A stretch of DNA of 38,523 nt. Source: a virus. The notes under the pieces are model-generated. The model ran no database searches and was not told where the DNA came from. It saw nothing but the letters and a program-made list of their open reading frames with translations. Position 1 is the stretch's first letter. The number at the start of each line of letters is the position of its first letter. This document shows positions 1 to 38,523 of this stretch, piece after piece. The position numbers and the translations under genes were made by a program. The stretch covers positions 1 through 38,523 of the IMG/VR virus record IMGVR_UViG_3300022743_000011; one strand, given 5' to 3'.

Positions 1-127
1 TTGTGGGCTACTAAGCATAGTGCCCAAGCCAGTTTTAAAACCAGCAATTGACAAATCATTAAGTTCCGGCATACCGGCCCAATCCGGTAAAGCTTGCGTT
101 GTCGCTGTTTGTCGGTGTTCGCCGGTA
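1..127. repeat. 127-bp terminal direct repeat, left copy (contig closure overlap)
   Basis: Bases 1-127 match 38397-38523 exactly. The repeat lies inside one continuous reading frame, which stays open when the ends are joined. A length of 127 equals a common maximum assembly k-mer, so the simplest reading is an assembly overlap showing a circular map (circularly permuted or circular DNA), not a true terminal repeat. Confidence 0.95.
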
Positions 128-774
128 AAGCTTTCTTTAATGTTGCCAAGCAAGCCCAAATTTTCCGGCGTTTCTTCCGGCTTTTGCACGGCTAACCATT
201 CGCCAAAACCTTTAGCCAATTCAGGCGCTACAGGTTGCGAATTATCCGGCTTGGCTGTAGGGGCTAATTGATCGGTCAATTGTTGGGTAGAAGGCTTGCC
301 CGCGCCGCCTTCTGGCGTTGCCGGATTTGCCTTCAACCATGCGCCGAAACCGGCTTTCAAAGAATCCAAATTGACACTTTGAACACCGGACAAAACACGA
401 TTAACATAACTGTTAGTTCGTGGCCCCCAATTATCCCGATTGGTTCCGCCGTGATATTCTCCAATTGCTGCGCTAACATTTCCGCCGTTTCGCTTCAATG
501 AATCTTTAAGCAACAAACCGGCAACTTCTGCGGCGTTTTCCGGGCTTAAATACGGATCAATGCCGTAGTTTTTAATTGCGGCTTGTCGCGTTTGCGGAAT
601 GATTTGAAAAGGGGTGCGCGCGCCAGCTTCCGAAACTTGATCGGCGTTCGAACGTTCGCCTTTAGTTAAGATTGAAACTAGCAATCCATCCGGCAAATTA
701 AGCTTGCTTTCGGTTGCTGCGGCTAAATCAGTCCAAAAAGGATCGTTATATTTAACAGGCGTAGAATCGGCCAT
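1..774 (-). CDS. Ejection protein with lytic transglycosylase domain, N-terminal part (continues at 38396)
   Basis: This is the first 258 codons of a gene that crosses the contig join; joined with 36273-38396 it encodes 965 residues. Residues about 8-130 form a lytic transglycosylase (SLT-like) domain: likely catalytic Glu40 in TKGERSNADQ, then ARTPFQIIPQTR, YGIDP and an EYHGGTNRDNWGPRTNSYV segment. Such virion proteins open peptidoglycan and form part of the DNA ejection channel (P22 gp16/gp7 and T7 gp16 type). After the domain a motif occurs twice: GFGAWLKANPATPE near residue 142 and GFGEWLAVQKPEETPE near residue 189. The ATG overlaps the TAA of the gene at 774-2111 (TAATG), so the two are probably translationally coupled. 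The enzymatic call is secure; the ejection role is inferred from neighbours. Confidence 0.85.
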   Translation of the reverse strand, partial: MADSTPVKYNDPFWTDLAAATESKLNLPDGLLVSILTKGERSNADQVSEAGARTPFQIIPQTRQAAIKNYGIDPYLSPENAAEVAGLLLKDSLKRNGGNVSAAIGEYHGGTNRDNWGPRTNSYVNRVLSGVQSVNLDSLKAGFGAWLKANPATPEGGAGKPSTQQLTDQLAPTAKPDNSQPVAPELAKGFGEWLAVQKPEETPENLGLLGNIKESFTGEHRQTATTQALPDWAGMPELNDLSIAGFKTGLGTMLSSPQ

Positions 775-2111
775 TACTTGCCCCCGGATTGCTTCAAATA
801 GTTAATCACTTGTTCGCGCGTTGCGCCGGGAAACTGCGCCAACAGCTTGTTAATTGTTCCGTCATTTACAACACCATAAACCGGATGTTGCATAACGAAA
901 GCACCGCCGCTTTGCGGAAGCTTGCCACTGCCCACAATCTTAGCTTGCGCGCGTTCTAAGGTTGTTCGAATCGTAGTAAGCGCAGTTTTGAAAGCTGCGG
1001 GCGATTGATCGCGGTCAAGACTTGCAACAGCCCGTTCAATTCGTGCACCTTCGGCATCGGACAAAGCGCCCATGCCTTTCATTTCTTTAGCTGCGGTTAA
1101 AAACTGTTGTGATTTCAACGTGTCTAACATTGCGTTGAAGTCTTTGTTATCAGTGCCCGGAACAGCGCCTAACATTTTGCCAATAGTTGAACCAACGCCG
1201 AAACTACTTTGCATAATAGGATGCTTCAAAATCCCATTAACAGTAGCAAGGCTGTTATTTACGGTATCAAGTTGGTTTTGCGTGTCGCTTTGCTGCGCAC
1301 CTAATTTAACTTGAAGTTCGCCGTTTAATTTGTCGCGTTCAAGCTGCAAGCGCCCTCGTTCGGTTTCGCTATTGGCTTGTTTAATTTGAATGTCTAGCGC
1401 GTCAATCTGGCCTTTAAGCTTCGTAGCTTCAATATCCGCAGCCGTCTTAGTGTTTTCAAGTTGCGTTTTAGTCGGTGCGTTCGCAGCTTCAACAGACTTA
1501 ATAAGCGCGTTCGATTCGGCAACCGAAGCATTTGCGTTACCTTCGGCAACTTTGGCCGGTTGAAGTTCTTGCGCGCGCTGTTGATCGCCCAACGTGCTAA
1601 ACGTAGTTGCAAACTTATCCGGCCCCATTACGGAAGACAACATTAGCGCCGTTGAAGTCTTCGCCGCGCCGGGGTTGAATTGAATAGTTTGCGCCAATGC
1701 GCGAAGCTTTCCGGCTTGTTGCGTGTTGCCGCCGTTTTCATAAGCTGCGGCCTTATCGTTCAACAATTGAACAGCAATATCCGGCTTACCGCTTTGAAGT
1801 GCGGCGTAAGCTTGCGTTGCATCCGAAAGCGTTGTTTGTTGTTGATCGGCGTTCAGTACGTCGAAAGAACGTTTGAAATGTTCGCTAAGTTGTGGATACT
1901 TGACCATAACGCTAGCGTAATCTTGCGCCGTTGCGTTTTTATTATTCGCCAAGTTAGCTAAATCCGCTTGCATTTGCTGTTGTGCGGCTTGCTGTTGCTT
2001 CATTTGCTGAATTTGCAACATGCCTTGTTGCATTTGCAAACCGCTTTGAAGCCCGGAAACGGCGTTTTCAATTGGCGATTTTACGTCAATGTTATAGTTA
2101 ATCGGTTCCAT
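774..2111 (-). CDS. Ejection/internal virion protein (P22 gp20-like position), 445 aa
   Basis: The chosen ATG at 2111 (MEPINYNIDV) has GGAAAGGG just upstream; a longer frame to 2177 would overlap the previous gene. Near residue 30 there is a Gln/Met-rich heptad-like stretch (GLQMQQGMLQIQQMKQQQ). Residues about 200-300 are strongly helical and coiled-coil like. No enzymatic motif is seen. Position between the 214-aa ejection protein and the transglycosylase protein, and a length close to P22 gp20 (471 aa), suggest a second ejection protein that lines the DNA channel. Sequence alone does not prove homology. Confidence 0.65.
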   Translation of the reverse strand: MEPINYNIDVKSPIENAVSGLQSGLQMQQGMLQIQQMKQQQAAQQQMQADLANLANNKNATAQDYASVMVKYPQLSEHFKRSFDVLNADQQQTTLSDATQAYAALQSGKPDIAVQLLNDKAAAYENGGNTQQAGKLRALAQTIQFNPGAAKTSTALMLSSVMGPDKFATTFSTLGDQQRAQELQPAKVAEGNANASVAESNALIKSVEAANAPTKTQLENTKTAADIEATKLKGQIDALDIQIKQANSETERGRLQLERDKLNGELQVKLGAQQSDTQNQLDTVNNSLATVNGILKHPIMQSSFGVGSTIGKMLGAVPGTDNKDFNAMLDTLKSQQFLTAAKEMKGMGALSDAEGARIERAVASLDRDQSPAAFKTALTTIRTTLERAQAKIVGSGKLPQSGGAFVMQHPVYGVVNDGTINKLLAQFPGATREQVINYLKQSGGK

Positions 2112-2113
2112 AA

Positions 2114-2758
2114 TTAAAACCCTTTCCAAGCGCCCATTCCGTACAGCGTAGCCGGTAAGCTTCCGATTGTACTCCACATAGAAGCATCGGCTTTACCGGC
2201 TGCAAGTGCGTTGCCAGCTTGCGCCGCGCCAATTTGATTAAGTTGATTCGAAATTGCATTTGCCGATTGCATACCGGCGTTGCCTGTACCGGCTGCGGCA
2301 TTCTGGCCTAGCGAAGTAATGCCGCCAAGATTCGTAAATTGCTGTTGAATCATGTTGTTTAGCAATTGTGGGCTAAACTGCGCAAGCGCGCCTTGAACAT
2401 TACCGCCGCGAAGCCCGCCAGTTGCGGAAGCATTTTGAAGAATTGCGTTTTGGCCTTGTGCATTAAGTTCGTTAAATTGCGAACTATTTTTAATGCCGTT
2501 AATTGCGGCTTGCTGCGCATCATTGCCGTTCAATCCTAAAATGTTTTGCTGCGCAGTTAAAGACGAATTGCCCGCATTTACATACGGCGCAAGCAATTCT
2601 TTAATTGCGTTAAATTGGCGCTGTTGTTCCGCAATAGAAGCTTGCGAAGATTGCGTTTGCGCATTAGAAGCGGTTTCCGCCGCGTCTTTTTGCGCGCTAG
2701 AAGTCATGTAACCGCCAATGACGGCACCGCCAACAATTGCAGTAGCTACGGCAGACAT
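2114..2758 (-). CDS. Ejection/DNA transfer protein (P22 gp7-like), 214 aa
   Basis: Start at 2758 (MSAVATAIVGG) is preceded by GGAAAGGA; a longer frame to 2776 lacks this spacing. The N-terminus is a glycine-rich hydrophobic segment (about residues 3-20), then a helical QQRQFNAIKELLAPYVNAG segment, and a region with GGLRGGNVQGALAQFSPQLL near residue 120. That last motif is typical of the DNA-transfer/ejection protein family found beside P22-like tail genes. Length matches P22 gp7 (about 229 aa). It lies two bases upstream of the 445-aa gene and follows the SET protein by four bases. Confidence 0.7.
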   Translation of the reverse strand: MSAVATAIVGGAVIGGYMTSSAQKDAAETASNAQTQSSQASIAEQQRQFNAIKELLAPYVNAGNSSLTAQQNILGLNGNDAQQAAINGIKNSSQFNELNAQGQNAILQNASATGGLRGGNVQGALAQFSPQLLNNMIQQQFTNLGGITSLGQNAAAGTGNAGMQSANAISNQLNQIGAAQAGNALAAGKADASMWSTIGSLPATLYGMGAWKGF

Positions 2759-2762
2759 AGAA

Positions 2763-3614
2763 TTATTCCTTTCCAATTTGCAACGTTAATTGCAAAGCTT
2801 CACGATAATTAATCGTAATTTCTTCGCCATCTTCGCCGCCCTTGCAACCTTGAATATTGCGCGTTGCTACTAACGCAATATCACCTTCATTCATACGAAC
2901 CATTTTAGCGTTATGGCTTACGGAATGATTCGTAAAACGCCCGGCTATAGTTCGAAAGCCGTTTATTCTAGCAGGGGCGATAAGTTCGCCTTCTGCAATG
3001 TCTGCCGTTGCGAACAAGCCGCGCCCTTGAATGCTTGAATCTGCAACTTTAATCTTAAAACCGCCATAAGGCAGTTCGATTAAATCGGTTTCATTGTGCG
3101 CTTGTTCTTTTGCTTGTTCTTCTGTAAAACCAAATTCGTTCAACAGTTGCAAATAATCTTGCTTATCAACTTCGCCTTTAAAGTTGGCAATTGCTTTTTT
3201 CTGTTTCGCATCTTGCAACCATCCATCGCTTTTAGTAATTAAAGCGGCTTCAAGTTTTTCAACATCCGTTTCATCGGTTTGATAAATATTCAACCAAACC
3301 ATATCTTCTTTAATATAGCCGATTTTACGCCCCGGCTTACCAACGAAGATTAAAGGCGCTTTAAGTTCGCTTGTGCTACCGTCTTCATTCAAAACAGTAA
3401 CGCAACCTTTCAACATAACATTTAAATGTTCAAAGTTTTGATAATGTCCAACGGCGAAAGTATCGGCAGGAATGGCAACTTCACGAATATAAATACCGGG
3501 GCCGAAACGATGAATAACAGGGCATGAAACTTGCTGCAATTGCAACATTGCCTTTTCAAGTTCATCAACCCTGTTAGAAAAAGTTAAAGCTGAATTTTCG
3601 CGTTTGGCCAACAT
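2763..3614 (-). CDS. Cupin-SET domain fusion protein (putative lysine methyltransferase), 283 aa
   Basis: The ATG at 3614 (MLAKRENSAL) has AAAAGGA ten bases upstream; the TTG at 3623 sits too close to that site. Residues about 35-125 look like a cupin-type beta barrel (IYIREVAIPADTF, FEHLNVMLKGCVTV). Residues about 185-275 carry SET-domain hallmarks: GRGLFATADIAEGE, then RFTNHSVSHNAKM (the NHS-type AdoMet/pseudoknot motif), then GEEITINYREAL. SET proteins transfer methyl groups from AdoMet to protein lysines. Placed between tail and ejection genes, it may modify a virion protein or act after ejection, but the substrate is unknown. Domain assignment is confident; activity is untested. Confidence 0.8.
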   Translation of the reverse strand: MLAKRENSALTFSNRVDELEKAMLQLQQVSCPVIHRFGPGIYIREVAIPADTFAVGHYQNFEHLNVMLKGCVTVLNEDGSTSELKAPLIFVGKPGRKIGYIKEDMVWLNIYQTDETDVEKLEAALITKSDGWLQDAKQKKAIANFKGEVDKQDYLQLLNEFGFTEEQAKEQAHNETDLIELPYGGFKIKVADSSIQGRGLFATADIAEGELIAPARINGFRTIAGRFTNHSVSHNAKMVRMNEGDIALVATRNIQGCKGGEDGEEITINYREALQLTLQIGKE

Positions 3615-3688
3615 TCGAAGCAAATCCTTTTTGAAGTTGCTAGCCCCGCTGGCCGGGCGATAACTCAGCTTTAAAGCAAATTGCCCAC

Positions 3689-3718
3689 AGTATAACGCAC
3701 CGGGGCTAATTTTGTTAA
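3689..3718 (-). promoter_or_regulatory. Candidate sigma70-like promoter upstream of the SET/ejection genes
   Basis: Read on the minus strand: TTAACA at 3718-3713, an 18-base spacer, TATACT at 3694-3689. It sits in the 100-bp gap before the cupin-SET gene. One copy of the dispersed GCCCACA motif (3683-3690) abuts the -10 box. An inverted repeat CGGGGCTA/TAGCCCCG (3701-3708 and 3641-3648) brackets the -10 region and could be an operator. Spacing and -10 are good; function is inferred. Confidence 0.45.
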
Positions 3719-4050
3719 GTGATTTCGCGGCCTGTTGCGCTAATCGTTAGCGAAGTTGCGGCACCTGCAATCGTAGAAATAAAACCGCTTGCTTCCAAAG
3801 CTTGCCCGATAAGTTCGGGACAATTATAAGTTTCATTTGCCGCAATAGACTTAGAAGACAAAACGCAATTTGAAGCATTCGCCGCACCAGCAGAAGGCAC
3901 AAGATAAACGCTAATCGTTACAGGTGCGCCAGTAGTATTTGTAACCGTGAATTTGTCAATAACGGTACGGCAATTAACAGCCGTATATTGCGTAGTTTGT
4001 ACGGCTTCGGCTTGCTTGCGCGGGATGATGTTTCGAACAGTAATTGCCAT
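3715..4050 (-). CDS. Small beta-rich virion structural protein, 111 aa
   Basis: A compact protein beginning MAITVRNIIPRKQAEAVQTT, followed by alternating hydrophobic and small residues (IDKFTVTNTTGAPVTISVYL) that predict a beta sandwich. Proteins of this layout recur in podovirus and siphovirus structural clusters, next to tail fibre or head genes, and are usually annotated only as structural. No enzymatic residues are visible. It follows the needle/fibre-like gene at 4062 by 11 bases. The exact role (decoration, fibre attachment) is not determinable here. Confidence 0.6.
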   Translation of the reverse strand: MAITVRNIIPRKQAEAVQTTQYTAVNCRTVIDKFTVTNTTGAPVTISVYLVPSAGAANASNCVLSSKSIAANETYNCPELIGQALEASGFISTIAGAATSLTISATGREIT

Positions 4051-4061
4051 GATTCAACCTT

Positions 4062-4835
4062 TCAAGAAATTCTAAGAACCGTAAAAAGAACGTTTTGCGT
4101 AACACCCGAAGTTTGATTAACTTGCAAATTCAAACCGCTAATTGTTATAATGGTTCTTACCGCTGTTTGCAAGTCGGTTTGCCGCAAAACGCCAGCATCA
4201 ACAGTAATCAAAGCAACTGCGCTATATGTCGCAGGCGCACCGGAATTAACATCGCAGCAAATCAAGTAAGCGCCGTTTGAAGAACCGGGCAAAGTTGCAA
4301 ACGTTGTTAGCGTTCCATTTGGAACGCTAACCGTTCCGGTTGTTGATTGAAGCGTTGATAAGCCTAAGTTGTTTCGCGCCGTTGCCGCATTCGTCAAATC
4401 GGAAAGGTTTGAAGCCGCAGTTAATTTAGCGTTTAATGCCGTTTGTTGCGCCGTAGAAACCGGCTTATTAGCATCCGAAGTATTATCGACATTGCCAAGG
4501 CCAACAGAATACTTATCCAACGCAATAGGCGGAATATAGACTTCTTCGGCCCGCTGTTGATCGGCAGGCGGCGAATAAACGTCTTGTTGTGTCGCTTCCT
4601 GATATGCACCGTAAAGCGCCAAGGAAAGCGCGTTTGCAACTTCGGCCAACTGGCCTAAAGCTTCTGCGGCTTGAAGTTGCGCCGCTTGTGCCGAAGCTTC
4701 TACGCTTTCCAAGTCTGTAGGCACGGTATCATAAGCATTTGCAAAAAGCTGTTCAAATGCTTTAATTGCTTCCGCGCTTGGCAAAAACTGCGATAGCTGT
4801 TGCCGATTTAAGCGAAGATTGCCAAATGTAGCCAT
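4062..4835 (-). CDS. Tail needle/fibre-like protein, 257 aa
   Basis: The N-terminal ~110 residues are helical and Ala/Gln-rich (SAQAAQLQAAEALGQLAEVA), likely trimeric coiled coil. A tail-fibre type segment follows (VGLGNVDNTSDANKPVSTAQ, then LTNAATARNNLGL), then a beta-rich C-terminal domain. Length and position right after the gp10-like gene match the P22 tail needle gp26 (233 aa), which plugs the tail and pierces the outer membrane. The 'GLGNVDNTSDANKPVS' repeat type is also common in receptor fibres, so a short side fibre remains possible. It starts one base after the stop of 4837-6252, implying coupled translation. Confidence 0.6.
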   Translation of the reverse strand: MATFGNLRLNRQQLSQFLPSAEAIKAFEQLFANAYDTVPTDLESVEASAQAAQLQAAEALGQLAEVANALSLALYGAYQEATQQDVYSPPADQQRAEEVYIPPIALDKYSVGLGNVDNTSDANKPVSTAQQTALNAKLTAASNLSDLTNAATARNNLGLSTLQSTTGTVSVPNGTLTTFATLPGSSNGAYLICCDVNSGAPATYSAVALITVDAGVLRQTDLQTAVRTIITISGLNLQVNQTSGVTQNVLFTVLRIS

Positions 4836-4836
4836 T

Positions 4837-6252
4837 TCAGTTCCTTAGCTGTTCTAATCTGGCTTCTAACTTGGCAACGGAAATATGCGCTTCCGAAGTT
4901 CCCCGGAATTTTTGAATTCGCCAATTCTTCATGTTGCCTTGTTGCAACCAATTTAAACGAACATCGCGCCGCCCTTGACGGCCTGCCGTGCGCGGCCTTT
5001 CAACCGACCATGTTTCGCCGTCAGTGCTGTAACTTGTCCAAATTGTAGGATTGCTACCAAGTTCAAAATTTCCGCTTAAAGCAATCAATTCTAATTCGTG
5101 AAAAATAACGCCTTCGGCTTCGTTATAAACAATAAGCGTTCCGAATTCCCATCCATTAACAGCGCCGTAATGATGCGAAATGTTATCTACAAAATAACCT
5201 AGTTTAGTTGTTGTCGGATCGCCGCTAATCCATTTGTCATAACACCAAACTAAGTTTCTTGCGCGATACTTGCCAGTTCCGACAATTGAAGACGTTAAAA
5301 CAAACCAAACAGGTTCTTCAAGAATAGTTGTTGCAGCCGAATCATAAACTAAAGTTTGATCGGGCAAATGAACATATAAAAGCGCGTGATTCTTGTCAAT
5401 GCGCGATTCAAGAATTGCGGAAGAAAGTTCTTCTTCGCTGTAGTTTCTTAAAATTGTTTCAATTTCGCGCGTAGAAATTGGCGTTGAAGAACCGTTAATT
5501 CCGAACCAAACCGCAGGCGGTTCATTGCGCCCGCCGCCCAAAAATGCAACGCCATTATATCCGTTCATATAGAAGGAAGCCACGGCATAAGTTCCAATTG
5601 CGCCGCGCATGATTTGCGCGCCCGGAACACGTTGAAACGGAAACAGATTGCCACCGATATTATCAAAAACTTCGATAGTAAAACGGCCTACGGCGTAAGC
5701 TTCATTTCTAAGCTTGAACAAAGCTTTTACCGGATCGGGGTCAGCTTCCGCACTTCCATATTTCAGCGGATTAACCGAAGTCGGATCGTTCAATTCTGTA
5801 ACTACTAACGAAGTTCCGTCAGTAGTCATAAAATAACCGTCAATCCAAATAAAATCTATTACGGTTCCTAAATCAGAATCCGTAACTTGGGTTAATGCGC
5901 TTCCGTTCCAATAAAAGAAATTTCCATTAGAACAAACCGCCAAACGATCAAATGAATAATCAAAAGTTACAGGCGTATCAACCCCGCCAACATCGCCAAG
6001 CGTTGTAACTGTTCCATCGGAAGCAACCGAAACCAGCTTGCTACCCATTACGCGATAACAAACGCCGTTCCAATTTATGCCGCCACGATCAACACCGGGG
6101 CCGGTTGCAAATTCCGAAATTCCATCGGCAGGGCGAAGGTATCCCGTAGAAATGCCTTGCTTTTTAGGAACAGGCATTAAATTACGCGGATAAGACGAAC
6201 GAAAATCCGCCGAACTATCAACGTAAATACCGTTTAGAATTGGAATTTGCAT
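4837..6252 (-). CDS. P22 gp10-like tail accessory / packaged-DNA stabilisation protein, 471 aa
   Basis: The start MQIPILNGIYVDSSADFRSS, with YPRNLMPVPKK soon after, is characteristic of the P22 gp10 family. The rest is beta-propeller-like with repeated aromatic and Gly motifs (SYDFDRLAVCSNGNFFYWNG style). Its length of 471 is essentially that of P22 gp10 (472). In P22, gp10 forms a hexamer below the gp4 ring that seals packaged DNA and carries the tailspikes and needle. The gp4-like gene upstream and the needle-like gene downstream support this. There is no clear Shine-Dalgarno; the upstream gap holds a copy of the GCCCACAA motif at 6262. Confidence 0.85.
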   Translation of the reverse strand: MQIPILNGIYVDSSADFRSSYPRNLMPVPKKQGISTGYLRPADGISEFATGPGVDRGGINWNGVCYRVMGSKLVSVASDGTVTTLGDVGGVDTPVTFDYSFDRLAVCSNGNFFYWNGSALTQVTDSDLGTVIDFIWIDGYFMTTDGTSLVVTELNDPTSVNPLKYGSAEADPDPVKALFKLRNEAYAVGRFTIEVFDNIGGNLFPFQRVPGAQIMRGAIGTYAVASFYMNGYNGVAFLGGGRNEPPAVWFGINGSSTPISTREIETILRNYSEEELSSAILESRIDKNHALLYVHLPDQTLVYDSAATTILEEPVWFVLTSSIVGTGKYRARNLVWCYDKWISGDPTTTKLGYFVDNISHHYGAVNGWEFGTLIVYNEAEGVIFHELELIALSGNFELGSNPTIWTSYSTDGETWSVERPRTAGRQGRRDVRLNWLQQGNMKNWRIQKFRGTSEAHISVAKLEARLEQLRN

Positions 6253-6271
6253 AGCCGTTTAGCCCACAATA

Positions 6272-6583
6272 TTACATGCCGGTTGCGCCATCGCAGCCGA
6301 TAACGTGAAGTTGGCCCGCGCCGCCCGGCGACACAACAGACATGCGGGTAAGTTCGCCCTTGGAAATAAGCCGAAAGTTCGTTGTATTAACTAGAAAATC
6401 CGCAACCGTTGCATTAGACGTATCCGCAGCATCGGTAACGCGAACGTAGCAGTTTTGACCAATTGCCGTAAGCATCAATTGCTTAGAATCCTTCGGAAGA
6501 TTCGTAACAGCAACAGCAGCAACGCCAGTAGCAATAAGCTGGCCGGTTCCGTAAGCGGGAAAAACAGGTTGTTCAACAGACAC
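6272..6583 (-). CDS. Small structural protein, 103 aa
   Basis: A beta-rich protein with no recognised motif (AYGTGQLIATGVAAVAVTN near the N-terminus, SVVSPGGAGQLHVIG near the end). Composition and its place between gp10-like and gp4-like genes suggest a head-tail or decoration component. Preceded by GAAAGGGG. Not identified further. Confidence 0.55.
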   Translation of the reverse strand: MSVEQPVFPAYGTGQLIATGVAAVAVTNLPKDSKQLMLTAIGQNCYVRVTDAADTSNATVADFLVNTTNFRLISKGELTRMSVVSPGGAGQLHVIGCDGATGM

Positions 6584-6607
6584 GATAAGCCCCTTTCAAT
6601 TCAAGAA

Positions 6608-7063
6608 TTAACCAACACGATACCAAACGTCTAAGACGGCATCGAAGCGAAGACGGAAAAAACCGTTTGCAGCAAGCGTAGTAGGCGCACCATTGACAGT
6701 AGCGCCATTGCCAGCAACCGTAAGCGCCGTAATTGCTTGCGTAGTATTTACAAGAATTTCTTGCTTATCAACGCAATTTGCAACAGCAGGAAGCGTAAGC
6801 GTGCCGGCTGCATAGCCAGCAAGCGGCGTAAGAATTAGCCAAGTGCTAACCCCGGAATTGTTCAATTGAACATTGAAGCCGGTTGCATTTGGCGAAGAAT
6901 ATTGCGTAACTTTGTTATCGCTTGCGGCAATTTTACCGGCAAGATATGAAACAAGAACACTTAGCGCAGCTTTGCGCGCATCGCCGTTTGAAGTAGAAAA
7001 TACGGCCAATAAATCGCTATCAGATAGCGAATCTACCGCCGAAAGTTGGTTGATTGTGGGCAT
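6608..7063 (-). CDS. Structural protein, 151 aa
   Basis: Starts MPTINQLSAVDSLSDSDLLA, a segment resembling the N-terminal anchoring region of some phage fibre and structural proteins. It then has a beta-rich body (YSSPNATGFNVQLNNSG, TLTLPAVANCVDKQEILVN) resembling fibre shaft or head-fibre modules. The GCCCACA motif overlaps its start codon (ATGCCCACAATC). It follows the gp4-like gene by nine bases. Function unknown beyond probable virion component. Confidence 0.55.
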   Translation of the reverse strand: MPTINQLSAVDSLSDSDLLAVFSTSNGDARKAALSVLVSYLAGKIAASDNKVTQYSSPNATGFNVQLNNSGVSTWLILTPLAGYAAGTLTLPAVANCVDKQEILVNTTQAITALTVAGNGATVNGAPTTLAANGFFRLRFDAVLDVWYRVG

Positions 7064-7072
7064 ATTCGTTCC

Positions 7073-7555
7073 TTATTCAAACGTTAAATCGTCGTCTTCG
7101 CCAGCTAACAGCGGATCAACAGGCGTATTAAGGAACGGCCTGTAATTCGTTCGCCAAGGCTTGTTTCCAGCGCCAGCCGGAACAGTATTCGGAAATTGCA
7201 TTTCGATAGGTTGCGAAATTTTAATTAGCAACGCATCGTAAGCTTCTTTTGCGGCTTGCTTTGTTTCTTGTTGAACCGTCTTACCAAAACGCGGGGCGAT
7301 GCGGCAAGCCAAGTTCAAATAAACAGCTTCGTTAGCAGCGTCAGGAACGGCGGTTTGTTCGTCCAAATCACTAGCAGACGGCGAAGAAGGAAGCGGATAG
7401 CCAATCCGAACCCCCTTCGCGTTCCAAGTTGCCATCATGGCATCTAAAGCGCGAAGCACGGATTCTAATTGTTCCGGCATTGCGTCATAAATATACGATG
7501 CGTAGCCGATTTCTTCAAACGCTTGAACAACGAATTCGCGCTTCGTCCATGCCAT
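7073..7555 (-). CDS. P22 gp4-like tail accessory factor (head completion), 160 aa
   Basis: Starts MAWTKREFVVQAFEEIGYAS and continues with LRALDAMMATWNAKGVRIGY, a pattern typical of the P22 gp4 family; P22 gp4 is 166 residues. In P22, twelve copies of gp4 bind under the portal and create the platform for gp10. The helical N-terminal half and an NTVPAGAGNKPWR segment in the C-terminal part fit. Shine-Dalgarno AAGGGG precedes the ATG. Confidence 0.8.
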   Translation of the reverse strand: MAWTKREFVVQAFEEIGYASYIYDAMPEQLESVLRALDAMMATWNAKGVRIGYPLPSSPSASDLDEQTAVPDAANEAVYLNLACRIAPRFGKTVQQETKQAAKEAYDALLIKISQPIEMQFPNTVPAGAGNKPWRTNYRPFLNTPVDPLLAGEDDDLTFE

Positions 7556-7566
7556 GATTTAACCCC

Positions 7567-7929
7567 TTATTGCTTGCCGCCAGAAGCGGGCGCAGCGCCG
7601 CCCCAAGCCGCAGCCGGGGCCGAACCTTCACCAGTGCCAGAAGCGGGCGCAGCGCCCTTCTTGCCGGTTGCTGCGGGCTTGGCGGCTTGGCCTTCCAGTT
7701 GCGCAGCGTGAATGGCGTTCGCGGCCTGTTCGGCATCGTAGGCTTCGCGGGCTTCGGTAGTAGTCAAATGCCAGCCTTCGGCAAGCGCAGCTTCTACCGC
7801 GTCTTCATCGTTGGCATCAATAATGCAAAAATCGAATTTGCCGCCGTGCATTTCGTGTTCGCCGGGGCACTTATAAAACATAGTGTCATTCGGCAAAACT
7901 TTTTCTTCGGGCTTTTCATTGCGGGCCAT
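7567..7929 (-). CDS. Hypothetical small head-region protein, 120 aa
   Basis: Residues about 15-70 are folded and acidic (CPGEHEMHGGKFDFCIIDAN, then EAALAEGWHLTTTEAREAYD). The tail from about residue 85 is Ala/Gly/Pro low complexity. It lies between coat and gp4-like genes, where head-associated small proteins are usual. No family function is recognised. The C-terminal low complexity produces long spurious frames on the other strand. Confidence 0.6.
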   Translation of the reverse strand: MARNEKPEEKVLPNDTMFYKCPGEHEMHGGKFDFCIIDANDEDAVEAALAEGWHLTTTEAREAYDAEQAANAIHAAQLEGQAAKPAATGKKGAAPASGTGEGSAPAAAWGGAAPASGGKQ

Positions 7930-7956
7930 TTTTCAAACCTTTCTTCAAGATCAAAG

Positions 7957-7983
7957 GAAGAAGGGGCGACCGAAGCCGCCCCT
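7957..7983 (-). terminator. Hairpin terminator/attenuator just after the coat gene
   Basis: On the minus strand the RNA forms a nine-pair stem (7983-7975 with 7970-7962, one G-U pair) closed by a UUCG tetraloop, then UUCUUCCUUU. It lies seven bases beyond the coat stop codon. A leaky terminator here would raise coat mRNA relative to downstream tail genes, as is known for major capsid genes of other phages. Confidence 0.6.
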
Positions 7984-7989
7984 AACTTA

Positions 7990-9258
7990 TTACGGCTGGC
8001 TAAACAGGATAACCCCGGACATTTCCGGCTGTTTATTCACGACACCGAACAGCGTATCAAGACGATATTTCGTCTTCATCGTATTAATGTCGTAGAACTT
8101 CTGCATAACCAGTTCAATACCTTGATCGGTACTGGCGCGCATAACGGCGGTTCCAGCATCGGTAGGCACGGCGTAGCGGCCCGGCAGAAGTTCGATAGCG
8201 TCTTTTTGCCAGAAGGGGTTAAAGTAACCCGCCGCAGTGTTCAGCCAAGTAATAGCCGCACCGTTGGCCGGGGCTGCGGTAACGTTTTGATATTCAAGTT
8301 CCGCATCGGTTGCACCAGTGCCCGAAATGATCGGGGGCGAAATTTGAACAACACCCGAACCGCCGCCGCCCGAAACAATCGCCGTAACGCGGAAGGTTTT
8401 AAGCTGGCCGGTATCTTGCTTCGTAATATGATGAACAGCATTAACGCCAGCAATCGTAAAGGCATCGCCAACTTTAACCGTACCGGAAGTAACGGCAATG
8501 GTCAAGTTTTGATAGCGGTTATCAACGTTGCTAACTTCGCCAGTGCCAGCCGTAGAAGTTGCCTTAGGGGTGTAATACTGGTTTGCGCCGTTTACAGTGA
8601 CGGTAACGCCGCCCGCAGCCGCAAGGCGGGGCGTGTAATCCATCTTGAACGTATCAAAGCTGGCGATAGTGCCCACAAAAGCCTTTTCGTAGGCCGTAAC
8701 CGGCTTGCCTTGCATCGTACCGCGCCCGGCAAGGTTAGAAGCCATGCCGTTATAATCGCGGGTAGAAAGCGCCATGTAACGATCAAAGGCTTGAACACCC
8801 TGTTCGTTAAAGATCGCTTCGGCCAATGCAACATCATCGAAGCCAGTTGCCGCAGTAGTGCGCTTAACAACAAGCGTACCTTGCATAGAAGCAACGGTAT
8901 TAACGGCAACGTTAATATCCGAAGCAAGCTTTTGCTTTGCAGCTTCGCCAAGGCGCTGTTCTTGCAGCGCATCGCGCAGTTCCTTCGAGGTCAAAGTCCA
9001 AGGAACAGACTTCGAATAACCCAACGAAGCGGGAACGCTAAGTTGAATGTAATCCTTAAAGTTCGAAGTCATATCCGTACCGTTGAACGATTGCGCAACG
9101 TAGGGTTGCGGGCGCCAAATCGTATCGGCGCTACGTTCCATTTCGGTAGCATTGGTGTTATACACCGAAACATTGCGCGACAACACTAAGGCATCTTGGA
9201 AGCCTTCAAGGATGTTTTCGAACGCAACCCGTTCTTCTTTGCTAAATGCGTTAGCCAT
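7990..9258 (-). CDS. Major capsid (coat) protein, P22 gp5-like, 422 aa
   Basis: Starts MANAFSKEERVAFENILEGF and has MERSADTIWRPQPYVAQSFN near residue 40, both hallmarks of the P22 coat family. A Gly/Thr/Val-rich insertion domain spans about residues 225-320 (the I-domain region), and the C-terminus ends in KTKYRLDTLFGVVNKQPEMS. P22 gp5 is 430 residues. It adopts the HK97 fold and builds the procapsid with scaffold. ATG is preceded by AAGGAAACATC. Scaffold lies upstream, and the terminator hairpin downstream supports high expression. Confidence 0.9.
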   Translation of the reverse strand: MANAFSKEERVAFENILEGFQDALVLSRNVSVYNTNATEMERSADTIWRPQPYVAQSFNGTDMTSNFKDYIQLSVPASLGYSKSVPWTLTSKELRDALQEQRLGEAAKQKLASDINVAVNTVASMQGTLVVKRTTAATGFDDVALAEAIFNEQGVQAFDRYMALSTRDYNGMASNLAGRGTMQGKPVTAYEKAFVGTIASFDTFKMDYTPRLAAAGGVTVTVNGANQYYTPKATSTAGTGEVSNVDNRYQNLTIAVTSGTVKVGDAFTIAGVNAVHHITKQDTGQLKTFRVTAIVSGGGGSGVVQISPPIISGTGATDAELEYQNVTAAPANGAAITWLNTAAGYFNPFWQKDAIELLPGRYAVPTDAGTAVMRASTDQGIELVMQKFYDINTMKTKYRLDTLFGVVNKQPEMSGVILFSQP

Positions 9259-9283
9259 GATGTTTCCTTAAATTAGGTTCGTT

Positions 9284-10186
9284 TCACTTGCCTTTGTTCC
9301 GTTGCTGTTGCTTATACGCATGAACCTTCGAATAATCGCCGGTTTTGTCAGCTTCGGCCCGCAGGCGTTCAAGGGTAGAATCCACCGTTCCAGATACTGC
9401 CGCGCCGCCAGTGCTACGAACAGTTTTTTCCGGGGGCGGTGCCGCTTTACGATTGGTAACTTTCAATTGATTCTCCAAATTAGCAACCGCGAAAGCGTAT
9501 TTAACGGGGTCAGTAATCGAAGCAAGTTCCTTCGCCTTCTTCGGGTTCTTGCCCAACGCATAAACTACTAACGCGGGATTCTTACAACCTTGAAGAATAA
9601 TGCCTTGTTGCGTAACTGAAAGCGTGTCTTTAACAATGTCTTCGGCATCGTCAAAATCTTTAACTTTCAATTCGCCTTTAGCTTTGCCGTACCCTTCAAG
9701 CGTTGCTTGCCAAGCACGGTTAGCCGCTTCGGCTTCATCCTTCTTTTTGCGTTCTTGTTGTTCGGCTTCAAGCTTTCGATTGTGCCAAGCTTCAAGTTCG
9801 CGTTCGAACCGTTCCGCGTCATAATCGCAATCTTCAAGTGTGGGCTTTTTGCCAAGTTCAACCGGCTTTTGTGTTGCGCCGGTTACGGCTTCAAGCTTCT
9901 TTCGAAGTTCGTTGTTTTCTTTTTCAACGTTGCGATAGTTCTTGCGAAGTTCGCGCACCCATTCCGGCGCTTTCGTTTCTTCTTCGTTCGAAGCTGGCGA
10001 AGCTTCGTCGCCGATAGAAACAACTACTTCCGAACCTTCATCTTCGCCGCCGTTTTCTTCGCCGGTTTGTTCGCCTTCATTTTCGGTAGCTTCGCCGCCG
10101 TTATTTTCAGGCAAACCGCCGTTTTCTTCGCCGGTTTCAATTTCAAATTCGTTATTCGTAGTTTCTTCGTTTTCTGCCGTTTTCAC
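9284..10186 (-). CDS. Scaffolding protein, 300 aa
   Basis: I take the GTG at 10186 (then KTAENEETTNNEF) because AAGGGG lies six bases upstream; the TTG at 10201 lacks such a site. The N-terminal third is very acidic (Glu/Asn/Gly repeats such as EENGGEATENEGE). The middle is helical and charged (VRELRKNYRNVEKENNELRK). The basic C-terminus ends KVHAYKQQQRNKGK, the usual coat-binding end of scaffolds. P22 gp8 is 303 residues. Location between portal and coat is the standard one. Sequence identity to gp8 is not obvious, so the call rests on order, length and charge pattern. Confidence 0.75.
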   Translation of the reverse strand: MKTAENEETTNNEFEIETGEENGGLPENNGGEATENEGEQTGEENGGEDEGSEVVVSIGDEASPASNEEETKAPEWVRELRKNYRNVEKENNELRKKLEAVTGATQKPVELGKKPTLEDCDYDAERFERELEAWHNRKLEAEQQERKKKDEAEAANRAWQATLEGYGKAKGELKVKDFDDAEDIVKDTLSVTQQGIILQGCKNPALVVYALGKNPKKAKELASITDPVKYAFAVANLENQLKVTNRKAAPPPEKTVRSTGGAAVSGTVDSTLERLRAEADKTGDYSKVHAYKQQQRNKGK

Positions 10187-10236
10187 ATTCAACCCCTTCA
10201 ATAACTCACCTAATTACATGGCTAGGCGGAAACCAT

Positions 10237-10261
10237 GCCCGAAGTATATCCTACTTCGGGC
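10237..10261. other. Perfect 10-bp inverted repeat between portal and scaffold genes
   Basis: GCCCGAAGTA, a 5-base loop, then TACTTCGGGC. No T-run follows on the transcribed (minus) strand, so it is more likely an mRNA processing or stability element, or a weak attenuator, than a classical terminator. It fills most of the 89-bp gap from 10187 to 10275. Confidence 0.6.
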
Positions 10262-10275
10262 AAACGCAACAAGCC

Positions 10276-12327
10276 TTATTGCGGAATTTCAGGCGCAGCA
10301 AGCGGGGCCGAAATAGCCTGTACCGTTTTAACGATATGTTCCCGGTTGTCGCGGTCAATTCCCGCTAAGGTTTCCGCAGTTTTAGCGCGGGTTTCTTCGG
10401 ATTTGGCGATGGTTAAAACCGTATCGGCGCGGGCTTTAGCCGCTTGGGCTTGTGCCTGTTCCGCCGAAGCTTGCAAGAACGTTGCGTTCGGATCGGGCGG
10501 CGTATTGGCTGCGGCTTGCGCCAGTTCTTGCGCTTCTTCCGGCGTAGGTTGAACAACACCCATTTTAAGAAGCTTTTTGCGGAAGTAATCATGCACTTCC
10601 GACAAACCTTCACCTTCTAAGTTTTCCATAATCAACGCAATTAGAACTTGCATCGTTTCAGGATCATTAGCAACCATCGGCAGAATTTCAATTAAACGCC
10701 GAACGATTGCGCTACGCTTGCTAGAAGAAGTCGGGCCAACATCAACAGCAACATCAAAATCAGCTTCGCTTAAATCGTTTTCAAAATGCTGTTCGCCGGT
10801 TTCTTCATTGACAACAGCGCGCATAAGTTCAACGCTAGAAGGTTCGCCGCTTTCGCTAATCGTCTTCATGCTGCGGCCTTCTTCAACCAAAATATCTTTA
10901 GCCATAGAAAGCCAAATTTCGCCGCTACGTTTAACCGCCTTAGCCATATTGCTAATATAAATAAACGTTTGCATATCCAACTTATTTTGAATAAGTTCAA
11001 CAGCAATGCCGCTAATATTCGATTGGATTTGTTCGCCCGCTTGCTGATTGCCTAAAACGTCTTGAATATCCTGTTCGGTAATCTGCAAAAGCGCAGCCAT
11101 TGCGGGCGGAATATTCGGCGCTTTTGTGTAGCCAATTGGGCCATTTGCTACCGGCTGGCCGTTTTGATCCATCATTGCATTTAGCAGCAAATACGGATAA
11201 TTTTTAATGTTGTCTTCTGCCCACATTACAGCATGCCCCGCCATTTGTTCAGGCGTAAAAATGGGCTTTTCAACAGTAGAAAGCGCGCTGATTTCGCCAA
11301 GCTTAGAAAGCTGCATGTTCTTTAAACGCTGCGCATCCTTTGCTAAACGAACGTGCCCCATGCAACGTTCTACGTTGTCGATAAACCAACGCTTGCCATA
11401 TACGGGCACAATTGGAATATAGCGGCCTGCAATGTATCCGCAATCTTCCAACACCTTACCGCCGCTAAGAATGTATTTATGAACGCGATTGCGCTTAACG
11501 CGCTTTTGGCGAACTTCGCGGAAGCCGGTTGCTTCCAACGTTTCAAGCTTGTCTTCTTCGTTTAGTTCTTCGTCAGAAACTTTAATTTCTTGACCGTCCA
11601 AACCCCGGAAGAAATGGAACAATTCGCTAGTTTGTTCAATCTTGTAATATTCTGCGATATAAACAACGTCAGGCGTAAGCCAATCGAATTCGAATTGATG
11701 AACGACCTTCGGCCAGCTTGCCGGATCATCGTTGTATTCTTCTTCGTATTCGCCGCGCGGCATTGACGTTAAAACGAAGCAATACTTCGCATCGGCCTTA
11801 TCTTGCCGCTTTGCGTTTAAGTCAAAGAAAACGGAAGAATCGGCATCAAAAATAGGTTCGATGCGGATTCGCTGGCGTTCGTCTTCTTCGTCTTCTTCGT
11901 CTTCGTAATCTGCGCGCAAACGCCATGCACCAAAGCCGCCGCCTACGGCTTCTTCAAATGCGTTATCATAAGCTTCTTCGGCGCAAGAATCTTGTTCATC
12001 GGCACGATAAAGCCCTTGGCAAGTATCCGAAAGCTTATCCGATTTACTACCATCTTTAGGAACAAACGAAACTGAAATTCGATTGTTCCGATATTCATTA
12101 ATAATTCGAATAACTGCAAGGTGAATCTTATTAACTTCAAATTTCGGTTTGTTTTCAAACTGCAAGCCTAACGGCCCTTCCCATTGCGCCCCGGCTAGCG
12201 AATAAAAGCGCCTATCCTGTAGGCATTGCAACCGTTCGTTGCGCATTGCGCTTTGAATTTTATCAAACTTGCCTTTTGCATCTTGCAAAACATCGGCTAA
12301 AACTTCGTCTTTAGATTTGCGCGCCAT
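10276..12327 (-). CDS. Portal protein, P22 gp1-like, 683 aa
   Basis: Begins MARKSKDEVLADVLQDAKGK, then RFYSLAGAQWEG and VNKIHLAVIRIINEYRNNRI, the conserved N-terminal part of P22-type portals. An acidic EDEEDEEDERQ stretch is near residue 165. The C-terminal ~110 residues are Ala/Gln-rich helical (barrel), as in gp1 (725 aa). The portal dodecamer is the DNA entry and exit channel. It starts four bases after the terminase gene, so one transcript is expected. Confidence 0.9.
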   Translation of the reverse strand: MARKSKDEVLADVLQDAKGKFDKIQSAMRNERLQCLQDRRFYSLAGAQWEGPLGLQFENKPKFEVNKIHLAVIRIINEYRNNRISVSFVPKDGSKSDKLSDTCQGLYRADEQDSCAEEAYDNAFEEAVGGGFGAWRLRADYEDEEDEEDERQRIRIEPIFDADSSVFFDLNAKRQDKADAKYCFVLTSMPRGEYEEEYNDDPASWPKVVHQFEFDWLTPDVVYIAEYYKIEQTSELFHFFRGLDGQEIKVSDEELNEEDKLETLEATGFREVRQKRVKRNRVHKYILSGGKVLEDCGYIAGRYIPIVPVYGKRWFIDNVERCMGHVRLAKDAQRLKNMQLSKLGEISALSTVEKPIFTPEQMAGHAVMWAEDNIKNYPYLLLNAMMDQNGQPVANGPIGYTKAPNIPPAMAALLQITEQDIQDVLGNQQAGEQIQSNISGIAVELIQNKLDMQTFIYISNMAKAVKRSGEIWLSMAKDILVEEGRSMKTISESGEPSSVELMRAVVNEETGEQHFENDLSEADFDVAVDVGPTSSSKRSAIVRRLIEILPMVANDPETMQVLIALIMENLEGEGLSEVHDYFRKKLLKMGVVQPTPEEAQELAQAAANTPPDPNATFLQASAEQAQAQAAKARADTVLTIAKSEETRAKTAETLAGIDRDNREHIVKTVQAISAPLAAPEIPQ

Positions 12328-12330
12328 GAT

Positions 12331-13665
12331 TTATCGCCTTCCAAAATGGTTAATTGTCGGAACCGCTACGTTAGTAACGGGCTTTTGCTGTTTTTGAGTT
12401 GCACCGGGGAACAACGCCGTAAGCCCCCATATTAACGCATCGGCGCGGTTCGGGCTTTTATCGCCAAGGTAGCCCACAGTAGAAAAGCCCGAAAGTTCTT
12501 CTTCCATTTCGCGGAAGTACCCGACATGGCGAACTTTGCCTTCTTCGTACAGTGCGGAAATAGGTTCGGCCCGAACAGTCTTGCCACGGCTGGCCGTAAC
12601 GGCAGTGAAAGGCGTTCGCGGGCGCGAAGTTTGGATAACGTGTTTAACCATCGCGCCGCCGTAGTTGGTTTCACCAACTACAATATCCGCTTCGTGTCGG
12701 TCAAACGCCGTAGTTACAACGCGGCCCCAAACAGCCGGGCCAGCCTTAACCGTGCAATCTTCCAAAACGTAACAATTGCCATCAACGCCAAGGCCAACAA
12801 CAACAATACCGATTGCATCGTTTTCAGCGTTGTCTGTATCGTCACTGCCGGAAGGATCAACGGCAACAACAACGCGCACAAATTCAGGAACAACCGAATC
12901 AATAACGCGCCATTTATCAATAGTTTCATCGCTAAACAAGCCGTTCGGGTTAGCGTCTGCAAAGTCGCCTTCTAAGAAGCGTTTGCGAAGACGCGCCGAA
13001 AGCCCTTCCAGCGTTTCAAGATAACCGGCGCTAAGATTTTCGGCATTGTCCTTCGGATTCATCTTGAAGGCAACGTAGTTTTCAGGATCGCGCAAAGGTT
13101 GCTTAGTGTCTGGATCAACCTTTTTAACGAATAGAAGATAAGTCCAATGCAACTTATTGGGCGGGTTGCAATCGAAATAAATTCGCGGCTTCAATTGCGA
13201 AATTTCACGGCCTAGAATATTTTGCGTAGCCAGTTGGGCAAGCCGGGTAATAACCATACCAACAGCAAGCCAACTAATTTGCGAACATTCGTTTAGGTAA
13301 ATCGTAGCATATTCGTTACCTAAGATTTTTTCGGTTCGTTCTTTATCATCCAAACCGCCAAACCAAATTTCCGAACCATTCGGAAGGGTAACGAACCAAT
13401 CGGATTTATTTAGCTTCCATTCAACATCAGGAAACGCCGTCTTCATAACCTTTGGAAAGGTATCGAAGATAATAGACGATTTAATATGGTTAAACCGAAA
13501 GCGCAAAATGCAATGACGCGAACCCGGCGCTTTCAGGGCGCGCATAACAACGTTGCGAACGTGCAAAAACGTTTTGCCGCTACGGCTACCGCCGAACAGC
13601 ATAATATAAGTTGCAAGCCCCGCAATTACGGCTTGTGCTTCAAGTTGTTTTGCCGTAAGTTTCAC
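12331..13665 (-). CDS. terL: Terminase large subunit, 444 aa
   Basis: ATPase: Walker A GGSRSGKT at residues 25-32, Walker B YATIYLNE near residue 120, and DCNPPNKLHW near 190. Nuclease: RNase H-like with VAVDPSGSDD near 263, VVGETNYGG and the C-terminal SPNRADALIWGL. This motor packages DNA into the procapsid through the portal and cuts the concatemer. Start is GTG (KLTAKQLE), with AGGA upstream. A headful strategy would fit the circular map, but no pac site is identified. The GCCCACAG motif at 12472 is within the gene. Confidence 0.9.
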   Translation of the reverse strand: MKLTAKQLEAQAVIAGLATYIMLFGGSRSGKTFLHVRNVVMRALKAPGSRHCILRFRFNHIKSSIIFDTFPKVMKTAFPDVEWKLNKSDWFVTLPNGSEIWFGGLDDKERTEKILGNEYATIYLNECSQISWLAVGMVITRLAQLATQNILGREISQLKPRIYFDCNPPNKLHWTYLLFVKKVDPDTKQPLRDPENYVAFKMNPKDNAENLSAGYLETLEGLSARLRKRFLEGDFADANPNGLFSDETIDKWRVIDSVVPEFVRVVVAVDPSGSDDTDNAENDAIGIVVVGLGVDGNCYVLEDCTVKAGPAVWGRVVTTAFDRHEADIVVGETNYGGAMVKHVIQTSRPRTPFTAVTASRGKTVRAEPISALYEEGKVRHVGYFREMEEELSGFSTVGYLGDKSPNRADALIWGLTALFPGATQKQQKPVTNVAVPTINHFGRR

Positions 13666-13667
13666 GG

Positions 13668-14078
13668 TTATAAAATCCTATCAATGCGCAGAATCTTAGC
13701 GCCGAACCATCCTAAAAACTGTTCTTTCCAAGATTGCAAAGCGCGTTCGAATTCGTTATGAATATATCTTTGATCTTCTTTATGAATTTTGCGAATCAAA
13801 TAATATTCCAAATAATCCGCGCGCCATCCTAAAGTAGTTTCAAGATATTTGCCGTTTGCTGGATCGTAGTTTAAATAATGAAGTATCGGTTCCCCATTAT
13901 CGACAAGGATAACTTCGCAAACTTCCAATTCTGGATAACGTCTGACGTATTCAACAGAATTTTCAAAGCAACGAAAATTGAATAAGCCAAGCGTAGGTTC
14001 AGGCTTAATTAATTCATATCTTGTACGAACGTAACGAAGCAACTTTTCTTGCGCTTTAAGCTTTATTCTATTTTTCAT
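13668..14078 (-). CDS. Hypothetical protein between terminase subunits, 136 aa
   Basis: A basic, aromatic-rich protein: RYVRTRYELIKPEPTLGLFN, then NSVEYVRRYPELEVCEVILV and WRADYLEYYLIRKI. The pattern suggests an alpha/beta fold with a C-terminal helical segment. ATG directly follows the TAA of the 26-residue membrane ORF, and its stop is two bases from the terL start. I do not recognise the family. A packaging-related role is suggested only by position. Confidence 0.6.
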   Translation of the reverse strand: MKNRIKLKAQEKLLRYVRTRYELIKPEPTLGLFNFRCFENSVEYVRRYPELEVCEVILVDNGEPILHYLNYDPANGKYLETTLGWRADYLEYYLIRKIHKEDQRYIHNEFERALQSWKEQFLGWFGAKILRIDRIL

Positions 14079-14159
14079 TTAAAATATCCAAAGACAAACG
14101 CCGCCAACTAAAAGGGCGGCGTAACAAAGCCAGAATTTGCCAGCGATAGTTAATTTCAT
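14079..14159 (-). CDS. 26-residue single-span membrane microprotein
   Basis: Short frame coding MKLTIAGKFW then LCYAALLVGGVCLWIF: a two-lysine N-terminus followed by one hydrophobic span. ATG overlaps the stop of the small terminase gene (ATGA), and its TAA abuts the ATG of the next gene, so it is coupled on both sides. That packing argues for real translation. The GC-rich hairpin at 14099-14121 (CGCCGCC/GGCGGCG) lies within it and could also act as an attenuator. Alternatively the stretch is only a spacer; no homologue is known to me. Confidence 0.5.
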   Translation of the reverse strand: MKLTIAGKFWLCYAALLVGGVCLWIF

Positions 14160-14605
14160 AACTGTTCATCCATTGGCGTAGCTACAACTTGAACAACTGA
14201 CGAATTTTTAACGTTGGCATCAATCTTCGAAACCTTCGGCACGAAGTCCATTATTTCGGCATATAGTCGCGCCATCTTCGTAAAATCATCGTTGGAAGTG
14301 CGTTCGGAATGCGCCCGTTCCCAAAGGCTGCGCGCTAAATCCGCTTTCGAAGGTAGAAACGACAATTCGCCGCTTTCTTCCTTCAATCGTTGCATTTCTT
14401 CTTTTACGAAGCTATCATTCGGCCAATGGTTCGCAACCCATAGCGCACGGTTTGTATTAGACGCGAAAACAGCCAACGCCGCGCGGAAAGGATCGGCGGG
14501 CGATTTTAGCAGTTCAACGGCAAACGCGGTTTTGTGTTCGGCTTCGTCTGCCGGTTGCGTTTGCTGTTGCTGCGGTAGCGTTGTTGTCCATTGGCTAGCG
14601 TTCAT
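14156..14605 (-). CDS. terS: Probable terminase small subunit, 149 aa
   Basis: After a Gln/Thr-rich start the protein is helical: KTAFAVELLKSPADPFRAAL, then PSKADLARSLWERAHSERTS and FTKMARLYAEIMDFV. This arrangement, and the site just upstream of terL, are typical of small terminase subunits that recognise the packaging site and stimulate TerL. No strong Shine-Dalgarno precedes the ATG. An inverted repeat GATAA/TTATC lies in the short gap to the lysis genes (about 14,610-14,640). Confidence 0.6.
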   Translation of the reverse strand: MNASQWTTTLPQQQQTQPADEAEHKTAFAVELLKSPADPFRAALAVFASNTNRALWVANHWPNDSFVKEEMQRLKEESGELSFLPSKADLARSLWERAHSERTSNDDFTKMARLYAEIMDFVPKVSKIDANVKNSSVVQVVATPMDEQL

Positions 14606-14637
14606 ATCGCAATGATAAACCGTCTAAGCGGCTGTTA

Positions 14638-15159
14638 TCAAGGTAAATCTACCTTGCAAGCTTTTTCGTATTTAGAAACCAAATCTTGAAGGCCAGTAAT
14701 TCGAATATTAGCCGCGTCTAAATCGCCGCCTAATTCGATAATTTTTCCTGCAATTCCATCAAGATTGATTTCGCCCGTTCGATCCCCGCTGCTTTGTCCT
14801 TCGGCGGCTGCATTAGATTCGCCGGGGCTGGCGGCACTTGTGGGCATACTGCAACGGGGTTTGACGCGCAACCGGCCAAGTTCAGCATTAGCAGCGGCAA
14901 CAGTGCGATTAAGATTCGAAATTTTAACTTCGTAGTCATTTGATACCCCTTGAACTTCGGTTGCAATCTTGGCTTCTGCGATTCTAGCGCGTTGTAAAGC
15001 TTCGGCAAGCGCCTTGCTTTGCTTTGCTTCGTTAGCGGTAGCTTCGGTATGCTGGCCGTAAAAATAACCGCCTGTAGCCCCGGCAATGCCCACAATAGCC
15101 GCGAACAGCCATGCTAGGGGATCGGCCAGCAGTTGCCGCAGGATTGCGCCCCAAGTCAT
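14638..15159 (-). CDS. Rz: Inner-membrane spanin Rz, 173 aa
   Basis: An N-terminal hydrophobic span (LAWLFAAIVGIAGATGGYFY, about residues 15-34) is followed by a long helical periplasmic region (ANEAKQSKALAEALQRARIA) typical of i-spanins. These pair with the outer-membrane lipoprotein Rz1 to fuse inner and outer membranes in the last step of Gram-negative lysis. The gene overlaps the endolysin stop by ATGA and contains Rz1 in another frame, which secures the assignment. Confidence 0.85.
   Translation of the reverse strand: MTWGAILRQLLADPLAWLFAAIVGIAGATGGYFYGQHTEATANEAKQSKALAEALQRARIAEAKIATEVQGVSNDYEVKISNLNRTVAAANAELGRLRVKPRCSMPTSAASPGESNAAAEGQSSGDRTGEINLDGIAGKIIELGGDLDAANIRITGLQDLVSKYEKACKVDLP
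14730..14939 (-). CDS. Rz1: Outer-membrane spanin lipoprotein Rz1 (embedded in Rz), 69 aa
   Basis: ATG at 14939 is preceded by AAGGGG. A signal peptide (KLKFRILIALLPLLM) ends in the lipobox LAGC, followed by a Pro-rich mature segment (CPQVPPAPANLMQPP). This is the classical o-spanin layout. It is wholly contained within Rz in an alternative frame, one of the known Rz/Rz1 architectures. The dispersed motif at 14838 lies in the double-coding part. Confidence 0.85.
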   Translation of the reverse strand: MTTKLKFRILIALLPLLMLNLAGCASNPVAVCPQVPPAPANLMQPPKDKAAGIERAKSILMELQEKLSN

Positions 15160-15584
15160 GCCAACACCTTACCGGCTTGGAAGTCTGCCAGCGTCAAACC
15201 CCCGGTAAATTGGAAATGCGGGAATTCTTTAAAGGTTCGCCAATTGCCCGCCCATTCAAGCCCGCATTCAACGCCAATTGCCCCGATGCGCTTCCACAAA
15301 ACAGCATCTTCGTTCGCAGTTCCCCAAACAGGTTTTCCATTGCGCAGCGGCACTACGTCAAATGCTACGCGCCAATTATGGAACGATTGACCGGGGCGCG
15401 CATTGGTAACAATCTTGCCGGGTGCGGTGCGACCTTGGGCGAATAATGCGGCTTGGCTTTCTTTATCGCGGTACGTTGAAGTAATAAGAAGTTCAATACC
15501 TTCTTCTTTGCAACGCGCAATAAATTTTTCTGCAAGCGGCTTAACTTGCGGCAAAAGATCATCAAGGCTTCGGCTGTTTATCAT
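15156..15584 (-). CDS. Endolysin, M15-type peptidoglycan peptidase, 142 aa
   Basis: Zinc peptidase motifs are SFHNWRVAFD near residue 66 (SxHxxxxAxD) and EFPHFQ near 124, with the core LLITSTYRDKESQAALFAQG. These match D,D- or L,D-type carboxypeptidases of the VanY/T5 endolysin group, which cut peptide cross-links. ATG at 15584 has AAGGGG six bases upstream; the upstream TTG does not. It overlaps the holin 3' end by 23 bases. Confidence 0.85.
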   Translation of the reverse strand: MINSRSLDDLLPQVKPLAEKFIARCKEEGIELLITSTYRDKESQAALFAQGRTAPGKIVTNARPGQSFHNWRVAFDVVPLRNGKPVWGTANEDAVLWKRIGAIGVECGLEWAGNWRTFKEFPHFQFTGGLTLADFQAGKVLA

Positions 15585-15804
15585 CTTCAACCCCTTCTTC
15601 TTTACCTTGCTTAATCAGGCGACCAACTACGCCAAAAACCAAAAGCGCAATAGTTGCATACTGCACAAGCGGCGGCGGAATTTGCGCTTTCATATCTTCG
15701 GGAATTTGCAGCCAAGCGCCTTGAATAGCTGCGGCTAGAATCATGGCATTAACGCTAAACCATTTCCAAGCCTTGCGCCAGTCTTCAACAAGTTGAAGTT
15801 TCAT
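15562..15804 (-). CDS. Putative holin, 80 aa
   Basis: It has an N-terminal charged/aromatic stretch (EDWRKAWKWFSVNAMIL) and hydrophobic spans NAMILAAAIQGAWLQI (about 19-34) and LVQYATIALLVFGVVGRLI (about 46-64). The basic/acidic tail is KQGKEEGVEDDKQPKP. Size, two spans, and overlap with endolysin suit a holin that opens the inner membrane. AAAAAGGA precedes the ATG. Confidence 0.75.
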   Translation of the reverse strand: MKLQLVEDWRKAWKWFSVNAMILAAAIQGAWLQIPEDMKAQIPPPLVQYATIALLVFGVVGRLIKQGKEEGVEDDKQPKP

Positions 15805-15806
15805 AA

Positions 15807-16088
15807 TTAATCCTTTTTAGTAAGCGTAGTTAAAAGGGCATCAATTCGGCGGTTTGTTTCGCGCTGTTCTTCGCGCATTTGATTAACGCTATTTTCAATA
15901 CTTTGAATATGGCCGTTTAAATCATCGCGCCTAACATATTCCGATTGAACCTTTGTAATACGATCATGCAACTTTTCATCGCCGCTATTAATTGTATTCA
16001 TTAACTGACGATCCCGCGCAATTATTCCGCCTATTAAACCAATTAATGCAATTGCTTCGGCAATTAACCATTGAAGTTCGTTAGACAT
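15807..16088 (-). CDS. Small membrane protein with coiled coil (lysis-cassette partner), 93 aa
   Basis: One N-terminal span (LIAEAIALIGLIGGIIARDR, about residues 8-27) precedes a long charged coiled coil (HIQSIENSVNQMREEQRETN). It lies two bases upstream of the holin gene. Such proteins in lysis cassettes are annotated as second holins or antiholins; which applies is not visible. It is the first gene after the terminator at 16152. Confidence 0.6.
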   Translation of the reverse strand: MSNELQWLIAEAIALIGLIGGIIARDRQLMNTINSGDEKLHDRITKVQSEYVRRDDLNGHIQSIENSVNQMREEQRETNRRIDALLTTLTKKD

Positions 16089-16130
16089 TTTTATTTAGCC
16101 CCGCAAAGAAAGAAAACAGCAATGGGGCGA

Positions 16131-16160
16131 AGTATAACCGAACTTATAGGCAAAAGAAAA
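16131..16160 (-). promoter_or_regulatory. Possible weak promoter for the lysis cassette
   Basis: On the minus strand a good -10 (TATACT, 16136-16131) follows an 18-base spacer from TTTTCT (16160-16155), a poor -35. It lies immediately beyond the terminator stem, so genes downstream could restart here. Alternatively late transcription reads through. Confidence 0.3.
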
Positions 16161-16180
16161 GCCCGCACAAGGCGGGCTTC
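16152..16180 (-). terminator. Rho-independent terminator after the 209-aa gene
   Basis: On the minus strand the stem AAGCCCGC/GCGGGCTT (16079-series: bases 16159-16166 with 16072-series partner 16172-16179) has a five-base loop and is followed by TTCTTTTG. It separates the accessory region from the lysis and structural genes, so late expression needs antitermination or its own promoter. Confidence 0.75.
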
Positions 16181-16202
16181 CCGAATGTTGCAGTTTTACC
16201 GC

Positions 16203-16832
16203 TTAGGCAGTGCGCCAAACGCGGGCACCCTTCACGCCGTTTTCTTCAACGCTGCGAACAATGAACTTGCGAGTTTCGCGCGTAACCGGCACTTGTTCGC
16301 CCTTCTTGTTTGTCTTGAATTCGCCGGGCACAACTTCCGCATAACGGGCGGTAGCCGAAGACACGGTAGAAGCCAGCGACTTAGCGGCATTCGGCTTGCT
16401 TTCGTCATTGGCAACGAAGAAGGATTGACCAACATCCATCTTATCGAAAGGATAAGTAGTGCCAGTGCGACCACGGCCAGAAATGGAAGGAACAGGAATG
16501 TTCGCTTCGATTACGAAACCCGACTTTGCAGCGGGGGCGGTTTCAACAGCGGCAACGGCTGCGATTTCTTGGGTATCGTTCTTGGACACGGTAGCAATTC
16601 CTTTTTCAGTTGCGCGGGTAGCAAGTTCGCCCGCTTCGTTGGACATGGTAGGATTAACTTCGACCAAACCCGCTTCAATCAACGGGGTATGAATCGCGGG
16701 GCTAGTATAAACAAAGCCCTTCGATTGGTAAAGGGTGGCTTCAACAATTTGTTCCATCGTCACATTGCCGACTTCGGCAACAGCAACGGCGGCGGCAGTC
16801 TTGCGGGAAGCCTTCTTAGACGCGGTAGCCAT
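16203..16832 (-). CDS. Conserved phage protein of unknown function, 209 aa
   Basis: The N-terminus is Ala/Lys-rich. SKGFVYTSPAIHTPLIEAGL is near residue 37, and the C-terminal region has YPFDKMDVGQSFFVAN, then SLASTVSSATARYAEV and KFIVRSVEENGVKGARVWRT. The YPF..M.VGQSFFV and SATARY patterns recur in many phages as a conserved protein that may bind nucleic acid, but no function is established. It has its own strong promoter (16883-16910), Shine-Dalgarno GAAAGGAA and terminator (16152-16180), so it is probably abundant. Confidence 0.65.
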   Translation of the reverse strand: MATASKKASRKTAAAVAVAEVGNVTMEQIVEATLYQSKGFVYTSPAIHTPLIEAGLVEVNPTMSNEAGELATRATEKGIATVSKNDTQEIAAVAAVETAPAAKSGFVIEANIPVPSISGRGRTGTTYPFDKMDVGQSFFVANDESKPNAAKSLASTVSSATARYAEVVPGEFKTNKKGEQVPVTRETRKFIVRSVEENGVKGARVWRTA

Positions 16833-16882
16833 TTTGCGATTTCCTTTCAGTTGGTTGATTGCACCGACTTGGTACGCTTTGA

Positions 16883-16910
16883 ATTCTACGCCTTATTTCG
16901 AACTTGTCAA
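16883..16910 (-). promoter_or_regulatory. Sigma70 promoter for the 209-aa gene
   Basis: Minus strand: perfect TTGACA (16910-16905), 16-base spacer, TAGAAT (16888-16883). It is preceded by GCAACGC, as in the related promoters at 19683 and 20540. It overlaps the 3' end of the 69-aa gene. Confidence 0.75.
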
Positions 16911-17102
16911 GCGTTGCGCCGAAGATTTTTTGCAAAATTTTTTGTAAGTGCCTTCGTAGTCCGGCCAAATTCCAGCCTTCACGTTTTCACAATACAAAAT
17001 GCCTTGCGCTTCTTCGTCTTCCGCGTCAAAGTGCCCGACAATGCCAAACGCCAGAAGTAGAACGGCGATGATAGCAGCGATTTTAAAGTTTGCAAGCTTC
17101 AC
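16893..17102 (-). CDS. Small single-span membrane or exported protein, 69 aa
   Basis: Start is GTG at 17102, eight bases downstream of GAAAGGGG; the upstream ATG at 17135 would overlap the deaminase gene. A hydrophobic N-terminus (AAIIAVLLLAFGIVG, about 9-23) precedes a small polar domain with ILYCENVKAGIWPDYEGTYK and two cysteines. This looks like a membrane-anchored or secreted small protein. The C/W/D pattern is seen in small phage proteins without known function. Confidence 0.6.
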   Translation of the reverse strand: MKLANFKIAAIIAVLLLAFGIVGHFDAEDEEAQGILYCENVKAGIWPDYEGTYKKFCKKSSAQRLTSSK

Positions 17103-17113
17103 GATAACCCCTT

Positions 17114-17695
17114 TCAATCTGTAAGAAAAACACAACTTACGCCAGCTTCTACAAACAGCTTTTCAGCTTCGGCAGAAGACGCGCGCCAATCTGGCGATAT
17201 GTGCCCACAGTAGGCAACAACGCGCGTTATCCCGGCTTCAATGATGCGGGCCGCGCATCGGTGGCAAGGGAACAGCGGCGAAACGAAAAGCGCATAGCCT
17301 GCCAAATCTTCGGCTTCGTGCCGTTGTTCAATGGCGTTTATTTCAGCGTGAATAACTACGGCGTGTTGTTCATCGCGCGACATGCGTAAAAACGCGGCAT
17401 CGTCATAGCCGCGCGGCGGGCCATTGTAGCCAAGCGAAGCAATCGAACGATCCGGGCGCACGATAACAGCGCCGATACGCTTACGCGGCCCCTTTGACCA
17501 TGTAGCAATATGTTCGGCCATTTCGATAAAGCGCCTATCCCATTTCATTAGCTGGCTGCGCTGCATGTAGGCAACATGCCCTTTAGCTACTTCGCCGGTT
17601 GCGTTGCAAAAGTCGCAATCGAACCAATCGCCGGGCGCTACTTCAACCCCGCAAACACCACGGCAAACCGGGCATTCAATCTTCGTAGTAATCAT
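17114..17695 (-). CDS. dCMP deaminase with N-terminal zinc ribbon, 193 aa
   Basis: The catalytic zinc site is VIHAEINAI near residue 118 and PLFPCHRCA near 143 (HAE plus PCxxC), defining the deoxycytidylate deaminase family, which makes dUMP for thymidylate synthesis. A four-Cys zinc ribbon (CPVCRGVCG and CDFCNATGEV) occupies the first ~40 residues, an added module. ATG at 17695 has GGAAG nine bases upstream. Together with ThyX (25540) it supplies dTMP. It overlaps the 85-aa gene by 20 bases. Confidence 0.85.
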   Translation of the reverse strand: MITTKIECPVCRGVCGVEVAPGDWFDCDFCNATGEVAKGHVAYMQRSQLMKWDRRFIEMAEHIATWSKGPRKRIGAVIVRPDRSIASLGYNGPPRGYDDAAFLRMSRDEQHAVVIHAEINAIEQRHEAEDLAGYALFVSPLFPCHRCAARIIEAGITRVVAYCGHISPDWRASSAEAEKLFVEAGVSCVFLTD

Positions 17696-17933
17696 GTCTT
17701 GCATCTTCCATTGCAGAATAACAAGCTTCGTTTATAGTTTCTTCATCGCGTTTCGTCAAGCGTTTGTAAAGCCAATCCGCCGATTCTTTCTTGCGCAATG
17801 GACGGCCCGCAATTTCGACAATTGACCAATCTTCGAAGTAATCCGACATAATGCCAACGTCAGGTTCCGCAGCGCAAGCGGTAAATTTAACCGTTATCGA
17901 CAACCCGCCAAGAACTTTAACTTCGGCTTGCAT
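17676..17933 (-). CDS. Hypothetical protein, 85 aa
   Basis: A small acidic protein (GIMSDYFEDWSIVEIAGRPL, then KESADWLYKRLTKRDEETIN). No family recognised. Its Shine-Dalgarno GGAG at 17941-17944 is one of very few GAG words in the genome. It is transcribed from the consensus promoter at 17966-17994 and overlaps the deaminase start, so the two are coupled. Confidence 0.6.
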   Translation of the reverse strand: MQAEVKVLGGLSITVKFTACAAEPDVGIMSDYFEDWSIVEIAGRPLRKKESADWLYKRLTKRDEETINEACYSAMEDARHDYYED

Positions 17934-17965
17934 GTTCGTTACTCCAATTCGTTAGGCATGTACGA

Positions 17966-17994
17966 ACTATACGATAAAACTTCGAACGTGTCAA
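17966..17994 (-). promoter_or_regulatory. Consensus-like sigma70 promoter
   Basis: Minus strand: TTGACA (17994-17989), 17-base spacer, TATAGT (17971-17966). The TGA inside TTGACA is the stop codon of the 72-aa gene. It drives the 85-aa gene and dCMP deaminase. Confidence 0.8.
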
Positions 17995-18209
17995 GCTTTT
18001 TCGGTTGCTGTTGCTTTCTTCACTAACGATAAAATGCCGTCAATGGTTGAACGCTTGCCTATGCGAATGTTCGGCCCGTATTTGTTTTCGCGGTACAAAA
18101 TGAATTCTTTGTTATCGTAGTTGCCACGTTCTACGATAAAGCAACCGCCTTCTTTTGCGATAGCTTTTGCATGTTTAAGCTTTGTAAGTTCGCTGTAAGT
18201 TGCTACCAT
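17991..18209 (-). CDS. Hypothetical small protein, 72 aa
   Basis: Basic, Lys-rich, with short beta segments (GGCFIVERGNYDNKEFILYR) and a C-terminal helix. Preceded by GAAAGGCGG. No recognised family. Its stop codon is part of the downstream promoter's -35 box. Confidence 0.55.
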   Translation of the reverse strand: MVATYSELTKLKHAKAIAKEGGCFIVERGNYDNKEFILYRENKYGPNIRIGKRSTIDGILSLVKKATATEKA

Positions 18210-18227
18210 GTTGCACCGCCTTTCGTT

Positions 18228-18653
18228 TTATTGATGCGTCAAATATTGTTCTAAAACCTTTGCCGCTTCTTCCCAACTATAACAGACAATCCAGCCGAAG
18301 CCCTGCGACTTGACAAACGCCCCGAATTCGGCTTGTTCATCCGATACGCCGCCTTTAGAACCTTCGCGCTTTGGCTTTTCCGCTGGTTTCTTCATTTCAA
18401 TATAAAGCCCGCTGTATGCGCCGCGCTTAACTGGCAAACACAAATCAGCTACGCCAGTTCTAACGCCTTGCGCCTTTAGCTGCGCCCCTCGAATCTGCCG
18501 ACCTTGCGCCGTATCGCCACGGCTACCGCCGTTCGGTATATGGTGCAACCAACGAAGTTCGGGCCATCGTTGCAACTGCAACGCGGCCCATGCGAATAAC
18601 GCCGTTTGGTGCGCGGCTTCGCTTCCTGATTTCGCTAAGTCTTCCGGCTTCAT
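18228..18653 (-). CDS. VRR-NUC domain nuclease, 141 aa
   Basis: ATG at 18653 (MKPEDLAKSG) overlaps the previous stop as ATGA. Motifs are HQTALFAWAALQLQRWPELR, HHIPNGGSRG near residue 48, VADLCLPVKRGAYSGLYIEM and the MKKPAEKPK segment. The D..P....G.Y.GL.IE.K layout is the PD-(D/E)XK VRR-NUC fold, a structure-selective DNase in phages (Holliday-junction or flap type). A role in recombination or DNA debranching before packaging is likely. Confidence 0.8.
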   Translation of the reverse strand: MKPEDLAKSGSEAAHQTALFAWAALQLQRWPELRWLHHIPNGGSRGDTAQGRQIRGAQLKAQGVRTGVADLCLPVKRGAYSGLYIEMKKPAEKPKREGSKGGVSDEQAEFGAFVKSQGFGWIVCYSWEEAAKVLEQYLTHQ

Positions 18654-18829
18654 TTGAAAATGCCGTTTGTAATTCCAAACCAAATCGCGGCCAAAAATGC
18701 AGCCTTAACAATAGTTGGAATGCGCGACAAAAACGAACGCTTGACTCCCTTAAATGGAACGTCAATAACTGCGGGTTTTCGGTTCGGACAGTTCCGGCCT
18801 TGATTGCAGTTGCCATTACAGCAATTCAT
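18650..18829 (-). CDS. Small Cys-rich, membrane-anchored protein, 59 aa
   Basis: Start at 18829 has GAAAGGGG upstream. The N-terminus is MNCCNGNCNQGRNCP, a Cys-rich CNQGRNCP signature seen in small phage proteins. A C-terminal hydrophobic span follows (IVKAAFLAAIWFGITNGIF). Function unknown; the Cys cluster could bind metal. Confidence 0.6.
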   Translation of the reverse strand: MNCCNGNCNQGRNCPNRKPAVIDVPFKGVKRSFLSRIPTIVKAAFLAAIWFGITNGIFK

Positions 18830-19040
18830 TTTGAACCCCTTTCGATTGTTCGTTGCGATAAGCAATTATAGCTTTGTCCATAGCTTCGCGCAAGCTTTCT
18901 CCGCTAAACTTTTCTTCAAGTTTGTATGAACAATGCCACGTTTCGCGCCAGCCTTCGGCGGTTCGTTCGGCTTCGCAAGCAACGCTAAAGCCTTCATCGG
19001 CAATAGCGTTAATGCGGTCAGTGTCGGTAAGTTCGATCAT
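18816..19040 (-). CDS. Hypothetical protein, 74 aa
   Basis: Acidic (ADEGFSVACEAERTAEGWRE, then LREAMDKAIIAYR), with a predicted helix at the C-terminus. AAGGGG precedes the ATG. Overlaps the Cys-rich gene by 14 bases. Not recognised. Confidence 0.55.
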   Translation of the reverse strand: MIELTDTDRINAIADEGFSVACEAERTAEGWRETWHCSYKLEEKFSGESLREAMDKAIIAYRNEQSKGVQNELL

Positions 19041-19049
19041 TGCAACCCC

Positions 19050-19241
19050 TTACGGCAATTTGTACTTATCGCGGCATGGCGCGCAAGCTTTGCCAACTAA
19101 ACGCCAAGAAAATTCGCCGCACAAGTCGCAATAACCCGCTTCACCTTTCGGCATTTCTGCGGCCTTGCGTCTTATTTCTGCCAAGTCTGCGGCTTCCTGT
19201 ACTTCCATACGTTCGCCGGTTACGTCTGCTATGTCTGCCAT
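19050..19241 (-). CDS. DksA/TraR-like C4 zinc finger protein, 63 aa
   Basis: ATG at 19241 follows GAAAGGA. An N-terminal helix (EVQEAADLAEIRRKAAEM) leads to a C4 finger YCDLCGEFSWRLVGKACAPC. TraR/DksA-type proteins bind the RNA polymerase secondary channel and alter promoter use without DNA binding. At 63 residues it is close to TraR size, so it may redirect host RNA polymerase. Confidence 0.7.
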   Translation of the reverse strand: MADIADVTGERMEVQEAADLAEIRRKAAEMPKGEAGYCDLCGEFSWRLVGKACAPCRDKYKLP

Positions 19242-19252
19242 GCGCGTTCCTT

Positions 19253-19624
19253 TCAATGTTTGGTTGCGTTGTTAAGTTCGTTCATCATATCCGAAGCCGA
19301 TACGATTTCAACCTTTGCGCCAAGTGCTACAGCTTCCGCAAGCTGCGCTTGAACGTCAGGCGGCAGGCTGGCCCATAGCGCGGGCGGTACGCCTTCCGGT
19401 GCGTTTGCCGGGCCGCTGGCGGGGCTATCGGCTTGCGGGGCATCATCGGCCCGCAGCAAGGCCACGGCGCGCGCCATAGCCGCCGCTTCCTTGTCGCCAA
19501 GGGCAAAGCCGGTTGCCTTCAGCCGGTCAAGCACGGCCAACAGTTCGCCTACCGTTTCGGCCAAAGCTTCAACGATTTCAACCTGCAAAACTGCAAGTTC
19601 TTTTGTTTTACATACGATGCACAT
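19253..19624 (-). CDS. Hypothetical Ala-rich protein, 123 aa
   Basis: Starts MCIVCKTKELAVLQVEIVEA. Helical N-terminal part (VGELLAVLDRLKATGFALG), a Pro/Ala linker near residue 70, and a C-terminal helix (LPPDVQAQLAEAVALGAKVE). It is locally richer in GC than its neighbours. It follows its own promoter (19656-19683). Family not recognised. Confidence 0.55.
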   Translation of the reverse strand: MCIVCKTKELAVLQVEIVEALAETVGELLAVLDRLKATGFALGDKEAAAMARAVALLRADDAPQADSPASGPANAPEGVPPALWASLPPDVQAQLAEAVALGAKVEIVSASDMMNELNNATKH

Positions 19625-19655
19625 TGTTTAACCCCTTTCGTTGTTGATGTTTCGT

Positions 19656-19683
19656 ATTCTATACGATCAAGCTACGTTGTCAA
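19656..19683 (-). promoter_or_regulatory. Sigma70 promoter
   Basis: Minus strand: TTGACA (19683-19678), 16-base spacer, TAGAAT (19661-19656), preceded by ATAACGC. Drives the 123-aa gene and probably those downstream. Confidence 0.7.
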
Positions 19684-19686
19684 GCG

Positions 19687-19863
19687 TTATTTGTCTTCTT
19701 CAAGAAAAATTTTGTGCTGTTGCAACTTCGCTACTTCTTCGGCTGTAAGTTCGAACGTTGCCCACAATGAACCGGCTGCAACGCAACGAAGCGCAAAGCC
19801 TTCAATTGCCGCCGCTTGGATTGCTGGAACAAGGTTGCCGATTTGTGTTCGATAGAACTTCAT
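19687..19863 (-). CDS. Small hypothetical protein, 58 aa
   Basis: Sequence begins MKFYRTQIGNLVPAIQAAAI and contains EGFALRCVAAGSLWATFELT, a compact alpha/beta pattern, ending KIFLEEDK. ATG overlaps the stop of the 205-aa gene as ATGA, so it is translationally coupled. A GCCCACAATG motif copy lies within it at 19760. Function unknown. Confidence 0.6.
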   Translation of the reverse strand: MKFYRTQIGNLVPAIQAAAIEGFALRCVAAGSLWATFELTAEEVAKLQQHKIFLEEDK

Positions 19864-20477
19864 AGCACACCCCGATTCACGCGATAGAACACGGCGCTAG
19901 AACCAAACAGTTCTTTACTTTCGTCTTCTGAAAGCTTACGAACAAAACCTTCGTTTTCCATTTCATCAAGCGTTGCTTTAATTGCATCTGTTGAACCTTG
20001 AGCATCGTTCTTAAATGCAGCAAGCGCAGCGGTTCGCCTGTTGATATAAGTATAGGAAATGCAACCGGCGTTTCTTGCTGGCAACGCTTGTTGATCGTAC
20101 TTCAAAAGCTGTTCGTCTGTTGCTTCAAACATTGAACGAAGAATGCGGCAAATTTCTTCTTTTTTATTCTTAGATTGTTTACCTTCTATAACACTTGCTG
20201 GAACAATGCTTTCATAAAAAAGTTTTGTGTCTGCATTGTCGCCAAGGCGGCGAACTTCAAACCCAATTTCGCCATGTTCAATAACAACAATCTTCTTAGG
20301 CTTGTAGCCTTCGGCAATCCTGCGCAGCATTCCCACGTTGAAGCCGGGCGCAAGCGCAAACGCCTTATCAACAGGAACGCTACGGCAAAGGCGCATTGCT
20401 TGTTCATGCTTCGTATATTCGCTACCAACTGGCGAAGGATCAAGCCATTGCGGTTCATTGTTGGTTTCGTCTTCCAT
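19860..20477 (-). CDS. Hypothetical protein with C-terminal domain shared with the primase, 205 aa
   Basis: ATG at 20477 (MEDETNNEPQ) follows GAAAGGAA. The centre has PGFNVGMLRRIAEGYKPKK and FEVRRLGDNADTKLFY. The last ~80 residues (SYTYINRRTAALAAFKNDAQ, GSTDAIKATLDEMENEGFV, ELFGSSAVFYRVNRG) align with the C-terminus of the primase/helicase (GSTGAIKRALKTLCERGDL, DYGTSAVCYMISN). This looks like a winged-helix-like DNA-binding domain. It sits beside the AT-rich region and has its own palindromic promoter, so an origin-binding or regulatory role is plausible but unproven. Confidence 0.6.
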   Translation of the reverse strand: MEDETNNEPQWLDPSPVGSEYTKHEQAMRLCRSVPVDKAFALAPGFNVGMLRRIAEGYKPKKIVVIEHGEIGFEVRRLGDNADTKLFYESIVPASVIEGKQSKNKKEEICRILRSMFEATDEQLLKYDQQALPARNAGCISYTYINRRTAALAAFKNDAQGSTDAIKATLDEMENEGFVRKLSEDESKELFGSSAVFYRVNRGVL

Positions 20478-20511
20478 TGCATTTCCTTTCAAAATTCGTT
20501 TAGGTTCGTCA

Positions 20512-20540
20512 ATAGTAGCGCAAGTGCGCGCACTTGTCAA
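20512..20540 (-). promoter_or_regulatory. Sigma70 promoter with palindromic operator in the spacer
   Basis: Minus strand: TTGACA (20540-20535), 17-base spacer, TACTAT (20517-20512). The spacer holds a perfect 16-bp palindrome, CAAGTGCGCGCACTTG (20521-20536), a strong operator candidate. It drives the 205-aa gene. Confidence 0.75.
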
Positions 20541-20850
20541 GCGTTAGAAGCTTAAAAATTATACATTATCCCGGTTTGATGGTTCCAAAGTGCTGTAAGT
20601 CTATGATTCATATAGATTAATAATAATATAATATAATATAATAGTTAATTTCATATTTCTAATATAAGGGTGTTTGGACACGCTGAACGCCTTTCCACCC
20701 TACTACAAACAGCCTTAGATTAGAGAACACTACCAAGCCTATTATATTTTGCTAAATTGCTATATCGCCTTACGAATCAACAACTTGGCTATTATTCGCC
20801 CGTTATGCGCTGTTATATCTAACGTCTAACACTCTAAAGCAACAGGCAAC
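20541..20850. other. AT-rich gene-free region, candidate replication origin
   Basis: About 310 bp without a credible gene. It includes a run of overlapping ATAAT/ATATA units (about 20,609-20,650), easy to melt, flanked by mixed sequence. It lies between a terminator and the promoter of the 205-aa gene, next to the primase gene. Two GAG/CTC words (20723, 20832) remain. No iterons beyond the AT units were recognised. Confidence 0.45.
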
Positions 20851-20872
20851 AAAAAGCCCGGCGAACCGGGCG
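20847..20872 (-). terminator. Terminator with UUCG tetraloop after the primase operon
   Basis: On the minus strand GCCCGG, TTCG, CCGGGC, then TTTTTG (bases 20871-20851). It lies just past the stop of the 67-aa gene. Confidence 0.85.
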
Positions 20873-20876
20873 AAGT

Positions 20877-21080
20877 TTAAAGTTCCAAGTTGCGCAAGAA
20901 CTGCCGCACATATTCGCGCCTATCTTTCGAATTTATGACGCAATCACAAAGCGGCCTGTACTGCAATTCAACCTTGCTTCGAACGCGCTTGGCAAAGTTC
21001 CGAAGTTCCTTGCCGTCTGCGCCAAAGTGATACAGCAACGCCAAACCTAAAGCGAAGTCAAGAATGCTAAGTTCTTTCAC
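20877..21080 (-). CDS. Hypothetical protein, 67 aa
   Basis: GTG start overlapping the primase stop (GTGA). Helical and basic (FALGLALLYHFGADGKELRN, then RSKVELQYRPLCDCVINSKD). Probably a small partner of the primase. Not recognised. Confidence 0.55.
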   Translation of the reverse strand: MKELSILDFALGLALLYHFGADGKELRNFAKRVRSKVELQYRPLCDCVINSKDRREYVRQFLRNLEL

Positions 21081-23404
21081 AGTCCAAACGCTTTCATATT
21101 GCTAATCATGTAGCAAACTGCCGAAGTGCCGTAATCTTTTGACATAGTAGCCCGGCTAACTTCCTGCAAATCGCCGCGTTCGCAAAGCGTCTTCAATGCC
21201 CGTTTGATTGCGCCGGTTGAACCGATACGATCCTTGCGGAAGACTGCAACCGAAGCATTCTTTCGTTGAACGAAGCTATAAGGCACAATGCGCGCGCTAT
21301 GCAAGTTGCTGTTGCCTTCGCCTGCATACTTTGAAACTTCGTGCCAAGTTCCGGTAACGTATTGTTTAACAGTCTTGATAATTTCAACAAGTTGTTTATT
21401 TTCATCGTTATCAACGCCAATTTCCCCATTGTCAAAACGCTTCAACAAGTTCTTAACGTCTGCCGTAATGATGTTCATAGCCCATTGCGCTATTTCCGTT
21501 GTAATGGCCGGATCGTAAGGGTTGCAACCAACAGCAACCAAAGCCGCAAGCTTTAGCGCCTTAATGTGGGCACGGTTCCAAAGGTGGCGGCGTACTTCAT
21601 TCGGGCTGCTATTAATTTGCATATCGCAATGAACGTCGAATTGATCGAACATATCTTTAGCGCCTGCCGCATATTGAACGTGAATCGCTTTATGCTGGCT
21701 GTTCAACATCAACGAATGCGCCGCAAGCGTTGCAAGCTGTTCGATAACATCGAAAGACGGTTGCGCGTGAATGTGGTTCGTATTCAGCGGGGGCCGTTCG
21801 CCGCGATATTCAATCGTAGTGAAGCGCGGCAACAAACCTTCGTAAATCATGCCTTCATGCAAGGCTTCGTAGAACTTTTCCGGCGTTGATTCGCCAAGCA
21901 ACGTAAAGGCCGGGGCCGTAACTGCCGCCGTGTTCTTTTCCCTGTCGGAATAGATAGAAGGCCGAAGAACTTTACCTTCGCCGCTTTTGTTGTATAAGTC
22001 CAACAACATACGGCGCAAGCCTAGCAAATGCGAAGGGGCATTTACCGCGCCCATTTGTTGTAGGGCTAGGCCGAATTCACCGGCAAGACTGACGAAACTA
22101 ACCGCTTGCTTTGACATATATTTAATCAAAGCTTGGCTAGAAGCGATTTCACCGGGGCCGATAAAATCAACAGCGGCGGGAACGGTTTTAATTACCGCAG
22201 CCATTAGCTTATCAATGCCGGATGCAATCGCTTCTTTGCCGGTTCCCGTAGGGGCCAGAAGAAGAACGTATTGATTAAGGCCGGTGCCCGAAATGTTGTA
22301 ACTTCTGCCCACAATACCCGCTACAAGGCCGAGCGCACCGGCAAGCGCGATTTCTGGCACCGGGCGCGGGGCTTGGGCGTAGATGAACTGCGCAATGCGC
22401 CCAACAAGGCCGGGCGGCACCGAATAAACATCGTTCGAAGCCTTTGGAACTTCTACTTCAAGTTGCGGGCGAATTGGAACAACGTTTGTTTGACTTTGGG
22501 GAACTTTTGCGGCGGCTTCTTCGCGGGCGCGCTTTGCTAATGCTTCGTTAAGTTGGTTTTGCAATCCGTCAATATCAACGGGCGGCAACATCCTATCGAA
22601 ACACTTATTCAGCATGTAATTAACGTAATCGGAACGCTTCGCTTTATCGCGTTGGCCTAATCCGCTATTTCGAAAAATTCGGGCAATCTGCGCCCGGTTT
22701 TGCGTGTAGAACGCGACAATATCAACTAAGGCAAAATCGGCTTCGGATTGGCTAGGGTAGTAATCCTGCCAATTGCCGCGCAGCAAAGCTACGAACTTTT
22801 CACCGTTAGCCGCGTTGCTGGCCTTTTCGATAATTTGCGCGTCTGTTTCCTTTTCTTCGGCAACGCCTGCATACACTGCGGCGGCAACCGAACCGGAACC
22901 CATTTGCGCCCAAAGCACGTTTAAAAGTTCGTTGCAATCGTTTATAGGCGAAGGGCGGAAAACATCGCCCGTCATAGTCATATAACGTTGCGATGAATAA
23001 ACTTCAATGAAGCTTCTGCGCCGCCCGCTTTCCAACTTGCCTTTAACGATGATATGAAGGCCGTTGCCAGAAGGCGAACGTTCCGCATACGAATTAAATT
23101 CGTTGTAAATTTGCAACTGCCTATCAAATGCCTGTTGATCGCCTTTCGTATCGTCCAAATCAATAAACGCGAAAGGGTCAGCATCGGTAAGCACGAAGCC
23201 TATTCCGCTATACCAATTTGTTTCGGTAGCAATCTTGCAAGCGTCTTCGAAAGTCGCCCATGTATTCGGATCGGTTACGCTGGCAAGCGTTCCGGTACGC
23301 GGGTTGTAAGGTACTTTCGTTGGCTTCTTCGAATCTGTATCTTCGTAGCGCCAGCATACCCAATGTGGGTAGCCGCGCATTTCATGCGGAATATTCTGAA
23401 ACAC
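21077..23404 (-). CDS. Primase(-polymerase)/helicase, 775 aa
   Basis: The N-terminal part (to about residue 160) has primase-like motifs: FAFIDLDDT near 73, SPSGNGLHIIVKG near 109 and EVYSSQRYMTMTGD near 130, resembling phage bifunctional primases of the archaeo-eukaryotic primase type. A linker follows, then an ATPase domain with Walker A LLAPTGTGKEA near residue 383 and a helicase-like C-terminal half. The last 80 residues resemble the C-terminus of the 205-aa protein. Such enzymes prime and unwind at the origin. Start is GTG with AAGGGG eight bases upstream. Confidence 0.8.
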   Translation of the reverse strand: MFQNIPHEMRGYPHWVCWRYEDTDSKKPTKVPYNPRTGTLASVTDPNTWATFEDACKIATETNWYSGIGFVLTDADPFAFIDLDDTKGDQQAFDRQLQIYNEFNSYAERSPSGNGLHIIVKGKLESGRRRSFIEVYSSQRYMTMTGDVFRPSPINDCNELLNVLWAQMGSGSVAAAVYAGVAEEKETDAQIIEKASNAANGEKFVALLRGNWQDYYPSQSEADFALVDIVAFYTQNRAQIARIFRNSGLGQRDKAKRSDYVNYMLNKCFDRMLPPVDIDGLQNQLNEALAKRAREEAAAKVPQSQTNVVPIRPQLEVEVPKASNDVYSVPPGLVGRIAQFIYAQAPRPVPEIALAGALGLVAGIVGRSYNISGTGLNQYVLLLAPTGTGKEAIASGIDKLMAAVIKTVPAAVDFIGPGEIASSQALIKYMSKQAVSFVSLAGEFGLALQQMGAVNAPSHLLGLRRMLLDLYNKSGEGKVLRPSIYSDREKNTAAVTAPAFTLLGESTPEKFYEALHEGMIYEGLLPRFTTIEYRGERPPLNTNHIHAQPSFDVIEQLATLAAHSLMLNSQHKAIHVQYAAGAKDMFDQFDVHCDMQINSSPNEVRRHLWNRAHIKALKLAALVAVGCNPYDPAITTEIAQWAMNIITADVKNLLKRFDNGEIGVDNDENKQLVEIIKTVKQYVTGTWHEVSKYAGEGNSNLHSARIVPYSFVQRKNASVAVFRKDRIGSTGAIKRALKTLCERGDLQEVSRATMSKDYGTSAVCYMISNMKAFGL

Positions 23405-23409
23405 TACGC

Positions 23410-23622
23410 TTACCCCTTCTTATTGTAATTGGTTAGATATTTCGATAGTGCTTCTACCGTCATAACGCCGGGATTTGGAATCTTGCCGCGCGCAAAAAGA
23501 CGAAGCCAAGTTTCCGAAACGTTAATAGCTTCGGCTAAATCTTCAATCTTCAATGTTGCGGGGCGGTTGTTTAGCTGTTCGCGCACTTGATCGCGCCAAC
23601 TAAGTTCGCTGTTGTTCGTCAT
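23410..23622 (-). CDS. HTH transcriptional regulator, 70 aa
   Basis: Residues about 22-50 (LKIEDLAEAINVSETWLRLF) form a helix-turn-helix; the whole protein is a small Cro/CI-type DNA-binding protein. ATG at 23622 is inferred from the divergent position; the Shine-Dalgarno is weak. It is the first gene of the leftward primase operon and faces the rightward early operon across inverted repeats, so it likely regulates both. A much longer upstream frame would run through the control region and is rejected. Confidence 0.65.
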   Translation of the reverse strand: MTNNSELSWRDQVREQLNNRPATLKIEDLAEAINVSETWLRLFARGKIPNPGVMTVEALSKYLTNYNKKG

Positions 23623-23761
23623 AGCTTCGCCGCTTCGGGTACATGATAAGCCGTATCTTACCGCAAAATTTTCTTGCTGGCGAGAAAATTTTACCGTAGA
23701 ATCTGTACCTGTCCTACACGAAGTAGGGCAGTTGCCTACTACCATAGAAAGGAACCGCACC
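23623..23761. promoter_or_regulatory. Divergent control region with operators and an early promoter
   Basis: The rightward promoter is TTGCTG (23674-23679), 17 bases, TAGAAT (23697-23702). An inverted repeat AAAATTTTCT/AGAAAATTTT (23665-23674 and 23683-23692) brackets the -35 box. A second set of CCTAC/GTAGG half-sites (23713-23717, 23723-23727, 23735-23739) lies downstream. The HTH gene (leftward) and the MazG-like gene (rightward) flank it. Which protein binds is inferred. Confidence 0.6.
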
Positions 23762-24349
23762 ATGCAAGGCCATGAAAAAAGCGTTGAAGTGTCGCATTTT
23801 GACTACATCGCACAAGCGCACGTTACCGCTTCAAGTTCGTTCTACGGCGAACGAATCCCGTTTGAACATATGAAGAAAGTTCTTAGCGAAGCTATCCGCG
23901 CGCTTGCCGAACTTGACAAAGTAAAGAAGGCATTGTTTTACGGTAAGCCGCTTGGCCTGCCTGAAAGCGAAGACAATTGCGCGGGCTTTCCTATCTGGAT
24001 TGCGAACAATTGCCGCGATGAAGATAGCGAACGTGCCGCTAATATCATTCATGGGATCATCGGCGCAGCTACCGAAACTGGCGAACTTTTGGAACTTTTG
24101 TTTGCAACCGTCATTGAAGGTAAGCCGTTTGATAGCGTCAATCTTGACGAAGAAACCGGCGATGCTTTTTGGTACTTCGCACTTCTGGCGAAGGCAAGCG
24201 GCTTCACGTTCGAAGATGCGCAGCGTAAGAACATTGCGAAGCTTCGCAAGCGTTACGGCGAAAAGTTTAGCGAATTTGACGCACTGAACCGCAATCTTAG
24301 TGCCGAACGTTCTATTCTCGAAAAGAACTTTTCTAACGAAGCCGCTTGA
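23762..24349 (+). CDS. MazG-like nucleotide pyrophosphohydrolase, 195 aa
   Basis: Core motif: HGIIGAATETGELLELLFAT, then NLDEETGDAFWYFALLAKAS, then KNIAKLRKRYGEKFSEF. This EExxE/ED pattern is the MazG family, which hydrolyses nucleoside triphosphates or alarmone-type nucleotides. Shine-Dalgarno GAAAGGAA. First gene of the rightward operon. Its TGA stop is part of the next TTGACA box. It may clear unwanted dNTPs or ppGpp. Confidence 0.75.
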   Translation: MQGHEKSVEVSHFDYIAQAHVTASSSFYGERIPFEHMKKVLSEAIRALAELDKVKKALFYGKPLGLPESEDNCAGFPIWIANNCRDEDSERAANIIHGIIGAATETGELLELLFATVIEGKPFDSVNLDEETGDAFWYFALLAKASGFTFEDAQRKNIAKLRKRYGEKFSEFDALNRNLSAERSILEKNFSNEAA

Positions 24350-24374
24350 CAACGCTTCGTAGTTGTCGTATAGT
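24346..24374 (+). promoter_or_regulatory. Near-consensus sigma70 promoter
   Basis: TTGACA (24346-24351), 17-base spacer, TATAGT (24369-24374). The MazG-like gene stops inside the -35 box. A 7-bp hairpin CCGCCGC/GCGGCGG (24385-24403) lies near the expected transcript start and could protect the 5' end. Confidence 0.8.
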
Positions 24375-24428
24375 TCGAATCAAGCCGCCGCACTTCGCGG
24401 CGGTAACAACCCTGAAAGGATAGAAGCC

Positions 24429-24869
24429 ATGTCGTTTAATGACACTGCAACGCGCGATGCAAAAATTCTTGCTTGGCAAGATAGCGTTAAGGCGCTTGCC
24501 GCCGCAAAGGATGCCGAAGCCGCGTTGCGCAAAGAAGTTCTTTCCGAATGCTACGGCTTCAACCCCGAAGCACTGCGCGAAGGTACGGAAAATGTTGAAC
24601 TTGGCAACGGCTACAAACTTAAAGCCGTTTTCAAAATTTCTTATACCTTGAACAATGCCGAAGACGGCGTAGATAAGGCGCTTTCGAAGCTGGAAAAGGC
24701 CGGGCCGGAAGGGCAGTTTATCGCGGAACGTCTTGTTCGTTGGAAGCCTGAACTTTCGGTTTCTGAATATAAGAAGCTTGACGACAAGTTTAAAAAGATC
24801 ATCAACGAAGTTCTAGTTACGAAGGAATCTACGCCTTCGCTTGAACTTGTTGCGCCGAAGTCCAAATAA
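24429..24869 (+). CDS. Conserved phage protein of unknown function, 146 aa
   Basis: ATG at 24429 (MSFNDTATRD) follows GAAAGGATAGAAGCC. N-terminal helices (DSVKALAAAKDAEAALRKEV) precede a beta segment (ENVELGNGYKLKAVFKISYT) and a C-terminal RLVRWKPELSVSEYKKLDDK, a pattern found in phage proteins near recombination and nucleotide-metabolism genes. Function unknown. A longer frame starting upstream would cross the promoter and is rejected. Confidence 0.6.
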   Translation: MSFNDTATRDAKILAWQDSVKALAAAKDAEAALRKEVLSECYGFNPEALREGTENVELGNGYKLKAVFKISYTLNNAEDGVDKALSKLEKAGPEGQFIAERLVRWKPELSVSEYKKLDDKFKKIINEVLVTKESTPSLELVAPKSK

Positions 24870-24872
24870 AAC

Positions 24873-24912
24873 TTGACAGTGGCGACAAAGTTATTTAAAG
24901 TAGCTTTGTCGC
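24873..24912 (+). promoter_or_regulatory. Promoter with inverted-repeat operator before the pentapeptide gene
   Basis: TTGACA (24873-24878), 17-base spacer, TAAAGT (24896-24901; 4 of 6 matches). An inverted repeat GCGACAAAG/CTTTGTCGC (24882-24890 and 24904-24912) overlaps it and suggests repressor control. Confidence 0.55.
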
Positions 24913-24938
24913 ACTTGAACAACTTTGGAGAATGTAAA

Positions 24939-25553
24939 ATGAAATTGTCTATCAAGTCTCGTTTTTCGGCTTCTATCCTATTTGAATTCGAAGCCGAAGA
25001 AAACAGCGTAAAAATTACGCTTGAAGCTGCGGTAAAAGCCCGCGCTAATCTTTACGGCGCTGATCTTCGCGGCGCTAATCTTTACGGCGCTTATCTTCGC
25101 GGCGCTGATCTTCGCGGCGCTGATCTTCGCGGCGCTGATCTTTACGGCGCTAATCTTTACGGCGCTTATCTTCGCGGCGCTGATCTTCGCGGCGCTGATC
25201 TTCGCGGCGCTAATCTTTACGGCGCTAATCTTTACGGCGCTGATCTTCGCGGCGCTGATCTTCGCGGCGCTTATCTTCGCGGCGCTGATCTTGACGGGGA
25301 AAAGCTTTCACAAACACCTTTGCAAGTAAATGGACTTAAATGGTTCGTTTTAATTAGCGATGGTTTCATGCGTATTGGTTGCCAACGTTATACGCATGAA
25401 GAATGGGCTAATTTCACCGATGAAGAAATTGTTAAAATGGATTTCGGCGCTTTGAAATTCTGGCGGCAATGGAAAACTTCGCTTGTCGCTATGTGTAGTG
25501 CCCACAAAAAGCAAACCGAAGTTCGAAAGGAAGAAAACAATGTTCAATCTTGA
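24939..25553 (+). CDS. Pentapeptide-repeat protein, 204 aa
   Basis: Residues 36-120 are 17 consecutive pentapeptides (ANLYG, ADLRG, AYLRG, ADLYG, ADLDG), which fold as a right-handed quadrilateral beta helix. The last ~85 residues (WFVLISDGFMRIGCQRYTHE, KFWRQWKTSLVAMCSAHKK) form a globular domain. Some pentapeptide proteins mimic DNA and inhibit gyrase, but this family's role is unknown. It has a GGAG Shine-Dalgarno (24927-24930) and a CTC at 24958, so two of the rare residual words lie at its start, suggesting recent acquisition or relaxed selection. Confidence 0.8.
   Translation: MKLSIKSRFSASILFEFEAEENSVKITLEAAVKARANLYGADLRGANLYGAYLRGADLRGADLRGADLYGANLYGAYLRGADLRGADLRGANLYGANLYGADLRGADLRGAYLRGADLDGEKLSQTPLQVNGLKWFVLISDGFMRIGCQRYTHEEWANFTDEEIVKMDFGALKFWRQWKTSLVAMCSAHKKQTEVRKEENNVQS
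25044..25298 (+). repeat. 17 tandem 15-bp repeats coding the pentapeptides
   Basis: Near-identical 15-mers such as GCTGATCTTCGCGGC with third- and second-position variants. Tandem units may change number by slippage. Confidence 0.9.
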
Positions 25554-26208
25554 CTTCAAAAACGCAAAGGTGCAAATCGTTTGGGCAACGCCGAACGCAG
25601 ATCAACTTATTGCCGATATGGCGCGCGTATCTGCGCCCGAAAACATCGGTAACAATCCTGTCAATTTGATTGGCTATCTAATCCGCGAGCGTCATTGGTC
25701 GCCGTTCGAAATGGTTAATATGTGCGTAGGCTTCGTAACTACGCGCGATATTGGGCGGCAAATTTTGCGGCACCAACTTAAACCGCAAGAATTTTCGCAA
25801 CGTTACGCCGATGTTCGCAAACTTGGCGGGCCGATTTTTCGCGAAGCACGTTTGCAAGACTTGAAGAACCGGCAAAATTCTTTTGAAACCGATAACGAAG
25901 AATTGGCGAATTGGTGGCTTGCAGCGCAGGCCGAAAACTGGAACAATGTCGTTCGTATCTATGACGAAGCATTGAAGCGCGGTATTGCAAAGGAAGTTGC
26001 GCGCGCAATCATGCCAGAAGGCAACACCCCTACGCTAATGTTCTTTAACGGATACATTCGCAACTGGCTTCACTTCTGCGAACTTCGAACAGGCAACGGA
26101 ACCCAAAAAGAATGTATCGAAGTAGCTAAAAGCGTGTATAATGAACTTCGCAAAGTTGTTCCGCATACATGCGAAGCATTCGAACGTTTTTACAAGGTGG
26201 AAGCATGA
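25540..26208 (+). CDS. thyX: Flavin-dependent thymidylate synthase ThyX, 222 aa
   Basis: ThyX signature ILRHQLKPQEFSQRY at residues 75-89, with SAPENIGNN near 31 and GNTPTLMFFNGYIRNW near 165. It makes dTMP from dUMP using FAD and methylene-THF. The usual RHR-x7-S reads RHQ-x6-S here: third residue Gln and one residue shorter. ATG at 25540 (GAAAGGAAG upstream) overlaps the pentapeptide gene by 14 bases. A rare GAG Glu codon is at 25687. Confidence 0.85.
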   Translation: MFNLDFKNAKVQIVWATPNADQLIADMARVSAPENIGNNPVNLIGYLIRERHWSPFEMVNMCVGFVTTRDIGRQILRHQLKPQEFSQRYADVRKLGGPIFREARLQDLKNRQNSFETDNEELANWWLAAQAENWNNVVRIYDEALKRGIAKEVARAIMPEGNTPTLMFFNGYIRNWLHFCELRTGNGTQKECIEVAKSVYNELRKVVPHTCEAFERFYKVEA

Positions 26209-26882
26209 ACATAAACCAACTAAAGCCAGCTTCCCAACTGGCGCAACGCTTCGGCGTTAAGGCGTTGGCCTACGGCGGGCCGGGCACCGGCAAAACGCCG
26301 ATGATTAACACCGCGCCGCGCCCGGTTCTTTGTGTCGTTGAACCCGGCATGTTGTCTATGCGAACTTCGAACGTTCCGGCATGGGAAGCATACGATGCGC
26401 CGAAGATTGATGAATTCTTTAAATGGCTTTTCACTTCCAACGAAGCGCGTAACTTCGATACTGTAGGCATTGATTCAATTTCGCAGCTTGCCGAAATTAT
26501 CCTTACCGAAGAATTGAAGCGAAACAAAGACGGAAGGCGCGCTTATGGCGAAATGTCACGCCGCGTTATGGAAATTGTAAATGCGCTTTATTACCTGCCG
26601 CAAAAGCATATTTATTTGATAGGTAAGCAAGCCGTAGCCGATGAAGGCGGTATAATGCGTAAGAAGCCGTATTTTCCCGGCCAAGATTTGAACGTAAAAA
26701 TTCCGCATATGTACGATGAAATTTTGCACATTGGACAAGCGAACATTCCGGGCCAAGCTAAACCCGTTGTAGCTATCCGAACTGCGGAAACGTTTGATAT
26801 AATGGCGCGGGATCGTTCGGGGCGATTGGCCGAACTTGAACCGCCGGATTTAACGGCGCTGTTTAATAAAGCAATGTCTTAA
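26205..26882 (+). CDS. Sak4-like RecA-fold ATPase, 225 aa
   Basis: Overlaps the thyX stop (ATGA). Walker A GGPGTGKT near residue 26, TVGIDSISQLAE near 86 (Walker B-like), and HIYLIGKQAVADEGG near 135. This is the Rad51/RecA-fold single-strand annealing recombinase type (Sak4) found beside phage SSB genes. It likely promotes recombination together with the SSB-like protein. A generic AAA ATPase is the alternative. Confidence 0.7.
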   Translation: MNINQLKPASQLAQRFGVKALAYGGPGTGKTPMINTAPRPVLCVVEPGMLSMRTSNVPAWEAYDAPKIDEFFKWLFTSNEARNFDTVGIDSISQLAEIILTEELKRNKDGRRAYGEMSRRVMEIVNALYYLPQKHIYLIGKQAVADEGGIMRKKPYFPGQDLNVKIPHMYDEILHIGQANIPGQAKPVVAIRTAETFDIMARDRSGRLAELEPPDLTALFNKAMS

Positions 26883-26889
26883 CGAATTT

Positions 26890-26974
26890 GCCCGCATGGT
26901 GGAACAGGTAGACACAACAGACTTAAAATCTGTCGCTTTCGGGCGTATCGGTTCGAATCCGATTGCGGGCACCA
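26890..26974 (+). tRNA. tRNA-Leu(UAA), CCA encoded
   Basis: Acceptor GCCCGCA pairs with TGCGGGC, then A and encoded CCA. Anticodon stem ACAGA/TCTGT surrounds loop CTTAAAA (anticodon TAA); a long variable arm makes it class II. T-loop GTTCGAATC is standard. It reads UUA and UUG, Leu codons that replace CTC. It lies seven bases after the Sak4-like gene and 60 bases before the SSB-like gene. Confidence 0.93.
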
Positions 26975-27034
26975 AAGAAACGGCATATCCGGCAGGCCGT
27001 CAATTGCCGGAACTTTTGCAAAAGGTGAATTAAC

Positions 27035-27778
27035 ATGGCTCAATTGATCCAAGCTTTTAACGCACAACAATTCGATCCTACGCAGGGCGTAGGCGGTTTG
27101 CCGATTGGTAAGCATCCGGTAATTGTTGATTCTTCCGAAGTTAAGCCGAACAAGGAAAACAACGGCGGTTATCTTCAACTTAACTTGAAGATTATTGACG
27201 GCCCGCAAACCGGCACCGTTGGCGCGTATCGTCTGAATCTTTATCATAGCAATCAACAAACTGTTGAAATTGCGCATCGTCAGCTTTCCGCAGTTTGCCA
27301 CGTTACCGGCGTATTCATGCTGCAAGATTCGGCGCAATTGCATAACATCCCGTTTATTGTGGAAGTTGGCCCACAAAAGAACGATGCGCAATATACCGAA
27401 GTTAAGAAGGTGTTTGACATTAACGGCAACGAACCGGGCAAGGCGGGCCAAGGCCACGCCCCGGCGCAACCCGCCGCAGCCGCCCCGCAAGGCTTCGCCC
27501 AACAGCAGCCGCAGCAACAACCCCAACAGCCGCCCGCACAAGCCGCTTGGGGCGCACCGGCAGGCCAGCAGCAAACCCCGCAGGCTGCGCCGCAAGGTAA
27601 CGCCCCGGCTTGGGGTCAGCAGCCCGCCCAACAGCCCGCAGCGGCCCCCGCTGGTGCGCCTGCATGGGGTAATCAGCAAGCCCCGGCCCAACAGCCGCCC
27701 GCACAGCAACCCGCCGCCGCTGGCTGGCAACAGGGCGCAGCCCCCGCAGGCGCTAACCCGCCTTGGGGCCAACGTTAA
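27035..27778 (+). CDS. SSB-like ssDNA-binding protein with Pro/Gln/Ala tail, 247 aa
   Basis: Residues 1-135 have an OB-fold-like pattern related to phage DUF669 proteins: LPIGKHPVIVDSSEVKPNKE, GGYLQLNLKIIDGPQTG and HRQLSAVCHVTGVFML. The tail (about 145-247) is Pro/Gln/Ala/Gly-rich with W motifs (AAWGAP, APAWGQQ, NPPWGQR). It lacks the acidic DDIPF tip normal for bacterial SSBs; that tip is present on the clamp-like protein at 31151. Shine-Dalgarno AAAGGTG. Confidence 0.7.
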   Translation: MAQLIQAFNAQQFDPTQGVGGLPIGKHPVIVDSSEVKPNKENNGGYLQLNLKIIDGPQTGTVGAYRLNLYHSNQQTVEIAHRQLSAVCHVTGVFMLQDSAQLHNIPFIVEVGPQKNDAQYTEVKKVFDINGNEPGKAGQGHAPAQPAAAAPQGFAQQQPQQQPQQPPAQAAWGAPAGQQQTPQAAPQGNAPAWGQQPAQQPAAAPAGAPAWGNQQAPAQQPPAQQPAAAGWQQGAAPAGANPPWGQR

Positions 27779-27790
27779 GCCGTAGTTATA

Positions 27791-27815
27791 GCCGGGGCTT
27801 CGGCCCCGGTTTTTA
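27791..27815 (+). terminator. Terminator with UUCG tetraloop after the SSB-like gene
   Basis: CCGGGGC, TTCG, GCCCCGG, then TTTTT (27792-27814). It may limit read-through from the tRNA/SSB block to the nuclease block. Confidence 0.9.
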
Positions 27816-27844
27816 CAAGGGTTGTTGAATGGGGTTTAGCAAGA

Positions 27845-28345
27845 ATGGCGGGAATAGAAAACGCTTTACCGCCGCCTTCCAACTGCGACAATTGCCGAAG
27901 TTCTAACGTTGAATTAATAACCAACGAAAAGATTTACGGAAGGCAGTTAGGAAAATGGCCGTATGTTTATCGTTGCACCGACTGTAATTCTACTGTTGGT
28001 TGCCATCCGAACACCTTTCTTCCGCTTGGACGAATGGCGGATAGACAAACGCGCCAATTGCGCAAAGAAGCGCATGTTGCTTTCGATAGACTTTGGCGCG
28101 AAGGTTTATTTTCGCGTTCAATGGCTTATCGTTGGCTAGCAGAAGAACTAGGAATTCCGTTTGATAGTTGTCATATTTCTTGGCTAACAAAGAAACAGCT
28201 TAGAACAACTATCAAAGTTTCAACCGTATATTTTTCGGAACGCGAACATATCGCGGCCCGGCGAAAGGAAAGACGCGATGCAACCCGAACAAGACAACGC
28301 GAATACGAAAAAAAGCGAATCCGATTGCGGAAAACAGGCAGTTGA
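27845..28345 (+). CDS. Zinc-finger-containing protein, 166 aa
   Basis: N-terminal CDNCRSSNVELI and RCTDCNSTVGCHPNTFLPLG form a four-Cys finger of the DUF3268-like type. A basic helical region follows, and a C-terminus rich in Arg/Lys (RKERRDATRTRQREYEKKRI). It looks like a nucleic-acid-binding protein. It overlaps the Cas4-like gene by 68 bases. Role unknown; a DNA-binding partner of the nuclease is possible. Confidence 0.65.
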   Translation: MAGIENALPPPSNCDNCRSSNVELITNEKIYGRQLGKWPYVYRCTDCNSTVGCHPNTFLPLGRMADRQTRQLRKEAHVAFDRLWREGLFSRSMAYRWLAEELGIPFDSCHISWLTKKQLRTTIKVSTVYFSEREHIAARRKERRDATRTRQREYEKKRIRLRKTGS

Positions 28346-29222
28346 TTTAGCCGCGCCCGGCGTAGCTAAGGCACTGGCTAAACGTGTTCTTGAAGACATT
28401 GATAATTATTGTTCTACCGAATATGACGGCGGGCCGCGCTGGCATTTGGGCGCGTCTTTAATCGGGCACGATTGCAAGCGTTATCTTTGGTATATTTTCC
28501 GTTGGTGTTTTCATAAAAAACACGATGGACGGCAACAACGTTTGTTCAATCGTGGGCACCGTGAAGAAGAACGTTTTGTTGAATGGCTGCGCGGTATCGG
28601 CTGCGAAGTTTGGGAATTCCAACAAGACGGAAAAAGCCAATGGAAGATTAGCGGGGCGCAAGGCCATTTCGGCGGATCGCTTGATGGTATCGCAAAGCTT
28701 CCGCCGCAATACGGCATTGAAGAACCTGTTTTGTTGGAGTTTAAAACCAATGGCACCGGCCAAGGTTTCAACAAGCTTAACGCCGATGGTATGGCAGTTG
28801 CCAAGCCGCAGCATTTCGCGCAAACTTCAACATATGGTTACAAGTATAATTTCCGCTACGTTCTTTATTTGAACATCAATAAGAACGATGATAGCTTGCA
28901 TGTTGAAGTTGTGCCGCTGGATCATAAGCTAGGGCAACAAATGGAATTGAAAGCGGAACAAATCATTTTTTCGAAAGAACCGCCAGCGCGACTATCCAAC
29001 AACGCAACCTTTAAAGATTGCAGTTGGTGCGATATGAAGGAACTTTGCCACGGTAATAAAAAACCGGAAAAGAATTGCCGTAGCTGTTCCTATGCAATCC
29101 CGGTTGAAAATGGCGAATGGTTTTGTTCCTTGCCTGCCCACAATAGCAACATACCGCGCGAATTTATCGAAGCCCGCACCGGCTGCGATAGTTGGAACCC
29201 AATTACAGGAAGTGACAAGTAA
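28278..29222 (+). CDS. Cas4/RecB-like PD-(D/E)XK nuclease, 314 aa
   Basis: Nuclease core: FGGSLDGIAKLP then PVLLEFKTNG near residues 130-160 (D...E-x-K), with a downstream QTSTYGYKYNFRYVLY segment. A C-terminal Cys cluster (CSWCDMKELCHG, CRSCSYA) fits a zinc or iron-sulfur site, as in Cas4/AddB-type exonucleases. The catalytic Glu uses GAG (28737), one of the very few GAG codons. Shine-Dalgarno GAAAGGAA. Its stop overlaps the helicase start. Confidence 0.75.
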   Translation: MQPEQDNANTKKSESDCGKQAVDLAAPGVAKALAKRVLEDIDNYCSTEYDGGPRWHLGASLIGHDCKRYLWYIFRWCFHKKHDGRQQRLFNRGHREEERFVEWLRGIGCEVWEFQQDGKSQWKISGAQGHFGGSLDGIAKLPPQYGIEEPVLLEFKTNGTGQGFNKLNADGMAVAKPQHFAQTSTYGYKYNFRYVLYLNINKNDDSLHVEVVPLDHKLGQQMELKAEQIIFSKEPPARLSNNATFKDCSWCDMKELCHGNKKPEKNCRSCSYAIPVENGEWFCSLPAHNSNIPREFIEARTGCDSWNPITGSDK

Positions 29223-30850
29223 TGTTTGCCGAACGTTGGTATCAGTCCGAAGCCGAATTTGCCATTTATGAATATTTCCGGCAAGGCAATATCGGTAATC
29301 CGATTGTTGCAATGCCTACCGGAACAGGCAAAAGCGTTGTTATTGGTAACTTCGTTCGGCGCATTTTTGAACATTGGCCGAATCAGCGCGTTATGATGCT
29401 AACGCACGTTAAAGAACTTATTGAACAAAACGCCGAAAAGCTAATTAAAATTTGGCCTACTGCGCCAATTGGTATTTATTCCGCAGGCTTAAAAAGCCGC
29501 GATATGATTATGCCGATTGTGTTTGGCGGCGTTCAATCTGTAGCCAAGGCAATTAAGCGCAGTGAAACAGACGTAGCAACGCCGCCGCATTTGCGGCATT
29601 TCGGCTGGCGCGATTTGATTCTTATTGACGAATGCCATTTGTTAAGCCCTAGCGAAGATACAACGTATCAATATGTTATTTCTGAATTGAAGAAGATTAA
29701 CCCGCATTTAAAGGTTATCGGATTCAGTGCAACGCCTTATCGCTTAAAGCAAGGTATGCTTACCGATGAAGGTTTATTTACCGATGTTTGTTATGATATT
29801 ACAGGCATTGAAGCTTTTAACCGATTGATTGCGGAAGGTTATCTTGCGCCGCTTATTCCGAAGCGAACGCTTACGGAAATTGACGTTTCGAATATAAGCA
29901 TGTCGGGCGGCGATTTCAACGGAAAGCAATTGCAAGACGCAGTTGATAAAGACGAAATTACATATGCCGCAGTTAAAGAAATTGTTGAACAAGGCTATAA
30001 CCGCCGTAGCTGGCTAATCTTTGCTTCCGGCGTAGAAAATAGCGAACACGTTTCGGCAATGTTGCAAAGCTTCGGCATACCTGCCGCTGCTAGTCATTCG
30101 AAGTTGTCAGGCGCAGAAAACGATAGCCGAATTGCAGCATTTAAACGCGGCGAACTTCGCGCTTTGGTCAATAACAACAAGCTTACAACCGGCTTCGACC
30201 ATCCCCCGATTGATTTAATTGGAATGCTTCGGCCTACTATGTCGCCGGGGCTTTGGGTGCAAATGCTAGGCCGTGGAACGCGCCCTTCGCCAGATACGCA
30301 AAAGGAAAATTGCCTTGTTCTTGATTTCGCAGGTAATACCCGAAGGCTTGGCCCTATCAATGATCCAGTGAAGCCGCGTAAGCCCGGCAAAGGTGGCCCC
30401 GGCGAAGTGCCCGTTCGAATCTGCGACCATTGCGGGGTTTATAACCATGCCGCCGCGCGCTATTGCGTCAATTGCGGGGCTGAATTCAAGTTTGAAACGA
30501 AGTTGTTTGAAACCGCAAGCGAAGCGCAACTTCTGCGAAGTGATTTGCCAGTTGTTGAATATTTCCCCGTTCAACGTGTTCTTTACAACTTGCACGAAAA
30601 AGAAGGTTCGCCAGCTTCAATTAAAGTTTCGTACTTCTGCGGCTTTCAAATGTTCAACGAATGGATTTGCCTTGAACATAAAGGAATGCCAGCGAAAAAG
30701 GCGCGCGATTGGTGGCGGCAAAGACACGCCGAAGAACCGCCAGAAACAACCGCCGAAGCTTTGCAACGTGTTAGCGAATTGCGTATGCCGTCAAGGCTTC
30801 GCGTATGGACTAACAAGAAATTTCCCGAAGTGTTATCATACGAATTTTGA
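29222..30850 (+). CDS. SF2 DEAD/H-box helicase with C-terminal zinc ribbon, 542 aa
   Basis: Walker A MPTGTGKS (32-38), LILIDECHLL near 137 (DECH), FSATPYR near 165, and motif VI QMLGRGTRPS near 350. The C-terminal CDHCGVYNHAAARYCVNCGA is a four-Cys ribbon near residue 405. Such phage helicases resemble RecG/UvsW-type branch-migration enzymes or helicases working with Cas4-like nucleases. It starts on the stop of the nuclease gene (TAATG). Confidence 0.85.
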   Translation: MFAERWYQSEAEFAIYEYFRQGNIGNPIVAMPTGTGKSVVIGNFVRRIFEHWPNQRVMMLTHVKELIEQNAEKLIKIWPTAPIGIYSAGLKSRDMIMPIVFGGVQSVAKAIKRSETDVATPPHLRHFGWRDLILIDECHLLSPSEDTTYQYVISELKKINPHLKVIGFSATPYRLKQGMLTDEGLFTDVCYDITGIEAFNRLIAEGYLAPLIPKRTLTEIDVSNISMSGGDFNGKQLQDAVDKDEITYAAVKEIVEQGYNRRSWLIFASGVENSEHVSAMLQSFGIPAAASHSKLSGAENDSRIAAFKRGELRALVNNNKLTTGFDHPPIDLIGMLRPTMSPGLWVQMLGRGTRPSPDTQKENCLVLDFAGNTRRLGPINDPVKPRKPGKGGPGEVPVRICDHCGVYNHAAARYCVNCGAEFKFETKLFETASEAQLLRSDLPVVEYFPVQRVLYNLHEKEGSPASIKVSYFCGFQMFNEWICLEHKGMPAKKARDWWRQRHAEEPPETTAEALQRVSELRMPSRLRVWTNKKFPEVLSYEF

Positions 30851-30861
30851 AAAGGTTTAAA

Positions 30862-31176
30862 ATGTGCAAATGTACGCCAAATATTAGAACGCCGTTTTGC
30901 GGCAAACCCGGTTGCGAATGGCCCGGCAAAAAGCCGGAAGGGGTGCGCGTGTCGCCAGATTCGAACGTTGAAAAGAACCGCGAAATGCTTTTGCAACGTT
31001 CTATCGTAGGGCTTGCAAAATATGGCGTAACAACCGACAATAACCCGCTTTCGCTGCGCGAATGGTTGCAACATGCGTTAGAAGAAGCCCTTGATATGGC
31101 AAACTATCTTCAAGCGGCTATTTCCAAGCTTGACGCGGAAAGGAATGAACATGGCAACAATGACAAGGGCGCGTAA
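30862..31176 (+). CDS. Conserved small phage protein (MazG-like helical), 104 aa
   Basis: ATG at 30862 (MCKCTPNIRT). It has an N-terminal Cys cluster (CKCTPN...CGKPGC) and a C-terminal segment LLQRSIVGLAKYGVTTDNNP followed by LREWLQHALEEALDMANYLQ, a helical EExxD pattern like all-alpha NTP pyrophosphatases. Overlaps the clamp-like gene. Function unknown. Confidence 0.6.
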   Translation: MCKCTPNIRTPFCGKPGCEWPGKKPEGVRVSPDSNVEKNREMLLQRSIVGLAKYGVTTDNNPLSLREWLQHALEEALDMANYLQAAISKLDAERNEHGNNDKGA

Positions 31177-32200
31177 GTCTAAACGGGGTGAACCTAGCGC
31201 CGCCGCTTCGCTAATAGCTGCATTGAAGTTTATTAGCGTAACGCAAAAGAAAGCCGGAACCATTGGGCAACAACATTGCATGATTTCCGGCCATTGGGCC
31301 GCAGCTTCCAACGGCATTATTACGGCGGCTTGCCCCGTTGAAGAAGATTTAACCGCCTGCCCGCATACGCTTCAATTCGTTGAAGCCTTGTTGAAATGTG
31401 GGGAAGAACTGAATATTACGCAGCTTTCGGCAAATACTGTTTCGGTAAAGTCGGGCGTATTCAAGGCGCTAATTCCTTGCGTAGATTTTGCCGAACTTAA
31501 TATAAGCGGCCCGGATGAACGCATTGCGGCAATTGATGATCGGGTTAAACTGGCCTTCGAAGCCGTGTCTATGCTGGCTACAGACGGCGCGCAGCAAGCG
31601 CACTTTGCCGGGGTGCTGCTACAGGCCGGAAGCGCCGTAGCGACCAACGGCGCGGGCTTGTTGGAGTATTGGCACGGCCTAGACTTGCCGCCCGGCCTGT
31701 TGATCCCCAAGGCTTCGGCGGTAGCCATCGCCAAGGCCGGTAAGCCGCTTGCAGGCTTTGGCTATTCGCCTTCTTCGGCAACGTTTTACTTTGAAGACAA
31801 TTCATTTATTAAAACGCAACTTTTCAACGAACGCTTCCCGAACTATCAACCAATTTTTCCGGCAGATTGCAACCCTTGGCCTTTGCCCGAAGGTTTCTTT
31901 ACTGCGGTTCATGCAATTGAAAACTTTAGCCGAAACGGCGTTGTTTATTTTGATGAAAACGTTGTTTCTTCGCATGAACAAGAAACGCAAGCTTCAACTT
32001 ATCAGGTTGAAGGATTGCCGCAAGGTATGGCGTTTAATTCGAAATATCTTACAATGCTTGAACATGCTTTTAACAAAGCCGAATTTCGTAAAGACGAAAA
32101 CCGCGTTATCTTTTTCAACGAAAATATGCGCGGGGCTTTAATGGGGGTTGATTTAAAGCATGAAGTATCGTACAATAGCGAAGACGATATTCCGTTTTAG
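31151..32200 (+). CDS. Sliding-clamp-like protein with DDIPF tip, 349 aa
   Basis: ATG at 31151 (MATMTRARKS) has GGAAAGG seven bases upstream. It shows the repeated beta-alpha-beta pattern of DNA polymerase III beta/clamp-like proteins, with NRVIFFNENMRGALMGV near the end. It terminates in NSEDDIPF, the same acidic tip that bacterial SSBs use to recruit partners. It probably tethers the polymerase and may dock host SSB-interacting proteins. The GAG Glu codon at 31664 is in this gene. Confidence 0.7.
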   Translation: MATMTRARKSKRGEPSAAASLIAALKFISVTQKKAGTIGQQHCMISGHWAAASNGIITAACPVEEDLTACPHTLQFVEALLKCGEELNITQLSANTVSVKSGVFKALIPCVDFAELNISGPDERIAAIDDRVKLAFEAVSMLATDGAQQAHFAGVLLQAGSAVATNGAGLLEYWHGLDLPPGLLIPKASAVAIAKAGKPLAGFGYSPSSATFYFEDNSFIKTQLFNERFPNYQPIFPADCNPWPLPEGFFTAVHAIENFSRNGVVYFDENVVSSHEQETQASTYQVEGLPQGMAFNSKYLTMLEHAFNKAEFRKDENRVIFFNENMRGALMGVDLKHEVSYNSEDDIPF

Positions 32201-32208
32201 GCCAAACC

Positions 32209-34245
32209 ATGAAAGCATATACAGACGCAAACGGGTTTGTAACAACACAAAAGCCGAAGGTTTCTAAATCTTCGCTTGCCGTGCTGCAACGTTCTATCAA
32301 GCCTGTAGATTGGTTTTCTGACGAAGAACTAATGCAAGTGCCAGCGGGCGAAGTTTTCGTTTTCGATACGGAATGCTACGTTAATTTTTGGTACGCAGCT
32401 TTTAAGCATTTGAAAAGCGGCAAAGTTGTTGCATTCGAACAATCGCCGGATCATCAAATAAATACAACTAAGCTTCTTTGGATGCTTTGGCGCTTTTGTC
32501 TTGTCGGATTTAATAGCCGAAACTATGATATGCCAATGATTGCACTTGCGGTAAAGGGTGCAAGTTGCGAACAGCTTAAAGAAGCTTCGGATTTCATCAT
32601 TAAAGAAAACAATACACCGTTTGCATTCGAAAAGAAATACGGCGTAAAAATCGGCAATTTTAATCACATTGACTTGATTGAAGTTGCACCGCTTCAAGGT
32701 TCTTTGAAGCTGTATGCCGGGCGTTTGCACTGCGAACGAATGCAGGATTTGCCTTTTGCCGAAGATCATGTTTTGACGGCAGAAGACGCGGCTATTATTC
32801 GCCCGTATTGCGCTAACGATTTGGCTAATACCGAACTTCTGTTTAACGAACTCGCGCCGGAAGTTAAACTTCGCGTTGAAATGTCGCAAGAATACGGAAT
32901 TGACTTGCGCAGCAAATCTGATGCACAAGTTGCGGAAGCCGTGATTAATAGCGAACTGCAAAAAGTTCTAGGCTATTATCCAAAGAAGCCCACAATAGCC
33001 GAAGGCACCATTCTTCAATATAACGTTCCGCCGTTCATTTCCTACCGTTCGCAACAGCTAAACGACATGCTAGAAATTGTCAAAGCTGCGCGGTTTGAAC
33101 TAGACGGCCTTGGATCGCCAATAATGCCGAAGGCGCTTGAAAAGCTAACAGTAAAGCTTGGCAACAGCGTTTATAAGCTTGGTATGGGCGGTTTGCATTC
33201 AAACGAAAAGCAAACCGGGCACGTTGCTACAGACGAAATTATTATTGCAGATAATGACGTTGAATCGTTCTATCCGCGAATCATCCTAAATCAAAGGTTG
33301 TTTCCGCCGCACCTTGGCGAAGCCTTCCTTACAGTTTATGAAAACATTGTTAATACGCGGATTCATGCAAAGGCGCAAGCCGCCAAAGCTAAGAAGGCTG
33401 GCGACAAAGAAGCCGCTAAGAAATGGAAGACAATTGCCGATAGCTTGAAAATTACCATTAACGGAAGCTTCGGCAAACTTGGCAACAAGTATTCAACACT
33501 TTACGCGCCGCAACTTATGCTTCAAGTAACAATTACCGGGCAACTTGTTTTGTTGATGCTAATTGAAATGCTGGATAGTGTGGGCATTGATGTTATTAGC
33601 GGCAACACTGACGGTATTGTTAGCAAGTATCACAAGAACCGGCATAACGAAGTTCGCGCAATAATTGCAGAATGGGAACGCATTACCAATTTCAAGACGG
33701 AAGAAACGCGCTACACCGCAGTTTATAGCCGCGATGTTAATACATACATTGCAGTTAAAGAAGATGGCGGCGACAACGAAGCGCGCTTTTTGGATGAACG
33801 TTTAGGGTGTAAAACCAAAGGCGCTTTTTCCGAACGTGGTTCCGCATTAAATAGCATTCTTTCTAAGAACCCTGAAACGCTGATTTGTATTGATGCGGTT
33901 TTGGAATTTATAAAGAACGGTACGCCGCTTGAAAAGACTGTGAAAGAATGCCGCGATATTCGGCGCTTTGTTGCAGTGAAGAACGTTAAAGGCGGGGGCG
34001 AAAAACAGGGGGTTTATCTTGGCAAAGTTGTTCGTTGGTATTATCCAAAAGGTGAAGCCGGGTATATTTCCTACGTTATTAGCGGAAACAAAGTAGGTAA
34101 AACAGACGGCGCGCGCCCGCTAATGGATTTGCCCGAACAATTCCCCGAAGATATAAACTATGATTGGTATATAGCCGAAGCAAAAGAAATGCTTTATGAT
34201 TGCGGAAGGCTAGTTAAAGCCAAAACCGGAACCCTGTTCTTCTAA
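32209..34245 (+). CDS. Family B DNA polymerase with 3'-5' exonuclease, 678 aa
   Basis: Exonuclease: VFVFDTECYVNFW near residue 50, FNSRNYDMP near 103 and the CANDLANTELL segment near 207. Polymerase: motif A DNDVESFYPRII near 343, motif B SLKITINGSFGKLG near 418, motif C SGNTDGIV near 465. In motif C the usual DTD is NTD, keeping the second Asp; this variant appears in several phage polymerases. At 678 residues it is short for family B. The clamp-like gene and SF2 helicase lie just upstream. Confidence 0.85.
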   Translation: MKAYTDANGFVTTQKPKVSKSSLAVLQRSIKPVDWFSDEELMQVPAGEVFVFDTECYVNFWYAAFKHLKSGKVVAFEQSPDHQINTTKLLWMLWRFCLVGFNSRNYDMPMIALAVKGASCEQLKEASDFIIKENNTPFAFEKKYGVKIGNFNHIDLIEVAPLQGSLKLYAGRLHCERMQDLPFAEDHVLTAEDAAIIRPYCANDLANTELLFNELAPEVKLRVEMSQEYGIDLRSKSDAQVAEAVINSELQKVLGYYPKKPTIAEGTILQYNVPPFISYRSQQLNDMLEIVKAARFELDGLGSPIMPKALEKLTVKLGNSVYKLGMGGLHSNEKQTGHVATDEIIIADNDVESFYPRIILNQRLFPPHLGEAFLTVYENIVNTRIHAKAQAAKAKKAGDKEAAKKWKTIADSLKITINGSFGKLGNKYSTLYAPQLMLQVTITGQLVLLMLIEMLDSVGIDVISGNTDGIVSKYHKNRHNEVRAIIAEWERITNFKTEETRYTAVYSRDVNTYIAVKEDGGDNEARFLDERLGCKTKGAFSERGSALNSILSKNPETLICIDAVLEFIKNGTPLEKTVKECRDIRRFVAVKNVKGGGEKQGVYLGKVVRWYYPKGEAGYISYVISGNKVGKTDGARPLMDLPEQFPEDINYDWYIAEAKEMLYDCGRLVKAKTGTLFF

Positions 34246-34280
34246 AGAAAAACCCCGCTTCGGCGGGGTTTATTTTATGC
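34246..34280. terminator. Bidirectional terminator between convergent operons
   Basis: AACCCCGC, TTCG, GCGGGGTT (34251-34270), with T-rich sequence right and A-rich sequence left, works for both the polymerase operon (+) and the tailspike operon (-). Confidence 0.9.
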
Positions 34281-34288
34281 AGTTACTT

Positions 34289-36262
34289 TTAAACAGGTGC
34301 AACGCGGTTATTAATGAATTCTGTTGCGTCTTGCAACGTATCAAATTCAACCAGTGCAAACGCAGCCATTCTAATAGTAGCTGTAGCCGCGCCGCCTGTC
34401 AGATACATATAAGCCGAATTCGGCAAACCGCCAGCGCCTACGGTATCGCATAAACCGCCGATAGTTGTCCATTTGGTTTGATCCAAAGGCACCGAAGAAA
34501 CAAGCGAAGTATTATAGACAATTCCGAAATTTGCAGAAGTACCGGCAACAATTCTATAAGTAAAGAACCATGCGTAATATTTATTTGCGCTGATATTAAA
34601 ACTTCCGCCGTTTGGAAATTCAGATTCACCGGGATTTATAACCAAGTCTTGAACTGTAACTTGACCGTTTAAAACACCTTCCGTAGCGTTTGTAGAATTT
34701 CGGCTAACCGTTCCGACAAATAAAACAGGTGCGCCGAAATAATCATTTCGCAATATATTAAAAGGCGAAACTTTGGCTTGAATTAAACGATGTGGAATTT
34801 TAGTCCATGACGAATAATTGCCCGCTGGCCGTTTCATACGCTTAATACTGCGCACCATTCCGACAAAGTTTTTACCGCTATCCATAATGGCATCATCATG
34901 GAAACACGTAGAAGCGGAATCCATACTTAACGTCATAAAATCAAGCTGGCAATTTAAAGTAGAAAGCGAAGAACCAATTAATTGCACCGGCCCCATTGTC
35001 GTATCTTCAACGCGAATATGCGGCGTATTGGCTGCATAGATATGTTTTGGCGTATATACAACCGAATCAATTGTTACATTAGCCGCAGTGCAATTAGCTT
35101 CATTCCAAGTATTTTTAATAAGGAAGCCTTCGCCAAGTGATGTATCATTGAAGTTTTTAATGAAAAACAACATGCCGGGGTTGCCTTCCATAATATTATC
35201 TTCAAAGACAATTTGCCCGGTTCCAGTTTGCGGCGAATCGACATAGCAAACGGCCAATTGTGCCGAATCTAAATGACATTCTTTAACAAACAAGCAACCG
35301 CCGTGCATTAGCGGGCCAGTTGTGCCCTTTTGCCAAAGATGGAAATTGGCATTTGAAAAATAGCAATTTTGAAAATAAACGCCAATGTTTCCATAAAGAC
35401 GCGCAACGCATTTATCAAGATCAACGAATTTAACATTCTTGAAAATGACACGCCCCGCGAATTCATCGTTCGTTGCATAAGCCGAATGCCCGAATTGAAC
35501 GCCTATTTTTGTTCGTGTTCCACTATCGCCAGCCAAAGTTAAATCTTCAACTTTGCAATAATCCCAACTGGAATTAGAACCGTAAATAATTGGCGATGCG
35601 GCAGGCGCATAAGATTTAATAATTGTTTTACCCAAGCCCGCGCCTTTAAAGTTAATTCGCGCGCCGCCTAAATCAACGTTAAATGCAAACGTTCCTTCCG
35701 GCAATTCGATAGTTCCGAACGAACCTAATTTAGCAACCGCAGCTTGAATAGCAGCGTTCGAAGACGAAGCGCCGGTAGGATCGCAACCGGCAAAATCTGT
35801 AATGCTAACCCGTTCGCGGCATTTGTCTTGAAGGCTGCGCATGATTGCACCGGCCCCGGCTTGGATGAAGCCCACAATAGACGAACCGGCAGAAGAAACA
35901 ATGTAATCAATGAAGCCTTGAACGGTTGTCCATAAGCCACCGCCGCCCGAAGCGTTAATAACGGAAGCGTCATTATCTACCGTGGGCTTATAGAAAATAA
36001 GATTGCCGTTTTTATCCCGCGCAGTTACGGAATAAAGATTTGCCGAAATATAAATATCGCTAACGTTGCCATCGCGCGTAGGATAGCCGTTTTGAACTTT
36101 GATCGGTTGCGCGGCAGGTTGCGTACCGGCAGAATCCCAATAAACCGTAATTGGGTTAGTTTCAGGATTTAAATTCGGCGTTCCGAAATACAAATTGCCG
36201 TTGTTTAACGGATTTCCCGAAAGATCGTTAATTTGAACGAAGGGTTGTTTAACTTGTTGCAT
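34289..36262 (-). CDS. Tailspike, P22-type head-binding domain with beta-helix, 657 aa
   Basis: ATG at 36262 (MQQVKQPFVQINDLSGNPLN) follows AAAGGAAG. Residues about 1-110 match the P22 tailspike head-binding domain (GNLYFGTPNLNPETNPITVY, then WDSAGTQPAAQPIKVQNGYP). The middle (about 180-520) is a parallel beta-helix-like body (ITDFAGCDPTG, then repeats such as VRIFKNVKFVDLD). P22 gp9 is 667 residues. It binds and usually cleaves the host surface polysaccharide, so it fixes host range. It is the last gene of the virion operon. Confidence 0.85.
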   Translation of the reverse strand: MQQVKQPFVQINDLSGNPLNNGNLYFGTPNLNPETNPITVYWDSAGTQPAAQPIKVQNGYPTRDGNVSDIYISANLYSVTARDKNGNLIFYKPTVDNDASVINASGGGGLWTTVQGFIDYIVSSAGSSIVGFIQAGAGAIMRSLQDKCRERVSITDFAGCDPTGASSSNAAIQAAVAKLGSFGTIELPEGTFAFNVDLGGARINFKGAGLGKTIIKSYAPAASPIIYGSNSSWDYCKVEDLTLAGDSGTRTKIGVQFGHSAYATNDEFAGRVIFKNVKFVDLDKCVARLYGNIGVYFQNCYFSNANFHLWQKGTTGPLMHGGCLFVKECHLDSAQLAVCYVDSPQTGTGQIVFEDNIMEGNPGMLFFIKNFNDTSLGEGFLIKNTWNEANCTAANVTIDSVVYTPKHIYAANTPHIRVEDTTMGPVQLIGSSLSTLNCQLDFMTLSMDSASTCFHDDAIMDSGKNFVGMVRSIKRMKRPAGNYSSWTKIPHRLIQAKVSPFNILRNDYFGAPVLFVGTVSRNSTNATEGVLNGQVTVQDLVINPGESEFPNGGSFNISANKYYAWFFTYRIVAGTSANFGIVYNTSLVSSVPLDQTKWTTIGGLCDTVGAGGLPNSAYMYLTGGAATATIRMAAFALVEFDTLQDATEFINNRVAPV

Positions 36263-36272
36263 AGTGCTTCCT

Positions 36273-38523
36273 TTACTTTCCGTTAGATTGGCGTTGATTT
36301 GCCGAACTTGCTTCGATTGCTTGAAGAATCCACCGTTCCCGATTAGACATTTCTTTAGGATTGCCAACAGCCCTAGCGAACTTCGTAAAAGGCTTCGAAT
36401 AAGCAAGTTTAAGCGCAGCTTTTTTAGTTTCACCTTTGGCAACCTGTTTAACAGTTTCAGCGAATTCCGGCGAAGAAATTAAAGCATCGGCGGCTTTTAA
36501 TGCGCTTGGCTTTCCTTTCGTCAGTGCCGAAGCAATGCTAGCAGAAATACCGGCCCCCGGCATACCTAGCGGCGTAGTAACGGCTTCAACTGCGGCACCG
36601 GCTACGGAACGTTTTGCCAAACTGTAGATATTGCCTAAAAGCGAATCCGCGCCTTTAAGTTCATCCGTAACAGCTTGAATGCGCCCGGTAGTAATTCGTT
36701 CTTTACTTGCTTGGCTAATGCCCTTTGCAACGCGGTACAAATCGCTAAGTTGTTTGCGGGCTGCGGGCGGAAGATTTGACATTAAAGCCGTATAGGCTTG
36801 TTTGTTTTTCAATAAACCTTCGTACCATTTAGCGTAAGAAGTAAAATTGATAGTTCCGTTGCGCGCATTCTTACCAAACGCCGTAGCTAATCCGCTAGCT
36901 ACGGTTTCTTGCCGCATGTTTTCAGGAATTAACTTTACAAGGTTTATAAACTTCGAAGTATCGCCGCTAGGCAGTGACTTAACAGCCCCGCTAAGATTGC
37001 CCACAATAGAGCCATCAATATTCTTCCCAAACAACGAAACAAGATCATCTTCCAAACCCTTTCGAACGGCAACGGCCTTTTGCGCAGAATCAAAAACAGT
37101 TTCCGCGCCGTGTTGCGCAACAACTGCGCGTTGATCGACTTTCAATTGCGATTCAAGACGCTTAATCAAACCTGAATCGGCATCTTTAAACGGCCCTTGG
37201 GCTTTGATGCGCGCCGCCGTCAAATCGCGCCGAACGTCATCTAGCAGAGCGTAAGAAGGTTGCTTGTATCCGGTAATAGCGCCTTCGGCATCGGTAATAG
37301 GTTTAGGCGAAAGCTTCGATTGAATCATGCGTTCAACAGAAGAAAGGTTTTGCTTACCGCCCAAATCTTCCACGCGTTGTTCAATAAACTTCAAAACAGT
37401 AGGCGCGGGCGCTTCGGCCTTTGCCGGGATCATTTCGCGCAATTGGCCGTAAAGCTTGTTTGCCTGTTGTTCAAGCTGTTGTTGCGTAGCTTGCAAACCT
37501 TGCTTAATTCCTTGGCTAACTTGCGCCAAATCATGCGAACCGCCAATTTCCGTAATTAAATCATCGGCACGTTTAGCAACTTGCGAAAGCCCTTGCATTT
37601 CTGCGGCCCGCGCTTCGCTACCCGGAATAGATTTAACGGCTTGTGCCAATTCGCGGTAAGCCTGATTTGTCGTTACATGGTCAGCTTGCAAATAATCTTG
37701 AATGCCCAAACGTTCGGCAGCTTGCACCGTCTTTGCATTCGGTGCGGCCTGTTCGGCTAAAACTTGCGTTGCCTTTTTTGAACCTAAGCCACCTTCGGCG
37801 GCAGTTTTCGCAGTTGCGGCCAAGTCTTGCGCCGTCATTTGTTCCACCGGGGCCGCAGCGCGGGCAACGGCAGGCGCAGCCGGTTCAACAGCAGCCGCAG
37901 GCGGGGCCATTTCCGGGGCTACAGGGCGCGCAGACGCAGCGGCAGGGGCTACCCTTTCGCCAGCAGCCATAGCGCCCGCATCGGCTGCGGCAGGGGCCGT
38001 TCCGGGCATGATGCGTTGAACCGCAGCCTTAACCGGATTGGCAACGGCTGTAGCAACGCGCCGGGTTGCGTTCAATACAGGCGGCACGATAGCGGCAGTA
38101 AGCCCGGCAATTGCTACTTCCTTTGGATCAAATGAACCGCCCGTTGCGGCTTGCGTACCTTCAATAACAGCTTGCGTACCGGCTGCGCCTGCAACCATGC
38201 CCGGCAAAGTTGCGGCACGGCCAGCCGGGGTAAATGCGGCAATTGCACCGCCAGCGCGCGGAATGTCCGACACTTGAAAGCCGGGCTTAATTGCGTATTC
38301 CTTGCCATCCATTGACGATTTAAGAACGAAGTTGCCTTTTTCGTCTTGCCGAACTTGAACGCCCGGATAGTTGGCTTGAATGATTTGCACGGTTTCTTGT
38401 GGGCTACTAAGCATAGTGCCCAAGCCAGTTTTAAAACCAGCAATTGACAAATCATTAAGTTCCGGCATACCGGCCCAATCCGGTAAAGCTTGCGTTGTCG
38501 CTGTTTGTCGGTGTTCGCCGGTA
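36273..38523 (-). CDS. Ejection protein with transglycosylase domain, C-terminal part (continues from position 1)
   Basis: This is the C-terminal 700-odd residues of the split 965-residue protein; bases 38397-38523 duplicate 1-127. The segment has a Gly/Ala-rich stretch, a long Ala/Pro-rich linker (about 38,030-37,830), and helical, probably coiled-coil regions rich in Gln, Ala and Glu. This fits a large internal virion protein that unfolds through the portal. An internal ATG at 38468 gives an apparently separate 731-residue frame, but it is the middle of the gene. The tailspike starts 10 bases downstream, so the two share a transcript. P22 gp16 is about 609 residues, so this is a longer relative or analogue with the enzyme domain fused on. 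Residual GAG words occur at 37009 and 37247. Confidence 0.8.
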   Translation of the reverse strand, partial: TGEHRQTATTQALPDWAGMPELNDLSIAGFKTGLGTMLSSPQETVQIIQANYPGVQVRQDEKGNFVLKSSMDGKEYAIKPGFQVSDIPRAGGAIAAFTPAGRAATLPGMVAGAAGTQAVIEGTQAATGGSFDPKEVAIAGLTAAIVPPVLNATRRVATAVANPVKAAVQRIMPGTAPAAADAGAMAAGERVAPAAASARPVAPEMAPPAAAVEPAAPAVARAAAPVEQMTAQDLAATAKTAAEGGLGSKKATQVLAEQAAPNAKTVQAAERLGIQDYLQADHVTTNQAYRELAQAVKSIPGSEARAAEMQGLSQVAKRADDLITEIGGSHDLAQVSQGIKQGLQATQQQLEQQANKLYGQLREMIPAKAEAPAPTVLKFIEQRVEDLGGKQNLSSVERMIQSKLSPKPITDAEGAITGYKQPSYALLDDVRRDLTAARIKAQGPFKDADSGLIKRLESQLKVDQRAVVAQHGAETVFDSAQKAVAVRKGLEDDLVSLFGKNIDGSIVGNLSGAVKSLPSGDTSKFINLVKLIPENMRQETVASGLATAFGKNARNGTINFTSYAKWYEGLLKNKQAYTALMSNLPPAARKQLSDLYRVAKGISQASKERITTGRIQAVTDELKGADSLLGNIYSLAKRSVAGAAVEAVTTPLGMPGAGISASIASALTKGKPSALKAADALISSPEFAETVKQVAKGETKKAALKLAYSKPFTKFARAVGNPKEMSNRERWILQAIEASSANQRQSNGK
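38397..38523. repeat. 127-bp terminal direct repeat, right copy
   Basis: Identical to bases 1-127. On the circle only one copy exists, within the gene for the large ejection protein. Confidence 0.95.

Follow-up and report, generated by a model that had tools for sequence, protein, structure and literature searches.

The window analysed here is the whole of a virus record (IMGVR_UViG_3300022743_000011; 38,523 nucleotides), which carries a P22-like virion gene cluster on its minus strand. The genes around the cupin-SET fusion are the following.

2763..3614, minus strand: cupin-SET fusion gene, 283 aa, with its ATG at 3614 and its end, stop included, at 2763
2114..2758, minus strand: P22 gp7-like ejection protein, immediately downstream of the fusion gene (PF25688, E 1.6e-12; phrog_598)
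774..2123, minus strand: P22 gp20-like ejection protein (phrog_2534, 6e-43)
3715..4050, minus strand: small protein of 111 aa between the hub genes and the fusion gene (phrog_20100, 1.8e-5)
4837..6252, minus strand: P22 gp10-like head-closure/tail hub (PF11134, 5.5e-33; phrog_578)

The cluster also contains a large terminase, a P22-type portal (PF16510), a scaffold protein, a coat protein, a gp4-like adaptor and a tail-fibre-like gene. The order is gp10-like hub, tail-fibre-like gene, 111-aa gene, cupin-SET, gp7-like and gp20-like; the original prediction had placed the gene between tail and ejection genes, which is true in the window and holds for most relatives. An alternative TTG start is possible at 3623. 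The protein is matched over its full length by phrog_34170 (2e-93) and the fusion is present in all 80 of the best 80 viral contigs, so the observation is real and far beyond chance.

The downstream gp7 gene starts with the ATG at 2758. The final codons of the cupin-SET gene contain the ribosome-binding sequence of gp7, AAAGGA; the two genes are thus probably translated together. On the other side, the gap of 100 bases that precedes the cupin-SET gene holds a sigma-70-like TTAACA-18-TATACT (window 3689-3718) and a GC-rich inverted repeat. As a candidate promoter this site (3718-3689) was rejected: the scan was near chance and the upstream region is unconserved in three relatives.

A cupin barrel joined to a minimal SET fold

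Three parts can be distinguished in the protein; L107 and L108 are two relatives described further below.

3279..3533, minus strand: cupin barrel, residues 28-112 (in structure comparison close to ppnP, Z 9.8, and to ectoine synthase, Z 9.6; homologous to phrog_12032 and phrog_24280)
3099..3263, minus strand: helical linker, residues 118-172 (secondary structure of the model; alignment of L107 and L108)
2790..3074, minus strand: SET domain, residues 181-275, lacking the SET-I insert (VIA-align matches to MLL1 and vSET)

The SET domain is recognised from sequence, with a Pfam SET score of 34.6 bits (E 2.8e-8) in the window protein at a curated cut-off of 22.4 bits, and SET (PF00856) is matched in all 54 aligned relatives. 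The cupin is weak by sequence, with Cupin_2 found in only 3 of the 54, but clear by structure. An AlphaFold2 model built with these 54 sequences is confident (pLDDT 94.9, pTM 0.89), and SET methyltransferases can be superposed on the C-terminal 95 residues of the model. In VIA-align comparisons the SET half matches MLL1 (7u5v; Z 10.6, 1.8 A over 79 residues, 35% identity) and PBCV-1 vSET (3kma; Z 9.5), and a profile of the relatives retrieves the same two enzymes among solved structures. The SET knot and the AdoMet pocket were judged through this superposition and through motif conservation. The earlier proposal of a likely SET methyltransferase-type domain joined to a cupin-type one thus agrees, at the level of predicted fold, with both the Pfam match and the model, in which residues 28-112 resemble cupins with Z up to 9.8. 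A predicted structure lacking a SET fold, which would have spoken against the proposal, is not what the model gave.

SET methyltransferases are best known from histone biology. With the SET lysine methyltransferases (PF00856; MLL1/KMT2A, PBCV-1 vSET) the phage protein shares the fold, motifs I, III and IV and the catalytic Tyr. In contrast to these enzymes, the phage domain is only about 95 aa long, lacks SET-I, YxG, pre-SET and post-SET, is fused to a cupin and lies in a phage virion cluster. The shared motifs, in general form GxG (I), NHxxxPN (III) and (G)EE(I/L)xxxY (IV), were followed through 103 SET copies (56 after removal of near-copies).

3018..3026, minus strand: motif I, GxG (G197, G199), predicted to bind AdoMet; invariant in 103 of 103
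2925..2930, minus strand: motif III, N229-H230 (GRF-T-NHS); N in 103 of 103, H in 102 of 103
2805..2822, minus strand: motif IV, E265...Y270 (EEITINY), with the catalytic Tyr; E in 103 of 103, Y in 102 of 103

Further, R221, T222 and R226 are retained in 102 of the copies. That catalytic and cofactor residues are essentially invariant points to selection on catalysis, and from the alignment both cofactor binding and catalysis look preserved.

The SET-I region usually shapes the substrate channel of SET enzymes. SET-I and the YxG motif II are common in histone-type SET methyltransferases, but the insert varies in length and a protein can belong to the SET superfamily without them. By these two features none of the 103 copies is of the histone type: all of them lack both the SET-I insert and the YxG motif that normally precedes it, and the spacing from GxG to N (G197-N229) is 32 in all 103, against 66 in MLL1 7u5v. 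With both missing, substrate recognition must differ from that of SET-I enzymes and could perhaps be achieved by PARI-x-G-x-RT, a segment specific to this family, or by the linker together with the cupin.

The same absence would fit a SET fold that has become a non-catalytic structural or AdoMet-sensing module. We find this quite improbable: a structural role needs neither the Tyr nor the NH motif, yet these are kept in 102 of 103 copies although overall identity with the window protein drops as low as about 30%.

Relatives and the P22 gene 14 slot

Many short-tailed phages have the fusion gene beside those for their injected proteins. Our collection of loci comprises 101 with the fused gene, 86 with the cupin only, one in which cupin and SET are encoded separately (L107) and one with SET only (L108). 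The cupin-only proteins extend no more than 22 residues beyond the cupin, and no SET was found anywhere in the DNA fetched for them. A gp7 profile matches the next gene in 86 of the 101 fused loci and in 69 of 87 cupin-only loci, where the 87 include the cupin of L107; some of the loci lacking a gp7 match are cut off by the contig edge or carry ejection genes that have diverged. The gp10 gene is found upstream in 67 of the 101 fused loci.

The P22 genes run 10, 26, 14, 7, 20, 16, and cupin-SET stands at the position of gp14; in T7 the corresponding place is that of gp13. Both P22 gp14 (DUF2824, PF11039) and T7 gp13 (PF11090) immediately precede the ejection gene of gp7/gp14 type. However, they are of different families and do not resemble cupin or SET in sequence: the window protein has no match to PF11039 or phrog_651, whereas P22 gp14 scores 179 bits.

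The cupin alone is found in this slot in Vibrio phages, Dickeya phage Amaethon, the T7-like Sphaerotilus phage R1 and a Glaciimonas prophage. The cupin-only proteins (phrog_12032, phrog_24280; among them BPP-1 Bbp23 and Vibrio phage VvAW1 gp04) have an N-terminal cupin homologous to that of the fusion but no SET, and VvAW1 gp04 and most of the others share the place before the ejection gene with cupin-SET. Bbp23 is located elsewhere, between terminase and head-tail adaptor genes. The cupin is therefore the widespread domain of the slot and not a rare add-on, and SET is a variable addition; as many phages have the cupin alone, it is the cupin that carries the slot's conserved role. In the window protein the region of the metal-binding motif HxH(x)3-4E(x)6G reads H57-x-Q59-x3-H63 (numbered from the ATG at 3614); the cupin-only relatives mostly have K-x-H at this position, and BPP-1 lacks these residues.

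PHROG names of the N-terminal domain and annotations of the cupin-only relatives would make the protein a short tail fibre or adhesin. In the traceable case, the cupin of Ralstonia phage phiAP1, the 'short tail fiber' annotation is without experimental validation (PMC8703784), which exposes as unsupported a label that is spread across many phage annotations. No receptor-binding fold was found in cupin-SET, and the window has separate tail-fibre genes. A tail fibre or adhesin is thus very improbable.

In L107, a Paraburkholderia ferrariae prophage (7665-9112), cupin and SET are two genes that overlap by ATGA, so the two halves look like a working pair. This pair adjoins a DnaB-like (replication) gene and an integrase, not ejection or virion genes, and its SET protein is extended at the C-terminus by about 95 aa. 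In L108 the SET-only gene comes immediately ahead of a gene cluster that includes a transglycosylase-bearing internal virion protein. In both, the SET domain is preceded by the later part of the linker although no cupin is fused to it. Single-sequence searches with L107 and L108 gave no SET-only relatives in viral contigs, and no SET match was found in plasmids.

On the cupin-domain tree, no fewer than three changes on well-supported branches are required to account for the fused state. Of the fused proteins, 44 rows make up a main clade, L166 falls within a cupin-only group, and L008, L104 and L105 are placed beside a cupin-only Vibrio phage. With L166 included, a single clade of fused cupins is rejected (p-AU 0.0043), in an alignment that has only 122 columns and several long-branched rows. 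This indicates that the pairing of cupin and SET was gained or lost repeatedly, in the same slot. The SET-domain tree is compatible with the odd copies forming one clade (p-AU 0.46) and cannot tell this from separate SET sources for the extra fusions.

The full-length family is already in databases, as phrog_34170 with no function assigned; what is new is the architecture and the location in which a minimal SET domain is found here. This family, Rhodoferax phage P26218 gp30 and Caudoviricetes ct1fd225 are full-length homologues in the same slot. Individual records have been given SET labels automatically, one of them reading 'pbcV-1 histone H3-lys 27 methyltransferase structure', and we found no characterisation of such homologues. 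To our knowledge, the methylation of phage proteins has received little attention; our open-access literature search gave no paper on a phage cupin-SET family or on the substrate of a phage SET enzyme.

Two other kinds of gene were noted beside the cupin. GNAT acetyltransferase genes adjoin cupin or cupin-SET in L078 (2371-2847), L023 (8650-9288), L011 (10090-10590), L172 (3436-3945) and L010 (BPP-1 bbp24); the call was made by Pfam in L078, L023, L011 and BPP-1, and by a profile built in this analysis in L172. With the small number of five phages, this may reflect a habit of placing protein-modifying enzymes at the slot. A fold shared by P22 gp14, T7 gp13 and GNAT, which would make this a transferase slot, was considered and dropped, as comparison of the very shallow profiles gave nothing.

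The second is a conserved protein encoded directly upstream of cupin(-SET) in L166 (2432-2848) and L159 (3505-3978), which has no Pfam or PHROG match. Its C-terminal NxN...LxxAGxF pattern is reminiscent of T7 gp13 or GNAT proteins, and the AlphaFold model of the L166 protein is poor (pLDDT 40.5).

Possible targets of the SET domain

A virion component is the most economical target, because the gene adjoins the ejection genes and is probably translated together with gp7. We searched for a conserved substrate lysine in gp7, gp10, gp20-like, coat and gp4-like proteins and small neighbours, and none was convincing; gp20-like, gp4-like and others were represented by too few sequences. In gp7 and gp10 of fused phages no lysine reaches 45% conservation, and the lysine content of these two proteins is about the same in fused and cupin-only phages. 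In the coat protein the best position is 74% Lys and otherwise Arg. From these alignments, the simplest assembly model, with one conserved lysine on gp7 or gp10, appears weakened, while a lysine at variable positions, the less sampled gp20-/gp16-like proteins and a host protein all stay compatible as targets.

Our best reading, to which we give a probability of roughly 45%, is that cupin-SET is a virion-morphogenesis protein in the P22 gene 14 slot whose SET domain methylates a virion component during assembly. The cupin half, conserved and probably structural, would dock on a tail-hub or ejection component. The SET half, judging from its fold and invariant active site, would be a working AdoMet-dependent lysine methyltransferase. 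Its target would be a virion protein, with an ejection protein as the most plausible one, methylated while it is made and loaded. That the SET-only gene of L108 also precedes an internal virion protein cluster counts for this reading. Against it count the lysines of gp7, gp10 and the coat protein described above, the distance of the L107 pair from ejection genes and the absence of SET-I. Further, since many phages keep the cupin without SET, methylation must be dispensable for the basic job of the slot.

The place beside the ejection genes in most relatives would equally suit a protein that is itself packaged and ejected, so that SET methylates a host protein after injection. A host substrate fits with the unconserved lysines of the neighbouring virion proteins, and an optional SET that is recurrently gained and lost is what is expected of a host-directed function. 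On the other hand, P22 gp14 and T7 gp13, which occupy the same place, are not among the three ejected proteins, the compact folded 283-aa protein of the model would have to unfold for passage through the portal, and we found no packaging signal. Altogether we regard ejection of the enzyme as unlikely.

The protein could also be a late-expressed methyltransferase whose target, from host or phage, has nothing to do with the virion, the position of its gene being only an operon of convenience. Here the L107 pair, standing outside virion genes, is joined by the SET protein of the unrelated Menderavirus (Stenotrophomonas phages Mendera and Ps15). Like the cupin-SET protein it has a phage-encoded SET domain, and it is annotated as a SET protein, but it has about 103 aa and no cupin and is found among small genes of unknown function, not virion genes. 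Such an operon of convenience is rather unlikely given that in most relatives the gene stays by gp7 across divergent phages and that the cupin-only genes keep the same slot.

Returning to methylation during assembly, a more specific form can be put forward, and we hold it as doubtful: a dedicated lysine methylation step, in which a compact SET, repeatedly paired with a cupin at the entry of the ejection operon, would methylate the injected proteins, or the hub through which these travel, and in this way control how the injected proteins are loaded or refold in the host envelope. Whatever the target, a common environmental phage family has a strictly conserved SET active site tied to one virion-operon position. 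With isolated phages that carry the gene (Rhodoferax phage P26218, Pseudoalteromonas phage PH1) and natural cupin-only relatives, the role of a phage SET domain is directly testable.

Some observations concern the remainder of the window. Among the early genes a pentapeptide-repeat protein (PF00805; 24873-25553) adjoins a ThyX thymidylate synthase (25543-26208), and a tRNA-Leu gene with anticodon TAA (26890-26974) lies between early genes. At one end of the record a transglycosylase-like frame (1-802) runs off position 1, and a phrog_6704 protein (36273-38468) is found at the other. The ejection/virion cluster is apparently continuous across the record ends, which suggests a circularly permuted, near-complete genome.
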